Shown one piece after another: positions 1 to 64,000 of a DNA stretch of 64,000 bases (positions are counted from its first letter, which is position 1; each line of letters starts with the position of its first letter). The notes beneath the pieces were generated by a model that was not told where the DNA came from, searched no databases, and saw only the letters and a list, made by a program, of their open reading frames with translations. The DNA is from an uncultured Bacteroidales bacterium (GTDB taxonomy: Bacteria > Bacteroidota > Bacteroidia > Bacteroidales > UBA932), in assembly GCA_944322715.1 (NCBI GenBank), contig CALUPT010000003.1, forward strand, positions 62,001 to 126,000, given 5' to 3'. A program made the translations under genes and the position numbers.

Positions 1-1
1 G

Positions 2-3000
2 TTCGCCACTGACATCAACAATGTGATGTATGCCTACATCGACCGTAAGAAGAAACTGCCTGTAACCACGCTGCTCAGGGCAATAGGCTTCAACGGCGAC
101 AAGGACATAATAGATATCTTCGGACTGGCAGATGAGATAGAGGCCACCGAAGAAAACCTGAAGAAGAATGAAGGCAGGAAACTTGCCGCAAAGGTGCTCA
201 AGACATGGATAGAGGACTTCGTGGATGAAGACACGGGAGAGGTCATCCCTGTCGAGAGGACGATGCCTATCGTAGAGCGCGGCGAGATTCTCAACGAAGA
301 TACGATACAGAGGCTTTCAGAGACGGATGTAAAGACAATCCTTCTCCAGAAGGAAGAGGCAAACGTAAACGAGTACGCCATCATCTACAACACTCTCCAG
401 AAAGACCCTACAAATACCGAGACGGAAGCCATCAACTACATCTACAAACAGCTCCGCAACTCCGAACCGCCTGATGAGGCCACGGCGAGGGATGTGATAG
501 ACAAGCTGTTCTTCTCCGAAAAGAGGTACGACCTCGGGGATGTGGGAAGATACCGTCTCAACAAGAAACTGAATCTGACGATATCCGATGATGTGAGGGT
601 CCTTACCAACACGGATATCATCGAGATCATAAAATACCTCATCCAGCTGATCAACTCCAAGGCGACGGTGGATGACATAGACCATTTGAGCAACAGGCGC
701 ATAAGGACTGTCGGAGAGCAGCTTGCAAACCAGTTCAGCGTCGGTCTCTCAAGAATGGCAAGGACCATCCGCGAAAGGATGAACGTCCGGGACAGCGAGC
801 AGTTCTCCCCTATCGACCTGATCAATGCCAAGACGCTGTCTTCGGTGATCAACTCGTTCTTCGGGACAAGCCAGCTGTCACAGTTCATGGACCAGACCAA
901 CCCGCTGTCGGAGATGACCCACAAGAGGCGTCTTTCCGCCCTGGGTCCGGGAGGTCTTTCGAGGGACAGGGCCGGATTCGAAGTCAGGGACGTGCACTAT
1001 ACGCATTACGGACGTCTCTGCCCTATCGAGACTCCGGAAGGTCCGAACATCGGACTGATTTCATCTCTCTGCGTGTATGCGAGAATCAACGAACTCGGAT
1101 TCATCGAGACGCCTTACCGCAAGGTGGAGAACGGGAAAGTCGATCTGAGCGACACCGGCTGGAAATACATGAGCGCAGAGGAAGAGGAAGACCAGATGGT
1201 ATCCCTCGCCAACGTGAAGATGGATGATGAGGGCAATATCCTCGATGAGAGGATCCAGTGCCGCTACGGGGCGGATTTCCCTGTAGTGACCAAGGAGGAG
1301 GTGAACTACATGGATGTGGCTCCTAACCAGATCGCATCCGTGGCTGCATCTCTCATTCCTTTCCTCGAGCATGATGATGCGCACCGTGCATTGATGGGCG
1401 CCAACATGATGAGACAGGCGGTGCCTCTCCTCAATCCGGAATCCCCTATCGTGGGTACGGGACTGGAGGAAAGGGTCTGCATGGACTCAAGGACCCAGAT
1501 CATCGCGGAAAGGAGCGGCGAGGTCATGTATGTCGATGCAAACGAAATCCATGTCAAATATGACAGGTCAGAGGATGAAAAATTCGTCAGCTTCTCTCCT
1601 GATGTGACTGTCTACAAGCTCCCTATATTCAGAAGGACCAACCAGAGCACTACCATTCTCCTGAAACCGGTAGTACGCAAGGGGGACAAGGTAAAGGCCG
1701 GCCAGATAATGACGGAAGGCTATGCCACACAGAACGGTGAACTTGCTCTCGGCCGCAACCTGAAGGTGGCGTTCATGCCATGGAAAGGATACAACTACGA
1801 GGATGCCATCGTGTTGTCCGAGAAGATGATCCGCTGGGATATCCTCACTTCGGTACATGTCGATGAATACATCACCGAGGTCCGTGACACCAAGAGGGGT
1901 ATGGAGGAACTCACTTCCGACATTCCGAATGTAAGCGAAGACGCTACAAGAAACCTTGATGAGAACGGAATCATCCGCATCGGCGCGCATATCGAACCGG
2001 GAGACATCATGATAGGAAAGATCACCCCTAAGGGAGAGAGCGATCCATCTCCGGAGGAGAAACTGCTCCGCGCCATCTTCGGAGACAAGGCGGGAGACGT
2101 GAAGGATGCATCCCTGAAGGCCAATCCATCCCTCAGCGGTACGGTCATCGGCACGGCCCTGTACTCCAAAGTGGCAAAGGAAAGCAACAAGAGAAGCGCC
2201 AAGGCTGACCAGAAGGCCAAGCTCGACATGGCGGAAGAGGAGTTCAACAAGAAGGCAGAGGCCCTGTATGAAAAATTCATCAGCAAGCTCGCCGTCCTTG
2301 TAGAAGGCAAGAAGAGCGCCGGCGTGAGCGACCTCTACGGCGTGGAGATCATACCTAAGGGGAAAGACATCACCGTTGCCGACCTCAGGGCCATCAAGTA
2401 TGAGGACATCAACTCCGGCAAGTGGACGAACGACAAGAACAGCAATGCCCTCATCCGCGAACTGATCAACAACTACTGCATAGCATACAAGGAAATTGCC
2501 GCCAAACACAGGAGAGTGATCGACAAGATCAAGGTCGGCGATGAACTCCCGAACGGAGTGATGCAGCTTGCCAAGGTATATGTGGCCAAGAAAAGGAAGA
2601 TCCGCGTGGGAGACAAGATGGCCGGACGTCACGGCAACAAGGGTATCGTGGCCAAGGTGGTGAGGGACGAAGACATGCCGTTCCTTTCCGACGGTACTCC
2701 TGTGGACATAGTCCTGAACCCTCTCGGAGTGCCTTCCCGTATGAACCTCGGACAGATCTACGAGACAGTCCTCGGTTGGGCCGGAGATGTGCTCGGACTC
2801 AAGTTCAGCACCCCTATCTTCGACGGAGCCAGCCTCGACCAGATCTGCGAATATACAGACAAGGCAGGACTTCCGAGATTCGGCAAGACATACCTCAGGG
2901 ATGGAGGCACGGGCGACTGGTTCGACCAGCCTGCAACCGTAGGAGTCATCTACATGATCAAGCTCGGCCACATGGTCGATGACAAGATGCACGCAAGGTC

Positions 3001-3283
3001 TATAGGCCCTTATTCTCTGATAACCCAGCAGCCGCTCGGCGGTAAGGCACAGTTCGGAGGCCAGAGGTTCGGAGAAATGGAGGTATGGGCACTCGAAGCA
3101 TTCGGTGCGGCCAACGTACTTCAGGAAATCCTTACCGTCAAGTCCGATGACGTCACCGGCAGGTCGAAGGCCTACGAGGCCATCGTCAAGGGAGACCTGA
3201 TGCCTACCCCTGGCATTCCTGAATCCCTCAACGTGCTCCTGCATGAGCTCAGGGGTCTGGGACTCAAGGTGACACTGGATTAA
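2..3283 (+). CDS. rpoB: RNA polymerase beta subunit (3' part; 5' end outside window)
   Basis: Beta subunit of RNA polymerase, forming half of the active-site cleft. The frame is open to the left edge (codons before the first Met read FATDINN), so roughly the first 180 residues of the usual protein are missing. The rifampicin-pocket region is readable at about nt 859-1060: [13 protein letters not shown], then [13 protein letters not shown] and [11 protein letters not shown]. The positions that usually mutate to resistance (Q, D, H and S of this cluster) have the sensitive-type residues. The C-terminal hallmark [21 protein letters not shown] is present near nt 3040. The gene ends 29 bases before rpoC, the standard rpoBC operon. 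Identification is secure. Confidence 0.98.
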
Positions 3284-3312
3284 TTTACTGATTAACTTGA
3301 ATTTTTAGGAAT

Positions 3313-6300
3313 ATGCCTACTTTTAATAAAGAAAACAAGGTAAAGAGCAATTTCGAAAGGATCAGCATCTCGCTTGCATCCCCGGAAGACATCAAGATGA
3401 GGTCATCCGGAGAGGTGCTCAAGCCGGAGACTGTAAACTACAGGACCTACAAGCCTGAAAGGGATGGTCTCTTCTGCGAGAAGATCTTCGGTCCGACGAA
3501 GGACTACGAGTGCCATTGCGGAAAATACAAGAGGATCAGGTACCGCGGCATCGTCTGCGACAGGTGCGGCGTGGAAGTCACGGAAAAGAAGGTCCGCAGG
3601 GAAAGGATGGGTCATATCGAACTTACCGTCCCTGTAGCACACATCTGGTACTTCAAGTCCGCCCCAAACAAGATAGCCGCAATGCTGGGACTTGCAGCCA
3701 AGAAGCTCGAGGCTGTGATATATTACGAGAAATACATTGTCATCAATCCCGGCAGCACCGGAAGGGAAAAGATGGAACTCCTTTCAGAAGAGGAATATCT
3801 CGACCTTATCGACAGCATGCCTGACAACCAGAACCTTCCGGACGATGATCCTGACAAGTTCAGGGCAGGAATGGGAGCGGAAGCCATATACGAACTCCTG
3901 AAGGAAATCGATGTGGATGCTCTCGCAAAGGAGCTGCGCCAGAAAATGCTCAAGGAGACTTCCCAGCAGAGAAAAGCGGAAGCCCTCAAAAGGCTCAGCG
4001 TAGTGAAGTGGTTCCAGGAGTCCAAGGGTATCAACCGTCCTGAATGGATGATACTCAAGGTCATCCCTGTCACTCCTCCTGACCTGAGGCCTTTGGTGCC
4101 TCTCGATGGCGGAAGGTTCGCCACATCCGATCTCAACGACCTCTACAGGAGGGTGATCATCAGGAACAACCGTCTCAAGAGACTCATCGAGATCAAGGCT
4201 CCTGAAGTGATTCTCCGCAATGAGAAACGCATGCTCCAGGAAGCCGTGGATTCACTGTTCGACAACTCCAAGAAGTCGAATGCCGTGAAGAGCGAGGCAA
4301 ACAGGACGCTGAAATCCCTGTCTGACAGCCTGAAGGGCAAACAGGGCCGTTTCCGTCAGAACCTCCTCGGAAAACGTGTGGACTACTCTGCACGTTCGGT
4401 AATCGTCGTGGGTCCGGAACTCAAGATGCACGAGTGCGGTCTTCCTAAACTTATGGCGGCGGAACTTTACAAACCGTTCATCATCAGGAAACTGATCGAG
4501 AGGGGTATCGTCAAGACGGTGAAGTCCGCCAAGAAGATAGTCGACAGGAAGGACGCAGTGATATGGGATATTCTGGAGAACGTGATGAAAGGGCACCCGG
4601 TGCTTCTGAACCGTGCACCTACACTTCACCGACTCGGTATCCAGGCATTCCAGCCGAAGATGATCGAAGGCAAGGCCATCCAGCTCCATCCTCTTGCATG
4701 TACCGCATTCAACGCGGACTTCGATGGAGACCAGATGGCGGTACACCTTCCGCTCGGCAATGCAGCCATCCTCGAGGCCCAGCTCCTCATGCTCGGCTCG
4801 CACAATATCCTCAACCCGGCCAACGGTACGCCTATCACCGTCCCATCCCAGGACATGGTGCTCGGCCTGTACTACATCACCAAGGCCCGTCCGAACGTGA
4901 AAGGGGAAGGAATGAGGTTCTACGGCCCGCAGGAAGTGATAATTGCGCTCAACGAGAAGGTCATCGACATCCATTCGAAGATAAACGTCCGTCTGCCTAA
5001 GGACAAGATGGATCCAGCCAAGGGCTACCAGATGGTAGAGACGACCCCGGGAAGAATCATCGTGAACCAGTATGTCCCTCAGGAAGTACCTTACATAAAC
5101 GAGATTCTCGGAAAGAAATCCCTCAGGAAAATCATTTCCATCGTCATCAAGAACACCGGAGTCGCACGTACGGCCCAGTTCCTCGATGACATCAAGAACC
5201 TCGGATACACCATGGCATTCAGGGGCGGACTTTCATTCAACCTCGGAGATGTGATCATCCCTGAAGAGAAGAAGGGTCTCATCGAGAACGGCTACAAGAC
5301 AGTCGAGGAGATCAAGAACAACTTCGCAATGGGATTCATCACCAACAACGAGAGATACAACAAGGTGATCGACCTGTGGACATCCATCGACAACCAGATT
5401 ACCGGCATAGTGGAGAAACAGATCTCGAGCGACCAGGACGGATTCAACCCGGTCTACATGATGCTGGATTCCGGAGCCCGAGGTTCCACACAGCAGATCA
5501 AGCAGCTCTGCGGTATGCGAGGGCTTATGGCTAAGCCTCAGAAATCAGGCTCGGCAGGAAACGAGATCATCGAGAACCCTGTCATCTCCAACCTGAAGGA
5601 AGGCATGTCGGTGCTGGAGTACTTCATCGGTACGCACGGTGCACGTAAAGGTCTTGCCGATACTGCATTGAAGACTGCCGATGCAGGTTATCTGACCCGC
5701 CGTCTCGTGGATGTGTCACACGATGTCATAATCAACGAAGAGGACTGCGGCACACTCAGGGGACTTATCGCGACCGCCATCAAGAGCAAGGATGAGATTG
5801 TGGAGTCTTTGGGAGAAAGAATCCTCGGAAGGACATCTGTCCACGACATATTCAACCCTCTGACCGGAGAACTGATCCTCCCTGCAGGAGAAGAGATCAC
5901 CGAGGACATTGCCGCCCTCATCGAATCCCTTCCTATCGAACAGGTGGAGATCCGTTCCGTGCTCACATGCGAATCCCGCAAGGGCGTATGCGCGAAATGC
6001 TACGGACGTAACCTCGCATCCGGAAGAATGGTCGAGAAAGGCGAGGTTGTCGGAGTCATTGCCGCCCAGTCCATCGGAGAGCCGGGTACACAGCTTACCC
6101 TCCGTACATTCCACGTCGGAGGTACGGCTTCCGGTACGGCGACCGAAAGTTCCATCAGCTCCAAATATGATGGCAAGCTCGAATTCGAGGAACTCAGGAC
6201 AATCGAAAGGATCAACCCTGATGGGACAAAGAACGATGTCGTTGTCAGCCGTACCACCGAGGTGCGCATAGTAGACGAGAACACCGGAATCACATTCTCG

Positions 6301-7560
6301 CAGTACGATGTCCCTTACGGCTCCATCCTCTACAAGAAAGATGGGGACAAGGTGGCGAAAGGCGACCTGATCTGCGAATGGGATGCCTACAACGCAATCA
6401 CCATTATCGAGACTGCCGGAAAGGCGCGTTTCGACAGCATGATCGATGGCGTGACGTTCCGTGAGGAGATGGCTGATGAATACTCCCTCAACAGGGACAA
6501 GGTGGTCATCGAGTCCCGCGACAAGACCAAGAACCCGTCCATCCTCATCGTCGATGAGAACGGAGAGACCAAAAAGCAGTACAACCTGCCTGTCGGTGCA
6601 CATATCATGATAAACGATGGCGATGACGTGAAAGTCGGAGACATCATCATCAAGATTCCGCGTGCAATCGGCAAGTCGAGCGACATTACCGGAGGTCTTC
6701 CGCGTGTTACCGAACTGTTCGAGGCGCGTAACCCATCCAACCCTGCAATCGTATCCGAAATCAACGGAGAGGTCATCATGGGCAAGATCAAGAGGGGTAA
6801 CCGCGAGATCATCATCAAGAACAAGTCCGGTCAGGAGAAACGCTATCTGGTTCCTCTTACCAAACAGATACTTGTGCAGGAGAACGACTATGTCAAGGCC
6901 GGCATGAGTCTTTCGGATGGTGCAGTATCGCCTACCGACATCCTCAACATCCTCGGTCCTATCAAGGTCCAGGAATACATTGTCAATGAGATCCAGGAGG
7001 TCTACCGTCTTCAGGGCGTGAAGATCAACGACAAGCATTTCGAGATCATCGTGCGCCAGATGATGAGGAAGGTCCAGATCAACGATCCGGGAGACACCGA
7101 GTTCCTGCAGGAAGAGCTTGTGGACAAATGGCAGTTCATGGATACCAACGACAGGATCTACGGCAAATACTATGTGACCGATGCCGGAGATTCACAGAAC
7201 TATGAGGAAGGGGACATCATTTCCGCCCGGGAGATGAGGAGCGAGAATTCCTCTCTCGAAAGGCAGGGTCTCAAGATGATGGTTCTGCGCGAGGCCAGAC
7301 CTGCGACTGCAAGCCAGGTGCTCCAGGGTATCACAAGGGCTGCGTTGAAGACCAACAGCTTCATTTCCGCAGCATCATTCCAGGAGACCACAAAAGTGCT
7401 CAGCGAGGCTGCAATCCGCGGCCGCGTAGACACCCTCGAAGGTCTGAAGGAGAATGTCATTTGCGGACATGCAATCCCTGCCGGTACAGGGCAGAAGGAA
7501 TTCCAGGAAATCCTTGTGGCTCCAATGGAAGAATACAAGAAGGCGATGTCAGACCTTTAA
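3313..7560 (+). CDS. rpoC: RNA polymerase beta' subunit
   Basis: Catalytic beta' subunit of RNA polymerase; 1415 residues, close to the usual length. The Mg-binding motif [12 protein letters not shown] lies at about residue 467 and supplies the three catalytic aspartates. The N-terminal zinc site is C67, C69, C82, C85 (CHCGKY...CDRCG). The second zinc site is C812 with C886, C893 and C896 ([11 protein letters not shown]). The trigger-loop/bridge-helix part ([19 protein letters not shown]) and the C-terminal [18 protein letters not shown] stretch are intact. The start is chosen at the ATG preceded by an AGGA in a 29-base gap after rpoB. A strong hairpin terminator follows. Confidence 0.98.
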
Positions 7561-7585
7561 CGGTCAGACCGGCATACTACTACAA

Positions 7586-7623
7586 ACGAAAAAGGCGGCT
7601 CCTGCAACGGGCCGCCTTTTCGT
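7586..7623 (+). terminator. Intrinsic terminator of the rpoBC operon
   Basis: An inverted repeat (acgaaaaaggcggc / gccgccttttcgt) with an 11-base loop starts 25 bases after the rpoC stop. The stem is GC-rich and the descending arm runs into TTTT. Because both arms carry A/T runs it could also act on transcription from the other side. Confidence 0.85.
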
Positions 7624-7644
7624 TTCATCGAATCCGCATCACAT

Positions 7645-7684
7645 GATCCTGTGCGAAGATCCTTCGCTACGTTCAGAATGGCAA
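7645..7684. repeat. Dispersed intergenic repeat copy (reverse orientation)
   Basis: The segment gatccttcgctacgttcag is close to the reverse complement of the motif GTCATCCTGAGCGAAGCGAAG found at 34071-34130. It lies between the rpoC terminator and the convergent peptidase gene. Its preceding gatcctgtgcgaa can pair partly with it. No coding potential is supported here. Confidence 0.6.
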
Positions 7685-7723
7685 GAAGTTATCGCGCCAT
7701 GAGGCGATAGCGGGACGAAGGGG

Positions 7724-8851
7724 TTACCGGACACGGAGGCGACGGCCGATACGGAGGACAGTATCCGCCGATATTCCGTTGAGGCGGCAGAGGGCGGATA
7801 CGGTGGTGCCGTTTGCCGCGGCAATCTTGCTGAGGGTATCGCCCGCCTTTATCGTCACATATTTCATTGCAGCCTTTTCCGCATCTTCTATCCTGTCTTC
7901 CTCCAGATTGCGGAACTCATCCTCGAAATCCTGTTCATAACTGCTGTATGGGGTGAAATAGCTGCGCTTGAGCATGAAGAATCTGTGCCGCAGTTCGCCG
8001 GTCTCGAAATTTATCAGCCACTGGGGATCAAAGGCGAACCCTTTGTACCTCGTCTCGAAATGCAGATGCGGCCCGGTCGAACGTCCGGTGGAGCCGCCCA
8101 GACCGATGACATCCCCCGCGGACACCCAGTCGTTCCTTTCGACATCCCTCCTGTTGAGATGCGCATAGAATGTCTCAAGCCCGTTCTCATGCCTTATCAC
8201 TACCAGATTGCCGAACCCGCTCACGTAACGGGAGACCCTCACCCTGCCATCAAAGGCGGCATATACCGGAGAACCTGACACGAGAGGCAGATCCACGCCC
8301 TGATGGCGCCTTCCTCTCCGGATACCGAATTTCCCTCTCGGATTGACCTTGCCCTGATAGGGGCAATGGTACTGCGAAAGGCTGTCCACCATCCAGACAG
8401 TCCAGACCTTCGGCAGACTGTCCAAAGGCATGTCGTAAGGATTGGTCGCTCCATCCCAATAGTCGGTATAGATACTTGAGTCTTCGATATATGCAGGGTC
8501 CTTGGCATACAGCCAGGTGTTGTCCCCGTACAGGATGACCTTGATATACCACACCTGCGTGTCCAAAGTGTCTACGGGAGCGGCCTTCGACGGGACGAAT
8601 GACTTTACCGGTTCGAGAGCAGGACGCGGGAGTATCACCTCCGGCCTCGATGAAGGGAGTTTCAGAGGCTTTACGCCGACTGTGGTATCCTGCAGGGCAA
8701 CGTCCGCATGTCCGCCGGACTGCGCTACTGAAGCAGACAGCACTCCATCAAATGCCGCCGCCCGGAATATCCCGCAATGGAGGGAAAAACACACTGTCAG
8801 GAATAGCACGGACCTGATAATGGCCGGCAGGTCAGAATTGTCCCGTCCCAT
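7724..8851 (-). CDS. Secreted M23 peptidase with C-terminal LysM domain
   Basis: Probable cell-wall endopeptidase acting on peptidoglycan in the periplasm; 375 residues. A hydrophobic N-terminal segment (about residues 10-32) looks like a signal peptide or anchor. The lysostaphin-type M23 domain lies around residues 175-275: HQGVD gives the first zinc His/Asp, YAHL the next histidine, and GPHLHFE the HxH pair, so the metal site is complete. The last 45 residues (VTIKAGDTLSKIAAANGTTV) are a LysM glycan-binding module. It starts 7 bases after the phosphohexomutase stop and is the last gene of the ruvX-def-phosphohexomutase operon. Whether it is an amidase-type or DD-endopeptidase cannot be told. 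Confidence 0.9.
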   Translation of the reverse strand: MGRDNSDLPAIIRSVLFLTVCFSLHCGIFRAAAFDGVLSASVAQSGGHADVALQDTTVGVKPLKLPSSRPEVILPRPALEPVKSFVPSKAAPVDTLDTQVWYIKVILYGDNTWLYAKDPAYIEDSSIYTDYWDGATNPYDMPLDSLPKVWTVWMVDSLSQYHCPYQGKVNPRGKFGIRRGRRHQGVDLPLVSGSPVYAAFDGRVRVSRYVSGFGNLVVIRHENGLETFYAHLNRRDVERNDWVSAGDVIGLGGSTGRSTGPHLHFETRYKGFAFDPQWLINFETGELRHRFFMLKRSYFTPYSSYEQDFEDEFRNLEEDRIEDAEKAAMKYVTIKAGDTLSKIAAANGTTVSALCRLNGISADTVLRIGRRLRVR

Positions 8852-8858
8852 AATACAT

Positions 8859-10220
8859 TCAGTTTACAGTTGCTCCGAACCTGGAAGAAAGAAGGGTCCT
8901 GACGGCATCTGTCTTCTGCCGGAGAAGCTCATCCGTCGTGGCTTCGCATATAAACCTCAGATAAGGCTCCGTATTGGACGGACGGATATTGAACCACCAC
9001 TGCGGGAACTCTACCCTGTATCCGTCAAAATCCATATATGCAGTATGCCTCTCCTGAGACATGAACATGTCCCGGACAGCATCCATCGCTCCCGCCTTGT
9101 CCTCGACCCTGAAATTTATCTCTCCCGAATTGCGGTATTTCTCTATCCCCGCAATCAGCCTGCCCAACGATATCCCTTCCGATTTCTTGCGGGCTATCAC
9201 ATTCAGTATCAGGATAGATGCCAGCAGTCCGCTGTCGGAGTAGAAGAAATCCCTGAAATAGTAATGTCCGGCCAGTTCGCCTCCGTATACTCCGTCCAGT
9301 TCACGCAGCCTGCGGGCGGCAAAAGCCCTTCCGACCTTCCATGTCTTCATCTCCGCCCCCATGGGCGCAAGATACTCTCCCACCGCCTTGGAACTGCGGA
9401 TATCCTGAAGCACTATACCTTTCTCCCCCTTCTCCTGAAGGAAATAATGGCCGAGTACCGCTATCATCAGGTCAGGTGAAATGAAGCGGGCATTCTCATC
9501 GACGAACATCACCCTGTCCGCATCTCCATCATAAATGACCCCGACATCCGCACCTGTCTCCCTCACAAGCTTCTTGAGGGCCTCCACATTGGCCGGGACC
9601 AGAGGATTGGGTTCGTGATTCGGGAAACGGCCATCCATTTCATCGAATATATAGGCCGGCGAACTGCCGAAAATCTCCTTTGCATAGAGGTTGGCCATCC
9701 CGTTGGACAGGTCCATTGCAATCTTCAGCCCGCTGTAGTCTTCCTTGAATTTCAGGAGGAAACCCAGATAGTCCTTGCGGATATCCATTCCGTGCACCTG
9801 TCCCTTCACCTTGGCAGGAGGACATGCCCGACCGGACTCTATCCAGTCCCTTATCTGTCCGAGACCGTTGTCAAGCCCCACGGGAAGGGCATTTTCCCGG
9901 GATACCTTCATCCCGTTGTACTGTGCCGGATTGTGGGATGCCGTAATCTGCACCGATGCCCTGAATCCGTAGTTCGCAGTCCCGAAATAGACCATCGGGG
10001 TGGTGCTGAGGCCTATGTCGCAGACATCCGCACCGGCATCAGTAATGCCGTCGACAAGCCTGCGGTGGATCTCATCCGATGAGACCCTGCAGTCCCTGCC
10101 CACCAGTATCCTGTCGGCAGACAGGAGTTCCGGCAGGAAATATCCCACCCTGTATGCGGTATCCCCGTCGAAATCGACCCCGAACACGCCTCTGATGTCG
10201 TATGCGTGAAATGCTCCCAT
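8859..10220 (-). CDS. Phosphomannomutase/phosphoglucomutase (alpha-D-phosphohexomutase)
   Basis: Interconverts hexose 1- and 6-phosphates for sugar-nucleotide synthesis in the cytoplasm; 453 residues. The phosphoserine loop is QITASHNPAQYNG, the metal loop YDGDADRVMF, the sugar-binding loop GGELAGHYYF, and the C-terminal phosphate-binding loop RPSNTEPYLR, all in the usual order. I chose the ATG at 10220 (MGAFHAYDIRG), 4 bases after the def stop. A longer reading from 10271 would overlap def by 47 bases and add residues not typical of the family. Specificity for mannose versus glucose is not decided by the sequence, so no symbol is given. Confidence 0.92.
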   Translation of the reverse strand: MGAFHAYDIRGVFGVDFDGDTAYRVGYFLPELLSADRILVGRDCRVSSDEIHRRLVDGITDAGADVCDIGLSTTPMVYFGTANYGFRASVQITASHNPAQYNGMKVSRENALPVGLDNGLGQIRDWIESGRACPPAKVKGQVHGMDIRKDYLGFLLKFKEDYSGLKIAMDLSNGMANLYAKEIFGSSPAYIFDEMDGRFPNHEPNPLVPANVEALKKLVRETGADVGVIYDGDADRVMFVDENARFISPDLMIAVLGHYFLQEKGEKGIVLQDIRSSKAVGEYLAPMGAEMKTWKVGRAFAARRLRELDGVYGGELAGHYYFRDFFYSDSGLLASILILNVIARKKSEGISLGRLIAGIEKYRNSGEINFRVEDKAGAMDAVRDMFMSQERHTAYMDFDGYRVEFPQWWFNIRPSNTEPYLRFICEATTDELLRQKTDAVRTLLSSRFGATVN

Positions 10221-10224
10221 AATA

Positions 10225-10779
10225 TTACCCGAGTTTGCTTTTGTATCTTGTGACAATCTTCCCTTTTGCAATGTTCTGCAGCTTTCTGGCGATCATCTTG
10301 CGCCGTATGGGCGCGACATCATCCACGAAAAGATGTCCGTCCAGATGTTCCATCTCATGCTGTATCATCCTGCATGCGAACTTGTCGAACTCTTCGGTCA
10401 CCTTTTCGAAATCCCCGTTGTAATATTCGACCTTGATCCGGGCAGGCCTGCGCACATCCGCATATATTCCGGGTACGCTCAGGCAGCCTTCGGAGTATTC
10501 CCTGGTCTCTGTGCTTTCCTCAATGAGCACGGGATTGATCATTACCCTGCGGAAATCCTTGAGATAATCGTACACATCCGAGACCACTGTCCCATCCACA
10601 ATCAGCACCCTGAGCCCTTTCCCGACCTGGGGAGCCGCAAGTCCGCAGCCATCCGCACCGGCCAGGGTCTCCTTCATATCCTCCACCAGGGAAACGAGCG
10701 CTTCCCTGTCGTTGAGGTCCGCCTCCTTCGCCGGCTCCCTCAACACTTCTGATCCGTATAGATAAATCGGCAGTTTCAT
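10225..10779 (-). CDS. def: Peptide deformylase
   Basis: Removes the formyl group from the N-terminal methionine of nascent proteins; 184 residues. The three family motifs are all present: GCGLAAPQVG (motif 1), EGCLSVPG with the metal-binding Cys (motif 2), and QHEMEHLDGHLF, an HExxH zinc/iron site (motif 3). The third position of the last motif is M-E instead of the frequent x-D, a conservative change seen in this lineage. It lies between ruvX (97 bases upstream) and the phosphohexomutase (4 bases downstream) on the minus strand. Confidence 0.96.
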   Translation of the reverse strand: MKLPIYLYGSEVLREPAKEADLNDREALVSLVEDMKETLAGADGCGLAAPQVGKGLRVLIVDGTVVSDVYDYLKDFRRVMINPVLIEESTETREYSEGCLSVPGIYADVRRPARIKVEYYNGDFEKVTEEFDKFACRMIQHEMEHLDGHLFVDDVAPIRRKMIARKLQNIAKGKIVTRYKSKLG

Positions 10780-10876
10780 ATTTCCTTGTCTTTTATCATC
10801 CTTACTGTTTTCCTTTTGTCAGATTCTCCACTGCGCCCGAAGCGGCATCCGTCCATCCCTGCAGGGCGGCTCCCGT

Positions 10877-11305
10877 TCAGAACGTGCGGTCTCCATTCTT
10901 CCGGTCCAGATAGCTCTGAAGGATTATCGCCGCACTTATCCTGTCCACCGAGCTCTTGTCCATCCTGTCCTTCTTCTTCATGCCCCCATCTATCATCGCC
11001 CTGTGGGCCAGCACGGAAGTGAAACGTTCGTCCTCCAGTTCCACCGGGATGTCCGGAAAAGCCTTTGCAAGTCTCTTGAGAAAGACATCCACATCCTTCG
11101 CCGCCTCGGACGGGGCGCCATCCATGTTTACAGGATAACCGACGACGAAGCGTACCACCTTCTCTTTTTGGGAATATAATTCGAGATATTCTATTATCTT
11201 TGCAGAATGGACTGTATCCAATGCGGACGCAAAGATTCCGAGCGGGTCGCTGACTGCAACTCCGACCCGTTTCCTGCCATAATCTATGCCGATTATCCTG
11301 TCCAT
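10877..11305 (-). CDS. ruvX: YqgF/RuvX-type putative Holliday junction resolvase / pre-16S rRNA nuclease
   Basis: RNase H-fold nuclease of the YqgF family, implicated in pre-16S rRNA 5' end maturation and named as a putative Holliday-junction resolvase; 142 residues. Catalytic acids are visible in GIDYGRKRVGVAVSD (first Asp), ELEDERFTS (Glu) and DRISAAIILQSYL (last Asp). It is the first gene of the minus-strand operon. A near-consensus Bacteroidota promoter lies immediately upstream, with the -7 box ending only 6 bases from the ATG, so the transcript may be leaderless. Confidence 0.93.
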   Translation of the reverse strand: MDRIIGIDYGRKRVGVAVSDPLGIFASALDTVHSAKIIEYLELYSQKEKVVRFVVGYPVNMDGAPSEAAKDVDVFLKRLAKAFPDIPVELEDERFTSVLAHRAMIDGGMKKKDRMDKSSVDRISAAIILQSYLDRKNGDRTF

Positions 11306-11311
11306 CCGGAT

Positions 11312-11344
11312 GCAAAGTTAACATTTAAGTATGTCAAGACAAAA
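11312..11344 (-). promoter_or_regulatory. Bacteroidota-type promoter for the ruvX operon
   Basis: On the minus strand TTTTG (11344-11340) is followed by exactly 19 bases and then TAACTTTG (11320-11313). This matches the TTTG-N19-TAnnTTTG pattern of the lineage's primary sigma factor. The -33 box lies inside the first codons of the divergent M23 peptidase gene. Confidence 0.8.
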
Positions 11345-12176
11345 TAAAGATAATAAAGTCGATGATTTCAGGCTGGACCTCGTCGATGACCGGACGCACA
11401 AACAGCTGTGGTGCATGAGGTTTTCCCGTATCGGATTCATAGTCAGTACAGTTTCGGCCATCGTATTCATCATCTTTATCTTCTACGCGGTTTTCGCATT
11501 CACTCCGCTCCGCAGGACAATCCCCGGCTATCCGGATGAATCCTCCAAGAAGGAGGCGATACGGAACGCCATCAGGGTCGACTCCCTTGAAAAGATAATA
11601 TCCAGATGGGAACTGTATTCGGAAAACCTCCGGAGGGTCGTAGATGGAGAGGATCCGGTCAAGATAGACAGCATTATGAGGTCCGGGGACACCGGCTACG
11701 CGAAATCGAGGGAAGAGCTGGAAAAGACAGACTCCCTGCTGCGGGAAAACGTTATGAACGAGGAACAGTTCGGGCTTACGAACCGCGGGCACAGGAACCT
11801 TCCTATCGAGGGAAAACATTTCTTCACCCCTCTCAAAGGAGTGATATCCCAGGGATACGACAGACTCATCCATCCGTTCATAGACATCACCGCCCCGGCC
11901 AACTCCGTGGTCGCCGCCGTCCTTGACGGGACAGTGATTTCCGCCGGGTGGAACGATGATGCCGGATACACCATCTGCATCCAGCACGAAAGCGATATCG
12001 TGTCTATATACAAGCATAACAACAAGCTTCTCAAAAGCACGGGAGACAAGGTGACGGCCGGCACTCCGATAGCCCTCGTCGGAGGGACAGGGACAATCAG
12101 CACCGGCGAACACCTCCATTTCGAGCTGTGGTACAGAGGAGAGGCAGTTGATCCATCAAAATACATCAATTTCTGA
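11331..12176 (+). CDS. Membrane-anchored M23 family peptidase
   Basis: Probable peptidoglycan hydrolase or cell-division regulator of the M23 family; 281 residues. One transmembrane helix at about residues 33-55 (GFIVSTVSAIVFIIFIFYAV) is followed by a charged, likely coiled-coil stretch (about 65-145). The C-terminal M23 domain keeps the zinc ligands: HPFID (HxxxD), YKH, and GEHLHFELW (HxH). The domain is compact and closes near the C-terminus. Its stop overlaps the dxr start by one base (TGATG), so it is co-translated with dxr. No convincing promoter of its own was seen in the 25-base gap from divergent ruvX. Confidence 0.88.
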   Translation: MSRQNKDNKVDDFRLDLVDDRTHKQLWCMRFSRIGFIVSTVSAIVFIIFIFYAVFAFTPLRRTIPGYPDESSKKEAIRNAIRVDSLEKIISRWELYSENLRRVVDGEDPVKIDSIMRSGDTGYAKSREELEKTDSLLRENVMNEEQFGLTNRGHRNLPIEGKHFFTPLKGVISQGYDRLIHPFIDITAPANSVVAAVLDGTVISAGWNDDAGYTICIQHESDIVSIYKHNNKLLKSTGDKVTAGTPIALVGGTGTISTGEHLHFELWYRGEAVDPSKYINF

Positions 12177-13339
12177 TGGAGAAGAGAAGACTGGCAATAC
12201 TCGGGTCGACCGGGTCGATAGGAAGACAGACTCTGGATGTGGTCAGACAGCATCCGGACCTGTTCGAGGTGGAGCTGCTCACCGCCAATACAAGCAGCGA
12301 CCTGCTGATAGAGCAGGCAATCCGTTTCAATGCGAACAGTGTGGTCATCCGCGATGAAAGCCGGTACCGGGAGGTGGCGGATGCATTGGCGCCCCATTAT
12401 ATAAAGGTGTTCACCGGCATGGATTCGATATGCGATCTCGTGGCGGGAGACAATATCGACATGGTGGTCACGGCAATGGTCGGATTCAGCGGACTGGAAT
12501 CCACTGTGGCGGCCATCCGGGCAGGAAAGACGATCGCACTTGCCAACAAGGAGACCCTTGTGGCGGCAGGGAAGATTGTCATGGAGCTGGCGGCAAGGCA
12601 CCATGCGGCCATCCTGCCGGTGGATTCGGAGCATTCCGCGATATTCCAGTGCCTGCAGGGTGCGCGCGGGGCCGATATAGAGAAGATACATCTCACTGCC
12701 TCTGGAGGGCCGTTCAGGGAATGGCCGAAAGAACGGATAGCCGCGGCGACGAAAGAGATGGCTCTGAGACATCCCAAATGGAAGATGGGCAGCAAGATAA
12801 CCATCGACTCGGCCACAATGATGAACAAGGGTCTCGAAATCATAGAGGCCAAGTGGCTGTTCGGAGTAGACCCCGGAAGAATCAACGTGGTCGTACATCC
12901 GCAGTCCATCATCCACTCGATGGTGGAATTCGCCGATGGGGCCATAATGGCGCAGATGGGACATCCGGACATGAGAGAACCCATACAGTACGCCCTCGGA
13001 TATCCGCACAGGCTGCCGCTCGACAACCGCAAGCTCGATTTCGCCGAACTGGCGGGACTGTCGTTCTTCGCCCCCGATCCTGAAAGGTTCCCCGCGCTCG
13101 GACTCGCATACGAGGCGCTCGGCAAGGGAGGCAACATGGCCTGCATAATGAACGCCGCCAACGAGGAGGCGGTCGCCGCATACCTCAGGGATGAGACAGG
13201 CTTCTACGGGATAACGGACATCGTGGCGGACTGCATGGCTGGTGTGGATTTTGTGGAGAGGCCGACGCTCGATGACATTTACGCTACAAACGAAATTGCC
13301 AGACGCAAGGCAAGGGAAATTATTTTAAGGAGACTATGA
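12176..13339 (+). CDS. dxr: 1-deoxy-D-xylulose 5-phosphate reductoisomerase
   Basis: Converts DXP to MEP with NADPH, the committed step of the MEP isoprenoid pathway; 387 residues, full length. The N-terminal NADPH loop reads LGSTGSIGRQTLDV. The metal/substrate region contains PVDSEHSAIFQCL and TASGGPFR, and MNKGLEIIEAKWLF follows, all family signatures. The ATG overlaps the upstream peptidase stop by one base and the gene's stop overlaps the rseP start (ATGA), indicating a translationally coupled operon. Confidence 0.97.
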   Translation: MEKRRLAILGSTGSIGRQTLDVVRQHPDLFEVELLTANTSSDLLIEQAIRFNANSVVIRDESRYREVADALAPHYIKVFTGMDSICDLVAGDNIDMVVTAMVGFSGLESTVAAIRAGKTIALANKETLVAAGKIVMELAARHHAAILPVDSEHSAIFQCLQGARGADIEKIHLTASGGPFREWPKERIAAATKEMALRHPKWKMGSKITIDSATMMNKGLEIIEAKWLFGVDPGRINVVVHPQSIIHSMVEFADGAIMAQMGHPDMREPIQYALGYPHRLPLDNRKLDFAELAGLSFFAPDPERFPALGLAYEALGKGGNMACIMNAANEEAVAAYLRDETGFYGITDIVADCMAGVDFVERPTLDDIYATNEIARRKAREIILRRL

Positions 13340-14643
13340 TCGTTCTGATGAAAATACTGCAGCTTGTGCTGGCTCTGTCCGTGCTCGTGCTGGTACATGA
13401 ACTCGGACATTTCCTGTTCGCGAAGCTGTTCAGGATACGGGTGGACAAGTTCTACCTTTTCTTCGATGCCGGCGGTTTCTCGCTGCTGAAATTCAAACCG
13501 AAAGGTTCGGACACCGAATACGGCATAGGGTGGCTGCCCCTTGGAGGCTACTGCAAGATTGCGGGAATGATAGACGAATCCATGGATACGGAATCCCTCA
13601 AAAAGGAACCGCAGCCATGGGAATTCCGGACAAAACCGGCATGGCAGAGGCTTTTGGTCATGTTCGGAGGCGTACTGTTCAACTTCATATTCGCAATCCT
13701 GCTGTATATCGGCATACTCGCCGGATGGGGAGAAAGCTATATCGCCAACCGGGGCAACAGCATCTATGTCAACGACCTGGCATACGAGATGGGATTCAGG
13801 AACGGGGACCAGATCCTCAGGTTCGATGACTATACTCCCGAAAAGTTCTACATGCTGCAGGCAGACCTGGCAAGACAGACCGCACGGAAGGCCACGGTGC
13901 TCAGGGATGGGGATACCTTGGACATATACATAGACCAGAACATGATAGGCGATGTGCTCAACACCCCTGGAATGTTCGACCTTGCCGTACCTTTCGTCAT
14001 AGAATCCGTAGCTCCGGACTCTCCCAATGCACGGGCCGGGCTGCAGAAAGGCGACAGGATAGTTGAAATCGCGGGACAGCCGATAACGTACCTGCAGGAT
14101 TCGAGACGGCTTCTCGCTGATATGTCCGGGACACAGGTGCCGGTGACAATGATAAGGGAGAGCGACACTGTCAGGATGTCCCTTCAGGTGGACACCCTCG
14201 GCAGGATAGGCGTGTACACGCAGCTTCCGGGCCTGAAGACAAGAGACTATTCCGTCATCGAGGCCATTCCGGCAGGATTCAGGCTGACATTCGACACGAT
14301 CGGAGGATACCTTCAGGACATAAAACTGGTATTCACCCCGAGTACGGAAGCCTACAAGTCGGTAGGTAGCTTCATCGCAATGGGGCAGATATTTCCCGGA
14401 GCATGGGACTGGTACAGGTTCATAAACATCCTCGCCCTGCTGTCCATTATGCTCGGAGTGATGAACCTGCTTCCTATCCCGGCGCTCGATGGAGGGCATA
14501 TAGTGTTCACCCTGTACGAAATGATCACAGGCCGCAAGCCGAGCGACAGGTTCCTGACCATCGCCCAGGCAATCGGGATGATACTGCTGTTCGGACTGCT
14601 GATCCTGGCTTTCGGCAACGACATAGGAAGGCTGCTGAGATAA
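13336..14643 (+). CDS. rseP: Site-2 intramembrane metalloprotease RseP
   Basis: M50B zinc protease that cleaves membrane-embedded substrates such as anti-sigma factors; 435 residues. The first transmembrane helix carries the zinc motif HELGH at about residue 22. A PDZ domain is readable in the middle (APDSPNARAGLQKGDRIVEI). The third metal ligand is in the C-terminal helix (NLLPIPALDGGHIVF). It follows dxr with an ATGA overlap, a frequent pairing. It may process FecR-type anti-sigma factors like the one at 60.0-61.1 kb; that link is inference only. Confidence 0.95.
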   Translation: MIVLMKILQLVLALSVLVLVHELGHFLFAKLFRIRVDKFYLFFDAGGFSLLKFKPKGSDTEYGIGWLPLGGYCKIAGMIDESMDTESLKKEPQPWEFRTKPAWQRLLVMFGGVLFNFIFAILLYIGILAGWGESYIANRGNSIYVNDLAYEMGFRNGDQILRFDDYTPEKFYMLQADLARQTARKATVLRDGDTLDIYIDQNMIGDVLNTPGMFDLAVPFVIESVAPDSPNARAGLQKGDRIVEIAGQPITYLQDSRRLLADMSGTQVPVTMIRESDTVRMSLQVDTLGRIGVYTQLPGLKTRDYSVIEAIPAGFRLTFDTIGGYLQDIKLVFTPSTEAYKSVGSFIAMGQIFPGAWDWYRFINILALLSIMLGVMNLLPIPALDGGHIVFTLYEMITGRKPSDRFLTIAQAIGMILLFGLLILAFGNDIGRLLR

Positions 14644-14686
14644 GGAGCCAGGGCATACGGATTACAATAAAACCTGATATAAAGAC

Positions 14687-15697
14687 ATGACCATGAAACG
14701 GATATTCTCATTGCTGACAGTTACCGCTGCGGCCATTGCCGCCGTATCGTGTACCTGTTCCCCGAAGAAAGCCCTGCTGCCTACGATAAGCGGAAAGGCG
14801 GGCGAAGTCGTCATAGTAATCGACAAGACAGACTGGGAAGGCGCAGTCGGTACCGAACTCAGGGACCTGCTCGCCAGCGACTGCCCTTTCCTGCCACAGA
14901 AAGAGCCGCTGTACACGCTTGTAGACATCGTTCCATCCGCATTCACCAATATATTCCAGATACACAGGAACATAATTATCGTGAACATAGGCAACGATGT
15001 GACCGAACCGGGCATTGTGTACAGGCAGGATGTCTGGGCACAGCCACAGTGCGTAATAAGTGTGAATGCCGTTGACAGTGACTCTGCCCTGCAGCTTATC
15101 AAAGACAACAGCAAAATCATACTCAATACGATAGAGCAGGCTGAAAGGGACAGGATCATCGCCAATTCGATCAGATATGAAGAGAGATCCATTGCCCCTG
15201 TAGTAAAGGGATTCATCGGAGGTTCGCCGCATTTCCCTACAGGATATTCGATCAAGAAACAGACATCCGACTTCATCTGGATAGAATATGCGACAACATA
15301 CGTCACACAGGGATTCTTCGTCTACAGGTATCCGGCCTCGGGCACGGCGGATGATTTCCAGGTCGGGAACATAGTGGCGAAACGGGATGAATTCCTGAAG
15401 GACAACGTGCCCGGAATGTTCGAGAACACATACATGACTACCAGCGACATCACCACTCCGGGTCTCGAATACATAAGGTACAAGGGCAGGGACTTCGCCG
15501 AAGTCAGGGGATACTGGGAAGTCCACAACGACTATATGGGAGGTCCGTTCATCTCGCATTCATTCTACAGCAGGGACGGGAAGGACATTATCGTCCTCGA
15601 AGGCTTCGTCTACGCGCCGAGGTACGACAAGCGGCACTATATGAGGGAGGTGGAGTCCATCCTGTACTCGTTCGAATGGGATGATACGGAAGACTGA
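14687..15697 (+). CDS. DUF4837 family lipoprotein
   Basis: Uncharacterised Bacteroidota family; 336 residues. The N-terminus (MKRIFSLLTVTAAAIAAVSC) is a lipoprotein signal with a cysteine at about residue 22. The body matches the general pattern of DUF4837 proteins (GEVVIVIDKTDWEG, LVDIVPSAFTNIFQIHRNI). Two start ATGs six bases apart are possible (14687, 14693). It is the last gene of the M23-dxr-rseP operon, 43 bases after rseP. The last three codons and stop lie inside a 70-bp sequence repeated on the far side of the insertion sequence. Function unknown; envelope location is inferred from the signal peptide. Confidence 0.82.
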   Translation: MTMKRIFSLLTVTAAAIAAVSCTCSPKKALLPTISGKAGEVVIVIDKTDWEGAVGTELRDLLASDCPFLPQKEPLYTLVDIVPSAFTNIFQIHRNIIIVNIGNDVTEPGIVYRQDVWAQPQCVISVNAVDSDSALQLIKDNSKIILNTIEQAERDRIIANSIRYEERSIAPVVKGFIGGSPHFPTGYSIKKQTSDFIWIEYATTYVTQGFFVYRYPASGTADDFQVGNIVAKRDEFLKDNVPGMFENTYMTTSDITTPGLEYIRYKGRDFAEVRGYWEVHNDYMGGPFISHSFYSRDGKDIIVLEGFVYAPRYDKRHYMREVESILYSFEWDDTED

Positions 15698-15757
15698 CAA
15701 GATTTTTCATCCCATACTGCAAAAATATTTTGTCGGAAAGAAAATATTACATACCTT
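15688..15757. repeat. Left 70-bp direct repeat flanking the insertion sequence
   Basis: This matches 17959-18028 at 62 of 70 positions without gaps, by my hand alignment. It covers the final codons and stop of the DUF4837 gene plus a promoter-like stretch (TTTTG-N19-TACCTT). The -7 box is broken at its last bases, exactly where the IS begins. It is best read as one copy of a long target-site duplication that has since diverged. Confidence 0.75.
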
Positions 15758-15761
15758 CTCA

Positions 15762-15773
15762 AGTTTGACACTT
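15762..15773 (+). repeat. Left terminal inverted repeat of the IS
   Basis: AGTTTGACACTT, the exact reverse complement of AAGTGTCAAACT found twice at the right end of the element. Only these 12 bases match perfectly; the bases outside differ (CTCA versus CTCGGT when read inward). Confidence 0.75.
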
Positions 15774-15799
15774 GTATTCATTGCAAACTGACATATTTC

Positions 15800-15847
15800 G
15801 AGGCTACAGACCGCTGTAATGGCGATTTGCAGCCTCAAGATTTTTTT
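15800..15847 (+). terminator. Inward-facing terminator-like hairpin in the IS left arm
   Basis: GAGGCT...AGCCTC with a loop of about 25 bases, then AAGA and a run of seven T on the plus strand. It would stop transcripts coming from the DUF4837 operon before they run antisense through the transposase gene. The 4-base gap before the T-run makes it a weaker candidate. Confidence 0.45.
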
Positions 15848-15864
15848 AGGATATGTAATGTTTT

Positions 15865-16005
15865 ATAGTTGTGATGGGGTGGACTTCGGTCCGGTACGCG
15901 CCTATGGCGCTATCCCTCCCATTGGCCCTGTTGGGCCAATAGGCCCCTCCCGTTCACGAAGTCACGGGCGACTACGCCGCCCGAAGTCCACCCCGTCACA
16001 ACTAT
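15865..16005. repeat. Large palindrome with nested hairpins at the transposase 3' end
   Basis: A 25-base arm (15865-15889) pairs with 15981-16005 at 24 of 25 positions, with one G-T pair in RNA. The 91-base interior holds further hairpins: GCGCC/GGCGC at 15898-15910, ATTGGCCC/GGGCCAAT at 15921-15940, and CCCGT/ACGGG at 15949-15968. The outer arm overlaps the transposase stop codon at 16002-16004, so the transposase mRNA would end in a long branched structure. It may protect or terminate the mRNA. No known RNA family was recognised. Confidence 0.75.
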
Positions 16006-17771
16006 CTGTCGCCATTATCCTCCTTTTTACGTTTTTTGGTCAACGATATGATGCTTCTCATCTGCTTCTTTGTGACTATCTGATAGTCCGTTCTAAAGCC
16101 TGCTGAGCCGTGCAGATGGTTTGTGAGATCTGTTCTTGTATAGGTAGGCACATACCCCTCTCCGTTGATACTCAGGAAGCTCATATCCTTCAGTGTGTCC
16201 AGGATTTCCCTTGTCGTGAAGTGCATACCACCTCTGTTTATCTTCTTTTCCAGATATCTATACAGCAGCAGTGACAGGAAGCATGTCAGGAAGTGGGCCT
16301 TTATCCTGTCATCCCGTTTCAGATATACCGGTCTTGCGTTAAGATCGCTCTTGGTAATACGGAAGTCATTTTCCACAATCCATCTTCCGCTGTTCATCCT
16401 TATTACCTCTTCCGCTGGACCTTCCAAGTCTGTACATATGCCGTAGAAGCCATCGTACAGCGCCTCCTGATCTATCATTTCCTGATTCAGAGAGTAACTC
16501 GTCACCTGTGCGAGTTCTCCGTCATTGGTACAATGTTCCGCTTTTATGAACCTCTTTGCATCGTTAGGGCTCTTGCGCTTCCCCGTATTCGCTTTGCCTG
16601 ATTCTAGAAGAGCCTGGGCTCTTTCTATCTGCCTGTTGCGGACATAGGACAGATAGTCTCGGTATTTGAACGAGAAGGTGACGATATAGCGTTGCTCAAG
16701 TGTTTCTCCGGTGGACATCTTTACCGGCTCCCAACGCTCTTTGTAAAAGAGGGTTTCATGACACTCCCTGGCATCAACTTCCGTCAGGTCATAGGTCTTA
16801 TCGGAGCCACGCATATGCCATTCTGACGTATCTAGAGCCCATTCCTGCAGTGTCTTGTTCATCTTCTTGACGGATTGAACCGTAATGAAAGACCTCTCGC
16901 TCACCGCATCATTCTTCCTGTTCTCGTATGATGACAGGCCTGCGTCGGTGCATACGATTATTTTGGATAACCCAAACTTCTCTTTAAGTATCTCCTCCAT
17001 AGGCTTGAGCGTGCTGGTCTCCGCCTTGTTCCCCGGCTCGATGCACATCGCAAGAGGAAAGCCATCTCTGTCCACAAAGAGTCCCATCTGAACTATAGGT
17101 AGTGGACGTCCCTCCTTACAGTGACCATATTGCACAAGGCCACCTTCCTCCTCCCACTCGAAGAAGTAGTTCGTCAGGTCATAATAAACAACACTTGTGT
17201 CGCGCTTCCCAAGTTTGAGGCTGCGCTTGTACACATCCGCCTGTATCTCATTGAACTCTGTCGCCAACAGACTGAGAGCTCGATAGACCTGATGGATATC
17301 CTCTTCCGGCTGTTCAAGGAACTTCCTGGCGTCTTCCAGTGACGACAGCTTGGAGCCGGGATACAGCAGACGAGTGTAAAGAAGGTGCGAAAGGATTTCG
17401 CTGAGATTGTACTTATTCTTGTGCTTCTTCTCGATTTTCTTGCAGATATAGTCCAGACCAAGCTCGTAATAGATATTCTGAAGGAACAGATAGCCGCCAT
17501 TGTAGCTGCGTTGCTCGTTTTTCTGAATAAAGACCGTTGGAGAGTACTCAACAATAACTTTTTTATTGCTTTCTTTCTCTGCAGCAGTTAGTTCTGCAAC
17601 ATATTTCTTTGCCTCACCAATCGGATCCTTATCACCAAAACGCTTCCGCAAGTCATATATGGTGCCCAAGCGCTCTATATTCTTGGTGGAACACTTGCCG
17701 GTTTCTGTTCGAAAGGACTTCTGAACATAGTAAAATGTATAATTCTTTGAATTACAAGATTTTAGTATCAT
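16002..17771 (-). CDS. IS1634-type DDE transposase
   Basis: Transposase of 589 residues, full length for the family. The DDE residues can be placed at YYDLTNYFFE (first Asp), VCTDAGLSS (second Asp) and GRWIVENDFRITKSDL (Glu, a YREK-like motif of the IS4 superfamily). No internal stop or frameshift is present, so the protein could be active. Start at the ATG at 17771. A TAnnTTTG-like box (TATATTTG, 17810-17803 on the minus strand) lies 31 bases upstream. The gene is bounded by the large palindrome at its 3' end and by an inward-facing terminator upstream of its start. Confidence 0.92.
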   Translation of the reverse strand: MILKSCNSKNYTFYYVQKSFRTETGKCSTKNIERLGTIYDLRKRFGDKDPIGEAKKYVAELTAAEKESNKKVIVEYSPTVFIQKNEQRSYNGGYLFLQNIYYELGLDYICKKIEKKHKNKYNLSEILSHLLYTRLLYPGSKLSSLEDARKFLEQPEEDIHQVYRALSLLATEFNEIQADVYKRSLKLGKRDTSVVYYDLTNYFFEWEEEGGLVQYGHCKEGRPLPIVQMGLFVDRDGFPLAMCIEPGNKAETSTLKPMEEILKEKFGLSKIIVCTDAGLSSYENRKNDAVSERSFITVQSVKKMNKTLQEWALDTSEWHMRGSDKTYDLTEVDARECHETLFYKERWEPVKMSTGETLEQRYIVTFSFKYRDYLSYVRNRQIERAQALLESGKANTGKRKSPNDAKRFIKAEHCTNDGELAQVTSYSLNQEMIDQEALYDGFYGICTDLEGPAEEVIRMNSGRWIVENDFRITKSDLNARPVYLKRDDRIKAHFLTCFLSLLLYRYLEKKINRGGMHFTTREILDTLKDMSFLSINGEGYVPTYTRTDLTNHLHGSAGFRTDYQIVTKKQMRSIISLTKKRKKEDNGDR

Positions 17772-17825
17772 ACTCTGCTTTATAAAGTATCACAATATAT
17801 TACAAATATAGAAATTAAATTTGAC

Positions 17826-17852
17826 AAAAAAAAGACTTTCAACAGAAAGTCT
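17826..17852 (-). terminator. Inward-facing intrinsic terminator ahead of the transposase
   Basis: Read on the minus strand: AGACTTTC, loop TGTT, GAAAGTCT, then a run of seven T. It lies between the IS right end and the transposase start (17771). It would stop transcripts entering from the tRNA side, a common way for insertion sequences to avoid read-through expression. Confidence 0.7.
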
Positions 17853-17957
17853 ATCAAATATTTACAAAATTTTATTTTTCAAGAAAGTGTCAAACTACCG
17901 AGAAAGTCTATCAAATATTTACAAAATTTTATTTTTCAAGAAAGTGTCAAACTACCG
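17844..17957. repeat. Two exact 57-bp tandem copies containing the IS right end
   Basis: 17844-17900 and 17901-17957 are identical. Each unit ends with AAGTGTCAAACTACCG, which includes the 12-base terminal inverted repeat, so the element has two consecutive right ends. The unit also contains one arm of the adjacent terminator hairpin. In one frame it reads as a 19-residue repeat, but no gene is supported. Confidence 0.9.
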
Positions 17958-17958
17958 A

Positions 17959-18028
17959 GGAAGACAAGTAAGATTTTTCATTCCTTACTGCAAAAATATT
18001 TTGTCATAAAGAAAATATTACATACCTT
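17959..18028. repeat. Right 70-bp direct repeat flanking the insertion sequence
   Basis: Counterpart of 15688-15757, with 8 mismatches in 70. Four adjacent mismatches fall where the left copy has the DUF4837 stop codon, which is not under coding constraint here. This copy keeps the complete promoter that serves tRNA-Glu. Confidence 0.75.
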
Positions 18029-18030
18029 TG
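17999..18030 (+). promoter_or_regulatory. Promoter of tRNA-Glu and rpsT
   Basis: TTTTG (17999-18003), a 19-base spacer, then TACCTTTG (18023-18030): a consensus Bacteroidota promoter. It lies 38 bases before the tRNA and starts within the right flanking repeat. rpsT has no separate promoter that I can see. Confidence 0.8.
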
Positions 18031-18068
18031 CACTCCCTTTCGGTGTATCATACCTACGGGAAGGATGC

Positions 18069-18140
18069 GGTGGGTTCGTATAACGGTTAGTACTCAAGAT
18101 TTTCATTCTTGCAATAGGGGTTCGATTCCCCTACCCACTA
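18069..18140 (+). tRNA. tRNA-Glu (anticodon TTC)
   Basis: A cloverleaf can be drawn: acceptor GGTGGGT/ACCCACT, anticodon stem CAAGA/TCTTG with loop TTTTCAT (anticodon TTC), and T arm AGGGG-TTCGATT-CCCCT. CCA is not encoded. It precedes rpsT by 23 bases and is likely co-transcribed with it. Confidence 0.95.
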
Positions 18141-18163
18141 CGAAAAATATAAAAAATAAAATA

Positions 18164-18418
18164 ATGGCAAACCACGCATCAGCAGAAAAGCGTTATCGCC
18201 AGAGCGAAAGACGCCGGTTGCATAACAGGTATTATGCAAAGACTACAAGAAACGCCATCAGGGCGCTGAGGAACACTACAGACAAGGGTGAGGCAGCAGC
18301 GAATGCACCCAAGGTCTATGCAATGATCGACAAGCTCGCAAAGATCGGAGTGATCCACAAGAACAAGGCAGCGAACCTCAAGAGCGGAATTGCAGTCTAT
18401 ATCAACAAACTTTCATAA
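18164..18418 (+). CDS. rpsT: 30S ribosomal protein S20
   Basis: 16S rRNA-binding ribosomal protein; 84 residues, the usual size. The N-terminus [20 protein letters not shown] and the basic helical body with [18 protein letters not shown] at the end match S20. The ATG at 18164 is the start; the frame is open further upstream only because it runs through the tRNA. It lies between two tRNA genes. Confidence 0.96.
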
Positions 18419-18455
18419 CGAAAGCCAGCCCTTTTAAGGGTTTCTTATAGCTACT

Positions 18456-18485
18456 GAAGCTGCTTCACCGACAGCAGCTTCTTTT
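18456..18485 (+). terminator. Intrinsic terminator after rpsT
   Basis: GAAGCTGCT, 8-base loop, AGCAGCTTC, then TTTT. It lies 37 bases after the rpsT stop and just before tRNA-Pro. Confidence 0.8.
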
Positions 18486-18492
18486 CATTGGA

Positions 18493-18568
18493 CGGGATGT
18501 AGCGCAGTTGGTAGCGCACTACGTTCGGGACGTAGGGGTCGGGCGTTCGAGTCGCCTCATCCCGACCA
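18493..18568 (+). tRNA. tRNA-Pro (anticodon CGG), CCA encoded
   Basis: Acceptor CGGGATG/CATCCCG, discriminator A followed by an encoded CCA, anticodon stem CTACG/CGTAG with loop TTCGGGA (anticodon CGG), and T loop TTCGAGT. 76 bases including CCA. Confidence 0.95.
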
Positions 18569-18576
18569 AGACCAAG

Positions 18577-18613
18577 GCAGCCATCTGAAATTCAGGTGGC
18601 TGCTTTTCTTTTC
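18577..18613 (+). terminator. Intrinsic terminator after tRNA-Pro
   Basis: GCAGCCATCTGAA pairs with TTCAGGTGGCTGC (one G-T wobble), followed by TTTTCTTTT. It separates the tRNA from the regulator gene downstream. Confidence 0.85.
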
Positions 18614-18642
18614 AGTATTTTTTCAATGCAGGATCCGATATT

Positions 18643-19224
18643 ATGGGAAAGATATACATAAAGAATATGGTGTGTCCGCGCTGCATTATGTCTGTGAGGG
18701 AAATATTCCGACGTAACGGGATAGAGCCGGAAGATGTGCAGCTCGGTGTGGTCACAGCATCTTTTCAGGAAACGGAGGGCAGGGACAGGGAGAGCCAGAC
18801 AGTCCCCGATACCATAAGGAGAGATCTGGAGGCCTGCGGCTTCGAGATAATCGATGACAGGAGAGCCAGGATTGTGGAGGAAATCCGCACCGGCGTGATA
18901 GAATACATACGCAATCCCGGGCTACGGCAGATGAAGCTTTCGGAATTCCTGCAGGAGAAATGCATGAAGGAATACAGCGCTCTCAGCAAGCTCTTCACCG
19001 GGATGCGCGGCATGACGATAGAGAAATACTGCATTCTCCAGAAAGTAGAATATGTAAAGGAGCTGCTTTTCTACGGAGAACTGAGCATAAGCGAGATTGC
19101 TGACCTTCTGCACTATTCAAGCACAGCTCACCTGAGCTCCCAGTTCAAGTCTGTCACAGGCCTTACCCCGACACAGTTCAGGCAGCTGAAGGCTCCGTCC
19201 CTCTCCCCTATCGACACGATATAA
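18643..19224 (+). CDS. AraC-type regulator with N-terminal HMA-like metal-binding motif
   Basis: Probable metal-responsive transcription factor; 193 residues. The N-terminus (KIYIKNMVCPRCIMSV) carries a CxxC (C11, C14) in the context of a heavy-metal-associated fold spanning about residues 1-75. The C-terminal part (about 90-185) is an AraC helix-turn-helix domain: SISEIADLLHYSSTAHLSSQ followed by FKSVTGLTPTQFR. It lies 118 bases upstream of a copper-type P1B ATPase on the same strand, so copper (or silver) sensing and control of the pump is the natural inference. The metal has not been shown. Confidence 0.85.
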   Translation: MGKIYIKNMVCPRCIMSVREIFRRNGIEPEDVQLGVVTASFQETEGRDRESQTVPDTIRRDLEACGFEIIDDRRARIVEEIRTGVIEYIRNPGLRQMKLSEFLQEKCMKEYSALSKLFTGMRGMTIEKYCILQKVEYVKELLFYGELSISEIADLLHYSSTAHLSSQFKSVTGLTPTQFRQLKAPSLSPIDTI

Positions 19225-19266
19225 ATCAAATCCATAATAATATAACAGGTCTGACACTATTCTTCA

Positions 19267-19274
19267 TACCTTTG
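19267..19274 (+). promoter_or_regulatory. Candidate -7 box for copA
   Basis: TACCTTTG, 68 bases before the copA start, in the gap after the regulator gene. No good -33 box is seen 19 bases upstream, which would fit a promoter needing an activator. Confidence 0.4.
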
Positions 19275-19342
19275 AATCCGGTGTATGGCCGTCCGCCGGA
19301 AACCGGCTGGGCCGGAATTGAAACGATCAAATCGACAAGGAT

Positions 19343-21703
19343 ATGAAGAAAATACAGACATTCCCTGTAACGGGACTCGGATGCGCAGGATGCGCAGCCA
19401 GAGTGAACAGGATTCTTGGCAGCCAGCCCGGAGTGACATCAGCCAATGTCAACTTCGCATCATCAACGGCACAGATAGAATACGACACGGAGAAGTGTTC
19501 TCTTGAAGACCTCAGAGCCGCCGTACAGGAGGGAGGGTACGACATCCTGACAGACGATGAGGACGATTCTGAAAAAGAGGCCGAGGACGAACATGCCAGA
19601 CAGTATTCTGCACTAAAGACACAGACGGTTGGAGCGGTCGCCCTGGCCGTTCCCATCACCGTGCTGGGTATGACTCTGATGGACATCACCTGGGCGGGAT
19701 ATGTCACTTGGATACTGGCGACAGTCTCTGTATTCTTTTTCGGCAGGCGGTTCTATGTCAATGCTTGGAAACAGTTGAAACACGGCTCTGCCAATATGGA
19801 TACCCTGGTGGCCACAAGCACAGGCATAGCATACCTGTTCAGCCTCTTCAACCTTCTTTTCCCGGACTTCTGGCTTTCACGTGGAATCGAGCCGCATCTA
19901 TATTTCGAAGCAGCCAGTGTCATCATAGCATTCATCCTGCTCGGCAGGCTGCTTGAAGACAGGGCAAAGAGGAAGACGACTGATGCCATCCGTAAACTTG
20001 CCGGGCTGCAGCCGGAGACCGTCACTGTCATCAGGAAGCCTGACGCAGGCCCGGCCTGCCCGGCATATGAAGCCGGCAAAGGCATGTCACCTTCCGGGAA
20101 CGAATCCGGAACGGTGGAAATGACCATACCTGTCGGGCAGGCCATGCCAGGAGACACCATCATCGTCAAGCCCGGAGAAAGGGTGGCACTGGATGGCACG
20201 GTCAGCGAAGGGGAATCGTACGTGGACGAAAGCATGCTCACCGGAGAGCCGGTTCCGGCCCGCAAGACGGCAGGGGACAAGGTATATGCCGGGACAATCA
20301 ACGGCAGCGGGGCATTCAGGTTCATCGCGGAGAAGACAGGGAAGGACACCGTCCTCTCCCGGATAGTGCAAATGGTACAGGATGCACAGGGGAGCAAGGC
20401 TCCCGTGCAGAACACGGTGGACAAGGTGGCGGGGATATTCGTACCGGCCATAATCGGCATAGCCATCCTCGTCTTCGCCTGCTGGTGGATATTCGCGCCG
20501 GAAGAGGGGTTCGTGCACGGGATACTGTCCATGGTCACGGTCCTCATCATCGCCTGCCCGTGCGCTCTCGGATTGTCGACACCTACAGCCATCATTGTAG
20601 GAATCGGCAAAGGGGCCGAATACGGAATATTAATCAAGGATGCGACATGTCTGGAAACCGCAAGGAAGGTGGACACTGTCATCCTCGACAAGACAGGGAC
20701 CATTACGGAAGGACACCCGGAAGTCACGGACCAGTGCTGGAAGCGGCTTTCAGGCCGCGGACGGGATATCCTCTACAGCCTGGAGAAACTGTCCGGACAC
20801 CCTCTGGCGGAAGCCATCGTGTCTGCGACAGGAGGCATGACGGACAGTTCCGGCCCTGATGCAGTGAGGGAAGATGCGCAACAGGAGACGCAAAGGCATC
20901 CGGTCCCGATAACCGGCTTTGAAAACATCCCGGGGAAAGGGGTAAGGGGAAATGCGGCAATTCCAGACGCAGAAACCGACGGGGACAGCATGACATATTA
21001 TGCCGGGAATATCAGCCTGATGGAAGAAAACGGCATCAGCATCGACATGGAACTGAAAGTACAGGCAGACAGATGGCAGCAGGAAGCGAAGACCGTAGTA
21101 TGGTTTGCCGACCGGAATTCCGCGATAGCCGTCATGGCCATTGCCGACAAGATAAAGGAAACCTCGGCCGAAGCCATCGCCATGATGCACGGAATGGGGA
21201 TAGAGACATGGATGCTTACCGGAGACAATAGCGAATCGGCCGCGGCTGTCGCACGGCAGGCAGGGATAACCCGTTTCAAGGCGGGACTGCTTCCACAGGA
21301 CAAGGCAGAATTCATAAAACGTCTGCAGGCAGAAGGACATACCGTAGGCATGGTCGGAGACGGAATCAACGACAGTGCCGCCCTCGCACAGGCAGACCTG
21401 AGCATAGCAATGGGGAAAGGGAGCGACATCGCAATGGACACGGCCATGCTGACCATCCTGTCCTCCGACCTGCTCAAGATTCCACAGGCCGTCAGACTGT
21501 CAAGACTGACAGTCCGGACAATACGGCAGAATCTTTTCTGGGCGTTTATATATAACCTGATTGCAGTCCCTGTCGCTGCAGGAATCCTCTATCCTGTCAA
21601 CGGCTTCCTGCTCAATCCAATGATTGGAGGTGCGGCGATGGCGTTGAGCAGCGTCAGCGTAGTATCCAACAGCCTCAGGCTCCGCAGGCGGAAGCTCCAG
21701 TGA
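19343..21703 (+). CDS. copA: Copper-type P1B ATPase
   Basis: ATP-driven Cu(I) (possibly Ag) exporter of the inner membrane; 786 residues. An N-terminal HMA domain has GLGCAGCAARV (C14, C17). Other P-type motifs in order are MLTGEPVPARK (actuator TGE), ACPCALGLSTPTAI (CPC, C405-P-C407, the Cu site in the membrane), DKTGT (phosphorylated D449), GHPLAEAI (HP, P1B class) and MVGDGINDSAALAQADLSI. A stretch of about 30 residues between the actuator segments (around residues 232-262) is longer than in compact CopA proteins. The gene ends 3 bases from the convergent HTCS gene. The upstream HMA-AraC regulator supports a copper role. Confidence 0.92.
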   Translation: MKKIQTFPVTGLGCAGCAARVNRILGSQPGVTSANVNFASSTAQIEYDTEKCSLEDLRAAVQEGGYDILTDDEDDSEKEAEDEHARQYSALKTQTVGAVALAVPITVLGMTLMDITWAGYVTWILATVSVFFFGRRFYVNAWKQLKHGSANMDTLVATSTGIAYLFSLFNLLFPDFWLSRGIEPHLYFEAASVIIAFILLGRLLEDRAKRKTTDAIRKLAGLQPETVTVIRKPDAGPACPAYEAGKGMSPSGNESGTVEMTIPVGQAMPGDTIIVKPGERVALDGTVSEGESYVDESMLTGEPVPARKTAGDKVYAGTINGSGAFRFIAEKTGKDTVLSRIVQMVQDAQGSKAPVQNTVDKVAGIFVPAIIGIAILVFACWWIFAPEEGFVHGILSMVTVLIIACPCALGLSTPTAIIVGIGKGAEYGILIKDATCLETARKVDTVILDKTGTITEGHPEVTDQCWKRLSGRGRDILYSLEKLSGHPLAEAIVSATGGMTDSSGPDAVREDAQQETQRHPVPITGFENIPGKGVRGNAAIPDAETDGDSMTYYAGNISLMEENGISIDMELKVQADRWQQEAKTVVWFADRNSAIAVMAIADKIKETSAEAIAMMHGMGIETWMLTGDNSESAAAVARQAGITRFKAGLLPQDKAEFIKRLQAEGHTVGMVGDGINDSAALAQADLSIAMGKGSDIAMDTAMLTILSSDLLKIPQAVRLSRLTVRTIRQNLFWAFIYNLIAVPVAAGILYPVNGFLLNPMIGGAAMALSSVSVVSNSLRLRRRKLQ

Positions 21704-21706
21704 CCC

Positions 21707-24700
21707 TCACCCGGCCATGATCCCCGTGTTGCCGTCACCGGCGCCGTATTCGGATGGGGAGACCCCGTATTTTTCCTTGAAGCATTTGGCGAAATACGAT
21801 GCCGTCGTGAAGCCCACCTTGTACATGACCTCAGTGACGGACAGCTTGCCCTGCGCCAGATAAAGTGCGGCCTTGCGAAGTCTGGTGTCACGGATAAACT
21901 CCACAATACTCATTCCCGTGAGCTGCTTTATCTTGCGGTATATCTGCTTGCTGCTGTACCGGCTTTCCTCGCACAGGACTGAGGCGGAGAACTCCGGGTC
22001 CTCGAGATGCCGCGAGACTATCTCCACCACATCCTGGAGAAGTTTCTCGTCATAGGACCTCTCGTTATCCACCGTTTCCGTCTCAAGCATCTTCTGCTGC
22101 CGGATACGCGACAGATACAGCTCGTGCTTGATCAGGAGCTGGATGATGCGGTTATTGAGATAATTAAGGCTGAACGGCTTGGAAATGAACGCGTCAGCAT
22201 ACTCGAAAGACCTTATCTCCGTCTGTTCGTCATTCCTGCCCGTCAGGATGATGATCGGCAGGAATGCGGTTTCGAGAGAGTTGCGTATGGCCCTGCTCAT
22301 GGCCAGCCCATCCATTCCTCCCGGCATGGCTATATCGGTTATGACCAGGTCTATCTTCTCCTTCGACAGCAGATCCAGTCCTGCCTGCCCTTCATCCGCA
22401 AGCAGGAATACATAGTCCTTCCCGAGAGAAGCCGCAATGAAATCACGGATATCCGCATTGTCCTCGACAAGCAGGATAACCGGCTTGCGGTCATGCTGCC
22501 ATACGCGGGAAAGGCTGTGCAGGGAATACTCCTCCCTGCCGGCAGATTTCAGCACGAACGAATCAGCCTTCATGGTCGAGAGCCTTACCGTGAACACAGT
22601 CCCTTTACCCGGTTCGGATGCGGCCCATACCTTCCCCTTGTGCATTCCGACTATCTCCCTGACAAGGGCGAGTCCTATTCCTGAACCTCCGTAATTGTCC
22701 TTTTGGCCGGATGCCGCCCTGTAATAGCGGTTGAATATCATTGGCAGTTCATCCTGCGTCATGCCGCAGCCCGTGTCTTCGACCTTGATATCGGCATAGA
22801 CCATATCCCTTGTCTCCTCCCCTACCGAGACGCTCATCAGTACGCTTCCGCCGGATGGGGTGAATTTCAGGGCATTCGACAGCAGATTCTGCAGGACCGA
22901 CTCCATTTTCAGTCTGTCTACCATAAAGACATATCCTATGTCATCCGCTACGAACCGGGAATTTATGCCTTTCTGGGCGAAAGCATCCGCATAGCGGTCA
23001 TACACGGACCTTGCAAGTTCCTGCAGGGAAGTCGCCGTCGGGATGAACAGGGTTGTACCTCCGTTCTCGTTGAACTGCACCATCTGGTCAAGAAGAAGGT
23101 GTATCTTCTCCGCATTCTGCCGTATCGTATTGAGTTCCCTTGAGCGCATGGCATCCGGTTCGGAGGAAAGCATTCTTCCGACAAACCCCAGTATAATGCT
23201 CAGCGGGCTCTTGAACTCATGCGAGACATTGGCGAGAAACTCAGTCTTCATATCCGCGGTTTTCAATGCCCTGTCCCTTTCCAGATGTTCGATCTGCAGC
23301 TGGTGGCGCATCCTTACATAATAGACAACCGAAGCGCAGATTCCTGCCGCCAACAGCAGATATGCCATATATGCAAGAGGGGAAGCATACCACACGGGAC
23401 GCACCCGTACAGGAAGCGATACGACATCGGATGCAAGAAGTCCATCGGCCGTGGCAAGCGCCACCTCGAACACATATCTGCCTCCAGGGACGTTTATGAA
23501 TACCGCCTTGTTTTCATCGGTGAGCTGCCAGTTGTCATCCAGCCCTGCAAGACGGTAGACGAACCTCCCGCCTCCTCCTGAAAAATCGAATGCAGAATAT
23601 TCGAGCGCAAATGAATTCTGGCTGTATTTCAGATCGATCCCATCGGTCAGATCCAGACTTTTCTCCAGAATCGTATTGCCGTCATACTCCTGCCCGGTCC
23701 TGATTCTCACATTGTCCAGGAAAAGAGCCGTGACGGACACTTCCCTGCGCCGGGTATGTCCCTGCATCTTCGCCCTGTCAAAGATGAAATACCCGTCCGC
23801 CGTACCCAGCAGCACGGTCCCCGCCTTCCCCGGAATCCCACAGAAGAGAGGGCTGTCGCTGAAAGAGGCCGTTGTCCAGCCGCCGTCCGACATATCGTAG
23901 ACATAGACATTGCTTCCGCTGGCTACAAAGATGTCATCCCCGCTTACGGCAAGCGACTCTGCCGGCAGGCTGAATCCCTCCGTCCTGACAGCCTTTCCAT
24001 CCCGGGAAAGACAGAACAGGCCTTTGCTCGTACCTATCCAGATACGCCCTGCATCCGCCGCAAGAGCAATGGCATACAGGTCCGATGGAAGATCGACATA
24101 CGAGATGCTGTCCGATCCGGTGTCAATGAAATCCACCGAACCGTTGGATATGGCGGCTCCGAAACTCCCCGTAAAGGCAATGTCCATTGTCGCATTGCCT
24201 GAAAGCGCCGGCCATGTCGCAAGATTGTACTGTGCATCTGCGATATACGGAACCCGTTCCTGAGACAACAGCCTCTCCTTGTCGGCTATCATCAGCAGCC
24301 CATCGTATGTACCGAGCCACAATCTCCCCCTTGCATCCTCGGCTACACTGTACATCCAAGTGGAGAGGTATTCCCCTGAACGGCCGGCGATATCGAAATG
24401 GCGGACCCGCCCTGTCCTGCAGTCTATCCTGTCGAGACCTCCGTCCGAGACGGCCAGCATTCCTCCGCCATCGGCATGGAGATCCCTTATCTTGTTATGG
24501 GAAAGCCTCATCCCCTGGATGCCCGTATCTGCCCTGTACCATCTGCCTGACGCCCCGTCCGATTCCTGCATGACAAGCCCGTTCATTCCCCCGAGCCACA
24601 GATTGCCGCAAGAGTCGTATGACATCACTCCGATATTCAGTCCATCCCTGCTTCCCGTAATCGAGGATACCGGAACGAATGTCCTGTCCGGAGACAGTCT

Positions 24701-25684
24701 CGGCAGGGCAATGCCGTAGTCGGTGCAGAGGAAGATGTCATCTTCACTGTCGCGGAACACCTGCCACACCACATTGTCCGGCAAGGAACTGCTGTTCTGC
24801 GCCTCGTGCCCGAAACGGACAATGCCGTCCCCGTTTTTTATGAACAGCCCGTTGTCGGTCCCTATCCACAGCCGGCCATCATCCCCGGCCAGGAAATTCT
24901 TGATGGGAATATTCTCAAGATATGCGGCAGTGACTCCGCGGCCGGGAACATACCTTGCCAGCCCGCTCTCGGTACCCAGCCACAACGAGGAACCGTCATC
25001 CTGCACGGGCGCGATATCCAGGACAAGTTTCCTGACTGTCTCGAGACCGTGCATGACGAAACCTGTCCCGGTGCCGTAAGTGTAGAAGCCATCATAAGTC
25101 CCGAAACAGACCGCATCGCCCGTCTTCCTTGCGCAGGCTATATATGCATCTGGAATCCGGGCCGATTCATCCGGCTCCATACCGGGGTGCAGGCCATCCG
25201 AAATGTCGAACCGCATCAGACCTTCCGCGGTCCCTACCCACAACATATTCCCGTCCCTGAGCAATGCCTTTACCTGCATATAGCCGCAAGCCTCGAGCCG
25301 GAAAAAGGTGTCACTTGCGAAATCATATACCGACACTCCCGCATCCGTCCCGACAACCATCTTTCCATAATCGTGACAGTACACCAGGGAATTCACATGG
25401 TCGTTGCATAGGGAATGAATGTCATCCGGGCTGAATCTGTAGGACAGGATGCCGTATCCGTCATATTTGAGCAGGCCTGATTCCGACCCCAGCCAGATGA
25501 ACCTGCTGCTGTCCTGAACGGCCGTGTACACAGGATACCGGCATTCCTTCAAGCCTTCAGGACAATAGAATCCGAAAGGATACGGAGACCGGACGGACTC
25601 GGCACGGAGACCGCAGACAGGAGCCAGGACAAGGCAGGAAACGAGGACATGCCGGAACAGGTTACTCATATCGGAAGCATTCAT
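21707..25684 (-). CDS. Hybrid two-component sensor/regulator (HTCS) of the galactan locus
   Basis: One-protein two-component system of 1325 residues that senses an oligosaccharide in the periplasm and activates the adjacent Sus operon. A signal peptide (about residues 1-27) is followed by repeated propeller blades (WLGSESGLLKYDG, WVGTAEGL, WIGTDNGLF, WLGTYDGLL). Next come a Y_Y_Y-type domain, a transmembrane helix near 785, HisKA with NVSHEFKSPLS (His about 821), HATPase (NLLSNALKFTP, GSGIGLALV), a receiver domain (VEDNADIR, phospho-Asp in VITDIAMPGG about 1118, SKPF lysine) and a C-terminal AraC DNA-binding domain (about 1235-1315). It faces susC. By synteny with the known B. thetaiotaomicron galactan locus the ligand is probably a beta-1,4-galacto-oligosaccharide. 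Confidence 0.94.
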   Translation of the reverse strand: MNASDMSNLFRHVLVSCLVLAPVCGLRAESVRSPYPFGFYCPEGLKECRYPVYTAVQDSSRFIWLGSESGLLKYDGYGILSYRFSPDDIHSLCNDHVNSLVYCHDYGKMVVGTDAGVSVYDFASDTFFRLEACGYMQVKALLRDGNMLWVGTAEGLMRFDISDGLHPGMEPDESARIPDAYIACARKTGDAVCFGTYDGFYTYGTGTGFVMHGLETVRKLVLDIAPVQDDGSSLWLGTESGLARYVPGRGVTAAYLENIPIKNFLAGDDGRLWIGTDNGLFIKNGDGIVRFGHEAQNSSSLPDNVVWQVFRDSEDDIFLCTDYGIALPRLSPDRTFVPVSSITGSRDGLNIGVMSYDSCGNLWLGGMNGLVMQESDGASGRWYRADTGIQGMRLSHNKIRDLHADGGGMLAVSDGGLDRIDCRTGRVRHFDIAGRSGEYLSTWMYSVAEDARGRLWLGTYDGLLMIADKERLLSQERVPYIADAQYNLATWPALSGNATMDIAFTGSFGAAISNGSVDFIDTGSDSISYVDLPSDLYAIALAADAGRIWIGTSKGLFCLSRDGKAVRTEGFSLPAESLAVSGDDIFVASGSNVYVYDMSDGGWTTASFSDSPLFCGIPGKAGTVLLGTADGYFIFDRAKMQGHTRRREVSVTALFLDNVRIRTGQEYDGNTILEKSLDLTDGIDLKYSQNSFALEYSAFDFSGGGGRFVYRLAGLDDNWQLTDENKAVFINVPGGRYVFEVALATADGLLASDVVSLPVRVRPVWYASPLAYMAYLLLAAGICASVVYYVRMRHQLQIEHLERDRALKTADMKTEFLANVSHEFKSPLSIILGFVGRMLSSEPDAMRSRELNTIRQNAEKIHLLLDQMVQFNENGGTTLFIPTATSLQELARSVYDRYADAFAQKGINSRFVADDIGYVFMVDRLKMESVLQNLLSNALKFTPSGGSVLMSVSVGEETRDMVYADIKVEDTGCGMTQDELPMIFNRYYRAASGQKDNYGGSGIGLALVREIVGMHKGKVWAASEPGKGTVFTVRLSTMKADSFVLKSAGREEYSLHSLSRVWQHDRKPVILLVEDNADIRDFIAASLGKDYVFLLADEGQAGLDLLSKEKIDLVITDIAMPGGMDGLAMSRAIRNSLETAFLPIIILTGRNDEQTEIRSFEYADAFISKPFSLNYLNNRIIQLLIKHELYLSRIRQQKMLETETVDNERSYDEKLLQDVVEIVSRHLEDPEFSASVLCEESRYSSKQIYRKIKQLTGMSIVEFIRDTRLRKAALYLAQGKLSVTEVMYKVGFTTASYFAKCFKEKYGVSPSEYGAGDGNTGIMAG

Positions 25685-25689
25685 TTGTC

Positions 25690-25697
25690 CAAAGTTA
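25690..25697 (-). promoter_or_regulatory. -7 box for the HTCS gene
   Basis: TAACTTTG on the minus strand, ending 5 bases from the ATG at 25684; the transcript would be nearly leaderless. No clear -33 box. Confidence 0.5.
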
Positions 25698-25704
25698 GCA
25701 ATAA

Positions 25705-25736
25705 TGTCCGATTTGATTCAGAAGTTGTCCGATTTG
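25705..25736. promoter_or_regulatory. Candidate HTCS operator (two direct half-sites, 21-bp period)
   Basis: TGTCCGATTTG occurs at 25705-25715 and again at 25726-25736, exactly two helical turns apart, upstream of the susC -7 box (25763). Direct-repeat half-sites of this geometry suit a dimeric AraC-type domain such as that of the HTCS encoded next to it. Confidence 0.6.
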
Positions 25737-25762
25737 TTGCAATATCAAATCCTCCATTCCGA

Positions 25763-25770
25763 TAACTTTG
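25763..25770 (+). promoter_or_regulatory. -7 box for the galactan susC operon
   Basis: TAACTTTG, 57 bases before the susC ATG. The nearest upstream TTG (25737-25739) is spaced 23 bases, more than the ideal 19, consistent with a promoter that depends on activation. Confidence 0.55.
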
Positions 25771-25827
25771 CGGGGTCGGTTCCGGAGATATCCGGACCAG
25801 GGAAGATAACATTAAAACAGTAACTGT

Positions 25828-26391
25828 ATGAATCAATCGTTTTCAAGGGCTGCCGGCATGCTGCTGGTCCTGTGTTCCCTTGCATTGCCATCCGCCGCTG
25901 CCGCCCAGGATGGACACAAGGTGACAGGGACGGTGACGGATGAGACGGGAGCCACTATGATCGGCATGACGGTCATAGTAACCGGGACAACGGTCGGTGC
26001 CACTACCGACATCGACGGACATTATGAGATAGAGGTGCCGGCAGACGGCAGCCTCACATTCTCCTACCTCGGATACCGGTCGCAGGAAGTGGCGGTAGAA
26101 GGACGGGCAGTGATAGACATCAGCATGGTGCCCGATGCCGAAGTCCTCACCGATGCCATCGTAATCGGCTACGGCACCACCACGAAAAGGGACATGACAG
26201 GCTCCCTTTCTGCAGTCAGTACAAAAGATTTCAATGAAGGTCTGATCTCATCGCCGGAACAGCTCATAAACGGGAAGGTCTCGGGAGTCCAGATCCTGTC
26301 TTCAGGAGGCTCTCCTACAAGCGGAAGTACCATCAGGATTAGGGGGGGGCGCATCGTTGAACGCATCAAACGACCCTCTGATCGTACTTGA
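25828..26391 (+). CDS. SusC-like TonB-dependent transporter, N-terminal fragment (frameshifted)
   Basis: First part of a SusC/RagA outer-membrane transporter; 187 residues. It has a signal peptide (to about AAAAQ), a carboxypeptidase-regulatory-like domain ([19 protein letters not shown]) and the start of the plug with the [18 protein letters not shown] motif. The reading frame breaks at a run of eight G (26342-26349), after which it ends in [13 protein letters not shown]. One G fewer would give ...[21 protein letters not shown] and join it to the next feature. The combined protein would have about 991 residues, a normal SusC length. As written, the gene cannot make a functional barrel. Confidence 0.88.
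26342..26349 (+). other. G8 homopolymer at the susC frameshift
   Basis: Eight consecutive G between ATTA and CGCATCG. A G7 tract would restore the conserved frame (IRIRGGAS). The site is either a slipped-strand (phase-variable) switch, a fixed mutation or a sequencing error. Confidence 0.85.
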
Positions 26392-28804
26392 TGGTGTGCC
26401 TCTCGAAAGCGGAGGAGTCAGCGGAATGGGGACAAACTTCCTCTCTCTCATCAACCCCAATGACATTGAGTCCATGACGGTGCTCAAGGATGCATCCTCC
26501 ACTGCAATCTACGGTTCCCGCGCATCCAACGGAGTGGTGATCATAACCACTAAAAAAGGAAGAAGCGAGAAGCTGGACATCAGCTTCAACACGACCCTTT
26601 CGCTGCAGAACAGGATCAAGACCCCGTCAATGCTATCTCCGGAACAGTTCGTGGACATAGCTACGGCACAGGGCTATGCAGACCTGATGGGAGACTGGCA
26701 GGCCAACGGGTTCACCGACTGGAACGACCAGATCTACCGGACGGCTTTCGGCACGGACAACAACCTCAGCGTGGCCGGACAGTTCACGAAGAACTTCCCT
26801 TTCCGCGTGTCCCTCGGCTATTACAACCAGGACGGTATCGTCAGGACGGACAACGCCACCAGGTACACCGGAAACATCAACCTCAACCCTTCATTCTTCG
26901 ACGGGATGCTGCAGGTGAACCTCAGCCTGAAAGGGGCAATCAACAGGAACAGGTACGCGCCGACTGGTCTTGCAATCTATAACGCCACCACCGGAGACCC
27001 TACGCGACCGGTATATTCAGGGAATGATGCGTTCGGAGGATATACTGAAATCATGTCCGGGGATGTCCCGGCAGGTTCTGCGCTAAACCCTCTCGGCCTG
27101 CTGATGCAGACAGACAGCAGGGAACGGATGAACCGTATCATCGGCAACATCGACATCGACTACAAGATGCATTTCCTGCCCGAGCTCAAGCTCCATGTCA
27201 CCGGAGGATACGACTATGCATCGGGAAGAAGCGAAGTGTCCGTCCCGGCGACAGCCGCAGAACACTATCTCAATGAAGGTCTCTACACCCCATCCGGGCC
27301 CAACACCGCAGAGAACAGGCTGCTGACGGTATACCTCAACTACAACAAGGAAATACGCTCCCTCAAATCCCGTGTGGATGCCACTGTCGGATACGACTGG
27401 CAGTACTGGAGGTCATACGTGGCGGCAGGAGACAGCTACAGGGCGGACAAGGTCACAAGCCTCAACTCTGCATGGACAGAGAACGACCAGAGGCATGTCC
27501 TCCTCTCCTACTACGCCCGCCTCAACTGGTCGGTGGACGGGAGGTATATGCTGACGGCGACAATCAGGCGCGATGGTTCTTCGAGATTCGCACCCGACAA
27601 GAGATGGGGCACCTTCCCGTCCGTAGCCCTTGCGTGGAACATCGCCCGGGAGAAATTCCTCAGGGACAACGGCATCCTCAACAATCTGAAACTTCGTGCA
27701 TCCTTCGGTATCACGGGACAGCAGGACGGCATAGGCAACTACGGATACATGCCGATATACTACCCGTCCGGCTCCAATTCGCAGTATGTGACGGGAGTGG
27801 ACGGAAACGGGAACATCCTCTACAACACATATTACCAGCCGGGGGCATACGTGTCCGACCTGACTTGGGAGACAACGGAATCCTGGAACTTCGGTGTGGA
27901 CTTCGGATTCCTCGATGACAGGATAAGCGGAAGCATCGACTACTATACGCGCGACACCCGCGACCTGCTGGCCACGGTACCGGCCGCTGCGGGGACCAAT
28001 TTCACCCGCACTGTCACCACCAATGTCGGGAATGTCTACAGTTCAGGTGTGGAGGTCAACCTCAACGCCACCCCTGTCGACACGAGGGACTGGACCTGGA
28101 ATCTGGCGGCCAACCTGACATGGCAGCAGGTGAAGATCACCAACCTCTCCCTGATAGAGAATGCGAGCGTCGCCCCTACCTTGGTAGGCTCGTATATCGA
28201 TGCCCAGCAGGTGCAGGCGTTTGCGCAAGGACAGACCCCGTACTCATTCTATGTCTACAAACAGATCTATGATACCGATGGCAAGCCGATAGAGGGAGGC
28301 TATGCGGATCTGAACGGAGATGGGGCCATCACTACCGAGGACCGGTATTTCTACCATTCCCCTACTCCTGACTATATGCTCGGCTTCAGCACTTCGGTAC
28401 GGTGGAAAAACCTGACTGTCAGCACATCATTGAGGGCAAACATCGGCAACTACGCATACAATGCCACCGCTGCCAACAACGGGGCGCTCGAGACTATGAA
28501 ATATGTGGATGACGCTCTCTTCAACCTCTCCACAAGCTACCTGGATACAGGATTCAGGACAAGGCAGCTTCTCTCCGACTATTATGTGGAGAACGCTTCC
28601 TTCCTGAAGATGGACAACCTTACCATCAACTACAATTTCGGGAAAATCAAGGATATCGTAGGGCTGAACCTGTCGTTCATGATACAGAACGTATTCACAA
28701 TCACCCGGTATTCCGGCATAGACCCTGAAATCTATCTCGGAGTGGACCAGAATTTCTATCCGCGTCCGCGCATCTATTCTCTCGGTATCGGGCTCACTTT
28801 CTAA
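26357..28804 (+). CDS. SusC-like TonB-dependent transporter, C-terminal part (frameshifted)
   Basis: Remainder of the plug and the whole beta-barrel of the galactan-locus SusC; 815 residues from an internal Met. Plug motifs ([33 protein letters not shown]) are followed by barrel segments to the C-terminal [14 protein letters not shown] with a terminal aromatic, as in outer-membrane barrels. It overlaps the end of the N-terminal fragment by 35 bases in another frame. With the frame restored it would import galacto-oligosaccharides together with SusD, which starts 11 bases downstream. This part has no signal peptide of its own, so it would not reach the outer membrane if translated alone. Confidence 0.9.
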
Positions 28805-28815
28805 AGAACAGTTCA

Positions 28816-30429
28816 ATGAAAAAGATAATATATATCGTATCGGCTCTGGCCCTGATGGCAGGAAGTTCATCCTGCGTGGGCTCTTTGGACCAGTATCCGC
28901 ATTCGACATCGACCTCAAATGATGTCTACACCTCCGCCGATGGATACCGCCAGGTATTGAGCGGAATCTACGCCGCATTCATCCAGAGGATAAGCAGCGT
29001 GTCCTCCGAGGCCCGCAGCCAGAACTACCTGAGGACACTGACAATGTTCCAGGACTGCTCCACCGACTCATGCGACCCTATCTGGCTTGCAGGAGAGACC
29101 CTCACGGATGTGAACGGGCTGTCATGGACGGCCAGCAACCCGTGGTGCTCCGCCATGTACTACCATATCTACAATATCGTGGCGATGTGCAACGACTTCA
29201 TAAGCAATGCCGGCAACGAGGAGCTGCTTTCACGGCTGAGCGAAAGCGACAGGGAGACAGTGGCGGAACTCAAGTCGGAGGCACGCTTCCTCAGGGCGTA
29301 CGCATACTCGCACGCGATAGACTTCTACAACAGGATGCCTTTTGTTACCGAAGCCGACGGCGTGGGTTCCTATATCCCGAAGACATACGACAGGAGCCAG
29401 ATGTTCGGCTTCCTTGTTCAGGAATTGTCTGAAATAGCGGAAACCCTCGATGTCACGAACTACGGCCATGCCACGAGAGGGGCTGCATACGCCCTGCTTG
29501 CGAGGATATATCTCAACGGCGAGACATGGACGGGCACCCGGTACTATACGGAATGCATCAGCGCATGCAAGGAAGTCCTGAAAGACGGATACGTGCTCGA
29601 GAATGACTACGGCAGGCTGTTCAACGGGGACAACCACCTCAGGGCAATGGGAGGCAGCGAAATCATATTCGCCTTCGCTTGCGACGGGACAAAGACCACG
29701 ACATGGGATGCCACGACGTTCCTCGTCTGCGGACAGGTGCTGGACGGCTATGCCGATGCGGAGGATGTCTATGGCAATGACGGGGCCAATGCCTGGAACA
29801 ACCTCCGCGCCCGTCCCCAGCTTGTCGACGTTTTCGAATACGGTGACCGCAGAAACCTGACTGTCGGCATAGACCGCGAGGACAACGATGACGGGACATA
29901 CACAGAAACGGAAAGGAGCAAGGACATAACCGCCCACGATGATGCATCGACAGGATACCGTATCCGCAAATGGACAAATGTGACCGATGCCGGAGAGGCT
30001 GCCAGCTTCTGCGGAGAAGGCGGCGGGGCCAATACCGACTTCCCTGTATTCAGGCTTGCGGATGTCTATCTGATGATAGGCGAAGCCTGTCTCCGTGGAG
30101 GAGAAGGCGTCACGAGGTCCGAAGCCCTCGGATATGTCAATGATGTCAGGAAAAGGGCCTTCGGATCGGATTCCGGGAATATCGGGGATGGGGATTTCAC
30201 CCTTGACTTCCTCTGCGATGAAAGGCTCCGGGAATTCTATCTGGAATGTATCCGCCGCACAGACCTGATAAGGTTCGGCAAATATACCTCCGGGTACAGC
30301 TGGCAGTGGAAAGCCAATGTCAGCGAAGGAGCGGATGTGGACAGCAGATTCCGTTTCCTCGCCATTCCGGAGGCCGAATATTCAGTAAACCCTGAGACAC
30401 AGGCAATAAACAATGAACTCGGATTCTGA
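28816..30429 (+). CDS. SusD/RagB-like surface glycan-binding lipoprotein (galactan locus)
   Basis: Outer-membrane lipoprotein that caps the SusC barrel and binds the glycan; 537 residues. Signal peptide ends in GSSSC with the lipid cysteine at about residue 20. SusD features include the helical TPR-like body (LKSEARFLRAYAYSHAIDFY, ARGAAYALLARIYL) and the C-terminal FLCDERLREFYLECIRRTDLIRFGKY segment typical of the family. It lies 11 bases after susC and 55 bases before the SusE/F-like gene. No frame damage is seen here, so the operon downstream of the frameshift is intact. Confidence 0.95.
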   Translation: MKKIIYIVSALALMAGSSSCVGSLDQYPHSTSTSNDVYTSADGYRQVLSGIYAAFIQRISSVSSEARSQNYLRTLTMFQDCSTDSCDPIWLAGETLTDVNGLSWTASNPWCSAMYYHIYNIVAMCNDFISNAGNEELLSRLSESDRETVAELKSEARFLRAYAYSHAIDFYNRMPFVTEADGVGSYIPKTYDRSQMFGFLVQELSEIAETLDVTNYGHATRGAAYALLARIYLNGETWTGTRYYTECISACKEVLKDGYVLENDYGRLFNGDNHLRAMGGSEIIFAFACDGTKTTTWDATTFLVCGQVLDGYADAEDVYGNDGANAWNNLRARPQLVDVFEYGDRRNLTVGIDREDNDDGTYTETERSKDITAHDDASTGYRIRKWTNVTDAGEAASFCGEGGGANTDFPVFRLADVYLMIGEACLRGGEGVTRSEALGYVNDVRKRAFGSDSGNIGDGDFTLDFLCDERLREFYLECIRRTDLIRFGKYTSGYSWQWKANVSEGADVDSRFRFLAIPEAEYSVNPETQAINNELGF

Positions 30430-30484
30430 TACGGTCTGCATCGGATCAGTAACGTGACCTGACAATCAAAAAAGGAACAATACA

Positions 30485-32908
30485 ATGAAAAGAACGATAT
30501 ATGCAATAATGGCCGTCATTTCCCTGCTTGCAGCCTCCTGCGCCAAGGATGGGGACATGCTGACTGCGATCATGACGGGAGACGGCACACAGATAGGAAG
30601 CACGGATGACGACATCGTCCTTAACAAGGATCTGCCGGCATCCCTCGCCCTCACCATCTGGTGGGACGAACTCGGAAACGCCACGCTCAGCGACCCGGAC
30701 GCCCAGTTCGCAGACAATTTCGTGGTCAACGCGATACAGTTCTCGGCGACCGGAGATTTCGCGGAAACCGTCGAGACTGTCGTGGACAACGGCGCCAGTT
30801 CCATCCAGTTCACCACCTCGAGACTCAACAGCATACTGACACAGTTAGGCTTCGAAAGCGGAAAGGCTTCGCCTCTTTACATACGGATGAGGACATCCCT
30901 CGGCACCGGTTCAGGGGCGGAAGAGATCCTCGGGGAACCTCTCCGCATCACTGTCACGCCATACTTCATCGACATGAGCTTCATAACCCTCGCCGGGACA
31001 AAGGATGACAGGAAATGTACCATCCCTGCCACCGAGGAAGAGGGCTCGTATGCCGGATTTGTCAGCGTGCCGCATACCTGGTGGAACTTCCGTTTCGTGG
31101 AAGGGGATGACACCGTATACGGAGGAGCGCATCAGGGAGAAACTGCAATCACATACGTTCTCTCTACCGCAAACGACATGTGGGAGTGCTGGTTCCCTGA
31201 AGGGGAAACCGGAAGCACTGCACACGACTGCTACCATGTCACCATGGACAGGGAGGAGATGGAATGGTCTGCCCTGATACTCCGGAAAATCACGATGACC
31301 GTGGGCACAGAGGCTCTCGAGATGGAGTTTGTTCCGGGCAAGACCGCATGGACATGCGTATTCACTACAGAGCAGGACAATGCGGCAATACAGTTGGATG
31401 GTGAAGGCTCTCAGTACGACAGGGAGACCACCAACGAGAGTCCGGTAACCACAGACCTTTCATTTACAGCCTCTTCCGACAATTCACTGGCCATCGGCAA
31501 TGCCGGAGCCGCGACAGGCATCTCTGTCGCCCGGGCGGGACAATATACCCTAATACTTTATCTTGCCGACATGGAATGGGAACTCGCCGAGGGCGAAGTG
31601 GACATAGATGATGAGGAAGAAGACCCTGTGGAATGGCCGGAAGACCCGGACTATACGGTGGCGACATCCGATTTCCTCTATCTGTATAACCTTGACGGGA
31701 ACACCCCATCGAGCGTAGCCGGCAGGCTCGGCAGGACATCAGACGGAGTATATGAAGGCTTCCAGTACCTCGGCAGCTGGCAGAACTTCAAGTTGGGGGA
31801 CAATGAAAACCCGGCATCAGCCAAAATCTATGGTTCCGTACCATCCGATGCACTCCAGGGCGCTCTCTACAGGCTGTACTGCGGAGAGGACATGTTCAAT
31901 ATCTGGTATGACAGCGGGGAAGCAGCCTGTCTGTATCTCACTGTCGACATGAACGGGAGAAGCTGGAGCAGCACCGTAATTTCTTCGATAAGCCTTGTCG
32001 GTGACTTCAATGACTGGGATGCCTCCGCTGATGTGCTCGCATTCGACCCTGACAGCAGGACCTGGTCGGCTGTAGTGACTCCGGGATCATGGGGAGAATA
32101 CGGCATCCAGTTCTACATCAACGGCAGTTGGGAATGGAAATACTCGCCGGATGACAACGGAAAACTCGTCCGGGCAGAAAACGCTGCCATACCAGAGACA
32201 TCTGTCGAGGAAGGCAAGTCTTATACCGTCACCATCGACCTGAACGACCCTGAAAACATGACCTATACCATCGAGGAATACAAGGAAGGGACAGAACCTG
32301 AATATAATGAATTCTTCTATATGTTCTACACATGGGATGGTGGTATCGACCAGTTGCGACTTGCATCCGTACTTCAGTCTCCGGAACAGGATGGAATCTA
32401 TACAGGGTTCTTCTCCACCGGGAATGCATGGCAGACAGACGGATACAATAATCCATACACCAAGTTTACATTCGGTACGACAACCGCCATCAACGGAACG
32501 ACAAAATACGGTCTCGACAACAACTCGACACTCGTGGAGAACGGAGGGTCAAACGGATGGACCACTGAACTCGGCCTATTCCGGTTCACCGTCAGCCTTG
32601 TGGATAATACCGTATCGCAGACATACCTCGGATCCCCATCCGTATACAATACGACCTCAGGATATTCAAATACAATGTCATTCGACGATGTAACCGATTA
32701 TGTCTGGGAAGCCACATGCACCTTCAATGCCGGAGATTCATTCCGGATAACTGCCGGGGAAGGGGAAAATGTCCATGACTTCGGAGGTGAGGACGGAGTG
32801 CTTGCCGAAGGAGGCAATGCCATAACCGTCACCGATGCCGGGACATATCTCGTACAGGTCGACCTGGGCAATGCCTCGCATCTGACCTACACAATGACCA
32901 AACAATAA
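30485..32908 (+). CDS. SusE/SusF-like multidomain surface glycan-binding lipoprotein
   Basis: 807 residues with a lipoprotein signal (MKRTIYAIMAVISLLAASC, Cys 19). The N-terminal segment (IVLNKDLPASLALTIWWDEL) resembles the SusE N-terminal immunoglobulin-like domain. It is followed by repeated beta-sandwich modules with the pattern of SusE/F starch-binding-like domains (SLVGDFNDWDASADVLAFDP, WGEYGIQFYINGSW). No catalytic motif is visible. Its position between susD and the GH53 gene matches the surface-binding protein of known galactan loci. Role inferred: capture of galactan at the cell surface. Confidence 0.82.
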   Translation: MKRTIYAIMAVISLLAASCAKDGDMLTAIMTGDGTQIGSTDDDIVLNKDLPASLALTIWWDELGNATLSDPDAQFADNFVVNAIQFSATGDFAETVETVVDNGASSIQFTTSRLNSILTQLGFESGKASPLYIRMRTSLGTGSGAEEILGEPLRITVTPYFIDMSFITLAGTKDDRKCTIPATEEEGSYAGFVSVPHTWWNFRFVEGDDTVYGGAHQGETAITYVLSTANDMWECWFPEGETGSTAHDCYHVTMDREEMEWSALILRKITMTVGTEALEMEFVPGKTAWTCVFTTEQDNAAIQLDGEGSQYDRETTNESPVTTDLSFTASSDNSLAIGNAGAATGISVARAGQYTLILYLADMEWELAEGEVDIDDEEEDPVEWPEDPDYTVATSDFLYLYNLDGNTPSSVAGRLGRTSDGVYEGFQYLGSWQNFKLGDNENPASAKIYGSVPSDALQGALYRLYCGEDMFNIWYDSGEAACLYLTVDMNGRSWSSTVISSISLVGDFNDWDASADVLAFDPDSRTWSAVVTPGSWGEYGIQFYINGSWEWKYSPDDNGKLVRAENAAIPETSVEEGKSYTVTIDLNDPENMTYTIEEYKEGTEPEYNEFFYMFYTWDGGIDQLRLASVLQSPEQDGIYTGFFSTGNAWQTDGYNNPYTKFTFGTTTAINGTTKYGLDNNSTLVENGGSNGWTTELGLFRFTVSLVDNTVSQTYLGSPSVYNTTSGYSNTMSFDDVTDYVWEATCTFNAGDSFRITAGEGENVHDFGGEDGVLAEGGNAITVTDAGTYLVQVDLGNASHLTYTMTKQ

Positions 32909-32933
32909 CGCCACATACAAAAGGAAAGAATAT

Positions 32934-34043
32934 ATGAAACCGAATAAAACATACAGTATGTTAATGTCTATACTTGCCGCAGCGGCGATTTCCACCGGCT
33001 GCACCGCGGAACCCAACCCCACATATACGCCTCCTGCAGAAAAAGAGCCGGTAACAGTCAGCACCGGATTTGCCCTCGGGGCAGACATCAGCTGGGTCAC
33101 CGAACTCGAATCCGAAGGCGAAGTCTTCTACAATGCAGACGGGGACAACATGGAATGCACGGCCCTGATGAAAGAGATCGGAATGAACGCCATCCGTCTG
33201 CGGGTATGGGTCAATCCGGAAGAAGGCTGGTCTTCCGCATCGGATGTACTTGCAAAGGCGCTCAGAGCCCAAAAGTTGGGAATGAGGATAATGATAGATT
33301 TCCATTATAGCGACACATGGGCCGACCCGGGCAAACAGGTCATCCCTGCCGCCTGGATAGACTTTGCGGCCGACAACGGGAAACTTGCGGAAGCCGTTTC
33401 AGACCATACCACGGAAGTCCTCACTCTGCTGAAAGACAACGGCATCGATGTGACATGGGTGCAGGTGGGCAACGAGACCACCAACGGCATGCTCTACACT
33501 TCAGGCTCTGACGGTAACGACGGCTGGATCGATTTTGAAAACGGCGGCGGAAGCGTATGGGATCACCCTGAAAACTACGCCGCACTGACAGAAGCAGGCT
33601 GCAAGGCTGTGAAAGCCGTATATCCTGATGCCAGGACCATTGTCCACGTGGACCAGGGGCACAACATAGACAGAGGGGCCGGCGTGTTCCGGGCTCTGGA
33701 GGACAACGGTGTGGACTATGACATCATCGGACTTTCCCTCTATCCTAACGGAGCCGCAGGACGCATAGGGGAATGCATAGACAACATAACCGCCCTGAAT
33801 GAACAATACGGACGGGATATAATGATATGCGAAGTCGGGATGGCGTACGATGATCCCGATGCGGCATACACCCAGCTCAAGGAACTGATTGCCGGAGCAA
33901 AGAAGAGCGGACACTGCCTCGGGGTATTCTACTGGGAGCCGGAAGCCCCGGCAGGATATAACGGAGGCTACAATATGGGAGCGTTCGAGAACGGGGCCCC
34001 GACCCGGGCCCTCGATGCCTTCACCGAAGCCGCCGCAGAATAA
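32934..34043 (+). CDS. GH53 arabinogalactan endo-beta-1,4-galactanase
   Basis: Endo-acting hydrolase that cuts beta-1,4-galactan into oligosaccharides; 369 residues. Lipoprotein signal with the cysteine in STGC (about residue 22) suggests a surface enzyme. GH53 landmarks: GADISWVTELE near the start of the barrel, NAIRLRVWVNP, DFHYSDTWADPGKQ, acid/base Glu in VQVGNET (about residue 181) and nucleophile Glu in ICEVGMAYDDP (about residue 300). Length is typical. It follows the SusE/F-like gene by 25 bases and precedes the GH2 gene, a canonical galactan-degradation order. Confidence 0.95.
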   Translation: MKPNKTYSMLMSILAAAAISTGCTAEPNPTYTPPAEKEPVTVSTGFALGADISWVTELESEGEVFYNADGDNMECTALMKEIGMNAIRLRVWVNPEEGWSSASDVLAKALRAQKLGMRIMIDFHYSDTWADPGKQVIPAAWIDFAADNGKLAEAVSDHTTEVLTLLKDNGIDVTWVQVGNETTNGMLYTSGSDGNDGWIDFENGGGSVWDHPENYAALTEAGCKAVKAVYPDARTIVHVDQGHNIDRGAGVFRALEDNGVDYDIIGLSLYPNGAAGRIGECIDNITALNEQYGRDIMICEVGMAYDDPDAAYTQLKELIAGAKKSGHCLGVFYWEPEAPAGYNGGYNMGAFENGAPTRALDAFTEAAAE

Positions 34044-34070
34044 CCCGTCTGACATCCCGAATGCAACAAT

Positions 34071-34130
34071 GTCATCCTGAGCGAAGCCCAAAGACCATTA
34101 AAAATGTCATCCTGAGCGAAGCGAAGGATC
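34071..34130 (+). repeat. Two direct copies of a dispersed intergenic repeat
   Basis: GTCATCCTGAGCGAAGC occurs at 34071-34087 and 34106-34122, a period of 35 bases. The second copy extends to GCGAAGGATC. They fill most of the gap between the GH53 and GH2 genes. Related sequence appears at 7645-7684 and 36986-37138. Confidence 0.8.
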
Positions 34131-34152
34131 CGATACACAAAACCGACAGACA

Positions 34153-36837
34153 ATGACAAACAAGAAACTTGCAATAATCACCATCCTGCTGTCATCCCTG
34201 CCTGCCGCCGGGCAGGGATACGGCGGATCCGGACTCCGGAACATACCCGCGGACGACTCCCGCACCTTGCAGGGCGGGGTCAGGTCAGAACAGCTGCTGA
34301 CGGAATGGGAGTTCCGCCGCGACCACAATACGGATGCCGCCGATGGCTGGGAAAAGGTCGCAATACCGCACGACTGGGCCATCTACGGTCCGTTCGACAG
34401 GAACAACGACCTCCAGGAAGTGGCTGTCATCCAGAACGGAGAGGAAGTCCCGACAGTCAAGACCGGACGTTCAGGCGGCCTCCCGTATATGGGCAAGGGA
34501 TGCTACAGAAGATCCGTGGAAATATCTGGAGATGCGCTTGCGGACAGCTGCCGGTATATCCTGCTGTTCGATGGTGCAATGAGCGAGGCCCGTGTGCTGG
34601 TGAACGGCAATGAAGTCTGTTTCTGGCCATACGGCTACAACTCATTCCACTGCGACATAACCGATGCCGTACATCCGGGAAAGAACAGGATTGACGTCCT
34701 GCTCGAAAACAGGCCCCAGTCATCCAGATGGTATCCGGGAGCAGGACTGTACCGCAAGGTCAGGCTGCTGCAGGTCCCTGCAGTCCATATACCGGTATGG
34801 GGTACATACATCACCACTCCGTATGTCGGGAAGGACTACGCCTGTGTCAGCGTGAAGACAGAAGTGGAAGGGCTCGAGCCGGGCAGCACCGTGACGGTCA
34901 GGACGACCTTGCGGGATGCGGATGGCACCGCTGTGGCGACCTCCACCGATACCGGACCGGTCCTTGAGGGAATGCCGTTCGAACAGCAGCTGACAGTGGA
35001 CAACCCAGACCTGTGGTCTCCGGAATCCCCGGCACTCTACACCGCACACACCGAAATCCTGACCGGAGGGCGCATCGAAACAGACTGGAGCGGAAGACAC
35101 AGGATCACCGTGACGGACGGAACCGATCTGCGGGACAGTGTCACCACGACGTTCGGTATCCGCAGCATAGAAATCCGCCCCGGCAAGGGATTCTTCTTCA
35201 ACGGGGAATGCCGCAAGTTCAAGGGCGTATGCCTGCACCACGACCTGGGACCGCTCGGCGCGGCTGTGAACACCTCGGCAATAAGGCACCAGCTGACAAT
35301 GCTCAAGGATATGGGCTGCGATGCCATCCGCACATCCCACAACATGCCGGCAGAGGAGCTCGTTCAGCTGTGCGATGAAATGGGCATTATGCTGATGGCG
35401 GAGACATTCGACGAATGGGACGTTGCCAAATGCGAAAACGGCTACCACAGGTTCTTCGATGAATGGGCGGAAAAGGATGTCGTGAACCTCATCCGTCATT
35501 TCCGAAACAGCCCCTCTGTCGTCATGTGGAGCATAGGCAACGAAGTCCCTTCACAATGGACAGAAGGAGGGTACAGAACCGCTGCCTTTCTCCAGAACAT
35601 CTGCCACAGGGAAGATCCGACAAGACCCGTGACATGCGGGATGGACCAGTTCGATGCCGTCCTCGGCAACGGGTTTGCCGCCAGGCTGGACGTTGCCGGA
35701 TTCAACTACAAGGTCGGAAGATATACCGAAGCATTCCGGCTGCTGCCGCAAGGGCTGATACTCGGAGCCGAGACGGCCTCCACGGTAAGTTCGAGAGGGA
35801 CATACCATTTCCCCGTAACCGTCGGATATGACAGGCTCCATCCCGACCACCAGTCATCCTCGTATGATGTGGAATTCTGCTCCTGGTCCAACATCCCGGA
35901 TGATGACTTCGCTGCGGATGAGGACTACGGCTGGGTGATGGGACAGTTTATGTGGACTGGATTCGACTATCTCGGAGAGCCATCCCCATACGACACGGAT
36001 GCCTGGCCCAACCACTCATCGATGTTCGGGGCGATAGACCTTGCCTCCATTCCGAAAGACAGGTTCTGGCTCTACAGAAGCATCTGGAACACGGAATCCC
36101 CTACCCTCCATATTCTCCCTCACTGGAACTGGGAGGGACGCGAAGGGGAGACCACTCCTGTGTTTGTCTACACTTCATATCCCGAGGCCGAACTCTTTGT
36201 CAACGGGGTGAGCCAGGGACGGAAATCGCGGATTATCGGAGCGGATGCCGCCCGGGAGCACGGCTCGTTCGGAATACGGAGCAACGGGGAGGGAGGAGAG
36301 AATGCCTGGACAGTGATGGAACGGTTCCGTCTGATGTGGAATGATGTGGCATACCAGCCGGGGGAACTCAAGGTCGTGGCGTACAATGCCGACGGGGATG
36401 CCATCGCAGAGAAAGTCATCCGCACCGCCGGCAAGGCGCACTCGCTGAGAATAGAGGCCGACAGGTGGAACAGCCGCGCCGGTGACATCTCCGGGACGGA
36501 AGACATTTCCCATCCGGCAAATGAATCCGTACGCACAGAAATGTCAGATCCGGAACTGATATACCTGAACGTAAGCGTGACTGACAAGGGCGGAAATCCG
36601 GTGCCGACAGACTGCCGTCAGGTCAGGGTCAAGGTGGAAGGAGCCGGCCGGTTCAAGGCGATAGCCAACGGAGACCCTACCTGTCTGGAAGCGTTCCACC
36701 TGCCGCAGATGCATCTTTTCAACGGACAGCTGACAGTCATCGTGGCTAAAGACAGCCTCTGCCCTCCGGACAGCCCGATCACCGTAACTGTCACCGCACC
36801 TGGTCTGCGCAAGGCCACTGCCGTCATCACCGACTGA
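34153..36837 (+). CDS. GH2 beta-galactosidase
   Basis: Exo-acting beta-galactosidase; 894 residues with a signal peptide and no lipobox, so probably periplasmic. Domains in order: sugar-binding jelly roll (about 40-220, GCYRRSVEISGDALADS), immunoglobulin-like domain, TIM barrel with acid/base Glu in SIGNEVPSQW (about residue 464) and nucleophile Glu in LGAETAST (about residue 540), then a C-terminal GH2-associated domain (ELFVNGVSQGRKSR). It would trim galacto-oligosaccharides imported by SusCD. It is the last gene of the operon; a strong terminator follows 26 bases after the stop. Confidence 0.94.
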   Translation: MTNKKLAIITILLSSLPAAGQGYGGSGLRNIPADDSRTLQGGVRSEQLLTEWEFRRDHNTDAADGWEKVAIPHDWAIYGPFDRNNDLQEVAVIQNGEEVPTVKTGRSGGLPYMGKGCYRRSVEISGDALADSCRYILLFDGAMSEARVLVNGNEVCFWPYGYNSFHCDITDAVHPGKNRIDVLLENRPQSSRWYPGAGLYRKVRLLQVPAVHIPVWGTYITTPYVGKDYACVSVKTEVEGLEPGSTVTVRTTLRDADGTAVATSTDTGPVLEGMPFEQQLTVDNPDLWSPESPALYTAHTEILTGGRIETDWSGRHRITVTDGTDLRDSVTTTFGIRSIEIRPGKGFFFNGECRKFKGVCLHHDLGPLGAAVNTSAIRHQLTMLKDMGCDAIRTSHNMPAEELVQLCDEMGIMLMAETFDEWDVAKCENGYHRFFDEWAEKDVVNLIRHFRNSPSVVMWSIGNEVPSQWTEGGYRTAAFLQNICHREDPTRPVTCGMDQFDAVLGNGFAARLDVAGFNYKVGRYTEAFRLLPQGLILGAETASTVSSRGTYHFPVTVGYDRLHPDHQSSSYDVEFCSWSNIPDDDFAADEDYGWVMGQFMWTGFDYLGEPSPYDTDAWPNHSSMFGAIDLASIPKDRFWLYRSIWNTESPTLHILPHWNWEGREGETTPVFVYTSYPEAELFVNGVSQGRKSRIIGADAAREHGSFGIRSNGEGGENAWTVMERFRLMWNDVAYQPGELKVVAYNADGDAIAEKVIRTAGKAHSLRIEADRWNSRAGDISGTEDISHPANESVRTEMSDPELIYLNVSVTDKGGNPVPTDCRQVRVKVEGAGRFKAIANGDPTCLEAFHLPQMHLFNGQLTVIVAKDSLCPPDSPITVTVTAPGLRKATAVITD

Positions 36838-36862
36838 AACTTAACCTACACCATATTAATGC

Positions 36863-36897
36863 GGGGGTGACTCAAAAGTGAAAGTCATCCCCTTTTT
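36863..36897 (+). terminator. Intrinsic terminator of the galactan operon
   Basis: GGGGGTGACT pairs with AGTCATCCCC (one G-T pair) across a 10-base loop, followed by TTTTT. Confidence 0.85.
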
Positions 36898-36985
36898 CCT
36901 TGTTTTTCCGTGAGGTCAACCTCAGTTCCTCTTTTGAATATTCGATTCTCAGAGAGTTATCAAACCTTTTGAGGCAAGTTCCTTT

Positions 36986-37138
36986 TGTCTTCCTGAACGG
37001 AGTCTCCCCTTTGTCATCCTGAACGGAGCCGCAGGCGGAGTGAAGGGTCTGGAGCACCAGATTCTTCGCTGACGAATGACAGTGTACCAGCAGGGGACCG
37101 CCCTTCTTCTCCAGATTCTTCGCTGCGCTCAGAATGAC
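36986..37138. repeat. Cluster of dispersed intergenic repeats
   Basis: The 306-base gene-free stretch 36838-37143 holds the operon terminator and this cluster. GTCATCCTGAACGGAGCCGC begins at 37013, with a degenerate copy (gtcttcctgaacggagtc) near 36987. Reverse-orientation partners are ATTCTTCGCTGACGAATGAC near 37061 and ATTCTTCGCTGCGCTCAGAA at about 37115. Forward and reverse copies could pair as hairpins. No coding potential is supported. Confidence 0.7.
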
Positions 37139-37143
37139 AGAGA

Positions 37144-37728
37144 TCAGCGGATGCTGAATTCGCAGCCGCAGTACTGCTGGTTGTAGAAACCGTATTCCCG
37201 TATTATCTGGCCGCGGCGTTCCTGGAGTCCACCCTTGCGCCAGTTCCGGTCCCACCAAAGCACTGACGGATGTCTGGACACAGCCCAGCGTCCGGCTTCA
37301 TTTATCTGGTCAAGACTCTTCCATCTGGATGATGCAAGGGTGGTTGTCAGGACCCTGAAGCCATGTTCCTCCGCATACCTTGCAGCCCTCTCCAGCCTGA
37401 ACCTGAAGCACTGCAGACAGCGGCCTCCCCTTTCGGGTTCCCCTTCAAGACCGCGGACCGCCTCCAACCATTCCGCGTGGTCATAATCGGCATCCACAAT
37501 ATCGAGACCGAGGGACTCTGCATATCTCGAACATTCGTTCTTTCTGATCAGATATTCTTCCTCGGGATAGATGTTGGGGTTGCAGTAATATACCGTGGGC
37601 GTGATGCCGCTGCGCATCAGACATTCTATGATGGCCGAACTGCACGGGGCGCAGCAGGTATGCAGAAGCACCCTGTCCGCTCCTTCCGGAGCCGTCACGA
37701 TATACTCACCATCATTTTTCTTTCCCAT
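37144..37728 (-). CDS. queH: Epoxyqueuosine reductase QueH (DUF208)
   Basis: Reduces epoxyqueuosine to queuosine in tRNA, the last step of the queuosine pathway; 194 residues. Conserved cysteine pairs that hold the iron-sulfur/iron site are seen in LHTCCAPCSS, GGRCLQCFRFRLERAA and QQYCGCEFS at the C-terminus, the pattern of the QueH family (not the larger QueG). Start at the ATG 37728; the gene stands alone on the minus strand, with the repeat cluster 3' of it. Confidence 0.9.
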   Translation of the reverse strand: MGKKNDGEYIVTAPEGADRVLLHTCCAPCSSAIIECLMRSGITPTVYYCNPNIYPEEEYLIRKNECSRYAESLGLDIVDADYDHAEWLEAVRGLEGEPERGGRCLQCFRFRLERAARYAEEHGFRVLTTTLASSRWKSLDQINEAGRWAVSRHPSVLWWDRNWRKGGLQERRGQIIREYGFYNQQYCGCEFSIR

Positions 37729-37831
37729 GACCGTTTGGCAAAACTTTGTAAAAATAAAGAAAATACTTCAGACGTTGTTTTAATTTTTAAAAAATTCAAA
37801 ACAACTTCTTAATACCGAAACTTTTTATGGC

Positions 37832-37839
37832 TACCTTTG
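37832..37839 (+). promoter_or_regulatory. -7 box for the NhaC-type antiporter gene
   Basis: TACCTTTG, 74 bases before the start codon. A matching -33 box is not convincing. Confidence 0.45.
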
Positions 37840-37913
37840 CACGGCAGGTTGCAGACCGGATATCCGGACAGCGCCCAATCTGACACCCATCATGACAAAG
37901 GGAAACCGGAACT

Positions 37914-39230
37914 ATGGAGACAGGGAAAGACAGGACGGACAACACTCACAGGGGAATGAACGGTTGGCTGGCATTGAGCCCGCTGGCGGTCTTCCTTGTG
38001 GTGTACCTTGTATCGTCCATACTGGCAAAGGATTTCTACAGCATCCCGATTGCATCCGCGTTTCTGATTGCTTCATGCTACGCCATTGCAATCACAAGAA
38101 GCAGGCATGGCATCGAAGAGAGGATCTCGATCTTCTCGAAAGGGGCTGGTGACCGGAATGTACTGCTGATGATATGGATATTCGTGCTCGCAGGTGCATT
38201 TGCCGGCACGGCCAAAGAGATCGGAGCGATTGAAGCCACCGTATACCTCACATTGAAAGTGCTGCCGGGCAATCTGCTCTATGCCGGACTGTTTCTCGCA
38301 TCCTGCTTCATATCAATGTCAATCGGGACAAGCGTCGGCACCATAGTGGCTCTGGTCCCCATAACGGCAGGACTTGCGGCAGAGACCGGGGCTTCTTCCG
38401 GATTCATGGCCGCAATAGTGACAGGAGGGGCGTTCTTCGGGGACAACCTCTCGTTCATTTCCGACACGACCATTGCATCCACAAGGACACAGGGATGCTC
38501 GATGCAGGACAAGTTCAAGGTCAACATCCTCCTGGCCGCACCCACAGCAGTCATCGTGACAGCCATCTATGTCTTTCTCGGAAAAGGAGTGGAGACAGGT
38601 GCAGTGACCTCCGCCATCCAGTGGTACAGGCTCATACCCTATATCCTTATCATCATCCTCGCCATTTCAGGCATCAATGTGGTCCTCACTCTTGCGACGG
38701 GGATAGGGGTCAACGCCATGATCGGATTCATTGACGGCTCCCTGACATGGACAGGCTGGCTCGGAGCCATCGGTGATGGCATCGGCAGCATGGGAGAGCT
38801 GATAATCGTGACAATGCTCGCCGGAGGGATGCTTGAACTCATAAGGCACAACGGCGGGATAGACTTCATTATCAACCTGATGACCAAGCACATAAAAGGC
38901 AGGAGAGGAGCGGAACTCAGCATCGCGGCACTTGTGAGCCTCGCCAACCTGTGCACAGCCAACAACACCATCGCAATCATCACCACGGGAAGCATGGCAA
39001 AGGACATCTCCGCAAAATACGGGATAGACCCGCGCAAGAGTGCAAGCATCCTGGACACATTCTCCTGCGTAGTCCAGGGACTCCTGCCATACGGGGCCCA
39101 GCTGCTTATGGCCTCCGGGCTTGCATCCATATCCACAATGGACATCATCCCCTACCTGTACTACCCTGTCGCCCTGGGCATAATCTCCCTGCTTGCCATC
39201 TTTCTCCGCTATCCCCGGAAATATTCCTGA
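37914..39230 (+). CDS. NhaC family Na+/H+ antiporter
   Basis: Polytopic inner-membrane protein of 438 residues with about 11-12 hydrophobic helices. The NhaC family appearance is supported by SIGTSVGTIVALVPITAGLA and GGAFFGDNLSFISDTTIAST, a conserved ion-pathway stretch. A later start at 37956 (MNGWLALSPLAVF) is possible and would remove a polar leader. It likely exchanges Na+ for H+, but some family members carry organic ions (for example malate/lactate exchange), so substrate is inferred only. It stands alone between queH and the DUF6377 gene. Confidence 0.85.
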   Translation: METGKDRTDNTHRGMNGWLALSPLAVFLVVYLVSSILAKDFYSIPIASAFLIASCYAIAITRSRHGIEERISIFSKGAGDRNVLLMIWIFVLAGAFAGTAKEIGAIEATVYLTLKVLPGNLLYAGLFLASCFISMSIGTSVGTIVALVPITAGLAAETGASSGFMAAIVTGGAFFGDNLSFISDTTIASTRTQGCSMQDKFKVNILLAAPTAVIVTAIYVFLGKGVETGAVTSAIQWYRLIPYILIIILAISGINVVLTLATGIGVNAMIGFIDGSLTWTGWLGAIGDGIGSMGELIIVTMLAGGMLELIRHNGGIDFIINLMTKHIKGRRGAELSIAALVSLANLCTANNTIAIITTGSMAKDISAKYGIDPRKSASILDTFSCVVQGLLPYGAQLLMASGLASISTMDIIPYLYYPVALGIISLLAIFLRYPRKYS

Positions 39231-39243
39231 ACCGATTTTTTGT

Positions 39244-39251
39244 TATATTTG
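39244..39251 (+). promoter_or_regulatory. -7 box for the DUF6377 regulator gene
   Basis: TATATTTG, 21 bases before the chosen ATG at 39273, just after the antiporter stop. No clear -33 box. Confidence 0.45.
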
Positions 39252-39272
39252 CGGATACGGAAAAACAATATT

Positions 39273-40844
39273 ATGCACAACAGACAACACCTTGCAGTCC
39301 TGACCATCTGCCTGTCCGCCATAACCCTGGCACTGCCTTCAGAAGGAAAAGAATCGATACCTGAAGACCTTATCCGGGAACTGGACAATATGGTGGACAA
39401 CAAGGACCAGTATATCAGCATCAAGCAGAAAAGGATAGATTCTCTCAAACTCCGGCTCGACACTCCCGGCATCAACAGGATTAAACTATACGGCAAGATA
39501 GCCGGGGAATACAGAAAATTCCAGTCCGACTCGGCAGCCAGCTATCTCAATAGAGCCATATCCCTGGCTCGCAGCACAGAAGACAGAATGTCTGAAATAC
39601 ATTATACACTAGCCCTTGCCGAGCAGTACACCCTCACCGGACTCTACATGGAAGCCGAATACGTCCTGTCTCTCATAGACAGACAGGAAATACGGGAACC
39701 GGACAAGCTGGAAGACTACTGGATGGCTTGCTACAATGTCTACAGGGAAGCGGGATACGCCAGACCGCACAACGCCGTTTCCCGAATATGGAGAGCCCGG
39801 GCCGGACAATACCGGGATTCTATCCTCTGTCACAGCAAATCCGTCTCCAACAGGACACTGAGACTGCGGGAAACGGAATTGCGTGAAGCCGGACATCCGG
39901 AACAGGCCCTTGAAATAAACGATATCAGAATCGGGATGGCGGAATACCTGTCTCCGGACTATGCATACACCGCATACGACAGATTCTGTATCTACCAGGA
40001 AATGGGCAGAGAAGATGAAGCGATGGAGTTTCTTGTCAGGTCCGCAATCTCGGACATAAACAGTGCCATCATGAACCAGTCTTCCCTCTATGTCCTGGCA
40101 AACAAGATATTCGGCAAGGATCTCGACCGGGCATGGAAATATGTGAACTATTCATACTGGGCGACGACATTCTTCAATGAAAGATTCCGGCACTGGACCT
40201 ACAACAGTGCGGTATTCGAAATAAACAAGACATGGCAGCAGAAACTCGGCTTCCAGCGCAGCATCATATCGGTAATATCATGTGCATTGGGCATCCTCGT
40301 ACTCATTCTCGCAGGACTGGCCGTCTATATCACATCCATTAACAGAAAACTCAACAGGACCAACCGCAATCTCGAAGAAACCAGCAGGATCAAGGATTCG
40401 TATGTCTCACAGTTCTTCAAGCTGTACTCATCCTATCTGAACAGCATGCAGAAGTTCCGGAGCAAGATTCACAAGCAGCTCAAACGGGGAGATGAAGATG
40501 AAGTCCTCAGGCTGACCCGGCCGTCAGGCGACATCATAAACGAAGAGATACACGACCTGTACCGGAATTTCGACATGGCCTTCCTCGACATTTTCCCTGA
40601 CTTTGTGGACAGGTTCAACGACCTTCTGCTGCCGGACAAAAAGATAACCCTCAAAAAGGGGGAACTGCTGAATACGGAACTGCGCATCTTTGCCATGATA
40701 CGGTTAGGAATCAATGAAAGCGCACATATTGCGGAACTCCTGCACTATTCCATCCGGACAGTCTACAACTACAGGTCCGGAATCAACAGGAAAACCCATG
40801 TCAAGGACAGGAAATTCGAAGAACATCTCATGCGCATATCCTGA
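39273..40844 (+). CDS. DUF6377 (SusR-like) membrane-spanning regulator
   Basis: 523 residues. Signal-like N-terminus (LAVLTICLSAITLALPSEG), a helical, TPR-like periplasmic part (about 30-320; AASYLNRAISLARSTEDRMS), one transmembrane helix near 330 (ISVISCALGILVLILAGLAV), then a coiled-coil and a C-terminal region ending in a helix-turn-helix-like segment (IAELLHYSIRTVYNYRSGIN). This architecture is that of SusR-like regulators in Bacteroidota. I chose the ATG at 39273, which begins the signal sequence, over one 33 bases upstream. It precedes the second SusCD locus in the same direction and probably controls it; this is inferred from position. Confidence 0.82.
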   Translation: MHNRQHLAVLTICLSAITLALPSEGKESIPEDLIRELDNMVDNKDQYISIKQKRIDSLKLRLDTPGINRIKLYGKIAGEYRKFQSDSAASYLNRAISLARSTEDRMSEIHYTLALAEQYTLTGLYMEAEYVLSLIDRQEIREPDKLEDYWMACYNVYREAGYARPHNAVSRIWRARAGQYRDSILCHSKSVSNRTLRLRETELREAGHPEQALEINDIRIGMAEYLSPDYAYTAYDRFCIYQEMGREDEAMEFLVRSAISDINSAIMNQSSLYVLANKIFGKDLDRAWKYVNYSYWATTFFNERFRHWTYNSAVFEINKTWQQKLGFQRSIISVISCALGILVLILAGLAVYITSINRKLNRTNRNLEETSRIKDSYVSQFFKLYSSYLNSMQKFRSKIHKQLKRGDEDEVLRLTRPSGDIINEEIHDLYRNFDMAFLDIFPDFVDRFNDLLLPDKKITLKKGELLNTELRIFAMIRLGINESAHIAELLHYSIRTVYNYRSGINRKTHVKDRKFEEHLMRIS

Positions 40845-40982
40845 CATGCATTACTTCCAGTTTACTTGAAACGCAGGTCCTGCACAGCCCATATATTTGA
40901 TTTCCAACAGTTTGAATCACACAGACCTTTACTTTGTCGACATGGTAAGGGCCTGTGCCGTTTTTGTAACATTCTTTATATC

Positions 40983-40990
40983 TAACTTTG
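40983..40990 (+). promoter_or_regulatory. -7 box for the second SusCD operon
   Basis: TAACTTTG, 25 bases before the phosphodiesterase gene. A TTTTTG upstream (40961-40966) is spaced only 16 bases, shorter than the usual 19. Confidence 0.5.
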
Positions 40991-41015
40991 ACAAGACCAA
41001 CATATCACAAATACG

Positions 41016-42134
41016 ATGAAAAGCATATTCAGAATCTTTCTTTTTATTCTGCCAGGCATTGTCCTGTCCGGTTTCGCTTCTTGCTCCGGCAACGATGCCA
41101 TCCCTGTCCCGCCGGCACTGAATGCCCCGACGAGAGTCATGTTGAAAGAGACGGTAAACGTATCCGTAACAGGAATCCCCGATGGCTCGGAAGTCATAGT
41201 GGATTTCGGAGACGGGACCATTCTGTCGGCCGTATCTCCCGCACCGGTCCGGCATCCGTATTCCGAAAGCGGAGATTACGACATCACTGTCAAGGCCGGG
41301 AGCAGCGAATTCTCCAAGACCATCCGGGTCTACAGTCTGCTCGCCCTGTCCGAAGCACAGAAGCAGTTCAGAGACCCTGACAACAGGACAGTCTGGGTGA
41401 TGACACACAGGGCACACACCACGGATTACTCCATCCCGGAAAATTCGGTTTCAGCTGTAAATGCCGCCATCGCGTCCGGAGCGGAAGCCATAGAACTTGA
41501 CACCCACAGGACAAAGGACGGACACATAGTCGTATGCCACGACCAGACAATCGACAGGACCACAAACGGTACAGGCGACATTACCCAGATGACGCTGGCT
41601 GAAATACAGGAGTATAACCTCAAGGACAGGAACGGACAAGTCACTGACGAGAAAATGCCTACCCTCGAAGAATTCCTGAAAGCCGGAAGGGGGAAAATCT
41701 ACTTCGATCTGGATTATTCCCCGAGAACAGCATCTACACAGGAAGTCATGGAAATCGTAAAGGGGTTGGACATGATGGAACAGTGCTGGTTCTATTGCAA
41801 CACCACAGCCAAGGTATCGGAAGTCCTTTCGCTTGACGCCAACGCCCATGTCTATCCGTGGGCCACGCAGTATGCTCCGCTCAAAGGCCTGGACGGGGAG
41901 TATTTCGTGCAGTACTCCTACGGTCCGGACGGGGCCAGCACGGCTCTCGGGAATGCCCCGAAAGACGGGATGCTGGTCTCGGTCATACTGCTCGGCTCCA
42001 CGCAGATACCTTTCGACCATGTGGATGACAGCCAGCTGGACGAACTTCTCAGGCAGTTCCCGGATGTGCACATGATCATGACGGACTGTCCTGCCCAGCT
42101 CATAAAGGCATTGGAACAAAGAGGATTGAGATAA
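41016..42134 (+). CDS. Glycerophosphodiester phosphodiesterase family lipoprotein with PKD-like N-terminus
   Basis: 372 residues. Lipoprotein signal ending in GFASC (about residue 23). Residues 45-105 look like a PKD/immunoglobulin-like domain (SEVIVDFGDGTILSAVSPAP, YSESGDYDITVKAGS). The C-terminal GDPD barrel has the catalytic histidines and acids in MTHRAHTTDYSIPENS, AIELDTHRTKDG and VVCHDQTIDRTTNG, all intact. It hydrolyses glycerol-phosphate diesters in other members; the true substrate here is unknown. It is the first gene of an apparent operon with susC (65 bases downstream), susD, beta-helix proteins and GH20, which suggests that it removes a phosphodiester group from a glycan. Confidence 0.9.
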   Translation: MKSIFRIFLFILPGIVLSGFASCSGNDAIPVPPALNAPTRVMLKETVNVSVTGIPDGSEVIVDFGDGTILSAVSPAPVRHPYSESGDYDITVKAGSSEFSKTIRVYSLLALSEAQKQFRDPDNRTVWVMTHRAHTTDYSIPENSVSAVNAAIASGAEAIELDTHRTKDGHIVVCHDQTIDRTTNGTGDITQMTLAEIQEYNLKDRNGQVTDEKMPTLEEFLKAGRGKIYFDLDYSPRTASTQEVMEIVKGLDMMEQCWFYCNTTAKVSEVLSLDANAHVYPWATQYAPLKGLDGEYFVQYSYGPDGASTALGNAPKDGMLVSVILLGSTQIPFDHVDDSQLDELLRQFPDVHMIMTDCPAQLIKALEQRGLR

Positions 42135-42199
42135 TCAGCAATAACCACAAACAACACTAAGGTCGTACGGACTTTATATACTAACTAAAACCAATCACA

Positions 42200-45193
42200 A
42201 TGAACGGAAAAATCAGAAAATGTTTCCTGATGCTTTCCCTTGCAGCTTCCTTGTCTGCAGCAGTCTTCAGCACGGCTGCATCGGCCCAGGGGGGGCAGGT
42301 TGACATCAAAGGAACAGTCGTCGACAGCTATGGCGAGCCTGTCATAGGGGCGAGCATTACTGTCGAAGGAGAATCCACCGTCGGAGCCATCAGCGACGTC
42401 GATGGAAAATTCTCGCTCAAAGTGCCTAAAGGCAGCAGCATTTCCGTATCCTGCATAGGATTCGAGACTCAGGATCTGTTTTCAGGCAACGGAGCCGGAG
42501 ACCTGCGGATAGTCCTCCATGAAGAAATGACCGCCCTCGATGAAGTCGTTGTCGTGGGATACGGCACCATGAAGCGCAAGGAGATGACCTCGGCCATCTC
42601 GCATGTAAATGCCACGGACCTCAATCAGGTCAGCAGCATAGACACGAGGATGCTTCTGCAGGGAAAGGTTTCCGGAGTGACAGTCACCAACACGGCCCTG
42701 GCGGACCCTAACAGCCAGGGCAGCATCCAGGTGCGCGGAATTTCGTCCAGAAGCGCCGGACTCGGGCCTCTGATCGTGGTGGACGGCATCCCGGGAGCGG
42801 ATATGACAAACATCAACCCTGCCGACATCGAATCCATCGATGTCCTCAAGGACGGTGCGGCTTCGGCAATCTACGGTACCCGCGGAAGCAACGGCGTCAT
42901 CCTTGTCAACCTCAAGAAAGGTACGAAGGATGGCAATGTCCACACTTCGTTCAGTTCCTCATTCACATTCAATGTGGCGAAACGGGAACTCGACATCATG
43001 TCGGCGGCGCAATACAGGGCCTACAGGGCTGTAACCAATCCCCTGCTCGACCTCGGCGCCAGCACGGACTGGTTCGATGAGTCCACCCGCACGGGTTTCA
43101 CCCACATGTACACACTCACAATGTCAGGCGGAAACAGCCGCACCAATTACAGGGTAACGGCTGACTTCAGGGATGCAAACGGTATCGACCTCCGTTCCGA
43201 CAGGATGGAATACGGCGCCCGTGCAACGGTCAGCCATACCACCAAGGGCGGGCTGTTCACATTCACGGCCAATATCGCCCCGAGAGTGATCGACAGGGAC
43301 CATGCCGTATCCCTGAACAATGTCCTTGTCAACAACCCTACCGCCCCGGTCTATGACAGTTCCACCGCAAACGGGTTCCACCATTTCCCTTCCGGCGGCT
43401 CTGAAAACAACCTCGTGGAGACCATGCTGGAAGAGGAAAACTCATCGCATATAAAACTGCTCGAATGGAACGCGAGCGCGGCCATCAACCTTCTGCCGCT
43501 GTTCACTCCGAAGAACAAGGACCTTTCCCTCGTATCGAGACTCACGGTGTCCCAATATCATGTAGACAAGTTCAACGGATATTTCACGCCATCCACATAC
43601 AGTGCGAATGTCAACCAGGAAGTGGATGGCAAGGCGACAAGGTCATACGACAACTACGTGGACAGCAACCTCGAATGGGTGACCAACTTCTCCGCAAAAC
43701 TGCGCGGGCACAAGATACAGGCGATGGTCGGATACAGCTACAACTACGGAGTGAGCGCAGGAATGTCGGCAGAGAACTGGGACTTCTCATCCGACGGTCT
43801 CCGCTACAACAATCTCGGTTCGGGAATGAAGGCTGCGGAAGAAGGCCAGGTGATGATGGGGTCCTACAAGAACGACCACAAGCTGATAAGTTTCTTCGGA
43901 AGGGTCAGCTATGACTGGAAGGAACGCTATATGGTAACGTTCTCGCTCCGGCATGAAGGTTCCTCCCGTTTCGGAGCGAACCACAAATGGGGTAACTTCC
44001 CTGCCGTGTCGGTAGGATGGCGTATCTCGGACGAACCGTTCATGCAGGGTGCAGGATGGATCGATGACCTGAAGGTCAGGTACGACTACGGAGTCACCGG
44101 AAACCAGGATTTCGGCAATTACCTGTCCCTGTCCACCTACAGGGCATTCGGATGGTACCAGTACAACGGGAGCCTCTTCCATGTCTGGGGTCCGTCGAAG
44201 AACACCAACACCGAACTCCGCTGGGAGAAGGGACACAACCAGAATATAGGACTGGATTTCTCCCTCTTCAACTACAGGCTCAGCGGCTCCCTGAACTATT
44301 TTATCCGCAAGCAGAGCGACCTGCTGGGAGACTACTCCGTATCTGTGCCGCCGAACCTGTTCAGCACCATATACACCAATGTAGGTACCCTGAAAAACAC
44401 GGGTTTCGAGTTCGATATCAACGTGGATGCAATCAGAAGCGAAGACTTCAGCTGGAATTTCTCGGTTGTAGGAGCGACCAACGGGAACAAGTTCGTCAGC
44501 TTCTCAAACGATGTCTACAAGGGACAGTCGTGGTATTCGACATGCTCCATGGCAAACCCCAACAATCCGGGTTACCTCCAGCGGATAGAGGAAGGGCAGA
44601 GAATCGGCAACTATTATACATGGCGTTATGCCGGAGTGGACAAGAGCGGGGACTGGCTGGTATATGACAAAAAGGGGAACATAATACCGGTCGCACAGGC
44701 TACCGAAGACGACAAGTGCGTCACCGGAAACGGTCTGCCGCAGTTTACCGGTTCGATGACACACAACTTCAGATACAGGAACTTCGACCTTTCCATCTCG
44801 TTGAGGGGAGCGGCAGGGTTTGACCTGTTCAATGTGCACGACTTCTATTTCGGTCTGCAGAACATGACCACGAATGTCCTGACGACAGCATACTCCAAGA
44901 ACGCACACATCACCAAAGGCTCGAATATCCTCACCGACTATTTCATAGAGCCCGGAGACTATCTGACCATCGACTATGTGTCGCTCGGATATACCCTGAA
45001 ACTCAACCGCAGATTCCTCGACAGAATCAGGATCTACGGAACCGCCCGCAATCTGTACACATTTACCCGATTTTCGGGCGTGGACCCGTCCACATACGAG
45101 GTCAACGGCCTCACTCCGGGTACATTCGGAGGAAGCTCCGACTATTATCCGAATGTATTCCAGTTTATTCTCGGATTCCAGATTGACTTTTAA
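42200..45193 (+). CDS. SusC/RagA-like TonB-dependent transporter (second locus)
   Basis: Outer-membrane importer of 997 residues, full length and unbroken. Signal peptide (to about SAQG), carboxypeptidase-regulatory-like domain (VDIKGTVVDSYGEPVIGASI), TonB-box-like region and plug (LDEVVVVGYGTMKRKEMTS, SIDVLKDGAASAIYGTRGSN), then the barrel ending in VFQFILGFQIDF. It lacks the extra STN signalling domain, so it is not itself a sigma/anti-sigma signal transducer. It is followed by susD after 11 bases. The two SusC proteins in this window share the family framework but are clearly different proteins. Confidence 0.95.
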   Translation: MNGKIRKCFLMLSLAASLSAAVFSTAASAQGGQVDIKGTVVDSYGEPVIGASITVEGESTVGAISDVDGKFSLKVPKGSSISVSCIGFETQDLFSGNGAGDLRIVLHEEMTALDEVVVVGYGTMKRKEMTSAISHVNATDLNQVSSIDTRMLLQGKVSGVTVTNTALADPNSQGSIQVRGISSRSAGLGPLIVVDGIPGADMTNINPADIESIDVLKDGAASAIYGTRGSNGVILVNLKKGTKDGNVHTSFSSSFTFNVAKRELDIMSAAQYRAYRAVTNPLLDLGASTDWFDESTRTGFTHMYTLTMSGGNSRTNYRVTADFRDANGIDLRSDRMEYGARATVSHTTKGGLFTFTANIAPRVIDRDHAVSLNNVLVNNPTAPVYDSSTANGFHHFPSGGSENNLVETMLEEENSSHIKLLEWNASAAINLLPLFTPKNKDLSLVSRLTVSQYHVDKFNGYFTPSTYSANVNQEVDGKATRSYDNYVDSNLEWVTNFSAKLRGHKIQAMVGYSYNYGVSAGMSAENWDFSSDGLRYNNLGSGMKAAEEGQVMMGSYKNDHKLISFFGRVSYDWKERYMVTFSLRHEGSSRFGANHKWGNFPAVSVGWRISDEPFMQGAGWIDDLKVRYDYGVTGNQDFGNYLSLSTYRAFGWYQYNGSLFHVWGPSKNTNTELRWEKGHNQNIGLDFSLFNYRLSGSLNYFIRKQSDLLGDYSVSVPPNLFSTIYTNVGTLKNTGFEFDINVDAIRSEDFSWNFSVVGATNGNKFVSFSNDVYKGQSWYSTCSMANPNNPGYLQRIEEGQRIGNYYTWRYAGVDKSGDWLVYDKKGNIIPVAQATEDDKCVTGNGLPQFTGSMTHNFRYRNFDLSISLRGAAGFDLFNVHDFYFGLQNMTTNVLTTAYSKNAHITKGSNILTDYFIEPGDYLTIDYVSLGYTLKLNRRFLDRIRIYGTARNLYTFTRFSGVDPSTYEVNGLTPGTFGGSSDYYPNVFQFILGFQIDF

Positions 45194-45204
45194 ACAAGAC
45201 AGCG

Positions 45205-46977
45205 ATGAAATTGAAAGACATAATTACCGCAGCAATAGCATCATCCTGCGCCTTCCTGCCTCTGACATCCTGTACGGACCTGAGCGAGACAGTCTATGAC
45301 CAGGTGATGAGCGCAAACTACTACAACACTAAAAAGGATGTCATCAGCGCAGTCTACAGGCCGTTCGAACACATGTTCTGCTGCACCTGGGTAATATTCC
45401 AGAGCGAAGAGCTTCCGGCCGACCAGCTGATCACCCCTACACGCGGCACATGGTGGTATGACGGAGGGAAATGGGAGAAATTCCACCGTCACCAGTATGA
45501 TGACATTATTACCGGCGAATGGACAAGCGAATGGACGGAAATATACACGGGAATCGGACAGTGCAATCTCGTCCTCGATGACCTGGCAGCCCTCAATCCG
45601 GCCGACTTCGATCTCACGGCCGAAGAGTTCGATGCATTCCGCGCCCAGCTCAGATGCATGAGGGCGTTCTGCTATCTGAGGCTTCTGAACTCGTACAGGA
45701 ACTGCGTCCTGACCACGACATCGGACCAGGCGGCCAATGAACTTCCTGAAAACAGGAAACAGGTACCGCCCAAGACCCTGTTCGAGTTCATTGAGAGCGA
45801 ACTGAAGGACTTCTGTCTTGCCGCCCTGCCGACCAAGGCGGGCAGTTCCGGGAACGGCAACATACAGGGGACATTCACAAAAGCCGCTGCCGCAGGACTG
45901 TTGGTAAGGCTATACCTCAACGCCGAAGTATGGATCGGAGAGGACAGGTATCAGGACTGCATCAATATGTGCGACAGGATACTGAACGGGGACTTCGGGA
46001 CTTATTCCCTTGCAGAGAACTGGTGGGAGCCGTTCGACTGGGACAACGAGACATGCAACGAGGTCATATTCGCATATCCCGGCTCCTACTCCACATCCTC
46101 ATGGCACCTGCAGAATGACAAGAGAACCTGTTACGGACGCGGACTCCCGTACGGCAGCGCCAGCTATCTGAACGTTTCCGGCAACGGGGAGAGGAACCCT
46201 AAATATGCTCTTTCCCCGAGCTATGACAACTCCGTTCCGCGTAAGCACTTCGATTACAAACTCGGAATGGTGACACAGAAATTCGAGAAATACCCGGGTG
46301 ACCTCAGATACAGGCAATATGTGAACACCGGCAACAACACCCGCGAGGGGATGTTCTTCCTCGAAGGGAAGATCCGGAACCAGGACGGCACATACGCGAA
46401 GAACCCGGAAGGACAGTACGAAATCTACCTCAGGGACCAGGTAGGACGGTTCGAGAGTACGGCGGAGCAGGGAACAATCAATTCAATGTACGACAAGGCT
46501 TCCATCCTCGGGAACGGGGATTTCAACTCCGGTCTCTATCAGGTCAAATACCCGTTCTATCCTTTCGATGGAGGATATTATATCGAATCGGACTACGTAG
46601 AAATGCGGCTTGCCGAGATAATCTATTCCAAGGCCGAATGTCTGCTCAGGCAGGGCAAGGACGGAGCCGGCGCTCTGCTCAACAGTGTGCGCAAGCGCAA
46701 CTATGAGAATTTCACTTCCGCCATAGCATACGTCGGAAGCGATGGCGGCACTGTCCGGCTCACAATGGATGAGATGCTCGACGAGTGGGGACGCGAATTC
46801 CTCGCCGAGAGCCGCAGACGCACCGACCTCATCCGTTTCGGACGTTTCCAGGATGAATGGTGGGACAAGCCGAAGGACAGCGACAGTCACTATGAAATCT
46901 TCCCGCTGGGACAGACCGCCCTCGAACAGAACTCATATCTCAAGCAGAATCCCGGGTATCCGGACATCGCACGATAG
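45205..46977 (+). CDS. SusD/RagB-like lipoprotein (second locus)
   Basis: 590 residues; partner of the adjacent SusC. Lipoprotein signal ends in PLTSC (about residue 23). SusD-type helical core (FRAQLRCMRAFCYLRLLNSY, TKAAAAGLLVRLYLNAEVW) and the C-terminal EWGREFLAESRRRTDLIRFG stretch identify the family. The insert with many aromatic and asparagine residues around 85-110 (TWWYDGGKWEKFHRHQ) is a possible ligand-contact region, by inference. It is followed 14 bases later by the first beta-helix gene. Confidence 0.95.
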   Translation: MKLKDIITAAIASSCAFLPLTSCTDLSETVYDQVMSANYYNTKKDVISAVYRPFEHMFCCTWVIFQSEELPADQLITPTRGTWWYDGGKWEKFHRHQYDDIITGEWTSEWTEIYTGIGQCNLVLDDLAALNPADFDLTAEEFDAFRAQLRCMRAFCYLRLLNSYRNCVLTTTSDQAANELPENRKQVPPKTLFEFIESELKDFCLAALPTKAGSSGNGNIQGTFTKAAAAGLLVRLYLNAEVWIGEDRYQDCINMCDRILNGDFGTYSLAENWWEPFDWDNETCNEVIFAYPGSYSTSSWHLQNDKRTCYGRGLPYGSASYLNVSGNGERNPKYALSPSYDNSVPRKHFDYKLGMVTQKFEKYPGDLRYRQYVNTGNNTREGMFFLEGKIRNQDGTYAKNPEGQYEIYLRDQVGRFESTAEQGTINSMYDKASILGNGDFNSGLYQVKYPFYPFDGGYYIESDYVEMRLAEIIYSKAECLLRQGKDGAGALLNSVRKRNYENFTSAIAYVGSDGGTVRLTMDEMLDEWGREFLAESRRRTDLIRFGRFQDEWWDKPKDSDSHYEIFPLGQTALEQNSYLKQNPGYPDIAR

Positions 46978-46991
46978 AAAACTTCAATATC

Positions 46992-48455
46992 ATGAAAATG
47001 GATTTATCATATAGAACAGCCCTGATCTTCACGGCAGCACTGGCGCTGACAGCCGTGCCCTTTTCCTGCCAGAAGCACTACGATATGGTCCCTCCTCCTG
47101 CAGTCCAGGAAGACGACGACCTCGATGATGAAATCTTCGGAGATGCCGAAGACTATTTCGTCTCGCTTTACGGAGATGGAGAAATGGACGGTTCCTCCTG
47201 GGAGAATGCCCTCGATGAAGCCGGACTCATCGACCTCCTGACCGGGACCGAAAACCTCTCGGAATGTCATATACATGTCTGCGAGGGTACATATCACCTT
47301 TCGCTTACGGCAAACACATCCATTACCGTAAAAAAGAATGTGGCCGGCATTTTCGGCGGTTACAGCGACCAGAGTCAGGGGACGTCAACCGAAACCCGTG
47401 ACCCTGAGAAATACCAAACAATATTTTCCGGTGACCTGAACGAAAACGGAACGGCAGACGAAGGGGACTGCGGACTCATGACAATCAATTCCGGGCACGT
47501 GAAGATAGACGGAGTCATATTCCAGCACGGATACATTTCCGAAAACACTGCATTGGCACAGACAAGCGGAAGCGGATTTTTCATAGACGGGGATGCAGCA
47601 ACGACAATCCTCGAACTCTCGGACTGCATTGTCAGGGATTGCGTACATGGAGCCACTTCCTCTCATTCTGTTGAAGCCGGCGGAGCGGCCATCAGGATAA
47701 TGACCGGACAGGCAAGGCTGAAAAACGTGCAGCTTACAGGCAATCATTCGGGCAACAGGGGCGGTGCCATAAGATGCTGCGAAGATGGCTCCATTCTTAT
47801 GCTTGACAGGTGTTTCATAAACGGCAATTCCATAACTGATGCCTGGGGATCAGGTATCCAGCTGTCCGGTGGCAGCGTATGCCTCAATAATACCACAATA
47901 TCCGGCAACACTACGGGGCAACCGGCCCAAGGAGGTCAGATGAACGGCGGGGCAGCCATGCTCATCGTCAACAGCACAATCATCGGTGAAGATTCAGAAA
48001 CGTATGTAGTCCGCTGCGAATCACCGAAAGGCAGCACGACAAGGTTCATAAACAATGTCTTCCTGTCCGAGGATGGCTCCGGTACCGGATTCTACCTGAA
48101 CGGGGACAACGAAGCGACTTCATTCGGATTCAATCTCTATAACAGCGTGTACGCTGTAACAATGCTCGCTTCCGACAGACAGTATCCAGGAGAATTCAAG
48201 ACCCTGTGCAGCTACAATGAGGAAGAGAATGTCTTCGAATGGACAACTGACAATGCAGGAGTTTCTGAATTCGCAACCTCCGAAGCAGTTACCGAGGCTG
48301 TCCGCGGTTTCAACCCGGAAAAATGTCCGGTGGCAAATCTCGGCAATGTATTCGCAGACTGGTGTACTGAAGCAGCTTTCAGCGTGGATGCCCGCGGCTC
48401 TGCACGCAATCCTGAGAAATTCCAGCCGGGCGCATACGATGCCGGACTGGAATAG
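46992..48455 (+). CDS. Right-handed beta-helix lipoprotein
   Basis: 487 residues with a lipoprotein-like signal (Cys in VPFSC, about residue 26). An acidic linker (EDDDLDDEIFGDAEDY) leads to a repetitive Asn/Gly/Ser-rich parallel beta-helix (about 85-370; LKNVQLTGNHSGNRGGAIRC, LDRCFINGNSITDAWGSGIQ). The C-terminus (ARGSARNPEKFQPGAYDAG) is like that of polymorphic-outer-membrane-protein-type helices. No lyase or hydrolase catalytic signature was recognised, so either glycan binding at the surface or a lyase-like activity is possible. It shares domain layout with the next gene (NALDEAGLIDLLTG matches NAMDTEGFVNLLAR there). Confidence 0.8.
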   Translation: MKMDLSYRTALIFTAALALTAVPFSCQKHYDMVPPPAVQEDDDLDDEIFGDAEDYFVSLYGDGEMDGSSWENALDEAGLIDLLTGTENLSECHIHVCEGTYHLSLTANTSITVKKNVAGIFGGYSDQSQGTSTETRDPEKYQTIFSGDLNENGTADEGDCGLMTINSGHVKIDGVIFQHGYISENTALAQTSGSGFFIDGDAATTILELSDCIVRDCVHGATSSHSVEAGGAAIRIMTGQARLKNVQLTGNHSGNRGGAIRCCEDGSILMLDRCFINGNSITDAWGSGIQLSGGSVCLNNTTISGNTTGQPAQGGQMNGGAAMLIVNSTIIGEDSETYVVRCESPKGSTTRFINNVFLSEDGSGTGFYLNGDNEATSFGFNLYNSVYAVTMLASDRQYPGEFKTLCSYNEEENVFEWTTDNAGVSEFATSEAVTEAVRGFNPEKCPVANLGNVFADWCTEAAFSVDARGSARNPEKFQPGAYDAGLE

Positions 48456-48484
48456 AATAACCCATACAACCAAAAGGAACTTAT

Positions 48485-50611
48485 ATGAAACATACATTAT
48501 ATTATATGTCAGCAGCCATCCTGTTTCTGTCGGCCGGCTGCGCAAAGGAGAGGGAAATCCCCGTATTCGCCTCCGATGACAGGGCGATACGCATAGTCCC
48601 TGAAATCTCCGCCGCTTTCACGAAGTCGGTTCCGACAGGAACGGAACAGGAACAGACCGCTTTCAACGCCAGCGACCTGATATGCCTTTCATGCGAGGAC
48701 GGCAGCATGCTCTATGAATATTCGGTAAACGGCTGGGCACCTACGGACAACTATTATCTCAGATGGGGAGATGAGCCGGTCACATACAGTGCATATTACC
48801 CTGCAACGGAGGGCGGCACTACCGCCGGGTTCACGGTTCCGACCAGCCAAAGGAATATCGATGCGCTCAAACAGGCCGACTATATGACCTGCACTGTCGA
48901 GAATGCAGTACGCGGTGACAACGGGGAACTTAGGCTTCAATTCAAACGGCAGATGGCCAAGATAATCATCTCTGTCGGGGAAATGGATGCGGACGGCAGG
49001 GTACAGGCCATGCGCATCTCCTCCGGACAGGGCATTACCGGAACAGACATATCCTCCACAAGAATTTTCGTCAATCCGTACACTGAAATTCCGGCCTCCG
49101 GAATCTCCGGCCAGGAGGGGACGGTATATACGGCAATCGTGACGCCTTCCGAAGAACAGGGCAATGAAGCCCTCGCGACTTTTGTATATGGAGGCAAGGA
49201 AATGACCGTACTGGGCATCCCGCGGCTCGAAGCCGGCAAAGAATACAGCCTGACAATGGATGTGGCAAACTCCACCGTATCATTTGCAGACCCTGCAGAC
49301 GGAGACTGGAGCGCACTGATAATTCCTGAAGGAGCGATACAGGTCAATTCGGACGCCTATTATGTCAAGCCGTCCGCGACAGGAGACGGCTCGGGGACAG
49401 ACTGGGACAATGCCATGGATACGGAAGGCTTTGTCAACCTGCTGGCCAGGAACGGGGAACAGGAGATATCCGACATCAATGCGGAAATCCTCGATGGCTC
49501 CACCATATATATGGCAGGAGGTACATACACCCTTGACGAGAGGCTTTTCGTAGAATACAGCGGATACTCCAAACTTGTGGAGATTTCCATCAAGGGAGGA
49601 TATGCCGCAAACAGCACCGGCACCGACCTCACCGGCCGTGACACCAAGGCCAATGAAACCGTTATCAGCGGCGGCGGAAGCGTACAGCTGTTCAACTTCG
49701 GCAACCAGACGGATGTGACTTTCGACGGTATCACTTTCGCGGATGGAAATGGCGATACAGGTGCTATAAGCATTGCACACGGCTACACCGGGAAAGCGGA
49801 ACTGACACTGACTGACTGCACCGTCAGGAATTGCACCGGCAAGGACAATGGCATAATCGGCAATTCCAACGGAATACTGTACCTCGACAATGTAACCTTC
49901 ACCGGTAACGCCATCAACAGCCGCGGTATCGTAAGGCTGAACAATGGAGGAGCCATCGCACTCGTAAACGGATGCAGGGTGACAGGCAACACCCAGGCAG
50001 ACCAGTTCGGCTATGCATTCCACGTGTCAGGAGGACATCTGTGCATGAACAACACTGTCATCACGGACAATACCGGGAAGAACGGTGCAGTGAACGGCAG
50101 CGGGAGCATGTGTATCGTCAATTCCGACATAATCTCGGACAATCAGGGAGGGGCAATCCGCTGCGAATCAGCCCGGAAACTTACCTCGATGCTGATGAAC
50201 TGCATAGTCATCAATGAAATGTCCGGGCAGAATACCGTCGACATGAGCAACAACTCCGGTTATCTGACTTCCAAAGGCTATAATCTGCTCGGAAGCGGAA
50301 TACATGAGACCAACGGTGCGGGCACACAGTTTACCGTAAACTCCACCGATACCAGGGACTGCAGCATGGCTTCTCTCGGACTCGTGTTCGATGCAAGTCT
50401 CAATGCATTCACATGGGCCGGTGATGTGGCCGGCAAGACGACTGCCGATGACATCAAGACAGCAATCAGGACATTCCAGCCGGAAGGACAGCCTTCACTC
50501 GGCGGGAACTTCATCACATGGCTCGAATCCATCGGCGGATTCGGCACAGATATCTGCGGCAATGCCCGGAACACCGGGGCGATGTGGCCCGGAGCATACC
50601 AGAAAGACTGA
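48485..50611 (+). CDS. Fimbrillin-like domain fused to a beta-helix lipoprotein
   Basis: 708 residues. Lipoprotein signal with cysteine in LSAGC (about residue 19). Residues 30-275 have the pattern of Mfa-like/fimbrillin-family domains (FTKSVPTG, FNASDLICLS, YYLRWGDEPVTYSAYYPATE, LRLQFKRQMAKIIISV). Residues 290-700 form a parallel beta-helix homologous to the preceding gene (YVKPSATGDGSGTDWDNAMD, LTDCTVRNCTGKDNG), ending in ARNTGAMWPGAYQKD. No catalytic motif was recognised. It lies 29 bases after its paralogue and 9 bases before GH20. A surface-exposed binding protein is the simplest reading. Confidence 0.8.
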   Translation: MKHTLYYMSAAILFLSAGCAKEREIPVFASDDRAIRIVPEISAAFTKSVPTGTEQEQTAFNASDLICLSCEDGSMLYEYSVNGWAPTDNYYLRWGDEPVTYSAYYPATEGGTTAGFTVPTSQRNIDALKQADYMTCTVENAVRGDNGELRLQFKRQMAKIIISVGEMDADGRVQAMRISSGQGITGTDISSTRIFVNPYTEIPASGISGQEGTVYTAIVTPSEEQGNEALATFVYGGKEMTVLGIPRLEAGKEYSLTMDVANSTVSFADPADGDWSALIIPEGAIQVNSDAYYVKPSATGDGSGTDWDNAMDTEGFVNLLARNGEQEISDINAEILDGSTIYMAGGTYTLDERLFVEYSGYSKLVEISIKGGYAANSTGTDLTGRDTKANETVISGGGSVQLFNFGNQTDVTFDGITFADGNGDTGAISIAHGYTGKAELTLTDCTVRNCTGKDNGIIGNSNGILYLDNVTFTGNAINSRGIVRLNNGGAIALVNGCRVTGNTQADQFGYAFHVSGGHLCMNNTVITDNTGKNGAVNGSGSMCIVNSDIISDNQGGAIRCESARKLTSMLMNCIVINEMSGQNTVDMSNNSGYLTSKGYNLLGSGIHETNGAGTQFTVNSTDTRDCSMASLGLVFDASLNAFTWAGDVAGKTTADDIKTAIRTFQPEGQPSLGGNFITWLESIGGFGTDICGNARNTGAMWPGAYQKD

Positions 50612-50620
50612 TAAATTCAC

Positions 50621-53056
50621 ATGAAAAAGACAGCATTGATGTCAATCGTGTTGGCTTGTATCATGTCCGGCTGTACCAGGGAACCCGTAGAGGTGGTCTG
50701 GACAGCCGGACAATACGATGCAGAACGCAACACCGCGGAATACACATTCACAATCCACAATCTGCCCGAAAGGGCGGAGAGGGAAGGGTGGACCCTGTAT
50801 TTCTCGCAGATGCCTTCCGTAATCCGGAACATACCGGGTTCCGGATATATCGTAGAACCGGTAATGGCAAACTGGCACCGGATCATCCCTGACCCGGACT
50901 GCCATACGGCAGATCCGGCAGCCGGGCAGGAAGTCACGGTCCGTTATTCCGCCACTCCCGTAAGACGGTATTCTCTCGCTCCGGAAGGAGTGGTTCTGGC
51001 TGCAGGGTCCGGTCGCCCGGAGCCGGTTGAATTCCGGGCCGTATTTCCGGAACCGCCCGATGACGGGGAACAGGTCTATGAGGAAAACTCGGAATGTACC
51101 GTCACCGGACCGGAACCTCTCTCGCTTATCCCCATGCCGAAAGAGGTAACAGGCAAAGATGGCCGCCTGAGGCTCGGAGACGGGATCAAGGTGATGCCTT
51201 CGGAAGACTACGGACCTGAAGCGGCATATCTGGCCGGAGCGCTGAAGGATATGGGACTAAGTCCGGCCGGGGATTCCCCTGCCGAAATCACGTTCGTGAC
51301 CTGCGGGGATGTCCGAACTGATGAGGGCTATTCCATCGATGCCTCCGCATCAGGGAAGATAACGGTTTCCGCCCGATCAGCCTCCGGCGCCTTTTACGGA
51401 GCTGTAACCCTGCTGAAACTTCTGCGCAACAGCGGAGGGGAAAGCCTCGGGTGTTTCCATATCAATGACTGGCCTGATCTCGGATACCGGGGCGCCATGA
51501 TAGACATCGCCCGTAACTTCACATCCCAGCCAGACCTCAAGAAAATGATCGGCCTGCTGTCGCAGTACAAGGTGAATACACTGCAGTTCCACTTCTGCGA
51601 TGACGAAGCCTGGAGACTTGAGATAGAAGGTCTTCCGGAACTCACATCGGTGGGGGCGTTCCACGGATTCGGGGATGAGGGCCGATACCTGATGCCGGGC
51701 TATGATGGCTGCATCGACCCGAATGACAGGACATCCACGTCAAACGGCTACTATACGAGGGAGGAATTCGTGGATCTGCTGAAGTTCGCTGCATCGAGAC
51801 ACATAAAGGTAATACCGGAAATAGAGTCTCCAGGCCACGGAAGAGCCGCCATAAAGGCAATGGAGGCACGGTATGCAGCAACCGGGGACAGTTCATTCCT
51901 TCTGAGCGACCCGCAAGACACTTCGGAATACATGTCGGCGCAGTCATATACGGACAACGTGATGAATGTCGCAATGGAATCCATGTACACCTTCATGTCG
52001 AAGGTCATAGATGAACTGATCTCAATGTATTCAGAAGCCGGCCTCGTACTCGACTGTGTACATATCGGAGGAGACGAAGTGGCACAGGGCAGCTGGACCG
52101 GCTCGCCGATATGCCGGAAATTCATGGAAGAGAACGGAATGACATCATCCGCGGATCTGAAGGCATATTATGTGGACAGGATGACGGAACTCTGCTCGGC
52201 CCGCGGCATCCGCATCAGCGGCTGGCAGGAAATGGCGATGCATATCGACAGCAGGCTGGATGACAGGCTGCAGCCGCATATCGCCAACATCTTCTGCTGG
52301 AGTACAGTACCGGGTCTCGGCGACCATGTGCCGTACACTCTGGCAGAAAGAGGATACAATGTGGTCCTGTCAAATGTCAACAACACGTATGCAGACATGA
52401 TCTACAGGGACAACCCGGAAGAGAGAGGACATGATTGGGCCGGCATCCTCAACGAACGGATGGCATTCGCACTGCAGCCGTACGATGTTTACAAATCCAT
52501 GCGCCACAGGCCGGACGGGTCGCCGGCCGACCTCGGCAGGGCTCATGCAGGCAAACCGGCACTTACGGACACATCGAGAATCGCCGGAGTCCAGACCCAG
52601 TGTTTTACGGAGACGGTACGGAGTTTCGATGACCTGACATCATATATGTTCCCGAAGATTCTCGGAGTGTATGAAAGAGGGTGGAACGCCCGCCCTAAAT
52701 GGAGCCGGATGTCAGGGCAAGAGGAGGAAACCGCTTTCAGGAAAGACTTCGGGGCATTCTACGGCAGGGTCACGGCTCAGGAGATGCCTTACTGGGCATC
52801 TCTCGGCATTGCATTCCATCTGCCGCAGCCGGGCCTGAAGTCCGAGGGCGGCAAACTCATGGCAAACTCTACGGTCCCTGATGCGGAAATCCGGTACACG
52901 ACCGACGGGAGCGATCCCGACATGTCATCCCCTCTATGGACTTCAGCCGTGGATATCCCTTCCGACTGCACGGTACGCGCCAGGCTTTTCCACCTCGGAA
53001 GGCACAGCTCCGTCACAAGGCTGACCATCAGAACAGCAGGGCAATCCGGAATGTAA
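50621..53056 (+). CDS. GH20 beta-N-acetylhexosaminidase
   Basis: Removes terminal beta-GlcNAc or beta-GalNAc; 811 residues. Lipoprotein signal (IMSGC, about residue 18). Domains in order: chitobiase-type N-terminal carbohydrate-binding domain (about 22-130), GH20b N-terminal domain (LSLIPMPKEVTGKDGRLRLG), catalytic barrel with YRGAMIDIARNF, and HIGGDE, which carries the substrate-assisted catalytic pair D485-E486. The end is a chitobiase C-terminal domain (IRYTTDGSDPDMSSPLWTS). All catalytic residues are intact. It closes the second SusCD operon. Its 3' end overlaps the convergent feoB gene by 29 bases. Confidence 0.94.
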   Translation: MKKTALMSIVLACIMSGCTREPVEVVWTAGQYDAERNTAEYTFTIHNLPERAEREGWTLYFSQMPSVIRNIPGSGYIVEPVMANWHRIIPDPDCHTADPAAGQEVTVRYSATPVRRYSLAPEGVVLAAGSGRPEPVEFRAVFPEPPDDGEQVYEENSECTVTGPEPLSLIPMPKEVTGKDGRLRLGDGIKVMPSEDYGPEAAYLAGALKDMGLSPAGDSPAEITFVTCGDVRTDEGYSIDASASGKITVSARSASGAFYGAVTLLKLLRNSGGESLGCFHINDWPDLGYRGAMIDIARNFTSQPDLKKMIGLLSQYKVNTLQFHFCDDEAWRLEIEGLPELTSVGAFHGFGDEGRYLMPGYDGCIDPNDRTSTSNGYYTREEFVDLLKFAASRHIKVIPEIESPGHGRAAIKAMEARYAATGDSSFLLSDPQDTSEYMSAQSYTDNVMNVAMESMYTFMSKVIDELISMYSEAGLVLDCVHIGGDEVAQGSWTGSPICRKFMEENGMTSSADLKAYYVDRMTELCSARGIRISGWQEMAMHIDSRLDDRLQPHIANIFCWSTVPGLGDHVPYTLAERGYNVVLSNVNNTYADMIYRDNPEERGHDWAGILNERMAFALQPYDVYKSMRHRPDGSPADLGRAHAGKPALTDTSRIAGVQTQCFTETVRSFDDLTSYMFPKILGVYERGWNARPKWSRMSGQEEETAFRKDFGAFYGRVTAQEMPYWASLGIAFHLPQPGLKSEGGKLMANSTVPDAEIRYTTDGSDPDMSSPLWTSAVDIPSDCTVRARLFHLGRHSSVTRLTIRTAGQSGM

Positions 53057-55466
53057 TGAATGCGGCTATCCAGGCTACCAATATCGTGTAGACGGCAGTC
53101 AGGATAGCCCATTTCCATCCTCCCGCCTCGTTCTTTATCGCGACAAAGGTCGCTATGCAAGGGAAATAGAGCAGGACGAAGACCATGAATGCCAACGCGG
53201 CCGCCGGAGTCGTAGTCCTCTGGAGGGCGCGCTGGAGGGCGGTGTCACCGTCCACCTCGACAGTCTGACCGTCCGGACCGGCTGCAACGGCATCCGTCCC
53301 TGCTTCAGGCCCATCTTCCGACCCGACATTGTACATAACCCCGAGAGTGCTGACCACCAATTCCTTGGCCCCGACACCGGCAATAATCCCGACTCCCATT
53401 TTCCAGTCGAATCCGAGAGGCTCAAGGACAGGCTCGATAGCCTTGCCCACATGTCCTATATATGAATTCTCCTGCTGCTCCGCTGCCGAGGCATATCTGT
53501 CGTGATGAGGGAAATATCCCAGGGCCCAGATAACGATGGAACATATCAGGATGGTCCCGGCCATCTTCTGCAGATACTGCTTGCCCTTCTCCCAGGTATG
53601 CCTGAATACCGACTTTGCGGTAGGGATGCGGTACGGAGGAAGTTCCATCACGAAAGGCAGGTCATCATCCTTCACGAAATGGCTGAACAGTCTGGCGGAG
53701 AGCACCGCAAGCACTATCCCGAGGGCATAGAGGCCGAGCAGGACAAGGCCGGCATTATGCGGGAAGAATGCTCCCGCAATCAGGATATAGACGGGAAGCC
53801 TGCCCGCACAGGACATAAACGGTATAATGAGTATCGTGATAAGCCGGCTCTTGCGGCTCTCTATGGACCTTGTGGCCATCACGGCAGGGACATTGCAGCC
53901 GAATCCCATTATCATCGGGATGAACGACTTGCCGTGCAGCCCCATCCTGTGCATCAGCTTGTCCATAATGAACGCCGCCCGTGCCATATATCCGGAATCC
54001 TCCAGAAGGGAAATGAAAAGATAGAGGAAAAGTATATTGGGAAGGAACACAAGCACACTTCCGACTCCCCCTATTATCCCGTCCACCACCATGTCCTTCC
54101 ACCAGCCGGCCGCCATATAGGTTCCGACAAACTCCCCGAACTTCTCCACCAGCCACTCTATCCACTGCATCGGATAGTCCCCGAGAGTGAATGTGAACTG
54201 GAACACAAGATACAGAAGGATGAAAAATATCGGGAAGGCCAGCCATTTGTTCGTGACCACTGCATCTATCCTGTCCGTAAGGCTCCTGCGGCCTTTCTTC
54301 TTCGGCGCTCCCGGCTGCCATGTCTCCTTCAGCGCACCGGTTATGAACGCATATTTGGCATCCAGTATGGCGGACTCTATCGAGGTATGCATCAGCGACT
54401 CTATCCGCTTCTGCTCCTCGACCCTCGCGGCAATGATCCCGTTCCTGTTCGGAAGGGCCTCGATGACCTTTTCTATGTCATCGTCATTCTCCAGATACTT
54501 GATGGCAAGATACCTTGTGGAATACTTGTATCTGATATCCTCATTCTGCTGAATGAGATGCTTGATATGGTCGATGCTCACCTCGATCTCCTGGCCGTGG
54601 TTTATATGCAGATGACGGCCGAGCTTCGGGTCATTGCCCTCGTAGATCTTGATGACCGTATCGAAAAGTTCATCTATCCCCTGGCCGTTGCGGCTGACCG
54701 TCGGCACTATCGGCATGCCGAGCAGATGGCCCAGGGTCTTGATGTCCAGCCTGTCCCCCTTCGACTCCAGTTCATCGTACATGTTCAGGGCCATCACCAT
54801 CCTCAGGTTCATGTCAATCAGCTGAGAAGTGAGATAGAGATTCCTCTCGAGGTTGGATGCATCCACCACATTCACCACCACATCCGGCATCTCGTCTATA
54901 AGGTTCTTCCTCACATAGAGCTCCTCCGGGCTGTATGCCGAAAGGGAATACGTACCCGGAAGATCGACGAGGATGAACCGGTAGCCTCCGTGCACGAAAC
55001 GGCCCTCCTTTGCATCCACTGTCACTCCGCTGTAGTTCCCGACATGCTCGTGGCTGCCGGAAGCGATATTGAAAAGGGATGTCTTGCCGCAGTTGGGATT
55101 GCCCACCAGGGCTACGCGGATGATCCTGTTCCTCTCCTCGGCCAGAGCCTTCATCCTCTGGTCAAGATATGCTATGTCATCACATGAAGCATCGTCTGTC
55201 ACCACTGCACCTTCTGCGGAAGAGAGCTGCTGCTTTGCCTCGCTTTCGCTTATGACCTCGATCTGGTCCGCCTCATCCCGCCTGAGCGAGATCTTGTAAC
55301 CTATTATTTCATATTCGATAGGGTCTTTCAGAGGGGCGTTCAGCACCACGGTGACGGTCTTGCCTTTCACAAAGCCCATCTCGGTGATCCTCTTGCGGAA
55401 ACTCCCGTGACCGTACACCTTCACGACTACGGCCCTCTCCCCTGTCCTGAGTTCAGATAATTTCAT
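53028..55466 (-). CDS. feoB: FeoA-FeoB fusion, ferrous iron transporter
   Basis: Inner-membrane Fe(II) importer of 812 residues. The first 75 residues are a FeoA-type SH3 domain (LRTGERAVVVKVYGHGSFRK). Next is the FeoB GTPase domain: G1 GNPNCGKTS (about residue 120), G2 GNYSGVTVD, G3 DLPGTYS, G4 NMYD. The membrane part has two Gate domains (FIPMIMGFGCNVPAVMATRS, LVVSTLGVMYNVG). The FeoA-FeoB fusion is usual in Bacteroidota. A -7 box lies 5 bases before the ATG. The gene is transcribed alone, opposite to the GH20 gene, with which it shares 29 bases at the 3' end. Confidence 0.96.
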   Translation of the reverse strand: MKLSELRTGERAVVVKVYGHGSFRKRITEMGFVKGKTVTVVLNAPLKDPIEYEIIGYKISLRRDEADQIEVISESEAKQQLSSAEGAVVTDDASCDDIAYLDQRMKALAEERNRIIRVALVGNPNCGKTSLFNIASGSHEHVGNYSGVTVDAKEGRFVHGGYRFILVDLPGTYSLSAYSPEELYVRKNLIDEMPDVVVNVVDASNLERNLYLTSQLIDMNLRMVMALNMYDELESKGDRLDIKTLGHLLGMPIVPTVSRNGQGIDELFDTVIKIYEGNDPKLGRHLHINHGQEIEVSIDHIKHLIQQNEDIRYKYSTRYLAIKYLENDDDIEKVIEALPNRNGIIAARVEEQKRIESLMHTSIESAILDAKYAFITGALKETWQPGAPKKKGRRSLTDRIDAVVTNKWLAFPIFFILLYLVFQFTFTLGDYPMQWIEWLVEKFGEFVGTYMAAGWWKDMVVDGIIGGVGSVLVFLPNILFLYLFISLLEDSGYMARAAFIMDKLMHRMGLHGKSFIPMIMGFGCNVPAVMATRSIESRKSRLITILIIPFMSCAGRLPVYILIAGAFFPHNAGLVLLGLYALGIVLAVLSARLFSHFVKDDDLPFVMELPPYRIPTAKSVFRHTWEKGKQYLQKMAGTILICSIVIWALGYFPHHDRYASAAEQQENSYIGHVGKAIEPVLEPLGFDWKMGVGIIAGVGAKELVVSTLGVMYNVGSEDGPEAGTDAVAAGPDGQTVEVDGDTALQRALQRTTTPAAALAFMVFVLLYFPCIATFVAIKNEAGGWKWAILTAVYTILVAWIAAFITFRIALLF

Positions 55467-55471
55467 GGCCG

Positions 55472-55479
55472 CAAAGATA
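55472..55479 (-). promoter_or_regulatory. -7 box for feoB
   Basis: TATCTTTG on the minus strand, ending 5 bases from the start codon. No clear -33 box and no recognisable Fur-type palindrome. Confidence 0.5.
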
Positions 55480-55636
55480 CATAAAATAGCATATTCCCCG
55501 TATCATCATTTATAGGGATAATAACCGGTAAACTGTCTGAACGTATATTTTGAAAAAAGGCAGATGTTCCTGTGCCTTTCGGTAATCATGGGCAGACTAT
55601 CAGTAAAACATATACCGGACATTGCGGGGAAATGCC

Positions 55637-55644
55637 TATTTTTG
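55637..55644 (+). promoter_or_regulatory. -7 box for the DUF3737 gene
   Basis: TATTTTTG, 31 bases before the ATG. No convincing -33 box. Confidence 0.45.
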
Positions 55645-55675
55645 CAGAACACTTACACGATAAAGTTTTTTTGCC

Positions 55676-56524
55676 ATGCAGTATATCAAAGACAAGGAAT
55701 TCGGCGGAGAGAGGCCGCTGTTCGGCTCGCACGACCTGCATCTTGACAGCGTGACGATTCTTGAAGGGGAATCCGCCATCAAGGAATGCAGCAACATAAT
55801 AGCCACCAACTGCCGTTTCGAAGGGAACTACCCGTTCTGGCACGTGCACGGGTTCACAATACAGAACTGCCATTTCGCCACAGGAGGCCGCTCGGCTCTC
55901 TGGTATTCGGACCATCTGAAAATGTCCGACACGGTAATAGATGCACCGAAGATGTTCCGCGAGATGAACGACATAGAGATAGACAATGTCGTAATGAACG
56001 ATGCGGATGAAGTGTTCTGGAGATGCAACCGGATCAATGCCGGTTGCCTGAAACTCCACGGAGGGACATATCCGTTCATGTTCAGCAGCGACATCCGTGT
56101 GGACGGTCTCGAAAGCGACAGCAAATACGTATTCCAGTATGTGAGGAATGCGGAAATCCGCAACGCCAAGATCACGACAAAGGATGCCTTCTGGGAGGTG
56201 GAGAATGTCACGATCTATGACTCCGAACTCAACGGGGAATATCTCGGATGGCATTCACGCAATCTCCGGCTTGTCAACTGCCATATCTCCGGAGAACAGC
56301 CGCTGTGCTATGCACATGACCTCGTGCTGGAAAACTGCACTTTCGACCCTTCCTGCGACAGGGCGTTCGAATACTCCACCCTCCGGGCGGACATCCGCGG
56401 AGCCATAACCAACATCAAGAACCCGATGTCCGGCCATATCATAGCCGATTCCATCGGTTCGGTCACCATTGACGCGAACATCAAGGCCCCTGCCGACTGC
56501 ATCATCGAACAACGTGGAAAGTAA
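55676..56524 (+). CDS. DUF3737 family protein
   Basis: 282 residues, no signal peptide, so probably cytoplasmic. The sequence is a chain of short beta-helix turns (IKECSNIIATNCRFEGNYPF, HGFTIQNCHFATGGRSALWY, LRLVNCHISGEQPLCYAHDL), the pattern of DUF3737 proteins. Its N-terminus (MQYIKDKEFGGERPLFGSHD) is well conserved in this family as I know it. Function is unknown. It precedes a phosphoesterase gene by 14 bases in the same direction and probably shares its transcript. Confidence 0.88.
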   Translation: MQYIKDKEFGGERPLFGSHDLHLDSVTILEGESAIKECSNIIATNCRFEGNYPFWHVHGFTIQNCHFATGGRSALWYSDHLKMSDTVIDAPKMFREMNDIEIDNVVMNDADEVFWRCNRINAGCLKLHGGTYPFMFSSDIRVDGLESDSKYVFQYVRNAEIRNAKITTKDAFWEVENVTIYDSELNGEYLGWHSRNLRLVNCHISGEQPLCYAHDLVLENCTFDPSCDRAFEYSTLRADIRGAITNIKNPMSGHIIADSIGSVTIDANIKAPADCIIEQRGK

Positions 56525-56538
56525 GACAGAAAGACATT

Positions 56539-57459
56539 ATGGACAGAAAAAGATTTCTACAGATATGCGGGACACTGGTCCCGTTCGGCCTGCTCGGAGT
56601 ATCTGAAAGCCTTTTTGCAGCTTCAGCAGAAAGGGCCGGAAAAGACAGGAAACGCAGGTTCACATTCGCATTCATGACCGATGTACACCTGAATCCCCGC
56701 AATGAGGGAGACTGCGACGGAGGGCTGCGGAAAGCACTGGCCGATGTCAGGACAAGAGACGTGGATTTCATCCTGTTCGGAGGGGACAACGTGGAAGCCA
56801 ACTACCACCTCGGGGCAGAACATGAACACGAAGTAGTGGACATGTACACAAGATTCCGCAGGATAGTCGATGAATCAGGTATCCCGGCATACTTCACAAT
56901 CGGAAACCACGACACGTTCGACCGCTTTGAAGGCCATGAAGACAAGATCGGATACGGCTATTTCGAAAAGTTCTGCGGCCCTGTCAGGCAGTCGTTCGAC
57001 CACAAGGGCATCCATTTCGTCACCTTGAACAGCCTCGTCCCGGACAGCAAGGGCCGCTGGTCGGTAGGGGATGAACAGTTGGAATGGCTTAAGGGAGATT
57101 TGGATGCGGCCGGAAAGGATACTCCGGTCATCATTTCGATGCATGTCCCGATGCTGTCCCTTTATTATCCGGTAGTGGACGGCATATTTTCAGGGGCGGA
57201 CATGGTGACCGACAGCAAGAAAACGTTCGACCTGCTGAAACAGTACAATGTCCGGCTCGTGCTGCAGGGGCACCAGCATATCCACGAAGAAATCCAGGAG
57301 AGAGGCAGATGGTTCGTCACCGGAGGCGGCATCTGCGCATCCTGGTGGTCAGGGCCGCTCGCCGACACCGAAGAGGGCTATGTCCTCGTCCATGTCGGCG
57401 ATAACGGCGATCTCTCCTGGGAATACATCGATTACGGCTGGGATGCCGTCCGCAAATGA
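56539..57459 (+). CDS. Calcineurin-like metallophosphoesterase, exported
   Basis: 306 residues. The N-terminus (MDRKRFLQICGTLVPFGLLG) with an arginine before a hydrophobic stretch looks like an export signal. The metallophosphatase blocks are complete: FMTDVHLNP, FGGDNVEA, GNHDTF, SMHVPM and GHQHIHEE. The acidic and histidine ligands for two metals are in place. Substrate unknown (phosphomonoester or diester). It follows the DUF3737 gene and converges with the DUF4988 gene, 2 bases apart. Confidence 0.9.
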   Translation: MDRKRFLQICGTLVPFGLLGVSESLFAASAERAGKDRKRRFTFAFMTDVHLNPRNEGDCDGGLRKALADVRTRDVDFILFGGDNVEANYHLGAEHEHEVVDMYTRFRRIVDESGIPAYFTIGNHDTFDRFEGHEDKIGYGYFEKFCGPVRQSFDHKGIHFVTLNSLVPDSKGRWSVGDEQLEWLKGDLDAAGKDTPVIISMHVPMLSLYYPVVDGIFSGADMVTDSKKTFDLLKQYNVRLVLQGHQHIHEEIQERGRWFVTGGGICASWWSGPLADTEEGYVLVHVGDNGDLSWEYIDYGWDAVRK

Positions 57460-57461
57460 CC

Positions 57462-60029
57462 TTACATCTTCATGCAGCGGACAGGAAGAGCCCAGACCGT
57501 ACGGGCGGTGCCTGACTTCACGGAATCGGAATAGAGGTTGACTTCCGTGACTCCGGCCACGAACCTGGTCCCGTTCTGCACCTGCGATTTGGCGGTCCAG
57601 TAGCGGGCTATCAGGCCGAGGTCCGCCAGCACTCCTGCATTCCTGTATCCCGCTGCCGGATAGTATATCCCGACCCCGGGCACGGCAGGATTGACATAGT
57701 TGAATCCGTAGACATCCGCAGCGGTCTCCTTCTGCATGTTGGCTATGTTCCATGCGCTGTACCACGAATGGTCCACATCCACAGGGATGCACCAGCCCGC
57801 TGGACACGGGTCATATATGGTCTTGCCGTTCCTCGATGTAATGGAGGAAGAACCGTCATTGCCCGAATGCCAGAGTTTCAGTGCATCATCCACGGATGAG
57901 GTATAGAGCCAGGTATATTCGAGACCGAGCGCCCCATCTTGGCCGTTGGCATGTATCATCGTCGTCGGATGGCTTATCGACCAGGCCACATCTCCTTCGG
58001 ATGCCGTATTCCTGTTTCCAGTAGAGGAAAACTCCGCCCCGTTTATCACATACCGCTGCGTCTTGTCCCCGAAAGCGCCGCTCTCGGTACCGTTTCCCGT
58101 TCCTCCAAGTACGGAAGCCCCGGGGAAAGGATCTTTCCTGCCCCACTGGTAATAAAGTCCGTACGCGCCGACATCCCCTTCATTATATGATGTCGCCCCG
58201 AGATTGCAGTTCATCAGCTGCCAGTCAGGACCCCGCGTATAGTGGTGTCCTGCTCTCGGGTCTTCCTGCAACATCCAGATATGCCATGACCATACGATAT
58301 TGCCGGACGCATCTTTGGCGGCAATCACGCTGTTGCCGGAACTTCCCGGCCGCACATTGAAATAGATGTTTTTCGTAGTCTGCGAATAGGATACCTCCTT
58401 TACAAGCGGTTCTTCCCCCGTAGACCACAGCCAGTCCGCAGAAGCGGCATCGATGGGATATGTCTTGTCATTCGATGGATAGTCTGCGGCATATTTGTAA
58501 TAGCCTCCATGAGTTATGACATAGCAGTTTGCCCGTCCTCCTTCATTGGCTACAAGGTCATGGAAGACCGGCTCGGCCGTACCCGCCGATATGAGGGCAT
58601 CGATGTTTTCCACTTTTACATCGTATTGCCCTCCGGACAGATATTCTTCCTGCGGGAAGATGTCCACGCTGAACGCCTGGCCACTCTCGAGAAGGAAATC
58701 CAGAGAGAAACCGGAAGCTGTGAAATCGGCAGGGAGAATGTCCAACCGCACGGTCCTGGCGGCATCCATGGAAGCGCCGGAAGAGAAATCCCCGGACAAT
58801 GAAGTCTGTCCGTCTTCTGTAAAAGCCATGTCGGCAGTCATGGTCACGGACTTGAGCACTCCGTCGCCATAGATGCTGCCGCTGCCGTCTACCGTTATGT
58901 CAAGGGAGACTGGCTGCACAGGAGCCTCCTGGATGACAGTGACTTGCCCGGCAAGGCCCCCGTCATCCGGTCTTGAGAAGACAATCACTGCAGACCTGGA
59001 ATCCCGGGTGTCGTTCGCCTGTACGGTTACAGTGAACGCATATTCGGCAAGCGCCTTTGTCCGCAGCACTTCCACCCACTTTTCCCCGCATGATGCCTGA
59101 GGTTCAAAGGCGGCAAATACCGGAACAGGGAAGCTGTCCTCTTCCGGACCGACAGTGTAGACACCCTTTTCGACCCTGAAATCGCCTCCGGAAATACGGA
59201 TGGCAGTCATCGCCACCCTGTCGGACGTATAGGCGAATACAAGTACGGTACCCTCCGTCCAGACTTCGGGTGCGGTAATGGCAATCTGCCCCGTCGAAGC
59301 ATCCGATGGCAAGACGGAAGCCTTCCACCCCTCAAGAGGGACACAGACCACCTGGGCGCCATCACCGCCCGATACGGTATATGTTACGGTATATGAACCA
59401 TCCGATCCGACAGGCTCCGAAACGGATATTGCAAGAGGGATGAATTTCATAAGGACGATTTCCTCCCCTTCCGAGAGGACGAATGTCACCGCATCTTCCG
59501 TTTCCTTTACTTCAGTCACTGCAGGCGGTACGGCAGAGCCTGTTTCCGCAAGGTCCGTCCATGATTTGCCGGAATCGTATGATACCTTAAGCATTCCGTT
59601 CTCCACCTTGAATTCCGGAGAAATGCCGTCCTTCCCTTCCGCGACGAGTTCCTTTCCCCCGGCCATGATGAATTCGCCGTCAAGTGTCCAGCAATATTTT
59701 CCTTCACTGTTCTGCATGACTCCTATTACCGGAGCGGTGCCGTCATCCCCATCCTTGCCGTTTCTGACCGTAACGGAAGTCATGTCGGAAAAAGCGATTG
59801 TCCACCCGTCGGAGGTTTCCGCAACAGAAGTGACGTATATGTTCTTCTGAAGGGCATCCACAATGATCGACAATGATGCGACATCTTCATTCAGCGAACC
59901 GCATATCTGTTCCAGGGCGGCTACCCTTTCATTCAGGGCTTCCAGATCCTCCTTAAGAGCATAATCCCTGCAGCCCGCGGCCAGCAATGCCACGGCCGCA
60001 GCCATAACCATAATCCTGAATTCCCTCAT
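57462..60029 (-). CDS. DUF4988/FISUMP-domain lipoprotein
   Basis: 855 residues. Lipoprotein signal (ALLAAGC, about residue 20). An N-terminal coiled coil (EDLEALNERVAALEQICGSL) leads to a DUF4988-like domain with collagen-like turns (VRNGKDGDDGTAPVIG, EGKDGISPEF). Beta-rich BACON-like modules follow in the middle (VTVQANDTRDSRSAVIVFSR). The C-terminal 220 residues resemble the Fibrobacter-type major paralogous (FISUMP) domain: YGLYYQWGRKDPFPG, YDPCPAGWCIPV. No enzyme motif seen. It is the last gene of the sigma/FecR operon, 12 bases after FecR. Likely a surface adhesin or glycan-binding protein. Confidence 0.78.
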   Translation of the reverse strand: MREFRIMVMAAAVALLAAGCRDYALKEDLEALNERVAALEQICGSLNEDVASLSIIVDALQKNIYVTSVAETSDGWTIAFSDMTSVTVRNGKDGDDGTAPVIGVMQNSEGKYCWTLDGEFIMAGGKELVAEGKDGISPEFKVENGMLKVSYDSGKSWTDLAETGSAVPPAVTEVKETEDAVTFVLSEGEEIVLMKFIPLAISVSEPVGSDGSYTVTYTVSGGDGAQVVCVPLEGWKASVLPSDASTGQIAITAPEVWTEGTVLVFAYTSDRVAMTAIRISGGDFRVEKGVYTVGPEEDSFPVPVFAAFEPQASCGEKWVEVLRTKALAEYAFTVTVQANDTRDSRSAVIVFSRPDDGGLAGQVTVIQEAPVQPVSLDITVDGSGSIYGDGVLKSVTMTADMAFTEDGQTSLSGDFSSGASMDAARTVRLDILPADFTASGFSLDFLLESGQAFSVDIFPQEEYLSGGQYDVKVENIDALISAGTAEPVFHDLVANEGGRANCYVITHGGYYKYAADYPSNDKTYPIDAASADWLWSTGEEPLVKEVSYSQTTKNIYFNVRPGSSGNSVIAAKDASGNIVWSWHIWMLQEDPRAGHHYTRGPDWQLMNCNLGATSYNEGDVGAYGLYYQWGRKDPFPGASVLGGTGNGTESGAFGDKTQRYVINGAEFSSTGNRNTASEGDVAWSISHPTTMIHANGQDGALGLEYTWLYTSSVDDALKLWHSGNDGSSSITSRNGKTIYDPCPAGWCIPVDVDHSWYSAWNIANMQKETAADVYGFNYVNPAVPGVGIYYPAAGYRNAGVLADLGLIARYWTAKSQVQNGTRFVAGVTEVNLYSDSVKSGTARTVWALPVRCMKM

Positions 60030-60041
60030 AATTATACAGTT

Positions 60042-61094
60042 TTAGTGTTTTTCCCTGTTCATGACATAAATTTTCCTGATTCCATGATCGCTGCCCGCCC
60101 CGGTTCCGGAAACCTGTTCGAACCGCACATTGTCGGACATGGACAGAAGTTTCAGTATCGATTCAAGCGACTCGTTGTTGAACGTCGCATAGAACTGCTT
60201 GTGCGCCAGGCTTTCATCCATCAGGATAAACTCGACATTGTACAGTCTTCCGAGCCTTGCAAGTATGGAATCCAAAGGATCGTTCCTGAAGGCAAGCACC
60301 CCGTCTTTCCAGCTTATATATCTGTAGCTGTATCCGGCGGTCTCATCTACCGTGCCTGTATTTCTGGAATATACAAGCCTGTCTTCCGCCATCATGGTGC
60401 GGACGAACCTGTCATCCGGGGCATACAGGCCGACCTCTCCTTCGACCATCGTGACAGCAATCATGTCTTCTCCGGAATATGCCTCCACATTGAACGAAGT
60501 CCCTGTCGCGACAATGTCCAGGCCGCCCGTCCTGACAATGAACGGCCGGTCGGGGCAGGACTCCACTTCGAAATACGCTTCTCCGGAAAGTTCGACCGCC
60601 CTCGAGGTACCGTCAAACACGGAAGGGAACCTGAGGGAGGAACCTGCATTCAACACCACTTCCGAACCATCCGGGAGTGTCACTGCAGAGCAGATGCCGA
60701 ACGGGGCCCTGACTTCCTGCATTGCCACGCTGTCCTGGTCCGATGGTCTGTCTGTCAAGGCCCACACAAGGACGCCGGCAAGAGGGATCAGCAGCAGGCA
60801 TGCGACAATACGGTAAGCCCTGACAAAGACATTCGTCCCGATACTGTTCTTCAGCAACAGCCTCCTTATGCGCCACGGCATCCTGCCGTCATCCACCTCA
60901 TCCGGAGCAAACGGAGGGTTCTTCCACATATAGAGGCTTTTCAGGAAAGAATATTCCCTGCCGTTTTCTTCATCGCTGCCGAGCCATTCTTCCAGCAGGA
61001 TTTCTTCATCGGCACTGAGCCCCCCGGAAAATGATTTCCGGATGACAGCCATAATCTCATCCCGGCCGAATCTATCTTTTTGTCCTGTCGTCAT
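60042..61094 (-). CDS. FecR-family anti-sigma factor
   Basis: 350 residues; inner-membrane regulator that holds an ECF sigma factor inactive until signalled. A cytoplasmic N-terminal part (about 1-85) is followed by one transmembrane helix (AYRIVACLLLIPLAGVLVWA). The periplasmic FecR domain (RAPFGICSAVTLPDGSEVVL, VELSGEAYFEVESCPDRPFI, ATGTSFNVEAYSG) and the C-terminal DUF4974-like domain (LDSILARLGRLYNVEFILMD) follow. Its start overlaps the sigma gene by 23 bases, so the pair is co-translated. RseP-type proteolysis could release the sigma factor, by analogy. Confidence 0.93.
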   Translation of the reverse strand: MTTGQKDRFGRDEIMAVIRKSFSGGLSADEEILLEEWLGSDEENGREYSFLKSLYMWKNPPFAPDEVDDGRMPWRIRRLLLKNSIGTNVFVRAYRIVACLLLIPLAGVLVWALTDRPSDQDSVAMQEVRAPFGICSAVTLPDGSEVVLNAGSSLRFPSVFDGTSRAVELSGEAYFEVESCPDRPFIVRTGGLDIVATGTSFNVEAYSGEDMIAVTMVEGEVGLYAPDDRFVRTMMAEDRLVYSRNTGTVDETAGYSYRYISWKDGVLAFRNDPLDSILARLGRLYNVEFILMDESLAHKQFYATFNNESLESILKLLSMSDNVRFEQVSGTGAGSDHGIRKIYVMNREKH

Positions 61095-61635
61095 ATTCCT
61101 TAAGTCTTGTCCTTATTATTTTCAGAGCTTTTCTCAGGCGTTCCTCAACGGTCCTGTATGAAAGTCCGAGACTTTCCGCAATCTCCTTGCATGTCCTCCC
61201 CTTGAAACGGTTCTCGACAAAAACCTCCCTGTACTGAGGCGGGATGGATGACAGCACTTCCATCATATTGGATTCCAGATCCGAGTAGAGGATATACCCC
61301 TCGATGTCCGCATACATGCTGCATGTCCTGCTGATGTAGTCTGCATAACTTCCCGCTATTCCTCCCCTTTTCATTTCATTCAGACAGGCATTTCTTGCGG
61401 ATTTCATCAGAAACATCCTGAAATTCCGCACCGCAAGCACCCTGCGCCCGTTCCACAGTCTGATGAAAATGTTCTGCACGATATCCTCGCAGACCTGTCT
61501 GTCGCGGACATAACTGCCGCAAAACAATACCATATCCCTGTAATACCTCCGGTACAATGCGGAAAACGCCCTGTGATCGTTCCGCTCCACGGCACGCCAC
61601 AGGACCATGTCATCATATTCAGGGAAAATATCCAT
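61072..61635 (-). CDS. ECF-type RNA polymerase sigma-70 factor
   Basis: 187 residues. Region 2 is readable around residues 25-95 (FSALYRRYYRDMVLFC, CEDIVQNIFIRLWNG) and region 4 around 125-180 (SIPPQYREVFVENRFKG, KEIAESLGLSYRTVEERL). This is the Bacteroides-type ECF family that pairs with FecR. Its start codon overlaps the upstream GH105 stop by one base and its end overlaps fecR by 23 bases. It therefore sits inside an operon of secreted proteins instead of heading its own unit. The target promoters are not evident in the window. Confidence 0.94.
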   Translation of the reverse strand: MDIFPEYDDMVLWRAVERNDHRAFSALYRRYYRDMVLFCGSYVRDRQVCEDIVQNIFIRLWNGRRVLAVRNFRMFLMKSARNACLNEMKRGGIAGSYADYISRTCSMYADIEGYILYSDLESNMMEVLSSIPPQYREVFVENRFKGRTCKEIAESLGLSYRTVEERLRKALKIIRTRLKEYDDRTKR

Positions 61636-62786
61636 CAGTCCGTACCGGTCATCCTGTCAAAAAGTATCATGGCCCCCAGGGCAAAGCTCTCGTCCGAAGA
61701 TATGCCTCTGCCGTAGTAATATTCCCTGTCGCCGATACAGGTGCCTGCACAGATATTGGACATGGCACAGTCTCCGGTCCCGGTCATATCCACGCTGAAA
61801 CGCTCAAGGCCTGAAAATGCCCTTCCGACACACTTCCGGTACCTGCTTCCGGCAAGCCACCCCTTCTTCACAGCCTTCGACAGGGCATATCCGAACATGG
61901 CAGTGCAGGAACTTTCGATGAAATTGCCCCTGCCCGCATCGCCTGCATGAAGAGGAAGCTGGTACCAGTGGCCCGTCTTTCTGTCCTGCAGCCGGACAAG
62001 GGTCGACATCATCTTTTTCATCATTTCCATAATGGCAGGGTAGTCTTCGTGCGTCTCTGGCATCACTCCAAGCAGATCCACGAGCGACATGGCTATCCAG
62101 CCGTTGCCTCTCCCCCAGAATTCACCGTTTCTCTGCAGAGGATTGTCGTTCCACCCGTCCTGACAGCAGGCATCCCTGTGGATGTCCCGTGTCTGGGCCC
62201 AGCCGTGATACCATAGGCCGGTCTCGGGATCCATCAGCTTTTCCGCATGCGACAGCACTTCATCCGCACATATGTCGATATACATAATGTCTCCGGTCGC
62301 CCTGTACATTTCAGTAAGGAATACCGTCAGCATATAGACGGTATCATCCCACAGCTCCACCACATCCGGTCTGTGTGAACAGGCACCGTTTTCTGCGCGG
62401 GGAATCTTGAGATACTGTTCGAACACCCTGCCGGCAACCGACCTGAAATACCCGTCCTGATCTGCGCCGGCCCGTATCAGAAAAGCCAGGCCTGCACCCG
62501 ATGCCACCCCGTTAGGATGATGCCCGTGGGCTTTCGGTGCTGTTGCCAGCATCGCTTCACGCACATAATCCAGCACTTCGCCACGAAGTTCCGGGTCAGT
62601 ATCGTAAACCTCTATCAACCCACGGATGACGACAGCATCCCTCCAGTTCCATACATAACTGCCGGCAGGCACGATATCATACATCACCCTGCGCAGGAAA
62701 GCATCGTTTCCTGCAGCCAGGTCCTGCACTGATGACACAAACAGCAGAGAACCCGTAAACAGAATCTGGAAAATCTTTTTCATCAT
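61635..62786 (-). CDS. GH105 (GH88-like) unsaturated glucuronyl/rhamnogalacturonyl hydrolase
   Basis: 383 residues with a signal peptide. The (alpha/alpha)6 barrel signature WDDTVYM has an Asp at about residue 145, the position of the catalytic Asp in YteR-type enzymes. GRGNGWIAMSLVDLL and RKTGHWYQLPLHAG are further family landmarks. These enzymes remove the unsaturated uronic acid left by polysaccharide lyases, often on rhamnogalacturonan. No polysaccharide lyase is in this window, so the substrate is open; ulvan or other uronic-acid glycans remain possible. It overlaps the upstream SUMF1-type gene by 4 bases and the sigma gene by one base. Confidence 0.88.
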   Translation of the reverse strand: MMKKIFQILFTGSLLFVSSVQDLAAGNDAFLRRVMYDIVPAGSYVWNWRDAVVIRGLIEVYDTDPELRGEVLDYVREAMLATAPKAHGHHPNGVASGAGLAFLIRAGADQDGYFRSVAGRVFEQYLKIPRAENGACSHRPDVVELWDDTVYMLTVFLTEMYRATGDIMYIDICADEVLSHAEKLMDPETGLWYHGWAQTRDIHRDACCQDGWNDNPLQRNGEFWGRGNGWIAMSLVDLLGVMPETHEDYPAIMEMMKKMMSTLVRLQDRKTGHWYQLPLHAGDAGRGNFIESSCTAMFGYALSKAVKKGWLAGSRYRKCVGRAFSGLERFSVDMTGTGDCAMSNICAGTCIGDREYYYGRGISSDESFALGAMILFDRMTGTD

Positions 62787-64000
62787 TCTTCAAAAGGGTC
62801 GCAGAAAAATCTGAATCCTATGAATTCATCTTTCCCCGCATTTGTTTCATCTATCTTCATTGCATCCCTCTTCGCCACTCCGAAAGTATCGGTGACTCCC
62901 CTCTGGCAGCGTCCTCCCCTGCATGTCTTGGAGATATTGTTGGCATTCATATATGCAGATGGCTCCTTATATGTAGAGGAATAGTTATGCCACCACGTTC
63001 TCGTCCACTCCTGAGCATTCCCTGACATGTCATATATCCCGAGCTGATTGGGCTTCTTTGTCCCCACTTCCGCAGGAGGCTCAGTACCTGTATTGTACAC
63101 GGCGACTTCATCGAGATTGTTGCTTCCGCTGAAACGGTACATAGGTTCAGTGTCGGAATAGACGGCACCTCTGGCGGCGCACTCCCACTGAGCTTCCGTC
63201 GGAAGATAGCCCCCGAAGAATTCACAGAACTCGTTGGCCCCATACCAGGTAACTCCGCCTATGGCCCTGTCCTCGAATCCTGGTTCCGCGCTCCAGCGGC
63301 CGGACGAAGAATCGTATTTCAGGTGTACAAGATCATAGTAAAGAAGCTCTTTTCCCGCGTATGGGCCGTCCTTGACTGTCCTGCTTCCGTACAGGTTGAG
63401 GAAATCGGCATAGTCTCCGCATGTGACTTCATACTTTGCCGCCATGTAATCCTCCAGGGCAGCCTTTGACGGTCCTGCAGTCATGTCCCTGTCCACGAAC
63501 TGGTTGACTTCGGGAGCACCATCATTAGCAGAGGCGAATGTCGGTTCGTTGGCCGGATAGCCCGGATCTCCAAGCCAACCTATCCAGACCGGCTGAGGAG
63601 GAGACACAAGCACCATATTGTCTGATGTGGCATAGCTCCTGACCCGCACCTTCAGGACAGGCCCGTATCCTATGCCGGCCTCATTTACTCCCCAAGGCCT
63701 GATATAGTACACCTCATTAGGCATCACTCCCTCTATGACATACGACATGTCTCCGTCAAGTTCCACGGAAGAATCGCCGACATCCGGCATGTTCTCGGTC
63801 CCTGACCAGCAAAAACCTTTGGATGTAACAGTACCGTTTGCATCGATGACCGTACATGAAACAGTGATTGAAGTGTAGTCATTGTCCACCAGTTCGATTT
63901 CCGAAAATTCCACAGGAGGGGTGTCTCTGGTAGTGAATTCGGTCTGGCCGGAATAGACCGTTCCGTCCTGACTCACTGCGAATGCCCTTACGTAGTATCT
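62783..64000 (-). CDS. FGE/SUMF1-domain protein with fibronectin-like N-terminal repeats (5' end outside window)
   Basis: At least 405 residues; the frame is open to the right edge (RYYVRAFAVSQDGTVYSGQT), so the start lies beyond it. The visible N-terminal 130 residues are fibronectin-III-like modules (YYIRPWGVNEAGIGYGPVLK). The C-terminal 250 residues are a formylglycine-generating-enzyme-type domain: AAKYEVTCGDYADFLN, GVTWYGANEFCEFFGGYLPT, EAQWECAARG, YDMSGNAQEWTRTWW and FIGFRFFCDP. A CRGGRC segment lies near the end. No sulfatase gene is nearby, and many such lipoproteins are non-catalytic binding or structural proteins. First visible gene of the minus-strand operon. Confidence 0.85.
   Translation of the reverse strand, partial: RYYVRAFAVSQDGTVYSGQTEFTTRDTPPVEFSEIELVDNDYTSITVSCTVIDANGTVTSKGFCWSGTENMPDVGDSSVELDGDMSYVIEGVMPNEVYYIRPWGVNEAGIGYGPVLKVRVRSYATSDNMVLVSPPQPVWIGWLGDPGYPANEPTFASANDGAPEVNQFVDRDMTAGPSKAALEDYMAAKYEVTCGDYADFLNLYGSRTVKDGPYAGKELLYYDLVHLKYDSSSGRWSAEPGFEDRAIGGVTWYGANEFCEFFGGYLPTEAQWECAARGAVYSDTEPMYRFSGSNNLDEVAVYNTGTEPPAEVGTKKPNQLGIYDMSGNAQEWTRTWWHNYSSTYKEPSAYMNANNISKTCRGGRCQRGVTDTFGVAKRDAMKIDETNAGKDEFIGFRFFCDPFEE

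What the first reader, a model, noticed from the sequence alone, without database searches (positions are those of the whole stretch)
15688..18028. IS1634-type insertion between 70-bp direct repeats that restore both a gene end and a tRNA promoter
The 70 bases ending at the IS left edge (15688-15757) recur right after its right edge (17959-18028) with 62/70 matches. The repeat contains the DUF4837 stop codon and the full tRNA-Glu/rpsT promoter. Insertion with a long duplication would have left the DUF4837 gene complete on one side and the promoter complete on the other, so it was harmless despite landing between two essential-looking units. IS1634 and IS1549 are known for unusually long, variable target duplications; the divergence (8 mismatches, 4 adjacent at the now useless stop codon) suggests an old event.
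Basis: partly seen in the sequence, partly recalled or inferred. Interest (0 to 1): 0.7.

Follow-up and report, generated by a model that had tools for sequence, protein, structure and literature searches.

The report
Insertion sequence that targets core promoters
A mobile DNA element in a bacterium sits exactly at the edge of a predicted transfer-RNA gene promoter, between two copies of that promoter region, and many of its relatives sit at the same spot of other predicted promoters, so the long duplication it makes likely keeps the gene it lands on working.

Summary
The repeat is real: a 71-bp target duplication (15687-15757 / 17958-18028, 62/71) abutting an IS1634-family element (15758-17957). 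In 30 of 34 related loci one promoter copy lies between DUF4837 and tRNA-Glu; in 4 no tRNA-Glu was found. 8 of 17 copies of this IS with both flanks, the window included, have duplications, of 45-329 bp; 9 show none.

The position is not luck. The IS 3' end abuts TAnnTT, the hexamer of the Bacteroidota -7 box TAnnTTTG, in 25 of 34 copies (background 0.28%). TTG lies 19-20 bp upstream in 15 of 25 (control 20 of 304). In all 8 duplicated copies the far copy continues with TG, completing the box (7 of 8 perfect), and a gene or ORF follows closely in 7 (tRNA-Glu, tRNA-Cys, rplU, folK among them). In Bacillota plasmids and phage records the end abuts a TATAAT-like hexamer in 5 of 8. Six distant IS1634 relatives make long duplications, none there.

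Best reading: a promoter-targeting IS subgroup whose long duplication re-creates the promoter it hits; guidance by promoter recognition is inferred. 'Old event' is not supported: a 2139/2143 identical IS lies in another species.

The parts
15758..17957 (-). IS1634-family insertion sequence, 2200 bp (2143 bp plus a 57-bp terminal tandem duplication); 3' end at 15758, transposase-proximal 5' end at 17957
   Evidence: Ends fixed by comparison with other copies whose duplications abut at distance 0/0; 2139/2143 identical to the copy in L035
16002..17771 (-). transposase, 589 aa, DDE type
   Evidence: NF033559 transpos_IS1634 353 bits, cutoff 100; PF01609
15687..15757 (+). target duplication copy 1 (DUF4837 side): holds the DUF4837 stop and a predicted promoter whose -7 box is cut by the IS (TACCTT|CTCA)
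17958..18028 (+). target duplication copy 2 (tRNA side): promoter region up to TACCTT, continues with TG
18000..18030 (+). restored predicted sigma-ABfr promoter TTTG-N19-TACCTTTG of tRNA-Glu/rpsT
   Evidence: sequence; consensus TTTG / TAnnTTTG as stated in PMC7366714; one TAnnTTTG box at this place in 30 of 34 related loci
15762..15773 (+). terminal inverted repeat, 3' end (AGTTTGACACTT)
17942..17953 (+). terminal inverted repeat, 5' end (AAGTGTCAAACT); a second copy lies at 17885-17896
17844..17957 (.). perfect tandem duplication (2 x 57 bp) of the terminal 57 bp of the IS, ending exactly at the IS end
   Evidence: absent from the near-identical copy L035
14687..15697 (+). DUF4837 gene, left complete
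   Evidence: PF16125 305.6 bits
18069..18141 (+). tRNA-Glu (ttc), gene behind the restored promoter
18164..18418 (+). rpsT, ribosomal protein S20
   Evidence: PF01649

Best explanation
This is an IS1634-family insertion sequence of a subgroup whose 3' end abuts the last base of the -7 hexamer of predicted promoters (TAnnTT|TG) in most copies, and whose long duplication likely arises when the second strand is cut at a variable distance upstream, so that the promoter it lands in would be re-created on the far side. Shown by comparison: the position of the 3' end, the duplication of 45-329 bp in 8 copies, the far copy running on with TG, the close downstream gene or ORF in 7 of these 8. Inferred: that the transposase is guided by promoter recognition (the hexamer itself, or the RNA polymerase-bound, melted promoter); that the IS 3' strand end joins the template strand at the downstream edge of the hexamer and the other end joins the opposite strand 45-330 bp upstream; that gap filling makes the duplication. 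Predicted, not measured: that these sequences are active promoters. Consequence, inferred: insertions in front of essential genes are tolerated. In the window the two copies later diverged, likely by recombination with a related allele rather than by age.
For: (1) 3' end abuts TAnnTT in 25 of 34 distinct copies against 314 of 111,032 background positions. 33 of the 34 come from Bacteroidota records or genomes of this genus, one (L051, a miss) from a MAG labelled Clostridiales. (2) TTG 19-20 bp upstream in 15 of the 25, against 20 of 304 control TAnnTT sites in the same host DNA and 5 of 31 TAnnTTTG sites (Fisher 8e-4). (3) Duplications abut both IS ends at distance 0/0 in L039 84, L042 228, L043 45, L050 329, L053 90, L057 186 bp, and in the window, 71 bp; L080 has 67 bp abutting an extra outer IS end. 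In all 8 the far copy continues with TG (control 29 of 304), giving TAnnTTTG in 7 and TAATATTG in L050. (4) A gene or ORF follows in the same direction within about 110 nt in 7 of 8: tRNA-Glu, tRNA-Cys, rplU, folK, a short-chain dehydrogenase, a DUF5118 gene, and a 170-aa ORF without a Pfam match. (5) In 18 copies with no duplication or only the 5' end known, 17 TAnnTTTG boxes within 450 bp point away from the IS and 5 towards it; with TTG at 18-22 bp 7 and 0; about 1.2 are expected per direction. (6) Bacillota plasmids and phage records: the 3' end abuts a hexamer with at least 5/6 of TATAAT in 5 of 8 distinct ends (L121, L162, L164, L165, L139; background 548 of 38,778). L121 reads TTGACA-N17-TATATT| with a 308-bp duplication in front of a PTS lactose gene; none of 548 control sites has a 6/6 -35 at 16-18 bp. 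(7) Six more distant IS1634 relatives with duplications of 35-155 bp: 0 of 6 at TAnnTT.
Against: 9 of 34 3' ends are not at TAnnTT (L047, L048, L050, L051, L052, L079, L127, L135, L137) and 10 of the 25 lack TTG at 19-20. Of 17 copies with both flanks, 9 show no duplication, long or short, in the flanks held; three of these have a flank of only 330-506 bp. The 5 boxes pointing towards the IS are themselves more than expected (P 0.008), so AT-rich intergenic flanks explain part of test (5); in six duplicated copies 6 boxes point away, as they must for most, and 3 towards, 2 of these with TTG. L162 has a 13-bp duplication that does not span a -35 box; L138 and L140 are not at a -10 hexamer; apart from L121 the -35 boxes are poor or, in L139 (4/6), no better than 82 of 548 controls. 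The host phylum of L139 and L140 (phage-labelled faecal scaffolds) is not stated. L121 runs on with GT, not TG. No transcription start was measured. Bare sequence recognition is not excluded by any test here.
Confidence: 0.82

Rival explanations
1. Sequence-only targeting: the transposase reads a short AT-rich motif (TAnnTT in Bacteroidota, TAnnnT more widely), and promoters are hit only because they contain it.
For: The hexamer is the strongest signal (25 of 34). TAnnnT covers both sets (6 of 8 in the plasmid and phage records). 10 of 25 TAnnTT targets lack TTG at 19-20.
Against: TTG at 19-20 in 15 of 25 targets against 20 of 304 ordinary TAnnTT sites and 5 of 31 TAnnTTTG sites; a full TTGACA at exactly 17 bp in Carnobacterium; a gene or ORF closely downstream in 7 of 8.
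Confidence: 0.4
2. Selection only: insertion lengths and places are random, and we see the survivors in which the duplication happened to spare a promoter.
For: All 8 duplications outside the plasmid and phage records are 45 bp or longer, enough to span the core promoter of about 29 bp.
Against: Selection cannot bring the 3' end to one base of the hexamer in 25 of 34 copies, since insertions elsewhere would survive too. Distant relatives away from such sites also have long duplications (35-155 bp), so length is not only a product of selection at promoters.
Confidence: 0.07
3. The two 70-bp copies existed before the IS (tandem promoter), or the IS entered by recombination between repeats.
For: The copies differ at 9 of 71 positions, while the other duplications are 99-100% identical.
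Against: 30 of 34 related loci have one promoter box between DUF4837 and tRNA-Glu, and none was seen with two. The copies abut the IS ends exactly, as in other duplicated copies.
Confidence: 0.03
4. The divergence between the copies reflects an old insertion.
For: 9 of 71 positions differ, 4 of them adjacent at the stop codon.
Against: The IS is 2139/2143 identical to a copy in another species and its ORF and ends are intact. Four adjacent changes fit an indel or a recombination tract better than point mutation. The second copy also ends in frame (GAC AAG TAA), as an allele of the gene might.
Confidence: 0.15

Closest known systems
IS1634 family (formerly IS1549), IS4-related DDE insertion sequences
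   Same: Transposase profile NF033559 far above cutoff. Ends fit the published C-----YT pattern (table in PMC2266710, passages read): CTCAAGTT and CGGTAGTT.
   Different: Published typical duplications are 5-6 bp, and two further members are given with 6 bp, ISPfe2 (PMC3281130, passages) and ISGka5 (PMC8024623, passages). The word promoter does not occur in the main text of PMC2266710. Here duplications are 45-329 bp in 8 copies and the 3' end sits at the -7 hexamer. IS length 2143 bp against 1500-2000.
IS1549 (Mycobacterium smegmatis) and IS1634 (Mycoplasma mycoides) with long variable duplications
   Same: Long, variable direct repeats, 8-514 bp as quoted in PMC2266710, which adds that no mechanistic model had been proposed. 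Mycoplasmopsis gallopavonis relatives here also show long repeats (read by eye).
   Different: One end of the repeat is fixed at a promoter element here. For the Mycoplasmopsis copies no such link was evident, in very AT-rich DNA. The two original papers were not held, so their target sites could not be compared.
Yeast Ty3 (and Ty1), integration at RNA polymerase III promoters
   Same: Works like: insertion at a fixed place next to the start of transcription, tRNA genes among the targets (PMC5911963, passages read).
   Different: A retrotransposon, not a DDE insertion sequence. Targeting factor known (TFIIIB for Ty3), here unknown. Short against long duplication (Ty3 length recalled).
IS1202-family / ISAjo2 elements at dif sites
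   Same: An insertion sequence with fixed distance and orientation to a functional chromosomal site (PMC10132070, start of abstract in the search listing).
   Different: Target is a recombination site, not a promoter.

Membership tests
IS1634 family | Transposase of the family | tested here: met
   NF033559 353 bits, cutoff 100
IS1634 family | DDE catalytic residues | tested here: met
   Invariant D198, D276 and E467 in a 17-sequence alignment; assignment as the triad is from the motif context, recalled
IS1634 family | Terminal inverted repeats beginning C-----YT | tested here: met
   CTCAAGTT and CGGTAGTT (pattern)
IS1634 family | Typical direct repeat of 5-6 bp | tested here: not met
   45-329 bp in 8 copies, none of 3 bp or more in 9 others; the family's two name-givers are stated exceptions with 8-514 bp, so this does not exclude membership
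IS1549/IS1634 long-repeat type | Long, variable direct repeats abutting the IS | tested here: met
   8 of 17 copies with both flanks
IS1549/IS1634 long-repeat type | Target sites like those of the two name-givers | not testable with these tools
   Original papers not held; six distant relatives show 0 of 6 at TAnnTT
Promoter-targeting element (Ty3-like in behaviour) | Fixed insertion position relative to the promoter | tested here: met
   25 of 34 at TAnnTT, 15 of 25 with TTG at 19-20; promoters predicted, not measured
Promoter-targeting element (Ty3-like in behaviour) | Physical contact of the recombinase with the transcription machinery | not testable with these tools
   Needs biochemistry

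The most novel reading that the evidence does not exclude
A bacterial counterpart of Ty3: this IS1634 subgroup homes on housekeeping promoters by engaging the RNA polymerase-bound, melted promoter. It joins one end at the downstream edge of the -7/-10 hexamer in two phyla with different promoter grammars, and uses its long duplication to hand the host a fresh promoter, so it can live in front of essential genes at no cost.
Probability: 0.4. Interest if true: 0.88.

Novelty: new variant of a known kind. Interest (0 to 1): 0.74.

Why it matters
Why some IS1634-family elements make long, variable target duplications was stated in 2008 to be without a mechanistic model (PMC2266710, passage). Here one end of the duplication is anchored at a core promoter element, which turns the question into a testable one: what makes the upstream cut variable, and is RNA polymerase the anchor? 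It also suggests how a mobile element can occupy promoters of genes that are usually essential (tRNA-Glu, tRNA-Cys, rplU, folK) without killing the host. The transposase has many relatives: 7999 proteins at E <= 0.001 in one search that scored only 8000 candidates (how many belong to this subgroup was not tested). If the rule holds, IS copies could be used to mark promoters in uncultured bacteria.

Tried and rejected
Chance repeat: rejected (best other match 35/70). TAnnTT being part of the IS: rejected, because the far copy carries it too, with host-specific upstream sequence, and IS-free relatives have it natively. Viral contigs: two scans gave no relative. RNA families: tRNAs only at 14500-19500, none at 15600-18100 up to E 0.1. 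Structure: the AlphaFold model of the transposase is of middling confidence (mean pLDDT 69.7) and the fold search gave no match at E <= 0.001 (best piggyBat transposase, 4.6e-3), so nothing is built on it. Generality to the whole family: not supported (0 of 6 distant relatives at TAnnTT; Mycoplasmopsis copies unclear). The idea that the 57-bp tandem repeat includes target DNA was dropped once the IS ends were fixed. Continuation with TG holds for 8 of 8 duplicated copies but not for L121 (GT); the p-value printed used 9 of 9 by mistake and is not used. In one search the script read a neighbouring copy's end for L164, and I had typed 5 of 8; the right end is and the count was redone. Short duplications in the 9 copies without a long one were looked for last: none of 3 bp or more.

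Rows left out of the 34: second fetches of the same contig; L130 (an end-like motif not on the 3' side of its transposase piece); distant elements (L088, which is the same locus as L135, and L092-L120); copies or fragments without a 3' end in the DNA held or without the end motif (L040, L049, L054, L055, L061, L085, L125, L128, L129, L131-L134); and matches for which no locus was returned. L135 (39-49% identity) was kept and counts as a miss. Of the eight plasmid and phage ends, L166 and L167 were left out as repeats of L163 and L165, and L122 is the same copy as L164.

Literature: ten searches (one search was on the promoter consensus). No row listed reported this targeting, but most listings were cut at 10-25 rows. 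Passages, not whole papers, were read of PMC2266710, PMC7366714, PMC3281130, PMC8024623 and PMC5911963.
Full report
WHAT WAS CHECKED. The repeat is there. It is 71 bp long, 15687-15757 and 17958-18028, with 62 matches, and the best other 70-mer of the window matches at 35/70. Between the copies lies one insertion sequence, 15758-17957, the only copy found in its genome, with a 589-aa transposase of the IS1634 family (NF033559). Its ends reach 4 bases beyond the 12-bp inverted repeats. This was fixed from other copies, in which the duplication abuts these ends with no base between.

THE EMPTY SITE. The genome is of the same genus as a genome (G285) whose IS contig has the length and IS position of a Candidatus Cryptobacteroides merdigallinarum record. 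I examined 34 related DUF4837 loci: the 29 relatives given as loci (54 of 60 relatives had a match) and 5 more. In 30, tRNA-Glu follows DUF4837, and each has exactly one TAnnTTTG box in the gap. 29 gaps are 42-92 bp and one, L158, is 359 bp. In 4 no tRNA-Glu was found downstream in the DNA held. So the single-copy state is taken as ancestral and the window's pair as a target duplication.

OTHER COPIES. One scan of species genomes gave 27 loci. Searches of the genus found a match, fragments and distant relatives included, in 59 of 400 genomes and in 27 of 180 of the more complete ones. Of 17 copies with both flanks, the window included, 8 have a duplication: 45, 67, 71, 84, 90, 186, 228 and 329 bp. 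In L080 (67 bp) an extra 134-bp piece of a related IS end lies at the outer edge. 9 show none in the flanks held, neither long nor of 3 bp or more.

WHERE THE IS SITS. Reading towards the IS 3' end, the host DNA ends in TAnnTT in 25 of 34 distinct copies; the background in the same host DNA is 314 of 111,032 positions. The last T is present in 33 of 34. One of the 34, L051, is from a MAG labelled Clostridiales. TAnnTTTG at -7 and TTTG near -33 is the consensus of the main Bacteroidota sigma factor (stated in PMC7366714, passage read). TTG stands 19-20 bp upstream of the hexamer in 15 of 25 copies, against 20 of 304 control TAnnTT sites and 5 of 31 TAnnTTTG sites. In all 8 duplicated copies the far copy runs on with TG, so that TAnnTTTG is whole again in 7 and TAATATTG in one. 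Behind it, in the same direction and within about 110 nt, lie tRNA-Glu, tRNA-Cys, rplU, folK, a dehydrogenase, a DUF5118 gene and a 170-aa ORF without a Pfam match (7 of 8; L050 has none).

AN INDEPENDENT TEST. If the duplication always sits on the 5' side of the IS, copies without a visible duplication (for instance after recombination between copies), or with only the 5' end known, should still have a promoter pointing away from them. In 18 such copies there are 17 TAnnTTTG boxes within 450 bp pointing away and 5 pointing towards the IS. With TTG at 18-22 bp the counts are 7 and 0. About 1.2 per direction are expected, so even 5 is high (P 0.008): intergenic flanks explain part, the direction the rest. 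14 of 18 copies have at least one box pointing away. In six duplicated copies, 6 boxes point away, as they must for most, and 3 towards.

A SECOND PHYLUM. Bacillota use TTGACA-N17-TATAAT (recalled). Plasmid records hold relatives 36-50% identical to the window's transposase and phage records hold three that are 46-54% identical to the Carnobacterium one. The 3' end abuts a hexamer with at least 5/6 of TATAAT in 5 of 8 distinct ends, and TAnnnT in 6 of 8. The host phylum of two of these records, L139 and L140, is not given. In Carnobacterium maltaromaticum the site is TTGACA-N17-TATATT| with a 308-bp duplication, and the far copy lies 45-55 nt before the start of a PTS lactose IIA gene. L139 has TGGACG at 17 bp, a match that 82 of 548 control sites reach; the others have poor -35 boxes. 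A Ligilactobacillus plasmid copy has a duplication of only 13 bp, and the S. suis phage copy one of 47 bp, not at a clear -10.

NOT THE WHOLE FAMILY. Six more distant IS1634 relatives in this order have duplications of 35, 63, 70, 76, 88 and 155 bp, but none ends at TAnnTT. Most of the other distant loci examined showed no direct repeat of 14 bp or more. Two members elsewhere are reported with 6 bp. The long duplication is therefore found beyond this subgroup, and the promoter anchoring marks the subgroup itself (5' end CGGN, 3' end mostly CNNN, then about GTTTGACA).

HOW IT LIKELY WORKS. In the usual DDE scheme the joins imply that the IS 3' strand end was joined to the template strand at the downstream edge of the hexamer, and the other IS end to the opposite strand 45-329 bp upstream, and that gap filling doubled the segment between (inferred). 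The near side loses TG and so the -7 box. The far side keeps all. Because even the shortest of the 8 duplications (45 bp) spans the core promoter of about 29 bp, the gene would keep its promoter. What anchors the first join is inferred: the hexamer alone or the polymerase-bound, melted promoter. The -33 distance in Bacteroidota and the -35 of the Carnobacterium site favour promoter recognition, but sequence recognition alone is not excluded.

AGE. The IS differs from the copy in C. merdigallinarum by 3 mismatches and 1 gap in 2143, while the two window duplicates differ at 9 of 71 positions, and the other duplicates are 99-100% identical. Divergence is therefore a poor clock here. The second copy reads GAC AAG TAA in the DUF4837 frame, as another allele's end might, so recombination of one flank with a related strain is the likelier cause (inferred).

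VERDICT. What appears new is the anchoring of a long-duplication IS at core promoters; no row in the listings of ten literature searches reported it (listings capped), and the two original papers on long duplications could not be read.

Noticed in passing
window 17844-17957: The terminal 57 bp of the IS are perfectly duplicated in tandem, the unit ending exactly at the IS end; the near-identical copy in L035 has one unit.
   Followed up: partly
window 17833-17852: A terminator-like hairpin with a T run just inside the transposase-side end, reading into the IS; the run TTTTTTTGTCAAAT recurs near the same end in L080 and in the Lactobacillus, Ligilactobacillus, S. suis phage and one human-faecal phage-labelled copy. 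It could shield the transposase from outside transcription.
   Followed up: no
window 15865-16005: A 25-nt inverted repeat (96%) with 91 nt between the arms, in the IS next to the transposase stop and before the IS 3' end; no RNA family matches.
   Followed up: no
L094 951-985 and L120 1039-1101 (strand of the transposase): Distant IS1634-family copies whose target duplications seem to contain a stem followed by a T run, like intrinsic terminators (read by eye); other branches of the family may favour other transcription signals.
   Followed up: no
L121 2607-2721: One copy of the 308-bp duplication in Carnobacterium carries an extra insert of about 125 bp with inverted ends, probably a small mobile element.
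   Followed up: no
L080 1233-1366: A 134-bp piece of a related IS 5' end sits between the duplication and the inner IS end, as if one copy had replaced or entered another.
   Followed up: partly
L148, L150, L151 (Mycoplasmopsis gallopavonis): IS1634-type copies with long direct repeats of different length (at least 50 bp in L151, seemingly longer in L148 and L150; read by eye); no clear promoter link in this AT-rich DNA.
   Followed up: partly
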